DNA of 42,797 nt from Pseudomonadota bacterium. GTDB lineage: Bacteria > Pseudomonadota > Gammaproteobacteria > Xanthomonadales > Rhodanobacteraceae. Location of the stretch: positions 1 through 42,797 of the forward strand of contig JAKPAN010000240.1 of the NCBI GenBank assembly GCA_029779475.1, given 5' to 3'. Positions 1 through 42,797 of this stretch are shown one piece after another. Under the pieces are notes generated by a model. It did no database searches and was not told the DNA's origin. It was given only the letters and a program-made list of their open reading frames with translations. A program made the position numbers and the translations under genes. The first letter of the stretch is position 1. Each line of letters begins with the position of its first letter.

Positions 1-1408
1 CAATCCGGGCACGACGACGATCCGCTTCGCGATCGGCTGTCCGAACACGATCGCGCTGTCGAGTCCGCTGCCGGACATTGTCAAGCCGATGGTCATCGAC
101 GGCTACAGCCAGGCCGGATCGTCGCCGAACACGAGCGTCGACGGCTTCAACGCGACGAACTGCGTCACGCTGACCGCGAACGCCGAGCCGACGGTCACGC
201 ACGCGCTGCGCGTGCCGTCGAGCGCGTCGAACGATGTCGCGCTGACCGTGAAAGGCTTGCGCATCATCGGCTTCGCCGGCACGCCGCTGCGCCTGATCGG
301 CGGCAGTGGGCATCTCGTGCAAGGCAACCAGTTCGGCGCCGGCGACGTGCCCTTGCTCGCCAACGTAACCAACCTTCAGGTATCGGGCACGACACAGGCG
401 CAAATCGGCGGCCCTGCACCGGCGGATCGCAACGCGATCGGCTGGGCTTACGGAACGAGCGGGATGGATGGCGCCGGCGTGCTCGTCACCGCATCGGGAC
501 AACCGACGATCCAGAACAACCTGATCGGTCTCAAGCCCGACGGCACGACGCCGGCACCCAACGGCGCCGGCATCTGGCTCGCCAACTTCGACGGCGCATT
601 TGTCTTCGACAACATCATCGCGGCCAATCGCAGCCACGGCATCGCTTTGAAAGGTGCGCTCGGCATTCCGGTCAGCCACGCCGTGATCGCGCGCAACTGG
701 ATCGGCCGCACGCCATCGGATTCGCGCGCGGCGTTGGGCAATGGCGGCACCGGCATCTATCTCGCCGCCGGCGACGACAACGCGATCGGCGATTCTGGGT
801 TCGGCGTCAACGTGGGCAACGCCATCGAGAACAACAAGTATGGCGGCGTGTGGATCCACGGCGGTGTCGGCAACTCGGTGCGCAACAACCGCATCGCCTT
901 CAACGACGACGCGGGCAGTCCCGATGCGCCGGCCGGCGAACCGATCGCGATGCGGCCGGATTCGATGCCCGTGCTCAACCTCGATCTCGGCGACTACAGA
1001 GCCGATCCCAACGATCCGGGCGACACCGACGACGGCGCCAATCATCTGCAGAACTCGCCGGTGATCCTCGCCGCCTCGCCGGCGCAAACCCGCCCCGGCA
1101 CCTTAAGCGGGCAGTTGTGGACGCAACCGGGCATGTACGCGATCGACGTTTATCAGGCCGCGGGCCTGTCGTGCCTGAGCGATGGCCGCGGCCCCGATCT
1201 GGGCCAGCGCATCGGCATGGGCGTGGTGAGCGTCGCCAGCGCCGCCGCGCCGACGACATTCACGCTGAGCCTGCCCGACGGCTACGACTCGAACCACGCC
1301 TGGCTCACAGCCACCGCGACCAACCGGGGCACCAACGACACGTCGGAAGCCGCATCGTGCTTCGACGCGAGCGACGCCGATCTCATCTTCGCCAACGGCT
1401 TCGAATAG
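1..1408 (+). CDS. Secreted right-handed beta-helix protein, 3' part only
   Basis: The reading frame is open from base 2, so the 5' end lies outside the window and the ATG at 89 is internal. The visible part (about 468 residues) begins with a beta-strand-rich stretch containing GTTTIRFAIGC and VIDGYSQ. It continues with repeated short N-rich turns (IQNNLIGLKPDGT, FDNIIAANRSHGIAL, IENNKYGGVWI, VRNNRIAFNDD), the pattern of NosD/pectate-lyase-like parallel beta-helices. A strand-rich C-terminal domain follows, and the protein ends in DADLIFANGFE. The same tail occurs in the secreted protein at 37921-39752, so it looks like a sorting or anchoring signal (inference). The ligand is unknown. The next gene starts 10 bases after the stop. 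Confidence 0.8.
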   Translation, partial: NPGTTTIRFAIGCPNTIALSSPLPDIVKPMVIDGYSQAGSSPNTSVDGFNATNCVTLTANAEPTVTHALRVPSSASNDVALTVKGLRIIGFAGTPLRLIGGSGHLVQGNQFGAGDVPLLANVTNLQVSGTTQAQIGGPAPADRNAIGWAYGTSGMDGAGVLVTASGQPTIQNNLIGLKPDGTTPAPNGAGIWLANFDGAFVFDNIIAANRSHGIALKGALGIPVSHAVIARNWIGRTPSDSRAALGNGGTGIYLAAGDDNAIGDSGFGVNVGNAIENNKYGGVWIHGGVGNSVRNNRIAFNDDAGSPDAPAGEPIAMRPDSMPVLNLDLGDYRADPNDPGDTDDGANHLQNSPVILAASPAQTRPGTLSGQLWTQPGMYAIDVYQAAGLSCLSDGRGPDLGQRIGMGVVSVASAAAPTTFTLSLPDGYDSNHAWLTATATNRGTNDTSEAASCFDASDADLIFANGFE

Positions 1409-1418
1409 GCCCCGCGGC

Positions 1419-2420
1419 GTGAACGCGCGCGCGTCATGGCGTGGCCACGCGCGCCGGTCGTGCGCCGTGTTGCTCGCCGTGTTTGCGGCAACGGCCGGCA
1501 TCGCGCAGTCGATGCTGGAGGTGCCACCGCTGCGTGCGCACGTCACCGATGTCGCCGGCGTGCTCGTGCCGGACCGACGCGACGCGCTCGACTCGCGTCT
1601 CGCGCAGATCGAGCGCGACACGCATGCGCAACTCGCCGTGCTGATCGTCGCCACTACGTATGGCGAGCCGATCGAATCGTTCGCGGTACGGGTGTGGGAT
1701 ATCTGGAAACTCGGTGTGGCTGGACGCGACGACGGCGTGCTGATCGTGCTTGCACGCGACGATCGCGCTGCGCGCATCGCGACCGGTTACGGGTTGGAAG
1801 GCGACATTCCCGATGCGCTTGCCGCGCGCATCCTGCGCGAGTACGCGACGCCGTTTTTCGCGGCGGGCGACTACGCCGGTGGACTCGATGCCGTGGTCGA
1901 TGCGCTCGACAGCGTGATCCGCGGCCAGCCGCTGCCGCCCGTGCGCCAGCCATCGCTCGCGCCAGTCATCGATCGCGCCGATGTGCCGCAGGCACGCGCG
2001 GACGATGCGCCAATGGTGGCGTCGCGTTCGCGCGTATCGAACGGGATCGTCGCGGTCGCCATCTTCGGCGCGTTGGCGCTGCTCGTTGCCGGTTTCGTGA
2101 TCGGGCGGCGCGCGCTCGACGTATTGGAATCGCGCCTGCTCGCCCTGTCGGCATGGTTGCTCGTTGCGCTGGTCTGGTGCGGAGTTCTGTTCGCCGAGCC
2201 ATCCTGGCGCTCGCATGCGATCGTGCAGGTTCTGCTCGGCGCATTCGGCTTGGGCGCGTTGCTGGGCATCATCGTGCTGCGCGATAGCGAAGGCGGCGCT
2301 CGCGGTGGCGATGGCCGAGCCGACGGCAGCGGGTCGAACGAGAGCAGCAGCGGATCGGACAGCGGCTGGTCGGGCGGCGGCGGCAGCACCGGCGGTGGCG
2401 GCGCCAGCGCGCGTTGGTGA
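1419..2420 (+). CDS. TPM-domain (YgcG-type) exported membrane protein, first copy
   Basis: GTG start, 333 residues. A signal peptide (about residues 1-30, hydrophobic CAVLLAVFAATAGIAQ) precedes a TPM domain (about 35-155) with the family landmarks AHVTDVAGVL, VRVWDIWKLG, DDGVLIVLARDDR and GYGLEGDIPDALAARI. About three hydrophobic helices (roughly 205-290) follow. The tail is Gly/Ser-rich and ends GGGGASARW. TPM domains are extracytoplasmic; some relatives have acid phosphatase activity or act in photosystem II repair, but the bacterial YgcG role is unsettled. The gene is the first of four packed genes TPM-LemA-TPM-TPM. The identification is firm; the function is not. Confidence 0.85.
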   Translation: MNARASWRGHARRSCAVLLAVFAATAGIAQSMLEVPPLRAHVTDVAGVLVPDRRDALDSRLAQIERDTHAQLAVLIVATTYGEPIESFAVRVWDIWKLGVAGRDDGVLIVLARDDRAARIATGYGLEGDIPDALAARILREYATPFFAAGDYAGGLDAVVDALDSVIRGQPLPPVRQPSLAPVIDRADVPQARADDAPMVASRSRVSNGIVAVAIFGALALLVAGFVIGRRALDVLESRLLALSAWLLVALVWCGVLFAEPSWRSHAIVQVLLGAFGLGALLGIIVLRDSEGGARGGDGRADGSGSNESSSGSDSGWSGGGGSTGGGGASARW

Positions 2421-2495
2421 CACATCCTCACTTGCACCTAGCGCTCGTGGGCCGCAAAGTGCGCGCGTCCGGCAAAGCCGGCTGCATCTTCAATG

Positions 2496-2500
2496 GGAGG
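2496..2500 (+). promoter_or_regulatory. Ribosome binding site deciding the lemA start
   Basis: GGAGG lies four bases before the ATG at 2505. A second in-frame ATG at 2493 overlaps this Shine-Dalgarno sequence and would add only MGGN, so 2505 is the better start. Confidence 0.7.
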
Positions 2501-2504
2501 AAAC

Positions 2505-3134
2505 ATGCGCGCGTTCCGAATGTTGTCCCTGCTGCTCGTACTGCTCACGCTCGGCGGCTGCGGCTACAACCAGATCCAATCCAAGGACGAAGCGGTCAAG
2601 GCCGCGTGGTCCGAAGTGCTCAACCAGTACCAGCGCCGCGCCGATCTTGTACCCAACCTCGTCAACACGGTGAAGGGTTACGCGCAGCACGAGGAAGAGG
2701 TGTTCACCAAGGTCACCGAGGCGCGCGCCAAGGTCGGCCAGATCAACCTCACCGCGGACGACCTGTCCGACGAGAACAAGATGAAGGCGTTCCAGCAGGC
2801 GCAGGGCGAACTGTCGAGCGCGCTGTCGCGCCTGATGGCGGTGTCGGAAAACTATCCGCAGCTCAAGGCGGACGGCTTGTTCCAGAACCTTCAGGCGCAG
2901 CTCGAAGGTACGGAGAACCGCGTCACCGTCGCGCGCAACCGCTACATCACGGTGATCCAGGACTACAACACCTACATCCGTTCGTTCCCGACCAACCTCA
3001 CCGCGATGATGTTCGGCTACAAGCCGAAGGCGAATTTCTCGGTCGAGAACGAAAAGCAGATTTCGACCGCGCCGACTGTCGACTTCAGCAAGCCCGCGCC
3101 GCCTGCGCCGGCCGCGCCGCAGCCGCAGAACTGA
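2505..3134 (+). CDS. lemA: LemA family lipoprotein
   Basis: 209 residues from the ATG behind GGAGG. The N-terminus MRAFRMLSLLLVLLTLGGC has a lipobox, so Cys19 is probably the lipidated first residue of the mature protein. The LemA core follows: GYNQIQSKDEAVKAAWSEV, NQYQRRADLVPNLVNTVKGY, coiled helices with RLMAVSENYPQLKA, and LEGTENRVTVARNRYI. The end is Ala/Pro-rich. LemA proteins form extracytoplasmic helical bundles of unclear biochemical role and are often encoded with TPM proteins, as here (TPM genes on both sides). Length is normal for the family. Confidence 0.92.
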   Translation: MRAFRMLSLLLVLLTLGGCGYNQIQSKDEAVKAAWSEVLNQYQRRADLVPNLVNTVKGYAQHEEEVFTKVTEARAKVGQINLTADDLSDENKMKAFQQAQGELSSALSRLMAVSENYPQLKADGLFQNLQAQLEGTENRVTVARNRYITVIQDYNTYIRSFPTNLTAMMFGYKPKANFSVENEKQISTAPTVDFSKPAPPAPAAPQPQN

Positions 3135-3181
3135 CGGTCTCGGATGCGCTGCGTGCGCGAGCGGGATCGCCAGCCCATTGA

Positions 3182-3209
3182 CGTCATTCCCGGTTTCGCG
3201 GGGATGACG
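3182..3209. repeat. REP-like palindrome at the start of the second TPM gene
   Basis: CGTCATTCCCG (3182-3192) can pair with CGGGGATGACG (3199-3209) over 11 positions with one G-T mismatch, around a 6-base loop. The GTCATTCCCG...GGATGAC consensus is that of dispersed REP-type palindromes of proteobacteria (family knowledge). Only one copy was noticed in this window. It sits inside the longest possible reading of the downstream TPM gene, where it would encode VIPGFAGMTK, a typical translated-REP peptide. Confidence 0.6.
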
Positions 3210-4124
3210 AAGTCCTTGGGGCGTGCGCGCTTTCTGCGCGGCCTGCTATGCAGTCTGCTGTTGGGATTGTTGTGCTTGTCGGCTGCCGCATTTGCAGCCG
3301 ACAGCGGCCTGCAGCCGATCCCCCCGTTCGGTGCGCGCGTGACCGATCTCACCGGCACGCTCGACGCGCAGCAGAAGCAAACGCTCGAAACGCAGCTGGA
3401 AGCGCTGGAAAAGAGCAAGGGCTCGCGCGTGGCGATCCTCCTGCTGCCGACCACGGCGCCCGAAGACATCGCGCAATACAGCATTCGCGTCACCGACGCG
3501 TGGAAACTCTCGCGCAGCGACGGCAAGACGCATGACGGCGTTTTGCTGATCGTCGCCAAGGACGACCATCGCGTGCGCATCGAAGTCGGGCAGGATCTCG
3601 AAGGCGCGATTCCCGACGCCGCGGCGGCACGCATCATCCGCGAATACATCACGCCGAAATTCCGCGCTGGCGACTACAACGGCGGCATCGAGGACGCCGT
3701 CGGCGCGCTGACCAGACTCATCAACGACGAACCGCTGCCGCCGCCGCTCGCCGACGAACAAAACGACGGCAGCGGGGGTATCGGCCGCGGCATCCTGGTG
3801 TCGTGGTTCGCCGTGCTGCTGCTGCGCGGATTCTTCAGTTTCCTGCCGGCTGGCATCCGCGCGCCGCTGGTCGGCGTCGGCACCGGCATCGCGTGCTGGC
3901 TGATGAGCGGTTCGCTGGTTCTCGCGGTGGTGCTCGGCGTGCTCGGAGGCCTGTTCGGTCTGGTCAGCGTCGGAGGCGGCGGATTCGTCGGCGGAGGCGG
4001 CCGCGGTGGATTTGGTGGCGGTGGATTCGGCGGCGGTGGTGGTGGTGGATTCAGCGGCGGCGGCGGATTCAGCGGCGGCTCCAGCGGCGGGTTTTCCGGC
4101 GGCGGCGCCTCGGGGAGCTGGTGA
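3204..4124 (+). CDS. TPM-domain (YgcG-type) exported membrane protein, second copy
   Basis: The frame is open from an ATG at 3144, but its first 20 residues run through the REP-like palindrome. The ATG at 3204 gives a conventional signal peptide (MTKSLGRARFLRGLLCSLLLG, cleaved near SAAAFA). From there the protein has 306 residues. It has a TPM domain (about 33-165) with ARVTDLTGTLD, YSIRVTDAWKLSR, HDGVLLIVAKDDHRVRIEVG and LEGAIPDAAAARII, and two hydrophobic helices (GILVSWFAVLLLRGFFSF; a second near 235-260). The very Gly-rich tail ends GGGASGSW, close to the end of the first TPM protein. It follows lemA by about 70 bases. The start is less certain than the identification. Confidence 0.85.
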   Translation: MTKSLGRARFLRGLLCSLLLGLLCLSAAAFAADSGLQPIPPFGARVTDLTGTLDAQQKQTLETQLEALEKSKGSRVAILLLPTTAPEDIAQYSIRVTDAWKLSRSDGKTHDGVLLIVAKDDHRVRIEVGQDLEGAIPDAAAARIIREYITPKFRAGDYNGGIEDAVGALTRLINDEPLPPPLADEQNDGSGGIGRGILVSWFAVLLLRGFFSFLPAGIRAPLVGVGTGIACWLMSGSLVLAVVLGVLGGLFGLVSVGGGGFVGGGGRGGFGGGGFGGGGGGGFSGGGGFSGGSSGGFSGGGASGSW

Positions 4125-4612
4125 TGCGCGTCCTTCGCCATCTGTTCGACTTCGGCCTTGCCCGCGGACGTTTCCCAGCGCCCGTGCTCGACGCCATCCA
4201 GCACGCGATCGCCGCGAGCGAAACACGGCATCTCGGCGAAATCGTGTTTGCCGTCGAAGGCAGCCTGAGCACCGCGAGCATCCTGCGCGGTCGCGACGCG
4301 CGCGATCGTGCGCGCGAGGTGTTCGCGCATTTGCGCGTCTGGAATACCGAACACAACACCGGCGTGCTCGTCTACGTGCTGCTTGCCGACCATGCGATCG
4401 AGATCGTCGCCGACCGCGGCATCGCCGCGAAGGTGGATGAAAACGAATGGCGCGACGTGTGCGAACTCATGCGCACGCGCTTCGCCGATGGCGACTACGA
4501 AGGCGGTGCGATCGCAGGCGTCGAGGCGATCAACGCGATCCTCGTGCGTCATTTCCCCGCGAACGGCCAGCGCAATCCCGACGAATTGCCGGATCGGCCC
4601 GTGCTGCTGTAA
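4124..4612 (+). CDS. Short TPM-domain protein without signal peptide
   Basis: 162 residues. The ATG overlaps the preceding TGA by one base (TGATG), implying translational coupling; GGGGAG lies just upstream. Nearly the whole protein is one TPM domain: GEIVFAVEG, RAREVFAHLRVWNTEHNTGVLVYVLLADH, IEIVADRGIAAKV and FADGDYEGGAIAGVEAINAIL. Unlike the other two TPM proteins of this cluster it has no signal peptide, membrane helix or Gly-rich tail, so it is probably cytoplasmic or membrane-peripheral. Short TPM genes placed after lemA and a long TPM gene are a recurrent arrangement (family knowledge). Confidence 0.87.
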   Translation: MRVLRHLFDFGLARGRFPAPVLDAIQHAIAASETRHLGEIVFAVEGSLSTASILRGRDARDRAREVFAHLRVWNTEHNTGVLVYVLLADHAIEIVADRGIAAKVDENEWRDVCELMRTRFADGDYEGGAIAGVEAINAILVRHFPANGQRNPDELPDRPVLL

Positions 4613-4705
4613 CGTCGTCGAGCGCGGCGGTTCTTGCGCCGCGCATTCCGTCGCGCCCTTGGGAAAAGTCGCGGTGCGGGTTCGCGCCCGACCGCGTTCA
4701 ACACC

Positions 4706-5095
4706 GTGATCCGCCGCACTTCGCAACGCCATCTCGCGTGGCCTGGCCTGTTCGCCATGCTGCTCGTCGCGCTTGCGCCGACGATCTCGCAGTGGCGCGC
4801 GGGCGCGTCTCCGCACGCGGGCATGCATGCGATGCATCACGCGATGGCGGCGGGCGGTGCACACGCCGCGCACCAGCATGCCGGCGCACAAAGGCAGCCG
4901 GCTGACCCTGACGACTGGAAACAATGCGGCTACTGCGATTTCTTCGCGCAGGCGCCGTCGGTCGGCAGCGTGTCGCATCCGCCGCTCGCGACGATCGCGT
5001 TGCCGCAGCCGTTGCCGCCGGTTTTCGTCGCGGCTCGGCTTTCGCCGCGTTTCGTCATCGCCGCGCGTCCGCGCGGGCCACCTTCGTTCGCGTAG
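4706..5095 (+). CDS. DUF2946 family protein
   Basis: GTG start gives 129 residues beginning MIRRTSQRHLAWPGLFAMLL; an ATG at 4634 would prepend 24 Arg-rich residues and hide the hydrophobic N-terminus, so it is less likely. A signal-like segment (about 10-25) is followed by a His/Met-rich stretch (HAGMHAMHHAM, HAAHQHAG) and the motif WKQCGYCDFFAQAP, the Cys-x-x-Cys region typical of DUF2946. The rest is Pro-rich. DUF2946 genes often sit beside TonB receptors or copper genes; the His, Met and Cys residues fit metal binding. It is followed 81 bases later by a TonB receptor, probably its partner. Function is inferred only. Confidence 0.72.
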   Translation: MIRRTSQRHLAWPGLFAMLLVALAPTISQWRAGASPHAGMHAMHHAMAAGGAHAAHQHAGAQRQPADPDDWKQCGYCDFFAQAPSVGSVSHPPLATIALPQPLPPVFVAARLSPRFVIAARPRGPPSFA

Positions 5096-5176
5096 CCGAA
5101 CCATTCCCTCGAATGACTGCGCGCAGCCGGGCGGCTTCGTCCGCCGTTGCGCGCGCCTGCGCCAGCGGAGTTTTCC

Positions 5177-7516
5177 ATGCAACGAATCGATCCATTCGCG
5201 GTCGGCGCGCGTATTGTCGCGTCGGCCGTTTTCAGCGCGACGCGACGGATGTGCGCGTCGTTTATTCCCTTCATGCTGGGTGCCGGCGTCGCATTCGCGC
5301 ACGCTGACACCGATGCTCACGATCCATCGGCGGAGGCGCGCGAGCGCGAACCCGCACGCTTGCCGAGCGTCGACGTGAAAGCGTCTCGCGACGCGATCGA
5401 AAGCCCGGCGTTTCCGTCGACCGCCGTCGGCATCGATGCGGAACAGGCCCGGCGCCAGATCAACATCGTCGACGTCGAAGACGCCGTGAAATACCTGCCG
5501 AGCCTGTTCGTGCGCAAGCGCAACATCGGCGACACGCAGCCCGTGCTCGCGACGCGCACCTGGGGCGTGGGCTCGAGCGCTCGCACGCTCGTGTATGTCG
5601 ACGACGTGCCGATCTCGGCGTTGATCGCCAACAACAACACGATCGGAGCGCCGCGCTGGGGCATCGTCGCGGCGAGCAGCATCGAGCGCGTGACGATGCT
5701 CTACGGGCCGTTTTCGGCCGCTTATCCGGGCAATTCCGTCGGCGGCGTGTTGCGCATCGAGACGCAGCGAAGCGACGACACGCACTTCACGTTTGCGCAG
5801 ACGATGACCCTGCAGGATTTCGACGGCTACCGCACGAGCGGCGACTACCCGACGAGCCAGGCCAGCGCGACGTTCTCGGGACGCAGCGGCGACGTGTCCT
5901 GGCTCCTCGGCGGCGACGTGCTGAACAGTTTCAGCCAACCTTTGTCGTACATCACGGCCGCGAAAATCCCGGATGGAACGACGGGCGCGATCCCTGCGGA
6001 CAACAAGCTCGGGCAGCCGGCCAACGTACTCGGCGCGGGCGGCCTGCTGCATACGTTGCAGCACGATCTCACCGCGCGATTGAGCATCGACCTCGCGCCC
6101 TCGCTGCGTGCGTCGTACCTCGCCGGCTGGTGGCGCAACGAAGGCGATTCGCGCGTGCAGAGCTATCTCGCGGATGCCTCGGGCGTTCCCACGTTCGGCG
6201 GCGCGAACGGCTTTGCGAGCAATCGCTACGCACTCGACGCCGAACACCTCATGCAGGCGTTGTCGCTCAAGTCCGACACGGGCGGCGATTGGGACGGCGA
6301 GGCCGTCGTCACGCACTACGGCTACCTGCACGACCGGCAACGGTCGCCGGCCGGTGTGCTCGCAGGCCTGTCGTACGCGACGAACGGACGAGACGCCGAA
6401 CTCGGCGGCACGAACTGGAGCACGCTGGATGTCAGCGCGACCTGGCGTTCGGCGGCGCGCACGCACGAGATTTCCTTCGGCGCGCACGGCGACACCTATG
6501 AACTCGACAATCCGACCTGGAACCTCACTTCCTGGTTCGATCGCGGCAGTCGAAGCGGCCTCTACACGGCGGGCAGCGGCATGACGCGCACGCAGGCGCT
6601 GTGGATGCAGGACGCGTGGACGTTCGCGCCGGGCTGGCTCGCGACGCTCGGCGTGCGCGCGGAGCATTGGCGGGCGAGCGACGGCTTCAACGTCAGCGGC
6701 GGTATCGCGATCGCGCAACCCGATGCGTCCGCGAATGTCGTATCGCCGAAGGCGACGCTCGCCTGGCAGCTCGCGCCGCGTTGGCGCGTGACCGCCTCGC
6801 TGGGCAAGGCCGTGCGCTTCCCGACCGTGAGCGAGCTGTACCAGATCGTTTCGACGGGCTCGACCTTCGTGGCGCCGAATCCCGGCCTGAAACCCGAGCG
6901 CGCGACGAGCGGCGAACTCGCCTTCGTGCGAACTTCGTCCGACGGCGAGCTGCGCGTGTCGCTGTTCCAGGAAAACATGCGCGATGCGCTGATCGCGCAG
7001 ACGTCGACCCTGCCCGGCGTCGCCGCGCCGGTGAACTTCGTCCAGAACGTCGGCGAGGTGCGCAACCGCGGCGTCGAGATCGCGACGCAAGCGAGCGACG
7101 TCGGGATGCGCGGGCTCGATCTGTCCGCCAGTGTCACCTTCGTCGATTCGACGATCCTGTCCAACGATTCCTTTGTTGGTACGAACGGCTCGACCTCGCG
7201 CGGCAAGCACGCGCCCAACGTGCCGCGCTGGCGCGCCACGGCCGTCGCAACGTATCGCCCCGGCGAACGCTGGTCGTTCACGCTCGCCGGGCGCTACAGC
7301 AGCAGGCAGTACTCGACGCTCGACAATACCGATCGCGTCTCGCACGTGTTCGGTGCGTTCGATGCATTCCTCGTCTTCGACGCGCGCGTGCAATGGCGCT
7401 TCGACGAACGCATCACGCTCGCTGCCGGCGTCGACAACCTGACGAACCGCGATTACTTCCTGTACCACCCGTTCCCGGGTCGCACGTTCGTCACGAGCCT
7501 GGAGGCGACGTTCTGA
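5177..7516 (+). CDS. TonB-dependent outer-membrane receptor
   Basis: The ATG at 5177 follows GGAG with 6 bases between, giving 779 residues; an upstream start at 5147 lacks such a site. The signal peptide ends near GVAFAHA, and the mature N-terminus is His/Asp-rich (HADTDAHD). The plug domain (about 50-170) includes VEDAVKYLPSLFVRKRN, TLVYVDDVPIS, IERVTMLYGPFSAAYPGNSVGGV. The rest is a beta-barrel with late landmarks FPTVSELYQ, NPGLKPERATSGELAF and VDNLTNRDYFLYHPFPGRTF. It ends in Phe, as outer-membrane barrels do. Such receptors import iron chelates, cobalamin or metals using TonB energy. The adjacent DUF2946 gene suggests copper or another metal (inference); the sequence alone does not show the ligand. 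Confidence 0.93.
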   Translation: MQRIDPFAVGARIVASAVFSATRRMCASFIPFMLGAGVAFAHADTDAHDPSAEAREREPARLPSVDVKASRDAIESPAFPSTAVGIDAEQARRQINIVDVEDAVKYLPSLFVRKRNIGDTQPVLATRTWGVGSSARTLVYVDDVPISALIANNNTIGAPRWGIVAASSIERVTMLYGPFSAAYPGNSVGGVLRIETQRSDDTHFTFAQTMTLQDFDGYRTSGDYPTSQASATFSGRSGDVSWLLGGDVLNSFSQPLSYITAAKIPDGTTGAIPADNKLGQPANVLGAGGLLHTLQHDLTARLSIDLAPSLRASYLAGWWRNEGDSRVQSYLADASGVPTFGGANGFASNRYALDAEHLMQALSLKSDTGGDWDGEAVVTHYGYLHDRQRSPAGVLAGLSYATNGRDAELGGTNWSTLDVSATWRSAARTHEISFGAHGDTYELDNPTWNLTSWFDRGSRSGLYTAGSGMTRTQALWMQDAWTFAPGWLATLGVRAEHWRASDGFNVSGGIAIAQPDASANVVSPKATLAWQLAPRWRVTASLGKAVRFPTVSELYQIVSTGSTFVAPNPGLKPERATSGELAFVRTSSDGELRVSLFQENMRDALIAQTSTLPGVAAPVNFVQNVGEVRNRGVEIATQASDVGMRGLDLSASVTFVDSTILSNDSFVGTNGSTSRGKHAPNVPRWRATAVATYRPGERWSFTLAGRYSSRQYSTLDNTDRVSHVFGAFDAFLVFDARVQWRFDERITLAAGVDNLTNRDYFLYHPFPGRTFVTSLEATF

Positions 7517-7613
7517 CGCGCCCGGATGCGCCGGCCGCCGATCCGCGGCGGCCGGTGCTTGTTGCGCGAGCGCCGAGGCGCTAGCGTGCGCGTCCCGTCC
7601 TGGAGCCTGCGCC

Positions 7614-8819
7614 ATGAGCGAACACATCGAATATCCGGCGCTGCATCTCAAACGCGGCGAGGACGCGCGCCTGCGCGCCGGGCATTTGTGGGTGTTCTCC
7701 AACGAGGTCGACGTCGCGCGTTCGCCGCTGTCGGACTTCGCGCCGGGCGATGCCTGCGCGATCGTCGACCATCGCGGCAAGGCGATCGGCGTCGGTTACG
7801 TCAATCCGAATTCGCTGATCGCGGCGCGTCTCGTTTCGCGTGGGCTCGATCATGCGCTCGATGCGTCGTTGATCGTGCATCGGCTCAACGTCGCGCTCGC
7901 GTTGCGCGAGCGGCTTTACGCACAGCCGTACTACCGTCTCGTGTTCGGCGAATCCGACGGTTTGCCAGGACTCACCGTCGACCGTTTTGGCGACGTGCTT
8001 GTCGCTCAGACGACGACCGCAGGCATGGAGCGGCGCAAGGACGACATCCGCGACGCGCTGGTCAAGGTGCTGCGTCCGCGCCAGCTGTGGTGGAAGAACG
8101 ACGCCGCGATCCGCGCGATGGAGCAGTTGCCCGAATATGCCGACCTCGGTCACGGCGAATACGGCGGCGAGACGTTTGCGCGCGAAGGCGATCTCGTCTT
8201 TGCCGTCGATCCCGTTGGCGGGCAGAAGACCGGCTGGTTCTACGATCAGCGCGAAAACCGCGACCAGCTCGCGCGTTTCGTCGCCGGCAAGCGCGTGCTC
8301 GACGTGTGCTCGTACCTCGGCGGCTGGGGCATCCGCGCGGCTGCGTATGGCGCGAGCGAAGTCGTCTGCGTCGACGCGTCCGCATCGGCGGTCGAGGCGA
8401 CGCGTGCGAACGCCGAACGCAACGGTTTCGGCGACCGCGTCAGCGCCGTGCGCGCGGATGCGTTCGACCACCTGCGCGCGTTGCGCGAGGCCCGCGAGCG
8501 CTTCGACGTCGTCATCCTCGATCCACCCGCGTTCATCAAGCGCAAGAAGGACGTCGCCGAAGGCCGTCTTGCCTATCGTCGGCTCAACGAACTCGGCATG
8601 CAGGTGCTGTCGCGCGACGGCATCCTGTTCACCTGTTCATGCTCGCACCACATGCCACGCGCCGCGCTGCTCGATGCCGTGCAACAGGGCGCGCGCCATC
8701 TCGATCGCTATGCGCAAATGTTGATCGGCCTGCAGCAGGCGCCCGACCATCCCGTGCATCCGGCGATCGCGGAGACGGAATATCTCAAGGGGTTCGTCTG
8801 CCGCGTGTTGCCGGCGTAA
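7614..8819 (+). CDS. rlmI: 23S rRNA m5C1962 methyltransferase (RlmI family)
   Basis: 401 residues, ATG start. An N-terminal PUA-like domain (about 1-85: LKRGEDARLRAGHLWVFSNEV, GKAIGVGYVNPNSLIAARLVSR) is followed by the central linker (YYRLVFGESDGLPGLTVDRFG) and a Rossmann methyltransferase domain. That domain has the SAM site VLDVCSYLGGWGIRAAAYGA, the motif DPPAFIKRKKD and a TCSCSHHM segment carrying the catalytic Cys. The family methylates C1962 of 23S rRNA in the cytoplasm. It stands alone here: 97 bases after the TonB receptor and facing a minus-strand gene. Confidence 0.92.
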   Translation: MSEHIEYPALHLKRGEDARLRAGHLWVFSNEVDVARSPLSDFAPGDACAIVDHRGKAIGVGYVNPNSLIAARLVSRGLDHALDASLIVHRLNVALALRERLYAQPYYRLVFGESDGLPGLTVDRFGDVLVAQTTTAGMERRKDDIRDALVKVLRPRQLWWKNDAAIRAMEQLPEYADLGHGEYGGETFAREGDLVFAVDPVGGQKTGWFYDQRENRDQLARFVAGKRVLDVCSYLGGWGIRAAAYGASEVVCVDASASAVEATRANAERNGFGDRVSAVRADAFDHLRALREARERFDVVILDPPAFIKRKKDVAEGRLAYRRLNELGMQVLSRDGILFTCSCSHHMPRAALLDAVQQGARHLDRYAQMLIGLQQAPDHPVHPAIAETEYLKGFVCRVLPA

Positions 8820-8851
8820 CCAAACTCACTTGCAGGAATTGGCTGCTGGCG

Positions 8852-10252
8852 TCAACGATCGAAGAGGTCGAAGAAGATGTCGTCCGTGAGAACGGGGATC
8901 TCGATCTCGTTCATTCCGGGAGAAAGGTGGATCGGCGTGGCCATCGAATTCATCGGATCGTAGTCTGCAGAGCAAACGCGATTCAGATAGTAGAAACACC
9001 CGAATGGCCGCCAAGACGTCACCTTCACGTAGTAGGTGTCGGACGCCGATGTTGGCCAGCCGCGGGAGACGAAATTTCCGGCGGTATCGGTGTATGGCTG
9101 ATCGGAATACGTGCCATCCGCGTGCTTGATGCCAATCGCGAAATTTCCGTCGAGCGGGATGTGCGCTGCTGTGACGATTCGGCCGCGCAGCGCGACGCCT
9201 CGGGTTATCGCAAAATCCAAGGTCTTTGTGCCGCCTTGCGGAATCGGTACCGACTCGGCCTGTTGCACGCAGTTCCAGACCACAGTGCAGGGAATGTTGG
9301 GGTAAACGCTGTTCACGTAGGGCGCGTCGACTTGAACCGAAAAGCGCCTGTCCGAACCTGTGTAAAGCTGATACGCGCCAGAAGTATCAGTGCGCGCAGT
9401 CATCTCTTCCGACCAGGTCGTGCCGAAAGGAGAGGAGTGCGGGACATAACTCGTCACCAATGCATTGGCGATGGGTTGCTGGTTTCCGGCGTCGCGGACG
9501 TGGCCGATGACGACGGCAGACGGATGGAACGTGAAATCGATTCCGACCCGCGTGTTTCCCTCTGCAATGACGATGGGCGTCCCCTGCATAGGATCGCAGC
9601 CGTTAGTCGGGCAGGGGCCGCTACCATAGACTTGCGAGGCATCGGAAGCCGGAATCGTGTAGGCCGAGACGAGCAAGTAATAGCGTCCGTCCGGAAATCC
9701 GGATGCGGCATAGTTGCCTGCTTCGTCTGTCGTCAGGTCGATCGTGTCGAGATACTCGCCGTCTTCGGCGTATATCCGAAAACCCATGTTCAAGCCCGAG
9801 AACGACTCGCTCGAATACCCGTCAGTGATGTGGCCAGCGATCGTGCCTCCACGAGCAAGATCGAAGTCGATATCCCCGACGTGTTGCGCAACTGCGAGAG
9901 CAATTGGCGAATAGGCTGGCTGTGAGAGAGGCGAGGTCGCATTGAAGTGGTCGTAGCACTGCCGCAGCACGCCATCGGACAAGCCCCCGACGCATAACCG
10001 GTACGTGCCAGTTGGCAAATCGCCGATGGCGTAGGATCCATCGTCCTGCACGGTGTTGCTGCCTCCGAATTCCCAAGTCGTGGTGATAGCCGTAACCGCG
10101 ACGCCGGCGGCAGGGTCGCCACCAGGTCGATGCACGTGCCCCGAAATAGAACCAAGATCTTGGGCCATCGCATCGGGTATGCCGGCTGCGGAAAAAAAGA
10201 GTAGGGCAACCAGCCAGCGAATCGAGCCTGAGTTTCCTGCGGGCGCGTCCAT
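8852..10252 (-). CDS. Secreted protein with carboxypeptidase-regulatory-like repeats
   Basis: The ATG at 10252 begins MDAPAGNSGSIRWLVALLFF and gives a good signal peptide ending near DAMA; a TTG at 10297 would extend it without need. 466 residues. Several Ig-like carboxypeptidase-regulatory units are visible: ISGHVHRPGGDPAAGVAVTA, IAGHITDG, VIGHVRDAGNQQPIANALV and LRGRIVTAAHIPLDG, each followed by a GxY turn such as DDGSYAIGDLPTGTYRL. The C-terminus LTDDIFFDLFDR resembles the IFANGFE tail of the two other secreted proteins here. Base composition is clearly less G+C-rich than the neighbours, suggesting transfer or relaxed codon use. Role unknown; probably adhesion or surface. Confidence 0.83.
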   Translation of the reverse strand: MDAPAGNSGSIRWLVALLFFSAAGIPDAMAQDLGSISGHVHRPGGDPAAGVAVTAITTTWEFGGSNTVQDDGSYAIGDLPTGTYRLCVGGLSDGVLRQCYDHFNATSPLSQPAYSPIALAVAQHVGDIDFDLARGGTIAGHITDGYSSESFSGLNMGFRIYAEDGEYLDTIDLTTDEAGNYAASGFPDGRYYLLVSAYTIPASDASQVYGSGPCPTNGCDPMQGTPIVIAEGNTRVGIDFTFHPSAVVIGHVRDAGNQQPIANALVTSYVPHSSPFGTTWSEEMTARTDTSGAYQLYTGSDRRFSVQVDAPYVNSVYPNIPCTVVWNCVQQAESVPIPQGGTKTLDFAITRGVALRGRIVTAAHIPLDGNFAIGIKHADGTYSDQPYTDTAGNFVSRGWPTSASDTYYVKVTSWRPFGCFYYLNRVCSADYDPMNSMATPIHLSPGMNEIEIPVLTDDIFFDLFDR

Positions 10253-10354
10253 TCGTTCGAGTCCTGTGACAAAGGCGCAAAATAGTATGCCATGCAAGGC
10301 AGCCTAGTCGCGTGACGCGCGAAATCAAATCCGCCAGACTGATACCTGCTGTCC

Positions 10355-11266
10355 ATGCCGGAAACTTGCGTGCCCTATCTTGTCGACTTTAATCCTGTCG
10401 CTTTCTCGTTCGGCCCGGTGCAGGTGCACTGGTACGGCATCATGTACCTGCTCGGCTTCGCCGGCGCGTGGTGGTTCGGCCAGAAGCGACTCGCGCAGGG
10501 GCGCTTGCCGGTCAAGCGTGACGATTTCTCCGATCTCGCGTTCTACGTGATGCTTGGGGTGATCCTCGGCGGCCGCATCGGCTACGTGCTGTTCTACAAC
10601 TTCAGCGAATACCTCGCGCACCCGCTCGACGTGTTCCGCGTCTGGGACGGCGGCATGTCGTTCCACGGCGGCCTGCTCGGCGTGCTCGTCGCGGGCTGGC
10701 TGTGGACGCGCCGCCACGGATTGCATTTCTTCGACACGATCGACTTCGTCGCGCCGCTGGTGCCGATCGGGCTCGGCTTCGGTCGACTCGGCAACTTCAT
10801 CAACGGTGAATTGTGGGGCGCATTCACGCAGAAGCCGTGGGGCATGATTTTCCCGAATGCGCCCGAACTCATCGACAAGACGCGTGAGCAAGTGCAGGCG
10901 ATGTATCAGGCCGGCCAGCTCGAGATGTACGCGCGGCATCCGTCGCAGCTTTACGAATTTGCGCTTGAAGGCGTCGTGATGTTCGCCGCGCTCTGGTTTT
11001 ATTCGCGCAAGCCGCGGCCGCGTTACGCGGTGTCGGGTTTGTTCGCACTGCTGTATGGCGTGTTCCGTTTCCTCGTCGAATTCGTGCGCATTCCCGACGC
11101 GCAGCTCGGCTATCTCGCCTTCGGCTGGGTCACGATGGGGCAGGTGCTTTCGTTGCCGCTGATTTTCGTCGGCCTGTTCCTGCTCTGGCGTTCGCGCAGC
11201 GCGCCGACGCTGCGTCTGTATTCGGTGGCGATGCCGGACGATGCCGAAAAGAAGGGTGTGACCTGA
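10355..11266 (+). CDS. lgt: Prolipoprotein diacylglyceryl transferase
   Basis: 303 residues with about seven membrane helices. Lgt moves diacylglycerol from phosphatidylglycerol to the lipobox Cys of prolipoproteins in the inner membrane. The signatures are present: [12 protein letters not shown] near the N-terminus, MSFHGGLLG with the essential His, and [20 protein letters not shown] and [11 protein letters not shown] sit in the later helices. The length is slightly above the E. coli enzyme. The stop overlaps the thyA start by one base (TGATG), so lgt, thyA and folA form an operon, an order also common elsewhere in gammaproteobacteria. Confidence 0.97.
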
Positions 11267-12060
11267 TGCGCGCCTATCTCGATCTGCTGCGCCACGTCCT
11301 CGAGCACGGCACCGAAAAGTCCGACCGCACCGGCACCGGCACACGCAGCGTATTCGGTTGGCAGATGCGCTTCGACCTCGCGGAAGGTTTTCCGCTGGTC
11401 ACGACGAAAAAACTGCACCTGCGGTCGATCGTGCATGAACTCATCTGGTTCCTGCGCGGCGAGACGAACATCGCCTACCTCAAGGACAACGGCGTTTCGA
11501 TCTGGGACGAATGGGCCGACGAGCGCGGCGAACTCGGACCGGTCTACGGCAAGCAGTGGCGCTCGTGGTCGGCCGTCGACGGACGCGTCATCGACCAGAT
11601 CGCGTGGGTCGTCGATGAGATCAAGCGCAATCCCGATTCGCGCCGCCTCGTCGTCAGCGCGTGGAACGTTGCTGACCTGCCGAAGATGGCGCTGCAGCCG
11701 TGCCATACGATGTTCCAGTTCTACGTCGCAAACGGAAAGCTGTCGTGCCAGCTTTACCAACGTTCCGGCGACATTTTCCTCGGCGTGCCGTTCAACATCG
11801 CCAGCTATGCGCTGTTGACGCACATGGTCGCGCAGGTTTGCGATCTTGCGCCCGGCGATTTCGTGCACACGCTCGGCGACGCGCACTTGTATTCGAACCA
11901 CTTCGAGCAGGCGCGTGAGCAGCTCGCGCGCGAGCCGCGCGCGTTACCGAAACTGGTGCTCAACCCGGACGTGCGCTCATTGTTCGATTTCCGCTACGAC
12001 GACGTGAAGATCGTCGACTACGCACCGCACGCGGCGATCAAGGCGCCGGTGGCGGTTTGA
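11266..12060 (+). CDS. thyA: Thymidylate synthase
   Basis: 264 residues, the same length as E. coli ThyA. It converts dUMP to dTMP using methylene-tetrahydrofolate, producing dihydrofolate. The visible landmarks are the N-terminal [18 protein letters not shown], the catalytic Cys segment [12 protein letters not shown], the dUMP-binding [20 protein letters not shown], and [12 protein letters not shown]. The C-terminus ends APVAV, and the usual Val terminus is kept. It is translationally coupled to lgt and followed 6 bases later by folA, which recycles its dihydrofolate product. Confidence 0.98.
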
Positions 12061-12066
12061 CGCTCG

Positions 12067-12585
12067 ATGGAAATCTCGCTCATCGCCGCACTCGACCTCA
12101 ACCACGCCATCGGCCGCGACGGCGCGATGCCGTGGCATCTGCCCGACGATCTCAAGCGCTTCAAGGCGCTCACGCTCGGCAAGCCCGTGCTCATGGGCCG
12201 CAAGACGGCGCTGGCGATCGGCCGCGCGCTGCAGGGCCGAGACAACCTTGTGTTGACGCGGGGCGATCGCGCGCCGTTCGAGGGGCAAATTGTTGTGCAT
12301 TCACTCGATGAGGCGCTCGCGTACGCTCAGGCGCGCGCCGGCGCCGGCATGCGTCGTGAAGCGGAACTGGCCGTCATCGGCGGCGGCGAAGTCTACGCGC
12401 TAGCATTGCCGCGCGCGACGCACTTACATCTCACCTGGATCGACACGGAAGCCGCGGATGCCGACGCGTATTTTCCGCGTTTTGATTCGCGTGAATGGCT
12501 GGAAATGGCGCGCGAACATCACGCAGTCAACGCGAGGCACGAATTCGCAATGGATTTCGTCGACTATGTGCGCCGCGCTTCATAG
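12067..12585 (+). CDS. folA: Dihydrofolate reductase
   Basis: 172 residues. It reduces dihydrofolate to tetrahydrofolate with NADPH. The active-site region DLNHAIGRDGAMPWHLPDDLKRFK carries the acidic Asp of bacterial enzymes. GKPVLMGRKTALAIGRAL is the NADPH-binding loop, and AVIGGGEVYALALPRATHLHLTWID is the conserved second half. It is slightly longer than the E. coli protein (159). Last gene of the lgt-thyA-folA run; a minus-strand gene faces it after about 50 bases. Confidence 0.96.
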   Translation: MEISLIAALDLNHAIGRDGAMPWHLPDDLKRFKALTLGKPVLMGRKTALAIGRALQGRDNLVLTRGDRAPFEGQIVVHSLDEALAYAQARAGAGMRREAELAVIGGGEVYALALPRATHLHLTWIDTEAADADAYFPRFDSREWLEMAREHHAVNARHEFAMDFVDYVRRAS

Positions 12586-12634
12586 TGCCGAAGCGATGTC
12601 CTTCGATCGATAGGCTATCTCTCGCGGACGTTGA

Positions 12635-13033
12635 TCAAGGCTGCGCGGGAATACGCTCTCGCGCCTTGGCCGCTTCCTTGCCGAGTTCGGAAGTGTCTTC
12701 GCGAACGGATTTCAGCTCGCCTGACATTCTCGCGAAACGCAGAAGACGACGACGACTTTCGGAAATGCCTGAGTTGGGCGAGGACGTCAAATCCAATGAT
12801 TCTGCGGCGATGGTGTCCACCTGCACGTCGGCGAGAAGAGCTTGCCGCAAGGATTCGGTCTTGCCTTCGTCGAGGAGCTTGAGCCACAGGACGTGATCGA
12901 CCAATCGCGTGTCGAGCCGTGACGAATAGATGACTTCTACGAACCATTGCGATGCCACGTGGCCTAGATACCCGCCGGTCACGGCGCCGACCAACAAACC
13001 TATCACCGTTGCCAAAGCCAGCTTGAGTTTCAT
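12635..13033 (-). CDS. Small single-helix membrane-anchored protein, unknown
   Basis: 132 residues from an ATG preceded by GGAGGGG. The N-terminus MKLKLALATVIGLLVGAVTG is a membrane anchor or uncleaved signal, followed by a soluble, mainly helical part with Arg/Glu/Ser-rich segments (SRRRLLRFARMSGELKSVRED) and no Cys. I do not recognise the family. Its base composition is somewhat poorer in G+C than apaH and folA on either side. It starts 20 bases after the apaH stop, so it could be read as the last gene of the rsmA-apaG-apaH operon. Confidence 0.7.
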   Translation of the reverse strand: MKLKLALATVIGLLVGAVTGGYLGHVASQWFVEVIYSSRLDTRLVDHVLWLKLLDEGKTESLRQALLADVQVDTIAAESLDLTSSPNSGISESRRRLLRFARMSGELKSVREDTSELGKEAAKARERIPAQP

Positions 13034-13053
13034 GGCCCCTCCGTTCGGATGAG

Positions 13054-13902
13054 TCAATCCATTTCCTTGCCCGGTGCCGGCTTGCGGTCGGACTTGATCG
13101 TCACGTACTCCGGTTCTTCCACGTCGAGCCGCATTGCGGTCAGCCAGCCGCCCCAGACGCAGCCGGTGTCGATCGCATGCACGCCGAGACCCGCGAAGCG
13201 GCCGAGCGTCGACCAATGGCCGCAGACGACCTTGAGGTCGCGTTTGACATGGCCAGGAATTTCGAACCACGGATACAACCCGGGCCGCTGTGTGCCCGGC
13301 GCGCCCTTGTCGGTGAAGGCGATGCGGCCGCGCACGTCGGCGAAGCGCATGCGCGTGAACACGTTGATGCCGGCGCGCCAGCGGTCGATGCCGCGCAGCT
13401 TCGGTGTCCACAAATCGGGCTTGTTGCCGAACATCTGCTTGAGCAGGCGGCGATAGCCGTCGCCATGCAGCTTGTCTTCGATTTCGCGCGCCATTTCCTC
13501 GGCCTGCTGCGTCGTCCAGCGCGGGAACAGGCCGGCATGGACGAGCAGGTAGCCGAGGCCGCGATCGACGTGCACGAGCTTGCGCGTGCGCAGCCAGCCA
13601 ATCAGTTCGTCGCGGTCGGGCGCGAACAGCACTTCGCGCAATTCCGGATTGACGCGCGCCTGATCCTCGCGCTTGCGCTCGGACACCGCGAGCAACGACA
13701 GGTCGTGATTGCCGAGCGCGACGATCGCGCGCTCGCCGAGCGACTTGATCGTGCGCAGCACCGCGAGCGATTGCCCGCCACGGTTGACGAGATCGCCGCA
13801 GAACCACAGCGTGTCGTTCGCCGGATCGAAGCGCAGCTTGTCGATGAGGCGGGTGAGTTCGTCGTGGCAGCCCTGGACGTCGCCGATCGCCCACGTGGCC
13901 AT
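13054..13902 (-). CDS. apaH: Diadenosine tetraphosphatase (symmetrical)
   Basis: 282 residues, close to E. coli ApaH (280). It cleaves Ap4A into two ADP in the cytoplasm and has also been linked to removal of Np4 caps from RNA. Calcineurin-type metallophosphatase motifs are in order: GDVQGC, GDLVNRGGQS, ALGNHDLSLL, and the later VHAGLFPRW and VCGHWSTLGR with metal-binding His. The ATG overlaps the apaG stop (TGATG), giving coupled translation. Confidence 0.96.
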   Translation of the reverse strand: MATWAIGDVQGCHDELTRLIDKLRFDPANDTLWFCGDLVNRGGQSLAVLRTIKSLGERAIVALGNHDLSLLAVSERKREDQARVNPELREVLFAPDRDELIGWLRTRKLVHVDRGLGYLLVHAGLFPRWTTQQAEEMAREIEDKLHGDGYRRLLKQMFGNKPDLWTPKLRGIDRWRAGINVFTRMRFADVRGRIAFTDKGAPGTQRPGLYPWFEIPGHVKRDLKVVCGHWSTLGRFAGLGVHAIDTGCVWGGWLTAMRLDVEEPEYVTIKSDRKPAPGKEMD

Positions 13903-14285
13903 CAGTGCAGCGTCCTTGGCGTGGTCAGCACGAACGTCGGGATCATCGCGTCGAACTGCGTGCCGTCGTCGGCGACCATCTGGTAGCTGCCGCGCATCGT
14001 GCCGAGTTCGGTTTCGATGACCGCCCCCGAGGTGTATTCGAAACCGCCGCCCGGGCGCATCCACGGCTGCTCGCCGACGACGCCGTCGCCGCGCACTTCA
14101 TGCACCTTGCCGTTGGCGTCGGTGATGATCCAGTGGCGCGACAACAGGCGCGCGCCGACCGAGCCGTGGTTGGCGATCGTGATTGTGTACGCGAACGCGT
14201 AACGGTTTTCCGCGGGCGCGGATTGGTCGTCGAGGAATCGCATGTCGACGGAAATGGCGATGTCGTAAGGCTTTTGGCCGCTCAT
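13902..14285 (-). CDS. apaG: ApaG/CorD family protein
   Basis: 127 residues, typical for the family. One fibronectin-like beta-sandwich domain: YAFAYTITIANHGSVGARLLSRHWIITDANG, EVRGDGVVGEQPWMRPGGGFEYTSGAV, TMRGSYQMVADDG and an F-x-V ending. The biochemical role is unsettled; it is found almost always beside apaH. Its ATG overlaps the rsmA stop as ATGA and its stop overlaps the apaH start, so the three genes are tightly coupled. Confidence 0.96.
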   Translation of the reverse strand: MSGQKPYDIAISVDMRFLDDQSAPAENRYAFAYTITIANHGSVGARLLSRHWIITDANGKVHEVRGDGVVGEQPWMRPGGGFEYTSGAVIETELGTMRGSYQMVADDGTQFDAMIPTFVLTTPRTLH

Positions 14286-15085
14286 GGTTGCGGATTTTCG
14301 GCGACCTGCGCGGCGCGGGCAAGCGCGACGAAGCCGTCCGGCGCGATCTGCTCGGCGCGCGCGCGCGGATCGATGCCCGCGGCGGCGATGGTTTGCGCAT
14401 CGAGCAGGCCGTGCAGCGCGTTGGCGAGCGTCTTGCGGCGCTGGCCGAACGCGGCGCGCACGACGTTGGCGAGCAGCGCAGGATCGACGCCGGGCCGCTG
14501 CGCAGGCGCGCGCGGCAGCAGGCGCACGACGGCCGATTCGACTTTCGGCGGCGGCCGGAATGCTTCCGGCGGCACGTGCAGCAGCGGTTCGACGCGGCAG
14601 GCCAGTTGCAGCATCACCGAGAGCCGTCCGTAGACCTTGCTGCCCGGCGCCGCGGCCATGCGGTCGACGACTTCCTTCTGCAGCATGAAATGCATGTCGG
14701 TGATCGCGTCGACGTGGTCGAGGCAATGGAACAGGATCGGCGAGGAAATGTTGTAGGGCAGGTTGCCGACCACGCGCAGTGGCGCACCGCCGGCGAGCGC
14801 GGAAAAATCGACGCCGAGCACGTCGGCGTTGACGATGGTCAGTTCACCGACGCCGCGTGCGGTGTTTTCCAGGCGGGGCACGAGGTCGCGGTCGAGTTCG
14901 ATCACCGTGAGCCGGCCGAGCGCGCGCAGCAGCGGCAGCGTCAACGCACCGTCGCCCGGGCCGATCTCGACGACGTGCTCGCCCGCGCGCGGCGCGATCG
15001 CGCGCACGATGTTGGCGACGACCGCATCGTCGTGCAGGAAGTGCTGGCCGAACTGTTTCTTGTGGACGTGGCGCGATTCGCTCAT
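14282..15085 (-). CDS. rsmA: 16S rRNA dimethyladenosine transferase
   Basis: 267 residues from the ATG at MSESRHVHKK; a longer frame (to 15169) adds an unlikely leader. RsmA/KsgA dimethylates A1518 and A1519 of 16S rRNA late in small-subunit assembly. Motifs: KKQFGQHFLHD, the SAM loop VEIGPGDGALTLPLL, VIELDRDLVPRL, and the catalytic GNLPYNISSPILFH. PPEAFRPPPKVESAVVRL is in the C-terminal half. In many gammaproteobacteria pdxA lies directly upstream; here a LysR/YeiH pair intervenes. Confidence 0.97.
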   Translation of the reverse strand: MSESRHVHKKQFGQHFLHDDAVVANIVRAIAPRAGEHVVEIGPGDGALTLPLLRALGRLTVIELDRDLVPRLENTARGVGELTIVNADVLGVDFSALAGGAPLRVVGNLPYNISSPILFHCLDHVDAITDMHFMLQKEVVDRMAAAPGSKVYGRLSVMLQLACRVEPLLHVPPEAFRPPPKVESAVVRLLPRAPAQRPGVDPALLANVVRAAFGQRRKTLANALHGLLDAQTIAAAGIDPRARAEQIAPDGFVALARAAQVAENPQP

Positions 15086-15134
15086 GCGCGCATCGTAGCC
15101 GATGCCTTGGCCGGCGAAGGCAAGCGTCATGAAT

Positions 15135-16022
15135 TCAACGTTCCAGCTTCGCCTGCGCGACGAACGCATCGAGCAACGCGCCGCGGTATTTCTGCTTGTG
15201 GATCAGCATCCACAACTTGCGGCGCAGGTCGAGGAACGGCGTCTTCAACGCCTTCAGGCGACCCGCCGCGAGCGCGTCGACCACCGCGACCTGCGGCAGG
15301 CAGGCGATGCCGAGGCCGGCGACCACGGCCTGCTTGATCGCTTCGATCTGGTCGAGTTCGAGCACCGTCTCGCCCGGCGGCAATTGCGACAGCACGCGCT
15401 CGCTGATCGCACGCGTAGCCGAGCCGGGTTCGCGCAAGACCCAGCGCGCACCCGCGAAATCGGCGGGCTTCAGGCCGCGTTTTCGCGACAACGGATGATC
15501 CGGCGACGCGCAGATCAGCAGCGTGTCGTCGCGCCACGGCCGCGCTTCCAGTTGCGGATGCGTGACTGGCCCTTCGACGCAGCCGAGGTCGAGACTGTGT
15601 TCGAGCATCGCCGCGGCGATCGCGTCGGTGTTCGCCACGCGCAGGCGGATCGCGACGCGCGGATGCGCGCGCACGAATTCGCCGAGCAATTCGCCGACGC
15701 GGTAATTGCCGACCGTGTTGCTCGCGCCGATACGCAGTTCCCCCGACAGCGCATCGCCGTCTTCGCGGCCGCGGCGGCCGAACTCGGCGTGGCGTTCGAG
15801 CAGTTCCTGCGCAAGCGGCAACAGTTCGCGACCACGCGGATTGAGCCGCAAGCGGCCGCGTTCGCGGTCGAACAGCGGTGCATCGAGCTGACGTTCGAGT
15901 TCGGCCAGCGCCATGCTCGCCGCGGGCTGGGTCATGAACAGGCGTTCGGCCGCGGCGCGCACGCTGCCCAGCAGCGCGACCTGCACGAACACGCCGAGCT
16001 GGCGCGGGCTGATGTTGTTCAT
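15135..16022 (-). CDS. LysR-family regulator, YeiE/CysB-like
   Basis: 295 residues. An N-terminal winged helix-turn-helix (about 1-65: ISPRQLGVFVQVALLGSVRAAAERLFMTQPAAS, with ALAELERQLDAPLFDRERGRLRLNPRG) is followed by a two-lobed effector-binding domain (about 90-290; SGELRIGASNTVGNYRVGELL, VVAGLGIACLPQVAVVDAL). It is divergent from a YeiH transporter, the same pairing as E. coli yeiE-yeiH, so control of that transporter in response to a sulfur or related ligand is likely (inference). A perfect 8-base inverted repeat lies over its own start region, fitting autoregulation. Confidence 0.93.
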   Translation of the reverse strand: MNNISPRQLGVFVQVALLGSVRAAAERLFMTQPAASMALAELERQLDAPLFDRERGRLRLNPRGRELLPLAQELLERHAEFGRRGREDGDALSGELRIGASNTVGNYRVGELLGEFVRAHPRVAIRLRVANTDAIAAAMLEHSLDLGCVEGPVTHPQLEARPWRDDTLLICASPDHPLSRKRGLKPADFAGARWVLREPGSATRAISERVLSQLPPGETVLELDQIEAIKQAVVAGLGIACLPQVAVVDALAAGRLKALKTPFLDLRRKLWMLIHKQKYRGALLDAFVAQAKLER

Positions 16023-16024
16023 CA

Positions 16025-16053
16025 GAATATCTTATACAAACAATCAGATATTC
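16025..16053. promoter_or_regulatory. Probable LysR operator between the regulator and yeiH
   Basis: GAATATCT (16025-16032) and AGATATTC (16046-16053) form a perfect 8-base inverted repeat with a 13-base A/T-rich spacer. It sits in an A/T-rich island within very G+C-rich DNA, just upstream of the LysR start at 16022 and about 60 bases before the yeiH start. Size and dyad symmetry match LysR-type binding sites, which usually regulate the divergent gene and repress the regulator. Binding is inferred. Confidence 0.65.
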
Positions 16054-16112
16054 AAAATTTTCCTGATCGAAAGCGGCGCGGACAATGCGCGCATCCACGC
16101 AAGGTTCGTCCG

Positions 16113-17132
16113 ATGAATGCTTCGCCCATCGCTCTCCGTTTCGATCTGCGCGGCCGCGCGCCTGGCCTGCTGCTCGCCGTCGCCGTCGCGCTGGTCGCAT
16201 GGTGGCTGGGCCGTTTGATCCCGCTGATCGGCGGCCCGGTGATCGGCATCCTGCTCGGCATCGCCGTGCGCAACGTCGCCGCGCCGGATGCGCGTTTCAC
16301 GCCGGGCATCGCGTTCGCGGGCAAGCAGGTGCTGCAGTGGTCGATCGTCGCGCTGGGTTTCGGCTTGAGCCTCACGCAGGTCGCGAAGACAGGTCTGGAG
16401 TCGTTGTCGGTGACGCTGGTGACGTTGACCGTCGCGTTCCTCAGCGCGTGGGCGCTGGGCCGCGGGCTCGGCGTGCACGACAAGCTGAAGATCCTGATCG
16501 GCGTCGGCACCGCGATCTGCGGCGGTTCGGCGATCGCCGCGGTGACGCCGATCATCAAGCCCGACGAGCACGACACCGCGTTCGCGATTTCGACGATCTT
16601 CCTGTTCAACGTGGTCGCGGTCCTGCTGTTTCCGCTTCTCGGACATGCGTTGAATCTGTCCGATCTCGGCTTCGGTCTGTGGGCCGGCACGGCGATCAAC
16701 GACACCTCGTCCGTGGTCGCGGCGGGCTACAGCTACAGCCACGCGGCGGGTGACTACGCGACGATCGTCAAGCTCACGCGCGCGACGCTGATCATTCCGA
16801 TCTGCCTGATCCTCGCTTTCGCCGTCGCCGCGCGCGAGAAGAAGAAGGGCGCGAGCGATTTCAGCCTGCGCCGCATCTTTCCGTGGTTCATCCTTTGGTT
16901 CCTCGCCGCTTCCGCGCTGCGCACGATGGGTCTGATTCCCGCCGAGCTGTTGCCGCCGCTGCACGTCGTCGCCGAGTTCCTCATCATCGTTGCGCTGACC
17001 GCGATCGGCCTCTCCGCCGACTTGCGCAAGATGATCGCGAGCGGCGCACGGCCGATCCTGCTCGGCTTCGGCGTGTGGGCGGCGGTATCGATGAGCAGCC
17101 TTGCGGTGCAGCTGCTGATCGGGCAGCTATAG
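16113..17132 (+). CDS. yeiH: YeiH/UPF0324 family membrane transporter
   Basis: 339 residues from the ATG at MNASPIALRF; the open frame extends upstream without a plausible start. Eight to ten membrane helices. Family landmarks: IGGPVIGILLGIAVRN, KQVLQWSIVALGFGLSLTQV, IGVGTAICGGSAIAAVTPII, WAGTAINDTSSVVAAGYSYS, and the last helices with AEFLIIVALTAIGLSADL. The family is proposed to export or import small sulfonates or sulfite-like compounds, but substrates are not settled. Faces pdxA with a 4-base gap. Divergent LysR regulator is the likely controller. Confidence 0.92.
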   Translation: MNASPIALRFDLRGRAPGLLLAVAVALVAWWLGRLIPLIGGPVIGILLGIAVRNVAAPDARFTPGIAFAGKQVLQWSIVALGFGLSLTQVAKTGLESLSVTLVTLTVAFLSAWALGRGLGVHDKLKILIGVGTAICGGSAIAAVTPIIKPDEHDTAFAISTIFLFNVVAVLLFPLLGHALNLSDLGFGLWAGTAINDTSSVVAAGYSYSHAAGDYATIVKLTRATLIIPICLILAFAVAAREKKKGASDFSLRRIFPWFILWFLAASALRTMGLIPAELLPPLHVVAEFLIIVALTAIGLSADLRKMIASGARPILLGFGVWAAVSMSSLAVQLLIGQL

Positions 17133-17136
17133 GCAT

Positions 17137-18159
17137 TCAGCCGCGGCGTTTCGCGGCGAGATCGAGTGCGAGCCGCGTCGCCGCGAACAGGCTCCCGGCA
17201 TCGGCGCGACCGGTGCCGGCGAGGTCGAGCGCAGTGCCGTGGTCGACTGAGGTGCGCACGTAGGGCAGGCCGAGCGTGACGTTGACCGCGTGGCCGAAGC
17301 CCGCGTACTTGAGCGTCGGCAAACCCTGGTCGTGGTACATCGCGAGCACGGCGTCGAAGTGCGCGAGCTGGCGCGGCACGAACGCGGTGTCGGCAGGCGT
17401 CGGGCCGCACAAGTCGAGACCTTCGGCGCGCAGCGCGGCGAGCACGGGTTCGATGATGTCGATTTCCTCGCGGCCGAGGTGCCCGCTTTCGCCCGCGTGC
17501 GGGTTGAGTCCGAGCACGGCGATGTGCGGGCGCGCGATCGCGAAGCGCGCGCGCAGGTCCGCGTCGAGGATGCGCAGCGTGCGCGCGAGCGACTCGCGCG
17601 TGATCGCTCGCGGCACCTCGCTGAGCGGCAGATGCGTCGTCGCCAGCGCGACGCGCAATGGATGCGCGCCTTCGCGTTCGGTCGCGAGCATCATGACGAC
17701 GTCACAATGCGCACGTTCGGCGAAGAATTCCGTGTGGCCGGTGAAGGCGACGCCGGCATCGTTGATGACGCCCTTGTGCACGGGCGCGGTGACGATCGCG
17801 TCGAACTCGCCGCTGGCTGCGCCGTCGGCGGCGCGCGCGAGCATGCCGAGCACGTGCTTCGCATTGCGCGTGTCGAGCCGGCCCGGCACGACGGGTGCGG
17901 CGAGTGGGATCGAAGCGACGCGCAGCGAATGCGGAGCGCGCGTCGCGATCGGGGCGGAAGCATCGTATGGCGCGAGATCAAGCACGACGCCGAGCGACTT
18001 CGCGGCGCTCTCGATCAATCCGGAGTCGGCGATCGCGACGAGGTCGGCCGCGATGTCGCTCGCGGCCAATCGCACGATGAGTTCGGCGCCGACGCCGGCC
18101 GGCTCGCCCGCAGTCAGCGCGATGCGCGGCAGCGCCGCGGCGTCGCGCTGGACGGTCAT
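17137..18159 (-). CDS. pdxA: 4-hydroxythreonine-4-phosphate dehydrogenase
   Basis: 340 residues. PdxA oxidises 4-phosphohydroxy-threonine with NAD in pyridoxal phosphate synthesis. Motifs: ALTAGEPAGVGAELIVRLA, DAIVTAPVHKGVINDAG, FTGHTEFFAE with a metal-binding His, GLNPHAGESGHLGREE, and AMYHDQGLPTLKYAGFG with VRTSVDHGTALDLAGTG. It lies 20 bases after surA on the same strand. rsmA normally follows pdxA, but here the LysR/YeiH pair (15135-17132) comes between. Confidence 0.96.
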   Translation of the reverse strand: MTVQRDAAALPRIALTAGEPAGVGAELIVRLAASDIAADLVAIADSGLIESAAKSLGVVLDLAPYDASAPIATRAPHSLRVASIPLAAPVVPGRLDTRNAKHVLGMLARAADGAASGEFDAIVTAPVHKGVINDAGVAFTGHTEFFAERAHCDVVMMLATEREGAHPLRVALATTHLPLSEVPRAITRESLARTLRILDADLRARFAIARPHIAVLGLNPHAGESGHLGREEIDIIEPVLAALRAEGLDLCGPTPADTAFVPRQLAHFDAVLAMYHDQGLPTLKYAGFGHAVNVTLGLPYVRTSVDHGTALDLAGTGRADAGSLFAATRLALDLAAKRRG

Positions 18160-18179
18160 CGCAAATCCCGCCGCAGGGC

Positions 18180-19505
18180 TCAGGACGCCGGCTTGGACGC
18201 GCCGGTGTCGCCGCCGGGCAGGCGGATTTCGACGTAGGCCTCGCTGCGCAGCTGGCGCAGGAAGCTCGTGTATTCCTCTTCGGCCTTGCGCTGGAAGATC
18301 ATGTTCTTCGCTTCCGCGCGCTGCATTTCGCCGGCCTTGTCGCTCTGTCGCGAGTCGACGAGCTTGAGCAGGTGCCAGCCGGGCGGCGCTTCGAACGGCT
18401 GCGACACTTCGCCCTTCTTCAGGCCGTCGATGATGCCTTGCACCTTCGGGCCGTAGGCATCGGCTGCGAACCAGCCCATGTCGCCGCCGAGGCGCGCGGT
18501 TTCGGTTTCCTGCGAGTAGTCGGCCGCGGCCTTGGCGAAATCCTCGCCGCCGACGATGCGGCGACGGATGTCCTCGATCTTCTGCTTGGCTTGCTCGCTG
18601 GAGACGAGTTCGCTGGTCTTGATGAGGATGTGCTGCACGTTGTACTCGGTGATCATCTGCGCGCCGCCGTCGCGCTTGCCGACGAGCTTGATGATGTGGA
18701 ACCCGTTCGGGCCGCGCAGCGGCTCGGTGACTTCGCCTTCCTGCATCTTCTCGGTCGCGTCGATGAACGCCGGCGGCAGCTCGTTGACGTTGCGCCAGCC
18801 GAGGTCGCCGCCCTGCAGCGCGTCTTCCGCGTTGGAGTAGCGGATCGCGGCCGCACCGAAATCCATGCCGCCGCGGATCTGCTTGACGACGTCGTCGGCC
18901 TTGGTGCGCGCGGCGTCGATCTGGTCCGGCGTGGCGCCTTCCGGCACGTTGATGACGATGTGCGCGGTGTGCAGCTGGCCGGAACGCACCTGGCCATTCT
19001 TGATGAGGCTGTCGATCTCGGCCTCGCTCACCTGCGCGCGCGATTGGCCGATGCGTTGGCGCAACTGCTGCACGAGCAACTGGTCGCGCACGTTGTTGCG
19101 GAACTGGCCGTAGTCGAGCCCCTGGCTTTCGATCGCGCCGCGCAGCTGACCGACTTCGAGGTGGTTCTGCCCGGCGATCTGCGTCAGCGTCTGATCGATC
19201 TGCGCATCGGAAATCTTGATGCCCGAATCGGCGGCCTTGGCGATCTGCAATTTCTGCAGGATCAGGCGATCGAGCAGCTGGCGTTCGAGCACGTCGCGCG
19301 GCGGCAGCTGGCTTGGGTTGTTGGCGAACTGCGTGGTGACCTGCGCGACTTGGTGGTCGAGCTCGCTGCGCAGGACGATGTCCTCGTTGACGACGGCGAC
19401 GATGCCGTCGACGGGTTCGCCGCTGCCCGCGGCTTGCGCGAGCGCGACCGGCGCGTGGAAAGCCGCTGCCGAAGCAGCGAGAAGGGCCAACAGGAAATGC
19501 TTCAT
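18180..19505 (-). CDS. surA: Periplasmic chaperone and peptidyl-prolyl isomerase SurA
   Basis: 441 residues from the ATG at MKHFLLALLAASAAAF, with a signal peptide ending near APVALAQA. SurA escorts outer-membrane proteins, LptD among them, through the periplasm. The N-terminal chaperone part (VDGIVAVVNEDIVLRSELDHQV, QLLDRLILQKLQIAKA) is followed by two parvulin domains. One has HTAHIVINVPEGATPDQ through LQGGDLGWRN. The second has EYNVQHILIKTSE through ARLGGDMGWF. The usual C-terminal helix follows. Sits between lptD and pdxA. Confidence 0.97.
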   Translation of the reverse strand: MKHFLLALLAASAAAFHAPVALAQAAGSGEPVDGIVAVVNEDIVLRSELDHQVAQVTTQFANNPSQLPPRDVLERQLLDRLILQKLQIAKAADSGIKISDAQIDQTLTQIAGQNHLEVGQLRGAIESQGLDYGQFRNNVRDQLLVQQLRQRIGQSRAQVSEAEIDSLIKNGQVRSGQLHTAHIVINVPEGATPDQIDAARTKADDVVKQIRGGMDFGAAAIRYSNAEDALQGGDLGWRNVNELPPAFIDATEKMQEGEVTEPLRGPNGFHIIKLVGKRDGGAQMITEYNVQHILIKTSELVSSEQAKQKIEDIRRRIVGGEDFAKAAADYSQETETARLGGDMGWFAADAYGPKVQGIIDGLKKGEVSQPFEAPPGWHLLKLVDSRQSDKAGEMQRAEAKNMIFQRKAEEEYTSFLRQLRSEAYVEIRLPGGDTGASKPAS

Positions 19506-19560
19506 GGGGTTTTCCGGAAAGGTCGAAGCGCGTGATCCGGGACGCCGGCGCGCACGCAAG

Positions 19561-21930
19561 TTACTGATAACCAAGAATAGCACGGCGCAGGAACGAGTCC
19601 GTCTTCTGGCCGATCGAGCCGAGTCCCTTCAGCTCCAGTTCGAAATAGATTGCATCGTCGGCGTTGCCTTCTGCGTCGCGGATCCAGTGCCGGGCGAGCA
19701 CGCGCCAGGTCACGCAGCAGGTTTCGTGCTCGACGCCGAGGAAGCGTTCCAGCGTGCGCCCGCCTTTGCCGTGCGGATCACCCGGCAGCGCGAGCGGGTT
19801 GTTGAGCGCGTAGTTCTCGCGGCCGACGAGGCGCCAGCCGTCGGCGATCGGAATCGCCGCGGTGAGGTCGACCTGTTCGAGGAAATCGCGGCGGAAGCGG
19901 TAGGAGAAATTGACCACGCCGCCGTCGCCGAAGCGCGTCTGCACGCCGACCGTGGACAGGTCGGTCTGGTGCGAGTTCGGATTCCACTGCTGGTCGAGCA
20001 CGATGCGCCAGTGGTCGGAGATGTGCAGGTCGAGCTCGCCCGCGTAGGCCGAGCCGCCGTATGTGGTCGGTGCGAACGGCTGGCCGTTCGGGCCGGGCAA
20101 CTGCACGCGCTGGTCGTCGAAATAGCGGATCTGGCCGAGGCTTGCGGAGACGCGCTCGGTGCCGGTCGAGTCCTCGAGCAGGCGCGTGGTCATCGCCAGC
20201 GTGAGGTTGTTCGCGTCCATCTGGCGATCGGCGCCGACGAAGCGGTTGGAGCGGAACATCTGGCCGAACGTGAACGGCACTTCCTGCGTGTCGAAGACCG
20301 GCAGGTCGTCCTGGTTGCGGTACGGCACGCGCAGGTAGTACGCGCGTGGTTCCAGCGTCTGCGTCCATTGCTCGTCGCCGAAGTGCAGGTCGCGCTCGAA
20401 GACGAGGCCTGCGTCGAGGCTGAAGATCGGCACGCCGCGATGAGGGTGCTTGGACGTGAGCAGCGGATTGCCGCTGTCCTGCAGGTCGTCGAGGTTGTAG
20501 CTCGTGTAGCGATAACCGATTTCGGGACGGAGGAAATAGCCGGCCGCCTCGATCGGCATGTCGAGGTGCGGATACAGGTCGATGCGTTGGCCGGTCAGGC
20601 CTTGATCCTTGTCGAAGGCGACGAATTCCGAGTCGAGTTCGGCCTCGAACAGTCCGCCGAACGGCTTGTCGATGTTGAGCGTCGCGCGCGGCAGGCGGCG
20701 GTACGGCTCGTAGATGTTCGACAGCGTCGGGTCGGTGATTTGGTACGAGTCGCCGCCGATCGACGCGGTCCACCAGTCGCCGTGGCCATTGAGGTAAGCG
20801 CTCGACGGCAGCAGGCTGATCGCGGTCGTGTACAGGCCGCGGCCGAAATCCTCGAAATAGCGATCGTCGGAGACGCGATTGAGGTCGATCGTCGCGAACC
20901 AGTTCGGCGAGAGGCTGGTCGTGTCCTTGAATTTGTACCACCAGCGCTGGTCGGGCACCGGCGTGCCGTAGTCGATGCGTTCCTGCGCGGCGCCGTTGTC
21001 GTGCGCGAGGTATTCGGCGTCGAATACGCCAGCGCTGCTGTCCGTGAGGTAACGGAACTCGCCGCCCATCATCAGGCCGCGGTCGGTCATGATGCGCGGC
21101 GTCAGCGTCGCGTCGTAGTTCGGCGCGAGGTTGAAGTAGTACGGCAGCGAGAAGTCGAAACCGCGGCGGTTGCTGTAGCCGATGTCCGGATACAGGAAGC
21201 CCGATGCGCGGCGGTCGTCGAGCGCGAAGCGGATGTACGGGAACCAGAACACCGGCACGTTGTGGATGCGCAGCGTGACGCCGTGGCCGCGGCCGACGCC
21301 TTCGGCGCGGTCGATGTCGAGTTCACGCGCGGCGAACGCCCATTGCTGGTCGCCCGGGTTGCAGGTCGAGTACGTCGCGCTCGTCAGCTTGGCGTGGTCG
21401 GGATCGTCCATGACGACGACCTGCGCGATGCCGTTGCCGCGCGCTTCGATGAGCTGGTAGCGCGCGCCGTCCAGCGTGCAGCGGTCCAGATCCGTATTGC
21501 CGCGCGCGTTCGTCGCGGACATGAGCAGGCTTCGATCCTGATAGGTGACCGGCCCTTCGGCGGTGAAGTCGGTCGTCTCGGTGTCGTAGGTGATCTTCTG
21601 CGCATGCACGAACAGGTCGAGCTGGCGGATCTCGGCGTTGCCCTCGAGCGTGTAATGGCTCTTGTCGGTGCTGTTCACCTTGAGCGCGTTGATCGTGCGC
21701 TCGGCCTTGTTGCGATCGCCTTCGACCGGCAGGCCGGGCACGTAGAAATCGAGCAGGTCGTTCTTGCCGCACATGCCCCAGTCGGCGGGCTTCTTCGGGC
21801 ACTTGAGCACGCCGATCTGGCACTGCGTGCCGGCATCGTCTTCGGCCGCCGGCGCAAGCGCGGGCAGGGCGAGCAGGACGGCGAGCGCGAGACAACGTCG
21901 CGGCGGGCAAGGACGTGGTTTGGAGAGCAC
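19561..21930 (-). CDS. lptD: LPS-assembly outer-membrane protein LptD
   Basis: 789 residues, GTG start, signal peptide ending near ALAPAA. LptD with LptE inserts lipopolysaccharide into the outer leaflet. The N-terminal OstA-like domain (about 75-240: YTLEGNAEIRQLDLFVHAQKI, VTYQDRSLLMSA) precedes a large beta-barrel domain. The disulfide-forming residues are visible: Cys37, Cys44 and Cys54 near the N-terminus, Cys151 and Cys190 in the OstA region, and the Cys-Cys pair at 738-739 (HETCCVTWRV). Neighbours surA and pdxA match the conserved cluster. Confidence 0.97.
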   Translation of the reverse strand: MLSKPRPCPPRRCLALAVLLALPALAPAAEDDAGTQCQIGVLKCPKKPADWGMCGKNDLLDFYVPGLPVEGDRNKAERTINALKVNSTDKSHYTLEGNAEIRQLDLFVHAQKITYDTETTDFTAEGPVTYQDRSLLMSATNARGNTDLDRCTLDGARYQLIEARGNGIAQVVVMDDPDHAKLTSATYSTCNPGDQQWAFAARELDIDRAEGVGRGHGVTLRIHNVPVFWFPYIRFALDDRRASGFLYPDIGYSNRRGFDFSLPYYFNLAPNYDATLTPRIMTDRGLMMGGEFRYLTDSSAGVFDAEYLAHDNGAAQERIDYGTPVPDQRWWYKFKDTTSLSPNWFATIDLNRVSDDRYFEDFGRGLYTTAISLLPSSAYLNGHGDWWTASIGGDSYQITDPTLSNIYEPYRRLPRATLNIDKPFGGLFEAELDSEFVAFDKDQGLTGQRIDLYPHLDMPIEAAGYFLRPEIGYRYTSYNLDDLQDSGNPLLTSKHPHRGVPIFSLDAGLVFERDLHFGDEQWTQTLEPRAYYLRVPYRNQDDLPVFDTQEVPFTFGQMFRSNRFVGADRQMDANNLTLAMTTRLLEDSTGTERVSASLGQIRYFDDQRVQLPGPNGQPFAPTTYGGSAYAGELDLHISDHWRIVLDQQWNPNSHQTDLSTVGVQTRFGDGGVVNFSYRFRRDFLEQVDLTAAIPIADGWRLVGRENYALNNPLALPGDPHGKGGRTLERFLGVEHETCCVTWRVLARHWIRDAEGNADDAIYFELELKGLGSIGQKTDSFLRRAILGYQ

Positions 21931-21999
21931 GGGGAACCCGTAGTCAAAGCGAAGGGCGCTAGCTTGCCGAAACGGCGCGCGGCGGGCAAACCGGAGGTT

Positions 22000-22950
22000 T
22001 CATTCGCCGAGCGCCGCAACGTGCGCGGCGACCGATTCGCGCAGCGCGTCCAGGCTGTAGCCGCCTTCCAGGCTCGACACGACGCGGCCTTCGGCGTGGC
22101 GCTGCGCGATCTCGACGAGGCGGTGCGTGATCCACGCGTAATCGCCGGTTTCGAGGTTCAGGTTGGCCAGCGGATCGAGCTTGTGCGCGTCGAACCCTGC
22201 CGAAATCAGCACGAGTTGCGGCGCGAACGCATCGAGCGCGGGCAGCATGGTGTTCTCCCAGGCATCGCGGAACGGTTTCGATCCCGCGCCGGCCGGCAGC
22301 GTGGCGTTGACGATGTTGCCGACGCCGGTTTCCGCGCGATCGCCGGTGCCCGGATACAGCGGCCACTGATGCGACGAGGCGTACATCACGCGCGGCTCGC
22401 TCCAGAAGATGTCTTGCGTGCCGTTGCCGTGGTGCACGTCGAAATCGACGATGGCGACGCGTTCGAGTTCGTGCGCCGCGAGCGCGTGTGCGGCGCCGAC
22501 GGCGACGTTGTTGAACAGGCAGAAGCCCATCGCCGTGTCCGGCGTCGCGTGGTGGCCCGGCGGGCGCACCGCGCAGAACGCGCGCGGCGATTCGCCGCTC
22601 ATCGCGGCGTCGATCGCGGCGCAGACCGCGCCCGCGGCGCGCTGCGCGGCTTCGGCCGAGCCGGGCGACATCAGCGTGTCGGCGTCGAGCATGCGCCAGT
22701 AGTGCAGCGGGCCGTGGTCGAGGATGCTGTCGATGAGCCGTCGCACGTGCACGCGCGCGAGCTGCGCGCGCGTCGCGCGCGGCGCCTCGATGCGGCGCAA
22801 CGAGGGGAACGCGGATTCGTCGAGCGCTTCGAGCACGGCGGCGAGCCGCTCCGGCGTTTCCGGATGGCCTGGGCCGGGATCGTGGTCGAGGCAGGCCGCG
22901 TGCGTGAACAGCGCGACCGGATGCGTCTTGCCGGACTTGCGTGCGGTCAC
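22000..22950 (-). CDS. Histone-deacetylase-family hydrolase
   Basis: 316 residues from a GTG that overlaps the upstream stop as GTGA; longer frames give only Arg-rich leader. HDAC/acetylpolyamine-amidohydrolase/AcuC fold with all catalytic landmarks: GHPETPERLAAVLEAL, CAVRPPGHHATPDTAMGFC (His pair), VAIVDFDVHHGNGTQDIFW (zinc Asp and His), ISAGFDAHKLDPLA (second zinc Asp) and SLEGGYSLDAL. Substrate could be an acetylated protein, polyamine or small amide; sequence does not decide. Coupled to the cobalamin adenosyltransferase gene. Confidence 0.93.
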   Translation of the reverse strand: MTARKSGKTHPVALFTHAACLDHDPGPGHPETPERLAAVLEALDESAFPSLRRIEAPRATRAQLARVHVRRLIDSILDHGPLHYWRMLDADTLMSPGSAEAAQRAAGAVCAAIDAAMSGESPRAFCAVRPPGHHATPDTAMGFCLFNNVAVGAAHALAAHELERVAIVDFDVHHGNGTQDIFWSEPRVMYASSHQWPLYPGTGDRAETGVGNIVNATLPAGAGSKPFRDAWENTMLPALDAFAPQLVLISAGFDAHKLDPLANLNLETGDYAWITHRLVEIAQRHAEGRVVSSLEGGYSLDALRESVAAHVAALGE

Positions 22951-23504
22951 GAGCGCTTGCGGCGCTCGTGCTGCCAGAGCACTTCGCCGTGGCCGCTTGC
23001 GCGCGCGAGTACGCGGGCCAGCACGAACAGCAGGTCGGACAGGCGGTTGAGATAGCGCGGCGCTTCCGCGCGTACGCTTTCGACGCGGCCGAGCGCGACG
23101 ACTTCGCGCTCGGCGCGACGGCAGATCGTGCGCGCGAGATGACACTGCGCGGCCGCCATGCCGCCGCCGGGCAGGATGAAATCCTTGAGCGGCGGCAGGT
23201 CTTCGTTGAACGCGTCGAGCGTGGCTTCGAGCCGGTCGATATCGGCGTCGTGCACCATTGCCATGCCCGGGATGCACAGTTCGCCGCCGAGGTCGAACAG
23301 GTCATGCTGGATTTGCGTCAGCACGTCGCGTATGCGCGCGTCGACGTCGCAGGCGAGCACGATGCCGATCGCGCTGTTGAGTTCGTCGACCGTGCCGTAG
23401 GCGGCGACGCGCAGCGAATCCTTGCCCACGCGCGTGCCGTCGCCGAGACCGGTCGTGCCGTCGTCGCCGGTGCGCGTGTAGATCTTGGAGAGGCGGTTAC
23501 CCAT
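22947..23504 (-). CDS. PduO-type cob(I)alamin adenosyltransferase
   Basis: 185 residues. It transfers adenosyl from ATP to cob(I)alamin, making coenzyme B12. Motifs: KIYTRTGDDGTTGLGDG (ATP-binding N-terminus), RVAAYGTVDELNSAIG, FILPGGGMAAAQCHLART, and ICRRAEREVVAL, followed by YLNRLSDLLFVLARVLAR. This is the MMAB/PduO fold, not the CobA/BtuR fold. It is coupled to the HDAC-family gene by a 4-base overlap. No other B12 enzyme is in the window. Confidence 0.95.
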   Translation of the reverse strand: MGNRLSKIYTRTGDDGTTGLGDGTRVGKDSLRVAAYGTVDELNSAIGIVLACDVDARIRDVLTQIQHDLFDLGGELCIPGMAMVHDADIDRLEATLDAFNEDLPPLKDFILPGGGMAAAQCHLARTICRRAEREVVALGRVESVRAEAPRYLNRLSDLLFVLARVLARASGHGEVLWQHERRKRS

Positions 23505-23546
23505 TGCTTGAGTAGACCGCGCTGAGGCGATAGCTCGAAAGAGTTG

Positions 23547-23942
23547 TCATGAGAGGAGGATGTGCTCTACGGACTTGGCAAGCACCCAGCCATCCATTCC
23601 ATGGCTGGTTTCAAGATCGTAGCCGGTAACTTTCTCCGTTTTGCAGAAGAGTTGGGCGTTCTCAAGAGAGTCGGCCCAGTTGCCGGGCCAACCGACAAGT
23701 CGAAAACCCTCTGCGATCATCTTCCACTCCCGCAAAAGCAATTCCTCGGCGGGGACAGCAACCAAATCGGACACCCATGAAGGTATGAGTGGATGCGGGA
23801 ATTGGTGCGCCACTACTCCACGAAATTTCAAATATGAGAGAGGCGAGTCGTTGTAAGGGCCGAAACGCAGATGCAACAGCACTTCGCTCGTACGCGAATC
23901 GGCAGAGTAAGCGACAACTTGACTATCGTGTACGGGAAACAC
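23547..23942 (-). CDS. Hypothetical protein of lower G+C content, start uncertain
   Basis: An open frame runs from 24050, but its first part only shadows the 3' end of the membrane-protein gene. The first plausible start past that stop is a GTG at 23942, without a clear ribosome site, giving 131 residues. The sequence is soluble-looking, with DSRTSEVLLHLRFGPYND, FRGVVAHQFPHPLIPSW, LREWKMIAEGFRLVGWPGNW and one Cys. I do not recognise it. Codon use and base composition (about half G+C) differ sharply from both neighbours. It could be acquired DNA or the remnant of a longer gene. Confidence 0.5.
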   Translation of the reverse strand: MFPVHDSQVVAYSADSRTSEVLLHLRFGPYNDSPLSYLKFRGVVAHQFPHPLIPSWVSDLVAVPAEELLLREWKMIAEGFRLVGWPGNWADSLENAQLFCKTEKVTGYDLETSHGMDGWVLAKSVEHILLS

Positions 23943-23961
23943 CTGACGAATCGCAACGGCG

Positions 23962-24624
23962 TCAATGCTGCTGCTTGTTGCTCGACTCGCGCGTCGGCAC
24001 GAAGCGCAGGAACTGCACCGCCAACCCATGCACGATCGCAGCGACTGCAACGTAGGCCAGCGTCGTCTGCATGAATGCCCGATACCAGTCGCCGAGGTTC
24101 TCGATCCAGCCGGCGAAGCTGCGCGCCGGCACGTTGGCGCTGATCCAGTAGAAGCTGCCGTTCGAAATCAGATAGCACACGCTCGCGGCGACGAATGCGC
24201 TGGCCACGAGCAGGCCGAGTTCGCGCGCATGCAGGCCGCGGTAGTGCGCGCGCAGGAAAGCGCCGCCGAGCCACAGCGCCGCATACGACGGCAGCAGGAA
24301 CCAGTACGCCGGCGACACGCAGTAGTGCTGCCAGAAGCCGATGCCCTGCGCCGAGATCACGACGTAGTCGATGAGCACGGCGAGCGCCATCAGCAGCACG
24401 AACGAGCCCATCGCGAGGCTGCGCGAGAACAGGCCGTACAGGCGCTCGCGGCTGCCGGAAGAGAAGTAGAAACCGGCAACGAAGAACACCGCCCACGACG
24501 CGTCGGGCAGCGGGAACAGGTGGTCGCGCAGCAGCGACGAGCGCGTCGCGATCATCGCGAGCGCGAGCACGGCGAAGATGCCGCTGCGCCAGGAAAGGGC
24601 CGGGTTGGAGGGCGTGTCGTTCAT
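23962..24624 (-). CDS. Integral membrane protein, possibly cobalamin-related
   Basis: 220 residues from the ATG at MNDTPSNPAL. About six membrane helices: GIFAVLALAMIATRS, ASWAVFFVAGFYF, LAMGSFVLLMALAVLIDYVVI, YWFLLPSYAALWLGGAF, LGLLVASAFVAASVCYLI and a last one near 190-210. Invariant-looking loop residues include LPDASWAVFFVAGFYF and CVSPAYWFLLPSYAALW. Small proteins of this look are sometimes labelled cobalamin-transport components, and the gene lies upstream of a cobalamin adenosyltransferase on the same strand, but this is weak inference. It is divergent from ubiH, 73 bases between starts. Confidence 0.75.
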   Translation of the reverse strand: MNDTPSNPALSWRSGIFAVLALAMIATRSSLLRDHLFPLPDASWAVFFVAGFYFSSGSRERLYGLFSRSLAMGSFVLLMALAVLIDYVVISAQGIGFWQHYCVSPAYWFLLPSYAALWLGGAFLRAHYRGLHARELGLLVASAFVAASVCYLISNGSFYWISANVPARSFAGWIENLGDWYRAFMQTTLAYVAVAAIVHGLAVQFLRFVPTRESSNKQQH

Positions 24625-24697
24625 GGGTTGTGTCCGCGACGAGGGCGTTCGAAACAAGGCGCACAGTGTAGCCCAAGCGCCGCGTTATGATGGCGGC

Positions 24698-25906
24698 ATG
24701 ATCGATGTCGATGTCCTCATCGTCGGCGGCGGCCTCGTCGGCGCCAGTCTCGCCATCGCGCTCGACGGCGCGGGTTTGCGCGTCGCGCTCGCCGAAGCCG
24801 CGGCGCCGCGCGTCGACGAGCAACCGAGCTACGACGAACGCAACCTCGCGCTCGCCCGCGCCAGCGTGAACGCGCTCGAAGCGCTCGGCGTGCTCGATGC
24901 GAAAGCGCCGGCGACGCCGATCCGCCGTATCCACGTCAGCCGCCGCGGCGATTTCGGCGCGGTACGCCTCGACGCCGCTGCGCTCGGCCTGCCGCCCTTC
25001 GGCGCGGTGCTGCCCGCGCGCGAACTCGGCAACGCGTTGCTGCGCCGGCTCGACCGCTGCGCTTCGCTCGTACGCATCGCACCCGCGCAGGCGCGCTCGC
25101 TCGCTACGCACGACGATGCGATCGAAGTGGAATTGCAGATGCCCGACGGCGCGCAGCGCGTGCGCACGCGCCTGCTCGTCGGCGCGGACGGCACGAACTC
25201 GTTCGTGCGCGCCTCGCTCGGCATCGGCACGGCGCAGCACGACTACGCGCAATCGGCGATCGTGACCACGCTGACAGCCGAACGCGCGCTCGACGGCACC
25301 GCCTACGAACGTTTCACCGATTCCGGCCCGGTCGCGCTGCTGCCGCTCGGCGAACGCCGCGCCGGCCTCGTGCTGAGCGTGCCGACGGACGAAGCACAGG
25401 CGATCGCGGCGCTCGACGATGCGGCCTTCCTCGCTTTCGTCCACGAACGTTTCGGCTGGCGCGCCGGACGTTTTTCGCGACCCGGCCGGCGCAAGCCGTA
25501 CCCGCTCGCGCGCATGCTCGCCGAGCGCATCGTCGCGCCGCGCAGCGTACTCGTCGGCAACGCCGCGCAGACCGTGCATCCGCTCGGCGCGCAGGGTTTC
25601 AACCTCGGCCTGCGCGATGCGCTCACGCTCGCCGAACTGCTGCGCGAAGCCGTCGCGGCGAACGCCGATCCGGGCAGCGCCGGCTTGCTCGCGCGCCACG
25701 CCGAACGTCGCGGCGCGGATCGCGAGGCGACGGCGTCGTTCAGCGACGATCTCGTGCGCCTCACCGCGAGCGACGCGTTGCCGCTCAAGCTCGCGCGTTC
25801 GCTCGGCTTCCACGCGCTCGACCGCATCGCGCCGCTCAAGCGCCGTTTTGCGCTGCGCGGCATGGGTTTTCGCGGCGACGTGTCCGCGTGGGCGTTGTCG
25901 AAATGA
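24698..25906 (+). CDS. ubiH: UbiH-type FAD monooxygenase (ubiquinone synthesis)
   Basis: 402 residues from the ATG at MIDVDVLIVGGG; the open frame upstream is out of place. FAD-dependent aromatic hydroxylase: GxGxxG-type FAD site in VLIVGGGLVGASLAIAL, YDERNLALARASVNALEALG, LLVGADGTNSFVRASLGI (DG motif) and LVGNAAQTVHPLGAQGFNLGLRDA. The Asn in GNAAQ, rather than GDAAH, matches UbiH. It would hydroxylate the polyprenylphenol ring during ubiquinone synthesis at the inner membrane. Coupled to a second paralogue. Confidence 0.9.
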   Translation: MIDVDVLIVGGGLVGASLAIALDGAGLRVALAEAAAPRVDEQPSYDERNLALARASVNALEALGVLDAKAPATPIRRIHVSRRGDFGAVRLDAAALGLPPFGAVLPARELGNALLRRLDRCASLVRIAPAQARSLATHDDAIEVELQMPDGAQRVRTRLLVGADGTNSFVRASLGIGTAQHDYAQSAIVTTLTAERALDGTAYERFTDSGPVALLPLGERRAGLVLSVPTDEAQAIAALDDAAFLAFVHERFGWRAGRFSRPGRRKPYPLARMLAERIVAPRSVLVGNAAQTVHPLGAQGFNLGLRDALTLAELLREAVAANADPGSAGLLARHAERRGADREATASFSDDLVRLTASDALPLKLARSLGFHALDRIAPLKRRFALRGMGFRGDVSAWALSK

Positions 25907-27108
25907 GCCGCCGCGGCGATCTCGACGTCATCGTCGTCGGCGCGGGCGCAAGCGGCGGCGCGCTGGCGCTAGCGCTCGCGCGCGACGGCTTCTCGGTCGC
26001 GATCGTCGAGGCGCGCGAGCCGGTGCCGTGGCGCGAGACGGACGACGTCGACCTGCGCGTCGTCGCGCTCGCGCCGGATGCGCGCGATCTGCTCGCCGAT
26101 CTGGACGTCTGGACGTCCATCGAATCCGCGCGCGCTTCGCCGTACCGGCGCATGCGCGTCTGGGACGCGCTCGCGCCCGGCGAACTCGCGTTCGACGCTG
26201 CCGAGCGCGGCGAGTCGGCGCTCGGCTGGATCGTCGAGAACAAGCTGATCCAGCACACGCTGTGGCAAGCGTTGCATCGTCCAGCGTCGAACGGCGGAAC
26301 GCTGCGCATGTGTTGTCCCGCGACCATCGCCGACATTTCCGAAGACGACGACGCGGTCGCCGCCGCGCTCGACGACGGCACGCGGCTGCGCGCGCGCGTG
26401 CTCGTCGCCGCGGAAGGCGCGGAATCGTCGGTGCGACAGAAGCTGCGCATCGGTTTCGATGGCCGCGATTACGGCCAGCGTGCGGTCGTCGCGCACGTCG
26501 CCAGCGAACGCGCGCACGAGAACACCGCTTGGCAACGCTTCATGCCCGGCGGCCCGGTGGCATTCCTGCCGCTCGCCGACGGCCGCAGTTCGATCGTCTG
26601 GTCGCTGCCGGATGAAGAAGCCGCGCGGATGCTCGCGCTCGACGACGCAGCGTTTTGCGCCGAGCTCGGTGCTGCGTCCGACTTCCGCCTCGGCACGATC
26701 AAGGCGACGACGAAGCGCGCGGCATTTCCGCTGCGCCTGCGCCTGCGCCTCGCCGAACGCTACGTCGCCGGCCGCTGCGCGCTCATGGGCGACGCGGCAC
26801 ACGTCGTGCATCCGCTTGCGGGACAAGGCATGAACCTCGGCCTGCGCGACGTCGCCTGCCTGCGCCGCGTGCTGCGCGACGCGCGCGAACGCGGCAGCGA
26901 CCTCGGCGCCGCGCACGTGCTGCGCCGCTACGAACGCGAACGGCGCAGCGAGAACACGCTCGCCGCGCGCGGACTCGACGCGATCGAACGCATCTATGGT
27001 TCGTCGAGCACGCCGCTCGCCGCGCTGCGTGGCGCTGCGCTCGCCGTCGCCGGACGTTTTTCGCCGCTGCGTCATGTGCTTGCCGATCTGGCCGCAGGGC
27101 GTTTCTGA
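25903..27108 (+). CDS. UbiI/VisC-like FAD monooxygenase
   Basis: 401 residues. The ATG overlaps the ubiH stop as ATGA; a GTG at 25888 is also open but less likely. Same fold as the preceding gene: VIVVGAGASGGALALALARDG, VLVAAEGAESSVRQKL, and ALMGDAAHVVHPLAGQGMNLGLRDV with the family's GDAAH form. It probably does another ring hydroxylation of ubiquinone synthesis (UbiI or UbiF step), but which position cannot be told from sequence alone. Paralogous tandem with UbiH is common in Xanthomonadales and other gammaproteobacteria. Confidence 0.88.
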   Translation: MSRRGDLDVIVVGAGASGGALALALARDGFSVAIVEAREPVPWRETDDVDLRVVALAPDARDLLADLDVWTSIESARASPYRRMRVWDALAPGELAFDAAERGESALGWIVENKLIQHTLWQALHRPASNGGTLRMCCPATIADISEDDDAVAAALDDGTRLRARVLVAAEGAESSVRQKLRIGFDGRDYGQRAVVAHVASERAHENTAWQRFMPGGPVAFLPLADGRSSIVWSLPDEEAARMLALDDAAFCAELGAASDFRLGTIKATTKRAAFPLRLRLRLAERYVAGRCALMGDAAHVVHPLAGQGMNLGLRDVACLRRVLRDARERGSDLGAAHVLRRYERERRSENTLAARGLDAIERIYGSSSTPLAALRGAALAVAGRFSPLRHVLADLAAGRF

Positions 27109-27155
27109 GACTCCCAGCGGTCGTCAGCTGCTGCGAGCCGAGGTTGGGCGCGACG

Positions 27156-27839
27156 TCATTCGCCGTCGGCACAGGGCGATGCGCGCATCAGCAACGACAA
27201 CGGTTTTCCATCCGCCGCGGGTTCGACGATCGCGTCGATCGCGAATCCGGCAGCGCGCAACGCATCGCTCCAGCTTTGCAGCGTGCGGAAGTACCACGGC
27301 ATTGGTTCGCGGAATTCGCCGCCGAATTCGTCGAAGGTTTCGATGCGCCAGCCGTCGGCGTAGGGCGCGTCGCCGCAGGTGAGCCACGGATGCACGGTCT
27401 GGATGAAAAGCAGGCCATTGTCGGCCAACAGTGAACGTGCCGCTGTGAGCGGCGTGCGCAGGTCGTCGCCGAGCAGGGCAAAGTTGAACACGGCCGCATC
27501 GAAGCGGCCAAGTGCGCGCGCGACGAGATCGGCATAGGCGATCGACTCGAAGCGTGCGCCACCGAGTTCGCGTGCGGCGGCGATCAGTTCCGGACTCGCG
27601 TCGATGCCGACGACCTCGCAGCCGCGCGCGGCGAGCGCACGCGCGAGCCAGCCTTCGCCGCAGCCGAGGTCGGCGACGCGGCGCGCGCCGCTGCCAGCGA
27701 CGGCTTCGACGATCGCAGCATCGGTGCCGGCCTTGCGGCTTGCGATGCGCTGCTCGCGCACTGCACGCGTCCACGCGTCGGCATTGACGCGCCAGCTACG
27801 TTCGATACGGGATTCGCGCTCGTCATCGGATGCGTTCAA
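27156..27839 (-). CDS. Class I SAM-dependent methyltransferase
   Basis: 227 residues. SAM site VADLGCGEGWLARALAARGCEVVGIDASPELI (motifs I and II, about 55-85), FDAAVFNFALLGDDLRTPLTAA (motif IV) and LLADNGLLFIQTVHPW (motif V), then a lid region with WRIETFDEFGGEF and MPWYFRTLQSW. The substrate is not evident; the acceptor-binding lid resembles small-molecule or quinone-type methyltransferases. It converges with the ubiquinone hydroxylases (48 bases apart), which may or may not be meaningful. Confidence 0.85.
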   Translation of the reverse strand: MNASDDERESRIERSWRVNADAWTRAVREQRIASRKAGTDAAIVEAVAGSGARRVADLGCGEGWLARALAARGCEVVGIDASPELIAAARELGGARFESIAYADLVARALGRFDAAVFNFALLGDDLRTPLTAARSLLADNGLLFIQTVHPWLTCGDAPYADGWRIETFDEFGGEFREPMPWYFRTLQSWSDALRAAGFAIDAIVEPAADGKPLSLLMRASPCADGE

Positions 27840-27843
27840 GGCG

Positions 27844-28200
27844 CTAGAGGATAGCCCACGTCACCACGCCGCAGACGCCCGTCATGAGCAACAGGCCGAG
27901 CAGGAACACGACGTCGGCGACGCGTTCGACGCGGTGCATGCGCCGCATGCTGCGCACGCGCAGCGCGTAGTAGGACAGCACGCAGGAAATCATGAACAAA
28001 GTCGCGTCGACGGCGAGCAGGTCATCGGCGACCGTGCCGACCTTGGTGGTGACGACGACGACGCGCAGCAGCCCGATGACGGTCAGGCAGACGCCGACGA
28101 GCGCGGCCGACGCGGTGAAGATGTGGATGCACAGGTCCGCCTCGAGCGCTGCGTTTTCGGCGCTGTCGGCCAATGATCGATGGGCGAAGGGATTGAACAT
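27844..28200 (-). CDS. Small membrane protein, unknown
   Basis: 118 residues from the ATG at MFNPFAHRSLADSAEN. Three or four hydrophobic helices (IHIFTASAALVGVCLTVIGLLRVVVV, DATLFMISCVLSYYALRV, VADVVFLLGLLLMTGVCGVVTWAIL) separated by an Arg-rich cytoplasmic loop (RVRSMRRMHRVERV). Not assigned to a named family with confidence. It is 4 bases upstream of the methyltransferase on the same strand and 72 bases after the tamB 3' end. Confidence 0.78.
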   Translation of the reverse strand: MFNPFAHRSLADSAENAALEADLCIHIFTASAALVGVCLTVIGLLRVVVVTTKVGTVADDLLAVDATLFMISCVLSYYALRVRSMRRMHRVERVADVVFLLGLLLMTGVCGVVTWAIL

Positions 28201-28272
28201 GCCGACGTCGTCCGACCGCGCCGGCCGGCGTCGAGTTCGCAAACGCCGCGCAAGTTTTCGTATGCGCGGCGC

Positions 28273-31200
28273 TCAGTGCTCCCAGCGATAGTTCAGGCCC
28301 GCGCGATTGCCCGTCGTCGCGTTCTGCGCCTCGAAATTCCAACGCCGGTTGAACAGGTACTTGAGGCTGACCACTTCGCCGGGCGTGAACAGACCGACGC
28401 CGTAGCTCAGGTAGAGTTTGGGCGACAGGTACTTGCCGACCGTGAACGCGGCGCCACCGAGCGCGGCGTTGTCGGAGACGCCCGCGTCGACGCCCATGCG
28501 CGCGCCGATGCCTTTGGCGAGCAGGTCGCCGGTCGCGCTGCCGAGCGCGCGCGCGGCGGTACCGAGCATGTCGCCTTCGCCGCTCTTGAGGCCCGATAGC
28601 GGCTTGCCGGTGAGCAGGTACGACAACGCTTCGGACTGCTCCATCGCCGGCGTCGAGAACACCGTGAGTACCGGCACGAGTGCGGTGCCGCGCACCTGCA
28701 AGCCCGCGGTGATGGTGTCGTCGAGCTGGCCGCCGGACGCGCCGAGGATCTTGCGCACGGCGCGGATGTCGAGGCCGGGGTTGTCGAGCGCGGTGCCGGC
28801 GAAGAGCAGACGCCCGGTTTCGATGGTGAGGTCCTGGCCGTAGGCGCGATACGTGCCTTCCGCGTTGAGCGTGCCCGTGCCGACCGGTTGGCGGCCGGGA
28901 CGCTGGTCGATGTGCAGCTGTCCTTTGACCTGGCCGTCGAGGCCCATGCCGGCGAGTTTCACTTCGCGGCCGAGCTTGATGTCGACGGAGACGATGACCG
29001 GCAGCGGCTTGCCCGGCGCGGGCTGTTCCGCGTCGACGACGACGACGTCGGGCGAGGTGCTGGCGATGCCGCCGCCCGGCAATTTGGCGAGGTCGACGTC
29101 GGTCTTCGGGATCGTCACGCTGCCGCCGACCGTGAGGTTCTTGTCGCTGCGTTCGATCGTCAGGTCGGGCGAAATCACGACTTTCGCCGCGGGGATGTCG
29201 GCGGCGAGGAAGTTGTCGCCCTTGATCGTCGCCTTGAGCGGCGCATTCGGGGCGATGCCGCCCGTGCCCGCGAGCGTGAGCGTGCCGTCGCCGGACTTGA
29301 GCGTGCCTTCGAGCACGAAATGATCGGCGTCGGTCGCGCGCACGGCGATGTCGCCGTCGTGGAGCTTCAGGCCCGCGCTCGGCAATTCCGCGCCGAATTC
29401 CTTGAGCGTGAGCGCGCCGATGAGTTGCGGCGCCGAGGTCGTGCCGCCGATCGTGTAGTTCGCCGCGATGCGGCCCTTCGCATTCGCGACTTCCGGCGTG
29501 ACGAGTTCGACGAAGGCCAGGCTGTTGAGCGCGAGGTTGACGTTGCCCGACAGCGCCTGCGCGGAACCGGGCGCGCCCGACAGCGTGACGTCGCCATCGA
29601 GCTTGCCGTCGTGGTCGAGCGCGGCGCGCACGGTCGCGTGCGTAGCTTGCGGTGACAGCGTCGCGTCGATGTTGAAACCCGTGTACGCGAGCAACGGCGA
29701 ATCGGCATGATCGGCGTAGGCGATGCTGCCCTTTTCCGAGCCGATGTTCGCGGTGCCGTTGAGCGCGCCGTTCGCGGCGCGGCGGATGTCGCCGTGGCCG
29801 TTGATGACGCCTTCGACTTTGAATGTCTCGTCGGCCGCGCCGAGTTGTGCGAGCAGCGACAGCGGCAACTGCTCGATGCGATAGCGCGCGTCGACGCTGC
29901 CGTCGGCGCTGCCGTTCGCGCTCGCGCACAGCGTCGTGCCTCCGCCGGCAAGGCAGAGTTCGCTCGCGGTGAATGTCCGCTGCTGCCACGCGAGCGTCGC
30001 CGGCCGTTGCAGAGCGAGCGGCGGCGCCTTGTCGATGTCGACATCCAGTGTGCGCAGCGTACCGTTCCAGTCGCCGTTGTCCTTCGCGCTGCCGGACAGT
30101 GCCAGCTTCAGTGCGAGCGGTTTGCCGGTAGCGGCGAGGTCGAGTTCGTGCGCGCCCTGGTTGCCGCCGCCGTTCACGTCGAGCGAGTCGAAGGCGAGGC
30201 TGCCGGAAACGAGCTGGGTCGCCTTGAGCGTGAACTTGCCCTGCGGTGGATCGATGCTCGCGATCGCCGCGTCGACGTCGAGCGTGTCGAGATGCGTCGT
30301 CCCGCTCGCGATCTGCGCGCCGTGCGCGCGGCCGTCGACGGCAAGTGCCGGCCACTTGCCGTGCACGCGGAATTGGCCGTCCAGACGTCCGCCCGAGTCG
30401 GGTAGCCAGTCGCCGAGCGAGGCGATCGCGAGCTTGATCGTCGCATCGGTGTTTTCGCCGCCCGCGCCGGTCACATCGACGCGGCTCTTGCCGGAAGCGA
30501 GGTTCAGCGTGCCGTCGACGACATGGCCGGGTTTCACGCGCAAATCCGCCTGGCCCGACACGGGTTTCTTGCGCAGCGTGCCGCCGAGCTTGTCGAGCTT
30601 GATCGTCGCGTCGGGGCCGTCGTCGGTCTGCGTGCCTTGCGTGGCGAGGTCGAAATCGAGCGCGCCGGGCCACGCTTTCGCGAACGCGCCGGGATCGAGC
30701 TTGCTCGCCTTCGCCGCGATGTCCCAGCCGAGCGCGGGCTTGAGCTTGACCTCGCCATGCGCGTCGAGTCCGCCTTGCGCCTGCTTGAGCGCGAGCTGCT
30801 TGATCGAAATCAGTTCCTGCGTGCCGTCGACGTCGAGCGCGAGATCGGCGAGTTGGCCGGGCGGTCCGATCGACAGCGCGCCGTCGGCGTGGAATTTTTC
30901 CGCGCTGCCCGCGGCGTTGAGCTTGCCGTGCGTCGCCAGCAGCTGGCCGGCGAGATCGGCAGGAATCTCCACGCCTTGCCATTCGACGAGCGCGTTCGCG
31001 GAGATGGGTTTCGCGTCGAGCTGCACCGCGCCGCTCGCGGTCAGCGAGCCCGCGGCCTCGGGCGATTTCAGCGTGAGCGTTTCGAATTTCAGCGTCTGGC
31101 CATCGAGCGCGTAACGCAGCGGATCGATCTGCACGTGATGGTCGTTGACCGCGACGTCGCCGTTGATCGCGCCTGCGTTCTTGTCGCCGCTGCCTTCGAG

Positions 31201-32073
31201 CGCGAGCGCAAGCGATGCGAGCGTCGAATCCTTCTGCACGAGCTTCGGGTCGAAGCGCGGCACGGCGATCTTCGCCGTCCACGGCAACGCGGACGTTTGC
31301 GTGAGCGTGGCGTCGATGGTCGCCTTGGTCGGCGTGTCGAGTTCGAGCGCGAGCGTCGCACGCTTTCCGTCGCCGCGAGCCTTCAGATTGCCCGCGTATT
31401 CGACATCGCCCACTTTCCAGCGGAACGTCGTCTCGCCGTCGCCGGGATAGCCGGATGCCGAGCCGACCGTGCCGTGCAGGTCGACCTGACCGTCGGGCGC
31501 GCGCAATGCGAGCGATTTCACGACGGCGCCGAGCCGCGTCCACGCCGCGCTGGCATCGAGGCTGTCGAGGGCGAACACGGGCTTGCCATCCTGCGCGATT
31601 TTCGCATCGCGCACGGCGAGTTGATCCAGCGCGATGTCGATCGGCGCCTGCAGCGAAAACGGTGCGGACGGCGGTTCCGGCTTCGGCGGCAGCGTGGTCA
31701 GCGCGACGTCGATGCCGGAGACGTCGAGCGCCGTGATGCGCACCTGCTTGGCGAGCAGCGCGAGCGGTTTCAGGTCGACGCGCAGGTGCGTCACCTTCGC
31801 GTCCACGCCGGAGGCCGGATCGTTCCAGCGCACGCCGTCGAGCACGAGCGGCCCGCCGAGGTGGCCGCTCGTGCGTTCGACGGAAAGCTTGCCTGCGGTC
31901 GCTCCAACCGCTCGCGCCAGCGCGAATCGCGCGCCCGATTCGCTGCCGAGCAGCCACCACGCGAACAGCGTGATGACGAGCAGCAGCGCGACGACGGCGA
32001 TGCCTGTCCACTTGAGCAGCCGTCGCCACGCGAAACCGCGTTGGCGCACACGCATCTGTGACGAAATGATCAT
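28273..32073 (-). CDS. tamB: Translocation and assembly module protein TamB
   Basis: 1266 residues from the ATG at MIISSQMRVRQRG; a GTG at 32085 overlapping the tamA stop (GTGA) would add 4 residues. One N-terminal membrane anchor (WTGIAVVALLLVITLFAWWLL) is followed by a long AsmA-like, beta-rich periplasmic region of repeated LKL/DGxL strands. The C-terminal DUF490 (about 900-1266) has the landmarks LDNPGLDIRAVR, VFSTPAMEQSEALSYLLTGKPL, and LKYLFNRRWNFEAQNA. TamB spans the periplasm with TamA; it assists outer-membrane protein assembly and phospholipid transfer. Directly downstream of tamA. Confidence 0.96.
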   Translation of the reverse strand: MIISSQMRVRQRGFAWRRLLKWTGIAVVALLLVITLFAWWLLGSESGARFALARAVGATAGKLSVERTSGHLGGPLVLDGVRWNDPASGVDAKVTHLRVDLKPLALLAKQVRITALDVSGIDVALTTLPPKPEPPSAPFSLQAPIDIALDQLAVRDAKIAQDGKPVFALDSLDASAAWTRLGAVVKSLALRAPDGQVDLHGTVGSASGYPGDGETTFRWKVGDVEYAGNLKARGDGKRATLALELDTPTKATIDATLTQTSALPWTAKIAVPRFDPKLVQKDSTLASLALALEGSGDKNAGAINGDVAVNDHHVQIDPLRYALDGQTLKFETLTLKSPEAAGSLTASGAVQLDAKPISANALVEWQGVEIPADLAGQLLATHGKLNAAGSAEKFHADGALSIGPPGQLADLALDVDGTQELISIKQLALKQAQGGLDAHGEVKLKPALGWDIAAKASKLDPGAFAKAWPGALDFDLATQGTQTDDGPDATIKLDKLGGTLRKKPVSGQADLRVKPGHVVDGTLNLASGKSRVDVTGAGGENTDATIKLAIASLGDWLPDSGGRLDGQFRVHGKWPALAVDGRAHGAQIASGTTHLDTLDVDAAIASIDPPQGKFTLKATQLVSGSLAFDSLDVNGGGNQGAHELDLAATGKPLALKLALSGSAKDNGDWNGTLRTLDVDIDKAPPLALQRPATLAWQQRTFTASELCLAGGGTTLCASANGSADGSVDARYRIEQLPLSLLAQLGAADETFKVEGVINGHGDIRRAANGALNGTANIGSEKGSIAYADHADSPLLAYTGFNIDATLSPQATHATVRAALDHDGKLDGDVTLSGAPGSAQALSGNVNLALNSLAFVELVTPEVANAKGRIAANYTIGGTTSAPQLIGALTLKEFGAELPSAGLKLHDGDIAVRATDADHFVLEGTLKSGDGTLTLAGTGGIAPNAPLKATIKGDNFLAADIPAAKVVISPDLTIERSDKNLTVGGSVTIPKTDVDLAKLPGGGIASTSPDVVVVDAEQPAPGKPLPVIVSVDIKLGREVKLAGMGLDGQVKGQLHIDQRPGRQPVGTGTLNAEGTYRAYGQDLTIETGRLLFAGTALDNPGLDIRAVRKILGASGGQLDDTITAGLQVRGTALVPVLTVFSTPAMEQSEALSYLLTGKPLSGLKSGEGDMLGTAARALGSATGDLLAKGIGARMGVDAGVSDNAALGGAAFTVGKYLSPKLYLSYGVGLFTPGEVVSLKYLFNRRWNFEAQNATTGNRAGLNYRWEH

Positions 32074-32081
32074 GCGCGCGC

Positions 32082-33902
32082 TCACAAATCCGGCCCGATC
32101 ACGATGTGCAGTTCGACGCCGTGGTTCTGGCTGTCGTGCACGGGAAAGCCGAGGTCGACGCGGACGAGGCCGACCGGCGAGCGCCAGCGCAGGCCGATGC
32201 CGGTGCCGATCTTCTGCCGGTACGAATCGAAGCTCGTGAACGCATCGCCGGTGTCGACGAAGGTGGCGATGCCCCAGTTCGGCTTGAAGTAGTACTCGTA
32301 TTCGGCGCTGGCGACGGCAAGGTATTTGCCGCCGATGACGAGATCCTGGCAGGTGCGCTTGGGAAACGCCGCGCATTGCGCCTGCGCGATCGGCACTTGG
32401 TCGGCGGGCAGCGGAGGGCCGATCGTCTGGTAGCTGTAGCCGCGGATGGAACGGTCGCCGCCGGCGAAGAATCGCAGTTCCGGCGGCAGTTTGTTGAAGT
32501 CGTCCGTCCACGTCGCGCCGAGCGAGCCGCGCGCGATGAAGCGCGAACGCTCGCCGAGTCCGTGGATCCATTTCGCATCCGCGCTCGTCTGCGCGAAGCT
32601 CGTGTCGGAGAGCAGGCCGCTGGCGCCGGCGCGGGCGGACATCGTCATCGACCAGCCGTCGCGCACGAACATCGGGTCGTCCGCTTTCTTGCGCGACAGC
32701 GACACTTCGGGATAGAGCAGCGTGGAGTCGCCGTAGATGTTGGCGATCTTGAAGTTGCCGGTGAGGAACTTGAGGCCGGCCGTGCGCGTCCAGCCGTTCC
32801 ACAGCTTCGAATCGGTCGCGGCGAGGCCGAACGTGCGCGAGGTCGCCGCATCGGTGTTCTCGTTGCGGTAGCGCGCGCCGAACGACAACGTGTGGTTGTC
32901 GTAGCCGGCAAGCGGGATCGTGTATTGCGCGGATGCAGTCTTCAGGCGCGTGGCGACGAGTGCGTCGAGCGACATCTTGTGGCCGCGCGAATTGATCCAG
33001 CGGCGCTGGACCCCGCCGCGCACGCCGGGGCCGGTGTCGGTGCCGATGAAGACGCCGCCGGTGTAGATCGTGCGCTTGGCCGGCGCGAGCATGACCTTGA
33101 TCGGCACGATGCCGTCGTGCGCGTGTTCGGTGTCCGGCTGCACCTGCACGATCGAGAAATAATCGGCGTCGATGAGCCTCTGCTGGAAGCCGAGCAGTTG
33201 CCCCTGCGTGTAGAAGTCGCCTTCGTGCCACGGGATGTAGCGTTCCAGCAGCGCGTCGGGAAACTGGCCGCCTTCGAACGAGGTCGCGCCGAGCCGGTAG
33301 CGCGATCCGACTTTCCAGGCGAGATGGATGTCGGCGCTGTTCGCCGAGCGCGTGACTTCGACCTGGTGCGTGACGAGTTCGGCGTCGAGATAGCCGTCCG
33401 CGAACAGCGCGGCCTGCAACGTCGCCTTGCTCTTTTCGTACGAGGCCTGGTCGAGCGGCTGGCCCTTCGCCGGCAGGAAATGGGCGAGCGCCTTGCGCAC
33501 GTCGGCCTGGCCTTCGGCGTCGCCGTCGATGCGGATATCGAGCGCCGCGACGCGCGTGGGTTCGCCTGCGGCGACGTGCAGCGCGGCGACGTAGTTGCCG
33601 CCGTTTTCCTTGAGGTCGCCGGTCACCTTGACTGAGAAATAGCCGTAGGCCTCCAGCGATTTTCCCGCTTGCGCGAGCGCCCGCTCGTACAGGCGCCGCG
33701 CCTGCGCGTCGCTGACGTCGCGATCCTTGTACTGGTTGATTTCGACGCTGGTGGCGACGGCGTCCTTGAGCAGGCCGTCGACGCCGTCGATCTGCGCCGC
33801 GATGCGCGCGGCCTGCGCGGAGCCGCACGCGAGAATCAGCAACGAACAAAATCCGCGCGCAAACGCGCGGGACGATCCGGTCGATGGGGCAGGCGGGAGC
33901 AT
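32082..33902 (-). CDS. tamA: Outer-membrane translocation protein TamA
   Basis: 606 residues from the ATG at MLPPAPSTGSSRAFARG, with a signal peptide ending near GSAQA. POTRA-type domains (about 30-280: VTGDLKENGGNYVAALHV, YEKSKATLQAALFADGYLDAEL, RYRLGATSFEGGQFPDALLERY) precede a 16-strand BamA/Omp85-type barrel. The characteristic loop FFAGGDRSIRGYSYQTIGP is present. The C-terminus IVIGPDL is typical. Its stop is just before the tamB start, giving the conserved tamA-tamB pair. Confidence 0.96.
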   Translation of the reverse strand: MLPPAPSTGSSRAFARGFCSLLILACGSAQAARIAAQIDGVDGLLKDAVATSVEINQYKDRDVSDAQARRLYERALAQAGKSLEAYGYFSVKVTGDLKENGGNYVAALHVAAGEPTRVAALDIRIDGDAEGQADVRKALAHFLPAKGQPLDQASYEKSKATLQAALFADGYLDAELVTHQVEVTRSANSADIHLAWKVGSRYRLGATSFEGGQFPDALLERYIPWHEGDFYTQGQLLGFQQRLIDADYFSIVQVQPDTEHAHDGIVPIKVMLAPAKRTIYTGGVFIGTDTGPGVRGGVQRRWINSRGHKMSLDALVATRLKTASAQYTIPLAGYDNHTLSFGARYRNENTDAATSRTFGLAATDSKLWNGWTRTAGLKFLTGNFKIANIYGDSTLLYPEVSLSRKKADDPMFVRDGWSMTMSARAGASGLLSDTSFAQTSADAKWIHGLGERSRFIARGSLGATWTDDFNKLPPELRFFAGGDRSIRGYSYQTIGPPLPADQVPIAQAQCAAFPKRTCQDLVIGGKYLAVASAEYEYYFKPNWGIATFVDTGDAFTSFDSYRQKIGTGIGLRWRSPVGLVRVDLGFPVHDSQNHGVELHIVIGPDL

Positions 33903-33958
33903 GGCCGATTTATAGCAAAACTGGTGTTGCGATCGCGGCAAATCGACGGGCGATCGCA

Positions 33959-34105
33959 TCAAAGATGCAGGCTCGGGAACAAGCCGAGCACGCCGACGAT
34001 GATGAGATACAGCGCGACGACGTAGTTGAGCAGGCGCGGGCGGATCAGGATGAGGATGCCGGCGAGCAGCGCGAGCAGGGGTTGCAGCGCGAAATGGACG
34101 TGCAT
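33959..34105 (-). CDS. DUF3096 mini membrane protein
   Basis: 48 residues: MHVHFALQPLLALLAGILIL then RPRLLNYVVALYLIIVGVLG. Two closely spaced helices with the loop IRPRLLNYVVALYLIIVGVLGL, matching the small DUF3096 family. Function unknown. It lies 56 bases upstream of tamA on the same strand, and 68 bases after the 349-residue gene. The N-terminal Met is the only good start. Confidence 0.8.
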   Translation of the reverse strand: MHVHFALQPLLALLAGILILIRPRLLNYVVALYLIIVGVLGLFPSLHL

Positions 34106-34173
34106 GGTGTTCTTTCGGGCGGAAGCGGATCCGCACGTTACCAGTTCGGGAGCGACGCCCGCACGCGCGGGCG

Positions 34174-35223
34174 TCAGCGCGCGAGCATCGTCGTCGCGAG
34201 CAGCTGCCGCATCTTGCGCGGCGCGCGGCCGCCCGCACGCGCGAGCGCCTGCGCGACGTCGCTGCTGCTTGGCTTGCGGCTCGTCTCGATGAGGCCCATC
34301 GCGGCATAGGCGTTCACCACGTCGAAAACGTCGGCCATCTTCGCCTTCGCCTGTCGCGCGATGATGTGCAGCGGCGCCTCGCGCATGAGCGTGAGCGCGA
34401 TGCGATGCTGCTTGCGATAGTCGTTGTCGAGCGGCAGCCACTGCTTGAGGCGGTAGTGCGCGCCCGGGTCGAGATGGCGCGCGAGATAGCCGTTCGAGCG
34501 CAGGAACGCGTTGAGCCAGCGCAGCCGCACGAGCGGCCGTCCGGCGTGCTCGTTCTGCATCGCGGCCAGTTGCGTGCCGCCGATGCGCTGGTACTCGTGG
34601 CCTTCGAGCGGATCGAGGAAGTACGGTTCGAGTTCGCACATGCGCGCCGCGCTGTGGAACAGGTCGGTGATCGGGTCGACGAGCAGCGGCGGCAGTCCCG
34701 CGCGGCGGATCAGCAACGCGCCGCGCTTGAGCAGCGCATCGAGCGGCGTGCACGGGCGCTCGTACTGGATGTCGAGGAAGTTCGCGCGCGTGTCGTCCTC
34801 TCCGCGCGCGTCGTCGCGGCGCACCAGCGCCTTGGCGTGCGTGCGCTTGCCGATGTCGCGTTCGTGCACGCTGAAGTCGATGAGGCGGCGCGGCTGCGGC
34901 GGCGTCGTCGAACCGACGTGGTTGAGCAGGCCGACCAGTGCCTTCGGCACGATCGGCCGCAGCAGCACGAGTTCGACGCCGAGCGTGTCTTCGCCGGGTT
35001 CGGCGAGGACGACGAGATGGCGGCCTTCGTCGAGCGCGCGGATGCGTGCGCAACGACCGCCGAAGTCGCGCAGGTCGGCGAACACGGCGTCGGCCGTGCT
35101 GGCGTCGTCTGCCAACGACCAGTCGTGATCGAGCTGCGGGCGCAGCACGCGCAGGAAGGCCGTTAATTCGGCGACGTCCTGCGGCGACGCGCCGGTGATG
35201 ACCAGGTGCCTTGGGGTTTTCAT
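34174..35223 (-). CDS. Unrecognised 349-residue protein
   Basis: Start ATG at MKTPRHLVITGASPQDV; an ATG three codons earlier is also in frame. The N-terminal part (about 1-115) looks alpha/beta, with the pattern of a receiver or Rossmann-like domain (HLVITGASPQDVAELTAFLRVL, DAVFADLRDFGGRCARIRAL, HLVVLAEP). The middle holds FDSxHERDIGKRTHA-like polar loops and PPLLVDPITDLFHSAARM. The C-terminal third is helical and basic (AHYRLKQWLPLDNDYRKQHRIAL, MADVFDVVNAYAAMGLIETSRKP), possibly a winged helix. No family recognised. No membrane helix. Alone on the minus strand, with about 170 bases upstream. Confidence 0.75.
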   Translation of the reverse strand: MKTPRHLVITGASPQDVAELTAFLRVLRPQLDHDWSLADDASTADAVFADLRDFGGRCARIRALDEGRHLVVLAEPGEDTLGVELVLLRPIVPKALVGLLNHVGSTTPPQPRRLIDFSVHERDIGKRTHAKALVRRDDARGEDDTRANFLDIQYERPCTPLDALLKRGALLIRRAGLPPLLVDPITDLFHSAARMCELEPYFLDPLEGHEYQRIGGTQLAAMQNEHAGRPLVRLRWLNAFLRSNGYLARHLDPGAHYRLKQWLPLDNDYRKQHRIALTLMREAPLHIIARQAKAKMADVFDVVNAYAAMGLIETSRKPSSSDVAQALARAGGRAPRKMRQLLATTMLAR

Positions 35224-35397
35224 GGCGAGCAAGCCGTTGCGTTTCAGGGGACGCAGCGTCCGGGGCCATTATGGGCATGCAAACGCGCCCGAAAACGGGG
35301 GCGATCGTGACAATGTGAGGCAGTTGTCGAAACGAGCGGCGGCCGGATCGATTCCGCACCGCCGCAAACCGCGTGCCGAGGGGCTCGGCGCGCGAAG
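35224..35397. other. Intergenic region upstream of the 349-residue gene
   Basis: 174 bases between the ybdD-like 3' end and the start of the 349-residue gene. I see no open frame, RNA gene or clear terminator. It probably carries the promoter of the minus-strand gene. Confidence 0.4.
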
Positions 35398-35631
35398 TCA
35401 GCAGCAGCGCCCGCCGCCGCCCTTGTAGCGCGCGGCCTGGCGCTCGCTGAAGAACTGCTCGTAGCTCGGCACCGCGCGCTCGGGGTGGTGCGCGCGCAGG
35501 TGGGCGACGTAGGCGTCGTAGTCGGGGATGCTGAAGAAGATGCGCCGCCCGACGCTGACCGCGCGCCGCCAGAGCGCGCGCAGGTCGCGCTCGGGCGGGG
35601 CCGCGTCGGGCAGGGCGGGCGCGGGTTTCAC
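35398..35631 (-). CDS. YbdD/YjiX-family small protein, CstA partner
   Basis: 77 residues from a GTG overlapping the cstA stop as GTGA. Contains RRIFFSIPDYDAYVAHLRAHHPERAVPSYEQFF and ends KGGGGRCC, the conserved Gly-Gly-Arg-Cys-Cys-type tail of YbdD/YjiX. In E. coli these small proteins are encoded right after cstA or btsT and are reported to be needed for pyruvate uptake. The tight coupling here supports the same partnership. No membrane segment. Confidence 0.88.
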   Translation of the reverse strand: MKPAPALPDAAPPERDLRALWRRAVSVGRRIFFSIPDYDAYVAHLRAHHPERAVPSYEQFFSERQAARYKGGGGRCC

Positions 35632-37712
35632 GAGGTCGCCACCGAAGCGAGCGCGACGTAGGGTTCTTCGTTCGCGCTCGGCGCCGGCTTGCGGCGCGCT
35701 TTCATCATCGCGGCCACGCCGAACGCGACCGCGGCGACGACGAGCAGCATGAACAATCCCGTCAGCGCGGCGTCGACGTTGTTGTTGGTGACGATGCGCT
35801 GCATCTCGTCCATCGTCTTCGCCGGCGCGATGAGCTTGCCCTGTGCGATGCCGTTCGCGTATTTCGACGCGGCGGCGGGGAAGCCGATCTTCGCGTCGAA
35901 CAGCTTCTGCCAACCCGCGGCGAGCGTGCAGATGACGAGCCAGCACGCGGGCACCGCCGGTACCCAGAAGTATTTTTCGCGCTTGAGCTTGACCACGACC
36001 ACCGCGCACAGGATCAGCGCGATCGCGGCGAGCATCTGGTTGGCGATGCCGAACAGCGGCCACAGCGTGTTGATGCCGCCCAGCGGATCGACCGCACCCG
36101 AGTAGAGGAAATAACCCCAGATCGCGACGCAGATCGCCGAGCCGATGATGTTCGCGGCCCACGATTCGGTTTTCTGCAACGACGGCACGGCGAGGCCGAC
36201 GAGTTCCTGGATCATGAAGCGGCCCACGCGCGTGCCGGCATCCACGGTGGTCAGGATGAACAGTGCTTCGAACAGGATCGCGTAGTGGTACCAGAACGCG
36301 AGCATGCCTTCGCCCGGCAAAATCTGGTGCAGCAGTTGCGCCATGCCGACGGCGAGCGTCGGTGCGCCGCCGGCGCGCGAGAGGATCGTCGATTCGCCGA
36401 TGTCTTTCGCGACCTGCGTGAGCTGGTCGGGCGTGACCACGAAACCCCACTGGCTGATCGCGGTCGCCGCGGCCTGCACGTCGGTGCCGATGATCGCGCC
36501 GGGCGAGTTCATCGCGAAGTACACGCCCGGATGCAGCGCGCACGCGGCGATCAGCGCCATGATCGCGACGAAGGCTTCCGTGAGCATGCCGCCATAGCCG
36601 ACCATGCGCGCCTCGCGCTCGTTGGCGAGCAGTTTCGGCGTGGTGCCCGAGGCGATGATCGAATGCCAGCCCGACACCGCGCCGCAGGCGATCGTGATGA
36701 ACAGGAACGGGAACAGGTTGCCGGCGAACACGGGGCCGGTGCCATCGATGAACTTGGTCACGGCCGGCATCTGCAACTGCGGCATCGTGAACACGATCGC
36801 GATCGCGAGCAGCGCGATCGTGCCGATCTTGAGGAACGTCGACAGGTAGTCGCGCGGTGCGAGCAGCAGCCACACCGGCAGCACCGAGGCGAAGAAGCCG
36901 TAGCCGATGACGAGCCACGCGAGTTGCGCGGCGTTGAACGTGAACATCGGGCCCCAGGTCGGATCGGCCGCGACCTTGCCGCCGAACCAGATCGAGAACA
37001 ACAGCAGCACGAGGCCGATGATCGACACCTCGAGCACGCGGCCCGGACGCAGGAAGCGCAGGTACAGGCCCATGAAGATCGCGATCGGAATCGTCGCCGC
37101 GACCGTGAACGTGCCCCACGGACTGATCGCGAGCGCCTTGACCACGACGAGTGCAAGCACGGCCAGCACGATCATCATCAGCACGAGCACGCCGATCATG
37201 CACACCACGCCCGCAGCCGGCCCGAGTTCTGCGCGCAGCATGTGGCCGAGCGAGCGGCCGTCGCGGCGCAGCGAGAGGCCGAGGATCATGAAGTCCTGCA
37301 CCGCACCGGCAAAGACGACGCCGAACAGGATCCACAACGTGCCCGGCAAATAACCCATCTGCGCGGCAAGCACGGGCCCGACCAGGGGGCCGGCGCCGGC
37401 GATTGCGGCGAAGTGGTGGCCGTAGACGATCCACTTCTCGGTCGGCACGTAATCGAGGCCGTCGTTGCGCAGCACCGCGGGCGTCGCGCGCGTCGCGTCG
37501 AGCATGAGCACCTTGTCGGCGATCAGCTTGCTGTAGAAGCGGTAGCCGATCGCGAACACCGACAGCGCGGCGGCGAGCAGCCAGATCGCATTGACCGGCT
37601 CGCCGCGCCGCAATGCGACGACGCCGAGGCAGATCGCGCCGACGACCGCGACCGCGGCCCAGGTGAGTTTGGAGACGGGGCCCGGCGAGTTGCCGGCGGT
37701 TACGGTGGTCAT
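35628..37712 (-). CDS. cstA: CstA-family pyruvate/peptide transporter
   Basis: 694 residues from the ATG at MTTVTAGNSP; GGAG lies 7 bases upstream (complement at 37720-37723). Sixteen or so membrane helices. Landmarks: YVPTEKWIVYGHHFAAIAGAGPLVGPVLAAQMGYLPGTLWI near residues 90-130, GFFASVLPVWLLLAPRDYLSTFLK, ACGAVSGWHSIIASGTTPKLLANE, and DAGTRVGRFMIQELVG. In E. coli CstA is a carbon-starvation-induced inner-membrane importer for pyruvate and possibly peptides. Length matches the family. The downstream small gene is its usual partner. Confidence 0.95.
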   Translation of the reverse strand: MTTVTAGNSPGPVSKLTWAAVAVVGAICLGVVALRRGEPVNAIWLLAAALSVFAIGYRFYSKLIADKVLMLDATRATPAVLRNDGLDYVPTEKWIVYGHHFAAIAGAGPLVGPVLAAQMGYLPGTLWILFGVVFAGAVQDFMILGLSLRRDGRSLGHMLRAELGPAAGVVCMIGVLVLMMIVLAVLALVVVKALAISPWGTFTVAATIPIAIFMGLYLRFLRPGRVLEVSIIGLVLLLFSIWFGGKVAADPTWGPMFTFNAAQLAWLVIGYGFFASVLPVWLLLAPRDYLSTFLKIGTIALLAIAIVFTMPQLQMPAVTKFIDGTGPVFAGNLFPFLFITIACGAVSGWHSIIASGTTPKLLANEREARMVGYGGMLTEAFVAIMALIAACALHPGVYFAMNSPGAIIGTDVQAAATAISQWGFVVTPDQLTQVAKDIGESTILSRAGGAPTLAVGMAQLLHQILPGEGMLAFWYHYAILFEALFILTTVDAGTRVGRFMIQELVGLAVPSLQKTESWAANIIGSAICVAIWGYFLYSGAVDPLGGINTLWPLFGIANQMLAAIALILCAVVVVKLKREKYFWVPAVPACWLVICTLAAGWQKLFDAKIGFPAAASKYANGIAQGKLIAPAKTMDEMQRIVTNNNVDAALTGLFMLLVVAAVAFGVAAMMKARRKPAPSANEEPYVALASVATS

Positions 37713-37920
37713 GCGCACACTCCGCGATGGTGTCCGCGAAGGTTGTGCTTTCGCGCCGAAACGGTCAATGCGTGTCGCGGAAGCGACGCTAAGACTTTGG
37801 TCGAATGCAGCGCAGCGCGACCCATCGATCCGCTCCGCCGACGCGGTGCCGTGCGCTGCCGCTTCTGCGTACAATGGCTGCGCATTTCATTGATGCCACC
37901 ACACTCCACAGGGGGAGCCC
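37713..37920. other. Divergent intergenic region between cstA and the choice-of-anchor gene
   Basis: 208 bases separate the divergent starts. On the plus strand TACAAT (37870-37875) is a good -10 candidate for the downstream secreted-protein gene, with only a weak -35 near 37847. For cstA the GGAG at 37720-37723 (complement) is the ribosome site; no convincing CRP or other operator was found by eye. Confidence 0.45.
37911..37916 (+). promoter_or_regulatory. Ribosome binding site of the frameshifted secreted protein
   Basis: GGGGGA/G stretch four bases before the ATG at 37921. It supports that ATG, whose frame encodes the signal peptide, rather than the ATG at 37893, whose frame encodes the mature protein. 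Confidence 0.6.
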
Positions 37921-39752
37921 ATGTTGCTCGTTTCCGACGTTTTGGAAAGTATTGCCGTGTCCGCCGTCCGCTCAACAAAGAGAAGCTGCGGATCGGGCGT
38001 TCTCCGTGTCGCCGCCGCGCTTTTCGTCGCGGTCGCTTCGGGCCCGGCCGTGCGCAGGCCTTCACCGAAAACTTCGATGACATCACGTTGCTGACGGGCA
38101 ATGGTTGGTTCATGCAGAGCAACAACAGCCCTGTGGGAACCAACCCGAACTGGTTCCAGGGCTCAGCCGTGGCTAGCGGTGGTCCATTCGACGCGTACAA
38201 CGGCGCTGCAAATTCCTATATCGCAGCCAACTTCAACGGCACCTCGGGCGGTTCGGGCACGATCAGCAATTGGTTGGGGACGCCGAACCGGACGCTGCGC
38301 AACGGCGATGTCTTCACGTTCTACACGCGCAAACCGACTGGTACGGACTATCCCGACCGTCTCGAAGTGCGCCTGAGCACGAATGGCGCGAGCACGAACG
38401 TAGGGGCGAGCGCTGCCGCCACGGGGGACTTCACGACGTTGCTGTTGTCGATCAACCCCAATTTGACGACCGGCGTCTACCCCACAACGTGGACGCAATA
38501 CACGATCACGATGTCGGGACTTCCCGCGCCTACTTCGGGACGAATGGCCTTCCGCTACTACGTGACCGGCGCTGGTCCGACTGGAACGAACTCCGACTAC
38601 ATCGGCATCGATAATGCGGTGTATACGCCGTACGTCTGTCCTGCGTTCACGATGACGCCGGGCGGCGCGCTGGTTGGCGGGGCCTATGCACAGCCCTATT
38701 CGACGTCGCTGACGCAGACCGGCGCTTTGGGTGCGCCCAACTACGCAGTGACCGCCGGCGCATTGCCGCCTGGATTGACGCTATCGGCGAACGGCACGAT
38801 TTCCGGCGTGTCCCCGGCCGTTGGCACGTTCAATTTCACGGTGACGGTCAACGATGCGAGCGGTTGCAACGGCTCACAGTCCTACTCCATCACGGTGGCG
38901 GCCACGGCACCTGGTGCGCCCACCGGCGCCAGCGCCAGCGCAGGCGATGCACAGATCGACGTGAGTTGGGTCGCCCCTACCAACGATGGCGGCAGCGCCA
39001 TCTCGGGTTATCTCGCCACTTGCACCGATGGCACGAACAATTTCAACACGACGGGTGCTACGCCGCCGATCACGGTGGGCGGACTCACCAATGGCACGGC
39101 TTATACCTGCGCCGTGTCGGCGATCAACAACGTAGGTACCGGCACCGCCTCTGCGCCCAGCAACAGCGTCACGCCGACAGGCAACCAGAGCATCAGCTTC
39201 GGTCCGCAAGCCGGACAGGTCTACAGCCCTGGCGGAACCTTCGCCGTCAATCCACCCGCCACCGCGAGTTCCGGGCTTGCCGTGACCTATGGATCGACGA
39301 CGCCCGGCGTATGCACGGTAAGCGGATCAACGGTGTTCATCGTGGCCGCCGGCACCTGCACGCTCACCGCCGATCAGCCTGGAGACGTTGCATGGAACGC
39401 GGCAGCGCAGACACAACAATCCGTGGCCATTGCCCCAGCCAGCCAGGTCCTGACGTTCCCGCCACAAACCGAGCCGAGCTTGCTGTTCGAGGCGGGAGCC
39501 ACGTTCGCCATCGCGCCGGAAGCCACCAGCGCCTCGCCCAATTCGGGTAATTCCATCGCTTATGGCTCGCTCACCCCGGCCGTGTGCGAAGTGAACGGCA
39601 CGACGGTGACGATGGTGGCGCCCGGCGCCTGCATCATTGCGGCGAATCAGGGCGGCAACGCCAACTTCGATGCGGCAATGCAGAAGACGACGCAGGTCAT
39701 GCTGCTCGATACCATTTTCGCGAACGGGTTCGAAGCGCCGCCGACGTTGTAA
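37921..39752 (+). CDS. Secreted multidomain protein, frameshift in signal peptide
   Basis: The ATG at 37921 behind a strong ribosome site gives MLLVSDV...VLRVAAALFVAVASGPAV, a signal peptide, but that frame is left at about 38051; the mature part lies in another frame from 38052. One extra base there would read AVAQAFTENFDD, a proper cleavage site. Mature domains: choice-of-anchor J-like (FTENFDDITLLTGNGWF to about residue 195), a putative Ig domain (LPPGLTLSANGTISGV), a fibronectin type III domain (PGAPTGASASAGDAQIDVSW), two 85-residue Ig-like repeats with paired Cys (VTYGSTTPGVCTVSG, IAYGSLTPAVCEVNG) and the tail DTIFANGFEAPPTL. Likely surface protein. It may be a sequencing slip or a real inactivating or phase-type frameshift; a start at 37893 in the mature frame lacks a signal peptide. 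Confidence 0.7.
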
Positions 39753-39773
39753 GTCCGGCAAGGTTTCGGCATT

Positions 39774-39806
39774 GGGAAGAATTCCGCGTTGCGCGGAATT
39801 CTTCCC
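39774..39806. terminator. Strong hairpin between convergent genes
   Basis: GGGAAGAATTCCGCG (39774-39788) and its exact reverse complement CGCGGAATTCTTCCC (39792-39806) enclose a three-base loop, a perfect 15-base stem. It lies 21 bases after the stop of the secreted-protein gene and about 70 bases beyond the corA stop, so it can end transcription from both sides. There is no long T run, so it may act as a stability hairpin or a Rho-aided terminator. Confidence 0.7.
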
Positions 39807-39875
39807 TCGCTGGCCGACGCCTGTTCTTGAATAAGCGCAGTTTCCCGCTTGCGCGGTCGCGGTTCGAGGCGATGC

Positions 39876-40922
39876 CTACAACCAGCCGGCGCGCTTGAGC
39901 ACGACATACAGCACCGTGCAGATGCCGACCGTGAGCGTGATCATCGCCGGGTATGCCCACGGCTTGTCGAGTTCGGGCATGTGGTGGAAGTTCATGCCGT
40001 ACCAGCTCGCCAGCAGCGTCGGCGCGGCGAGCAGGGCGGCCCAGCCGGCGAGGCGCTTGACGATTTCGCCTTGCGCGACGGTGACGATGGCGAGGTTGAC
40101 GCTGAGCGCGGCGGTGACCATCTCGCGCATCGTGTCGGTGGCTTCGTTGATGCGTGCGGCGTGGTCGTAGACGTCGCGGAAATAAGGCCGCACCTCGTCT
40201 CGGATCAGCGTCGGGTATTGCCGGCTGAGCTGGTTGGCGATGTCCTGGATCGGCGCGATCGCAAGGCGCAGCGTGACGAGCTCCTTCTTGAGTTCGTACA
40301 AGCGCCGGATCGTCTCGCGCTTGAACGTGTCCTGGAACACTTCTTCCTCCAGTTCCTGCAGCTCCTCGCGGAACTCGCGCACGATAGGGAAGAAGTTGTC
40401 GACGACGAAGTCGAGCACCGCGTACAGCGCATAGCTCGGTCCGAGCATGAGCATGTCCGGCGATTGCTCGCAGCCGCGTCGCGCCGCCACGTAGCTCAGT
40501 GATGCGCCATGGCGGATGGTGACGAGATAGCGCTTGCCGAGGAAGACGTGCGTCTCGCCAAACGCGATCTTGCCCGTGACGGTCTGTGCGGTGTGCGCGA
40601 CGAGGAACAGCGAATCGCCGTAGACCTCGATCTTCGAGCGCTGATGGGCGTTCTGCGCGTCTTCGACCGCGAGTTCGTGCAGGTTGAATTCCTCCTGCAG
40701 CTTTTCGAGCAGTTGCTCGGTCGGCTCGTGCACGCCGACCCAGACCCATTGGTCCGGCGTTTCCAGCACGTCGCTGATTTCCTCGACCGTGATGTCGCGC
40801 AGACGATGCCCGTCGGCCGAGTAGGCGACGCAGTTCACGAGCATCGGGGCGGTGCAGGTCGGGTCGTGTGGCAGTTGCTGCTTGGTCGAGGCATCCATCG
40901 CGGCATCATGCGCGCCGCCCAT
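39876..40922 (-). CDS. corA: CorA-family magnesium/cobalt transporter
   Basis: 348 residues from the ATG at MGGAHDAAMDAST; the ATG at 40898 is an alternative. An N-terminal cytoplasmic domain (SADGHRLRDITVEEI, WVWVGVHEPTEQLLEKLQEEFNLHELAVEDAQ) leads into the long stalk helix (FPIVREFREELQELEEEVFQ, RRLYELKKELVTLRLAIAPI) and two C-terminal helices. The pore motif YGMNFHHMPEL is present. CorA forms a pentamer for Mg2+ uptake at the inner membrane. It begins 7 bases after the DUF4105 gene, and CorC is just beyond, so three envelope/Mg genes form one run. Confidence 0.94.
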   Translation of the reverse strand: MGGAHDAAMDASTKQQLPHDPTCTAPMLVNCVAYSADGHRLRDITVEEISDVLETPDQWVWVGVHEPTEQLLEKLQEEFNLHELAVEDAQNAHQRSKIEVYGDSLFLVAHTAQTVTGKIAFGETHVFLGKRYLVTIRHGASLSYVAARRGCEQSPDMLMLGPSYALYAVLDFVVDNFFPIVREFREELQELEEEVFQDTFKRETIRRLYELKKELVTLRLAIAPIQDIANQLSRQYPTLIRDEVRPYFRDVYDHAARINEATDTMREMVTAALSVNLAIVTVAQGEIVKRLAGWAALLAAPTLLASWYGMNFHHMPELDKPWAYPAMITLTVGICTVLYVVLKRAGWL

Positions 40923-40929
40923 GGCGACT

Positions 40930-42225
40930 TCAATCGCGCGTGGCTCGAACGCCTTGCGCGCGATGACTCGACAGCACGATCGCCAGCGCGAGATGGATCG
41001 GCAGCAACAGCACGATCCAGTGCAGGTTCGCCTGCTCGAACCACGGCAGGATCTTCGACGCCAGCGCGAATGCGGCCACGGCGACGATGCCCCACGCGAG
41101 CGCGCGCGCGAACGCGCTCGACGCGCGCCCGCGCAATGCACCGAACCACGCCGGCAGCAACAGCAGGCAGAGCGGATCCAGCAGCAGCAGGTTCTCGTTG
41201 CGCCAGGCCGCGCGGTGCTCGGTCGCCAGCCACAGGAACAGCAGCACGAGGCCGCCGAGCGCGCAGGCGAATTCGAAGACCAGCGCGAACGCCGCGACGC
41301 TTCCGCGCGTGGCGCGCGATGTGCGCGTGCCGAGCCAGCCAAGCGCGATGCCGAGCGCGACGCCGAGTCCGAGGAACGGCCAGCGCAGATCGGGCGGCAG
41401 CGCGGGCGGCTCTTCGACATGGCTGACCGCGAGTCGATCGACCTGCGCGCCGAGCGTCGTTCCGTTCGCGCCGGCGCGGCTGCGCGCGACGACGTCGCTG
41501 AGCGTGGCCGGCACGAAACTCTCTTCCCAGAAATCGATGCGGCGATCCGCGTACGGGCCGAGGCCGAGGTCGATGACGAGCATCAGCCACGGATCGGGCG
41601 CCATCAGGCGCAGCGCATCGAGACGATACGTGTAGCCGCGCGAACGGCCCTCGGTCTGCGCGTGCAGCGCGCCGCCGAGCGCGCGGTCGAGCGCGTCGCG
41701 CACGCGCGTGGAGCAGTTCGAGGTGAAGTAGTCGTAGCGGTAGCGCGCGTTCTCGGGCCGCGCGTTCCATTCGAGGAAGCGGGCGAGTTCGCGCGCCTGG
41801 TCGGGCGCGAGGGCGAGCGGTTGCTCGTCGATGCCGCGGCCTTCTTCGCGATACATGTCGAGGTCGTCGTCGAGGTCGTCGGCGACGATGCGGTACATCA
41901 TGCGGCCGCGCGCGAAGTTGGCGAGAAAATCGTCTTCGCCGAAATCGAAGATGCCGTAGTTGTAGGCGATCGCCGTGCCTTGCTGCGCGTCGCGCACGAC
42001 GATCGCGTTGTGGCCGAAGCGCTCGAAGAAGATGGCGCCGGGGCCGATCGTGAGCAGGCTGATCGAAAGCGTCGGCGCGACGGGTGCTTCGGAAGCGCTC
42101 GCCGCGTCGCCGTGTTGCGCATCCTGCGCGCGCGCGAAACCGCAGGCGAGGAAAACGACGACGCAGGCGGACGCGAAAAGGATTCGCGCGCAAGCACGCG
42201 CGAATCCGCGAAAGTTCCGGCGCAT
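40930..42225 (-). CDS. DUF4105 (Lnb-like) membrane protein
   Basis: 431 residues from the ATG at MRRNFRGFARACAR, signal peptide cleaved near ARAQ (residue 33). The periplasmic DUF4105 domain (about 50-250) has ERFGHNAIVVRD with His72, AIAYNYGIFDFGEDDF, and YDYFTSNCSTRVRDALD with Cys171. These are the residues expected of the His/Cys site of the Lnb lipoprotein N-acyltransferase family, as Pfam now labels this domain (recollection). Five membrane helices follow (about 275-420: LGLGVALGIALGWLG, AFALVFEFACALGGLVLLFLW, and so on). It lies 19 bases after the corC stop, the place lnt holds in E. coli. Confidence 0.85.
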   Translation of the reverse strand: MRRNFRGFARACARILFASACVVVFLACGFARAQDAQHGDAASASEAPVAPTLSISLLTIGPGAIFFERFGHNAIVVRDAQQGTAIAYNYGIFDFGEDDFLANFARGRMMYRIVADDLDDDLDMYREEGRGIDEQPLALAPDQARELARFLEWNARPENARYRYDYFTSNCSTRVRDALDRALGGALHAQTEGRSRGYTYRLDALRLMAPDPWLMLVIDLGLGPYADRRIDFWEESFVPATLSDVVARSRAGANGTTLGAQVDRLAVSHVEEPPALPPDLRWPFLGLGVALGIALGWLGTRTSRATRGSVAAFALVFEFACALGGLVLLFLWLATEHRAAWRNENLLLLDPLCLLLLPAWFGALRGRASSAFARALAWGIVAVAAFALASKILPWFEQANLHWIVLLLPIHLALAIVLSSHRAQGVRATRD

Positions 42226-42244
42226 TTTCCCGATGCCGCGGTTC

Positions 42245-42797
42245 CTAGGCCTCATGCACGCGCACCGCGAACTGCTGCACGCGGCGCGCATCGGCCTTGG
42301 CGACATGGAACAGGAAGCCGCCGAGCGCGACGTCCTCGCCGACTTCCGGCAAGTGGCCGATTTCCGACGTGACCATGCCGCCGACGGTGTCGAATTCCTC
42401 GTCGCTGAACTCGCTGCCGAAGCGTTCGTTGAACTCGGCGATGGGCGTCAGCGCGCTGACGATGAAGTCGCCGTTCGGGCCGGCTTCGATCATCGTGCCT
42501 TCGTCGTCGTCGTCGTCGTGTTCGTCGTCGATGTCGCCGACGATCTGTTCAAGCACGTCTTCGATGGTGACGAGGCCGGCGACGCCGCCGTACTCGTCGA
42601 CGACGATGGCCATGTGGTTGCGCGACAGCCGGAATTCCTTGAGCAGGATGTTGAGCCGCTTGGATTCGGGAATCATCGTCACCGGGCGCAGCAGCGCGCG
42701 CAGGTCGGTGGACGCGCCTTCGGCAAAGCAGCGCAGCAGGTCCTTGGCGAGCAGGATGCCGAGGATCTCGTCCTTGTCTTCGCCATGCACCGGAAAA
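42245..42797 (-). CDS. CorC/HlyC-family protein, C-terminal part only
   Basis: The frame is open through the window end, so the N-terminal part lies outside; about 183 residues are visible. A CBS-domain half (LGILLAKDLLRCFAEG, LRPVTMIPESKRLNILLKEFR, NHMAIVVDEYGGVAGLVTIEDVLEQIVGDI) is followed by an acidic linker (EHDDDDDEG) and the C-terminal CorC_HlyC domain (DFIVSALTPIAEFNERFG, FDTVGGMVTSEIGHLPEVGE, FHVAKADARRVQQFAV). CorC-type proteins (E. coli ybeX) are linked to Mg2+/Co2+ resistance or efflux. It is upstream of the DUF4105 and CorA genes on the same strand. Confidence 0.93.
   Translation of the reverse strand, partial: FPVHGEDKDEILGILLAKDLLRCFAEGASTDLRALLRPVTMIPESKRLNILLKEFRLSRNHMAIVVDEYGGVAGLVTIEDVLEQIVGDIDDEHDDDDDEGTMIEAGPNGDFIVSALTPIAEFNERFGSEFSDEEFDTVGGMVTSEIGHLPEVGEDVALGGFLFHVAKADARRVQQFAVRVHEA

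Follow-up and report, generated by a model that had tools for sequence, protein, structure and literature searches.

Why should two predicted exported proteins with no other visible resemblance end in the same few residues, and which machinery, if any, reads them? The question was raised by a window of 42,797 nucleotides (the whole stretch of DNA analysed, contig bases 1-42797), in which a preliminary description had noted two IFANGFE tails and compared them to a sorting or anchoring signal.

Two tagged proteins in the window

Both tails were confirmed in the sequence (Table 1). That their hosts share nothing else was borne out by BLASTP, which at E <= 10 gave no match between the two proteins. 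The 17-base tag pattern occurred in the window as two exact matches and as three with at most one mismatch, as compared with a mean of 0.08 (at most one mismatch) in 100 shuffles. Taking IFANGFE as the conserved unit proved right as to the shared end and too short as to the unit, which begins with Asp and spans nine residues, D-x-[IVL]-F-x-[ND]-G-F-[DE], with alternation of N and D and of E and D.

Table 1. Features of the window and of the gspC-A locus in the same genome (window positions, unless a contig is given)
Feature	Position	Strand	Detail	Basis
Tag 1, D-L-I-F-A-N-G-F-E	1379..1405	+	stop codon 1406-1408 directly after; codons and stop at 1379-1408 GAT CTC ATC TTC GCC AAC GGC TTC GAA TAG	sequence; one of 89 genome matches
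Host 1, right-handed beta-helix protein	2..1408	+	468 readable residues	para_beta_helix, E 2e-6
Tag 2, D-T-I-F-A-N-G-F-E, then A-P-P-T-L	39708..39734	+	codons GAT ACC ATT TTC GCG AAC GGG TTC GAA, five codons, then stop TAA 39750-39752	sequence
Apparent signal peptide of Host 2	37921..38051	+	other reading frame than mature part	
Host 2 mature part, choice-of-anchor J domain protein	38052..39752	+	domain at about 38061-38621	
gspC-A	C38:20393-21268		5' part of gspD next, runs to contig end	E 2e-78
Tagged gene divergent to gspC-A	C38:18312-20315			

The beta-helix assignment of Host 1 was confirmed; its 5' end is missing where the contig starts, and the signal peptide of Host 2 is out of frame with the mature part. 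This break (window 37921-38060) is apparently a frameshift in the assembly, either real or an error. A homologue from another genus (L163), 67% identical to Host 2 over 558 residues, has a variant tag at its end, LFTDGFDVPQR. For Host 1, 108 homologues were found, the nearest named one being from Dokdonella (P0003). The last predicted strand of Host 1 (residues 433-441) is common to them. Past this strand some homologues stop, and two (P0044 and P0062) carry an IPTL-CTERM-like tail at the same place as the tag. Six others match the tag pattern near their end, and about seven more have what were judged by eye to be tag variants, for example IFSDDFEL, VFADSFD and LLRDGFE. In the structural model of Host 1 (P0001) the mean pLDDT was 83.8 overall versus 48 over tail residues 461-468.

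Abundance, position and hosts of the tag

The genome of the window (3.23 Mb searched, 86.7% complete) contained 89 matches to the core F-x-[ND]-G-F-[DE] in a DNA pattern search, whose looser form admits [DNHY] before G-F-[DE], versus two for the reversed pattern. Removal of repeats left 87, of which 79 lay in plausible genes and eight shadow-frame matches were set aside as chance. Asp at position -3 (53 of 57 C-terminal copies) and Ile at -1 (48 of 57) recurred with neither being required by the search pattern, and over 69 aligned hosts the only near-universal features were F, G and F of the tag and the start Met. The complete 27-base words that encode the tag were all distinct (78 of 78), and AT-rich genomes encode the same peptide by different codons (places in G098 and G036), which argues for selection on the peptide. 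The high copy number might be read as that of a DNA-level repeat or mobile element yielding IFANGFE by chance; these same two observations contradict that account and make its probability close to nil. In G036 and G098 paired tag matches were seen 33-36 bases apart on one strand (G036:C1:871659-871720 and G098:C3:9229-9287), an arrangement that suggests tandem tags within one protein. Three loci (L009, L033 and L040) carry nearly the same tagged C-terminal stretch, which in two cases stands where a contig begins.

The supposed preference for C-termini held. In the window's genome no more than 12 residues separate 57 of the 79 plausible copies from the stop; three of the 57 belong to ORF remnants of 8-25 residues where a contig begins. 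For predicted ORFs of three genomes, from loci fetched for holding the motif and not for its position, 72 of 92 motifs were within 15 residues of the end versus 2.7 expected at random position. The remaining copies of the window's genome comprise five directly after the signal peptide (L006, L034, L061, L070 and L071; L150 is a further case in another family) and 17 internal ones; automatic sorting had given four copies within 80 residues of the start and 18 elsewhere, and the first motif of L070 was moved by eye. About 26 to 926 residues follow the internal copies, some of which may be chance. A recurrent internal form, ..VIFRDGFD, was seen after DUF11-like stretches and before about 56-185 further residues in seven loci (L044, L055, L081, L090, L032, L045 and L023), and may be a separate architecture.

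Once their last 20 residues are disregarded, the hosts are diverse. Single-linkage clustering of the 54 C-terminally tagged hosts of at least 100 amino acids, with these residues trimmed, gave 30 groups without similarity to one another, the largest holding 18 members. The 69 hosts scanned matched 44 NCBIfam and 79 Pfam families, most commonly choice_anch_Q (14 of 69), and include subtilases, M36-like proteases, ExeM-type nucleases, a PHA depolymerase, a chitinase, Kelch and delta-60 propellers, and beta-helices. The tag is therefore not the mark of one protein family, and together with its restriction to one order and its bimodal counts (see below) this variety upholds the earlier view of a sorting-like short end on unrelated exported proteins. 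A home-made, crude signal-peptide score was passed by 62 of the 79 hosts. On a comparable score 56 of 71 C-terminally tagged ORFs passed versus 188 of 377 untagged ORFs, and the score is permissive because so many of the latter also pass. One of the 62 hosts with a signal-peptide score had a strongly hydrophobic window after residue 45, and ten matched a loose lipobox pattern, most of them with a further Ala-x-Ala-like site downstream.

The tail itself had been said to lack a transmembrane helix and a basic cluster, and this is so: neither these nor a PEP-CTERM-like tail was found in 45 C-terminal hosts, in which the highest 15-residue hydropathy over the last 40 residues ranged from -0.06 to 1.75 and the ends consist of GF[DE] plus 0-12 residues. 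None of the curated NCBIfam sorting-tail models matched the tag when ten tails of 50 residues were searched at E <= 10; only choice_anch_Q and plastocyanin domains matched, both ending before the tag. In the two 50-residue tails concerned, from two hosts, the domain model leads up to the tag, ending for choice_anch_Q at residue 41 (model position 58 of 58) and, nearly complete, for plastocyanin at residue 37 (98 of 99).

Persistence across orthologues and distribution among genomes

The tag is kept as protein ends change. For a tagged subtilase, each of the eight close orthologues closes with the tag or a variant of it, six of them imperfectly, and two (L206 and L207) have 155-168 added residues with the tag at the new end. 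A second family has 12 homologues, of which ten keep a terminal tag or variant, whether or not a DUF11 domain has been added, and two (L198 and L201) do not. Among the genomes given to the search, this second family was found in nine of 15 tagged and none of 17 untagged genomes, the subtilase family in seven of ten tagged and none of 14 untagged ones. The neighbours common to the tagged loci of three genomes (G005, G000 and G031) were tagged orthologues, and no enzyme was among these shared neighbours.

Such shifts of the tag to a new end upon addition of domains bear on the idea that the peptide is a structural end cap, that is, a strand or turn completing the fold of each host. An [ND]-G pair with aromatic residues on either side would fit well into a beta turn, and the extended form GFESGG.SNWS of Acidobacteriota may resemble the first strand of jelly-roll domains. 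The host folds are, however, unrelated, and the pLDDT of the tail was low in the one host modelled, so that we consider an end cap very improbable.

Over 299 genomes of the order the tag counts (core pattern) were bimodal, with 202 genomes holding 0-4 tags and 86 at least 10, up to a maximum of 194; the reversed pattern gave 0-5 per genome over the same set. The longer pattern was matched in 115 of the 299. Four genomes of the window's own genus (G000, G110, G279 and G281) have 80-194 tags each. Across 274 genomes sampled from the class, 18 had a match, that of the window included, and at most two tags occurred outside the order. The matches listed in named genomes include Dokdonella, Tahibacter, Pseudofulvimonas, Aquimonas and Lysobacterales MAGs, and 71 of the 83 closed-frame matches listed there lie within 15 residues of the stop. 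Also among the matches listed were three loci (L233, L236 and L279) of two Acidobacteriota MAGs, where the tag is longer and C-terminal, for example IFADGFESGGYSNWSGSSP; two proteins in L233 bear this longer form.

A panel of 68 genomes, 33 tagged and 35 untagged, was searched for partners in five families. Rhombosortase was over the cut-off in none of the tagged and five of the untagged genomes, with weaker rhomboid matches in all 68, and does not track the tag. Neither does exosortase, found in 18 of 33 tagged and seven of 35 untagged genomes (a panel with G063 instead of G005 used later) and absent from four genomes of the window's own genus; the six exosortases scanned were XrtH. The [ND]-G-[hydrophobic] part of the tag resembles asparaginyl-ligase sites, which prompted a search for Peptidase C13; this was present in 19 of 33 tagged versus 19 of 35 untagged genomes and was likewise set aside. 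Twelve Peptidase_C13-like matches were seen in G016, most of them inside very long open frames. A strictly C-terminal anchor served by one processing enzyme is thus not supported, with five of 79 copies after the signal peptide, 17 internal and none of the three enzymes tracking the tag. A cut-and-attach signal is disfavoured, because copies in the former two positions would not be allowed.

A gene family that co-occurs with the tag was found in GspC of a second type II secretion system (GspC-A), present in 33 of 33 tagged and five of 35 untagged panel genomes. GspD as a whole was over the cut-off in 66 of the 68, including all 33 tagged, and does not separate them; by score and length, sorted by eye, the GspD proteins fall into two kinds, of which only the type-A subset discriminates. 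Identity between type-A GspD proteins averaged 51.6% (120 pairs) versus 30.0% (48 pairs) between types A and B, and the two types split in a tree with full support. From the loci fetched (17 type-A and three type-B genes), the type-A locus comprises gspC with a PDZ domain, gspD and gspE, in some cases then gspF and ftsE/ftsX-like genes, and often lies beside rho, trx and a DEAD helicase. Type-A GspF matched TIGR02120 far better than XpsF. The type-A system is known here from gspC, gspD, gspE and gspF, pseudopilin genes not having been located.

All 299 genomes of the order were searched with a GspC-A profile built from 12 sequences. With thresholds of at least 10 tags and a GspC-A E value below about 1e-34, both chosen after the tables had been seen and applied to hand-copied values, 78 genomes had both, eight only tags, 38 only GspC-A and 175 neither. 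At a completeness of at least 95% the corresponding counts were 52, 2, 16 and 154, by genus 30, 1, 8 and 46, and for families f1 and f2 together 13, 0, 1 and 140. Within f8, f9 and f10 taken singly the association was not significant (the Fisher values ignore kinship and are not from independent trials). GspC-A is not sufficient, because 38 genomes have it with fewer than 10 tags; about 30 of these belong to genus g31 of family f10, with 0-4 tags. No variant tags were seen in four loci read from g31; an altered tag is possible there. Of the eight genomes with at least 10 tags and no GspC-A, six are 60-94% complete; G063 and G097 are 97-98% complete with 15 and 10 tags, respectively. In the single exception within f1, G230, which has no tags, GspC lies 0.1 kb from a true rhombosortase; the type-A-like gspC and gspD stand side by side with that gene (G230:C47:20050-23331), and these positions would fit a possible exchange of the tag system on one secretion system.

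The association may reflect shared ancestry, because GspD-A follows species groups and so few independent losses occurred in 299 genomes. Under co-inheritance alone the tag would work for a different machine or end, and the loss of the second type II system from the same lineages would have had causes of its own. Such co-inheritance would account for those few losses, for g31 keeping GspC-A without tags and for G063 and G097 being tagged without it. It is nevertheless unlikely, as presence and absence agree at genus level in f1 and f2 apart from G230, and a tagged gene adjoins gspC in four genomes: in the window's genome it is divergent to gspC-A (Table 1), and homologues of 24-30% identity adjoin gspC-A in G110, G281 and G031. 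The ends of these homologues are NDVIFADGFD, DDTIFRYGAE and NDIIFRYGHE; the latter two mean that two of the three tags are degenerate.

A putative address for type II secretion and its known counterparts

We tentatively propose, as the leading of several readings, that the tag is an address for the second Gsp-type type II secretion system, most probably a substrate signal. Tagged proteins would leave the cytoplasm by Sec export, and the tag would then hand them to this system for passage across the outer membrane. It would act as a peptide of nine residues that lies exposed, whether at the N- or C-terminus of a folded protein or within a linker, and its reader might be either GspC, through its periplasmic PDZ domain, or the secretin GspD. 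The older Xps-type system, which occurs in tagged and untagged genomes alike, would not use the tag. A docking signal fits better than a cut-and-attach one, since both ends and linkers are tolerated, no helix is present and no tested processing enzyme tracks the tag. GspC, which tracks the tag, is regarded as a component by which a type II system selects its substrates, and there are precedents for such contacts. The EpsC PDZ domain is required for VesB in Vibrio cholerae, according to the portion of PMC12369372 available to us, and the available text of PMC7949064 describes loop 3 of PelI, also exposed and nine residues long like the tag, as a specific signal contacting GspC and GspD. The loop of PelI and the Ig domain of VesB differ from the tag in being part of one protein's fold and not common to unrelated substrates; the tag is one linear motif on dozens of them.

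The bolder reading extends this proposal: D-x-[IVL]-F-x-[ND]-G-F-[DE] would be a universal, linear and portable type II signal, read by the PDZ-bearing GspC of the second system. Wherever exposed, it would suffice to take unrelated folded proteins across the outer membrane, and Acidobacteriota would have a longer form of it. This is rather doubtful. Recognition of type II substrates is called elusive or poorly understood and is thought to rest on structure in the parts of PMC7949064 and PMC12369372 at hand. If the proposal is true, recognition would become directly testable through one linear tag paired with one of two systems per cell, a surface or extracellular role could be assigned to many proteins of Dokdonella, Tahibacter, Aquimonas and their kin that now lack annotation, and a compact export tag would be available for the engineering of harmless strains. 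As a putative sorting tail, the tag has no earlier description in the literature searched: queries on the motif and on sorting signals of Xanthomonadales, outside of which most subscription journals lay, returned no description, and some matches were, by their titles, apparent chance strings in ordinary words.

Alternatively, the tag may retain proteins at the surface. They would leave by the second type II system or otherwise, and the tag would then dock on, or be attached to, an undiscovered outer-membrane receptor or enzyme, similar to GlyGly-CTERM, MYXO-CTERM and the type IX tail. Several hosts are homologous to proteins anchored elsewhere (choice_anch_Q, choice_anch_J, rhombotarget A) or match M36 models that depend on type IX secretion, rhombosortase or myxosortase, and the IPTL-CTERM-like tail of P0044 and P0062 stands at the place of the tag. 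GlyGly-CTERM, moreover, acts with type II secretion in V. cholerae, and as an independent motif it needs a second secretion signal for outer-membrane passage, as set out in the part of PMC13393428 available; this call for a second signal keeps the anchor alive as a rival. Since the tag has neither a hydrophobic helix nor a basic cluster, can stand after the signal peptide or within a protein, and is tracked by no tested enzyme, we regard surface retention as somewhat improbable.

Compared with known systems, the tag resembles GlyGly-CTERM/rhombosortase in being a short tail on many unrelated exported proteins, with overlapping host families. It differs from GlyGly-CTERM, with its membrane helix and dedicated rhomboid protease, in having no helix, and rhombosortase was over the cut-off only in untagged panel genomes. 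Species with GlyGly-CTERM generally have type II secretion as well, and no particular type II subclass is tied to rhombosortase in the sections of the 2011 work at our disposal (PMC3237569), unlike the subclass with GspC-A, which tracks the tag here. PEP-CTERM/exosortase and IPTL-CTERM/XrtH share the logic of many proteins to one tail, and an IPTL-CTERM-like end is found at the same place in Host 1 homologues; they differ in that the tag has neither helix nor basic end, and exosortase gave no matches in G000, G110, G279 and G281. The type IX C-terminal domain is likewise a tail of unrelated secreted proteins in one lineage, where it directs outer-membrane passage and attachment. That domain has about 70-100 residues, whereas the tag has nine and is tolerated at the N-terminus and inside proteins. 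Two tagged hosts match the type IX model Por_Secre_tail (TIGR04183), irrespective of the place of the match in the protein.
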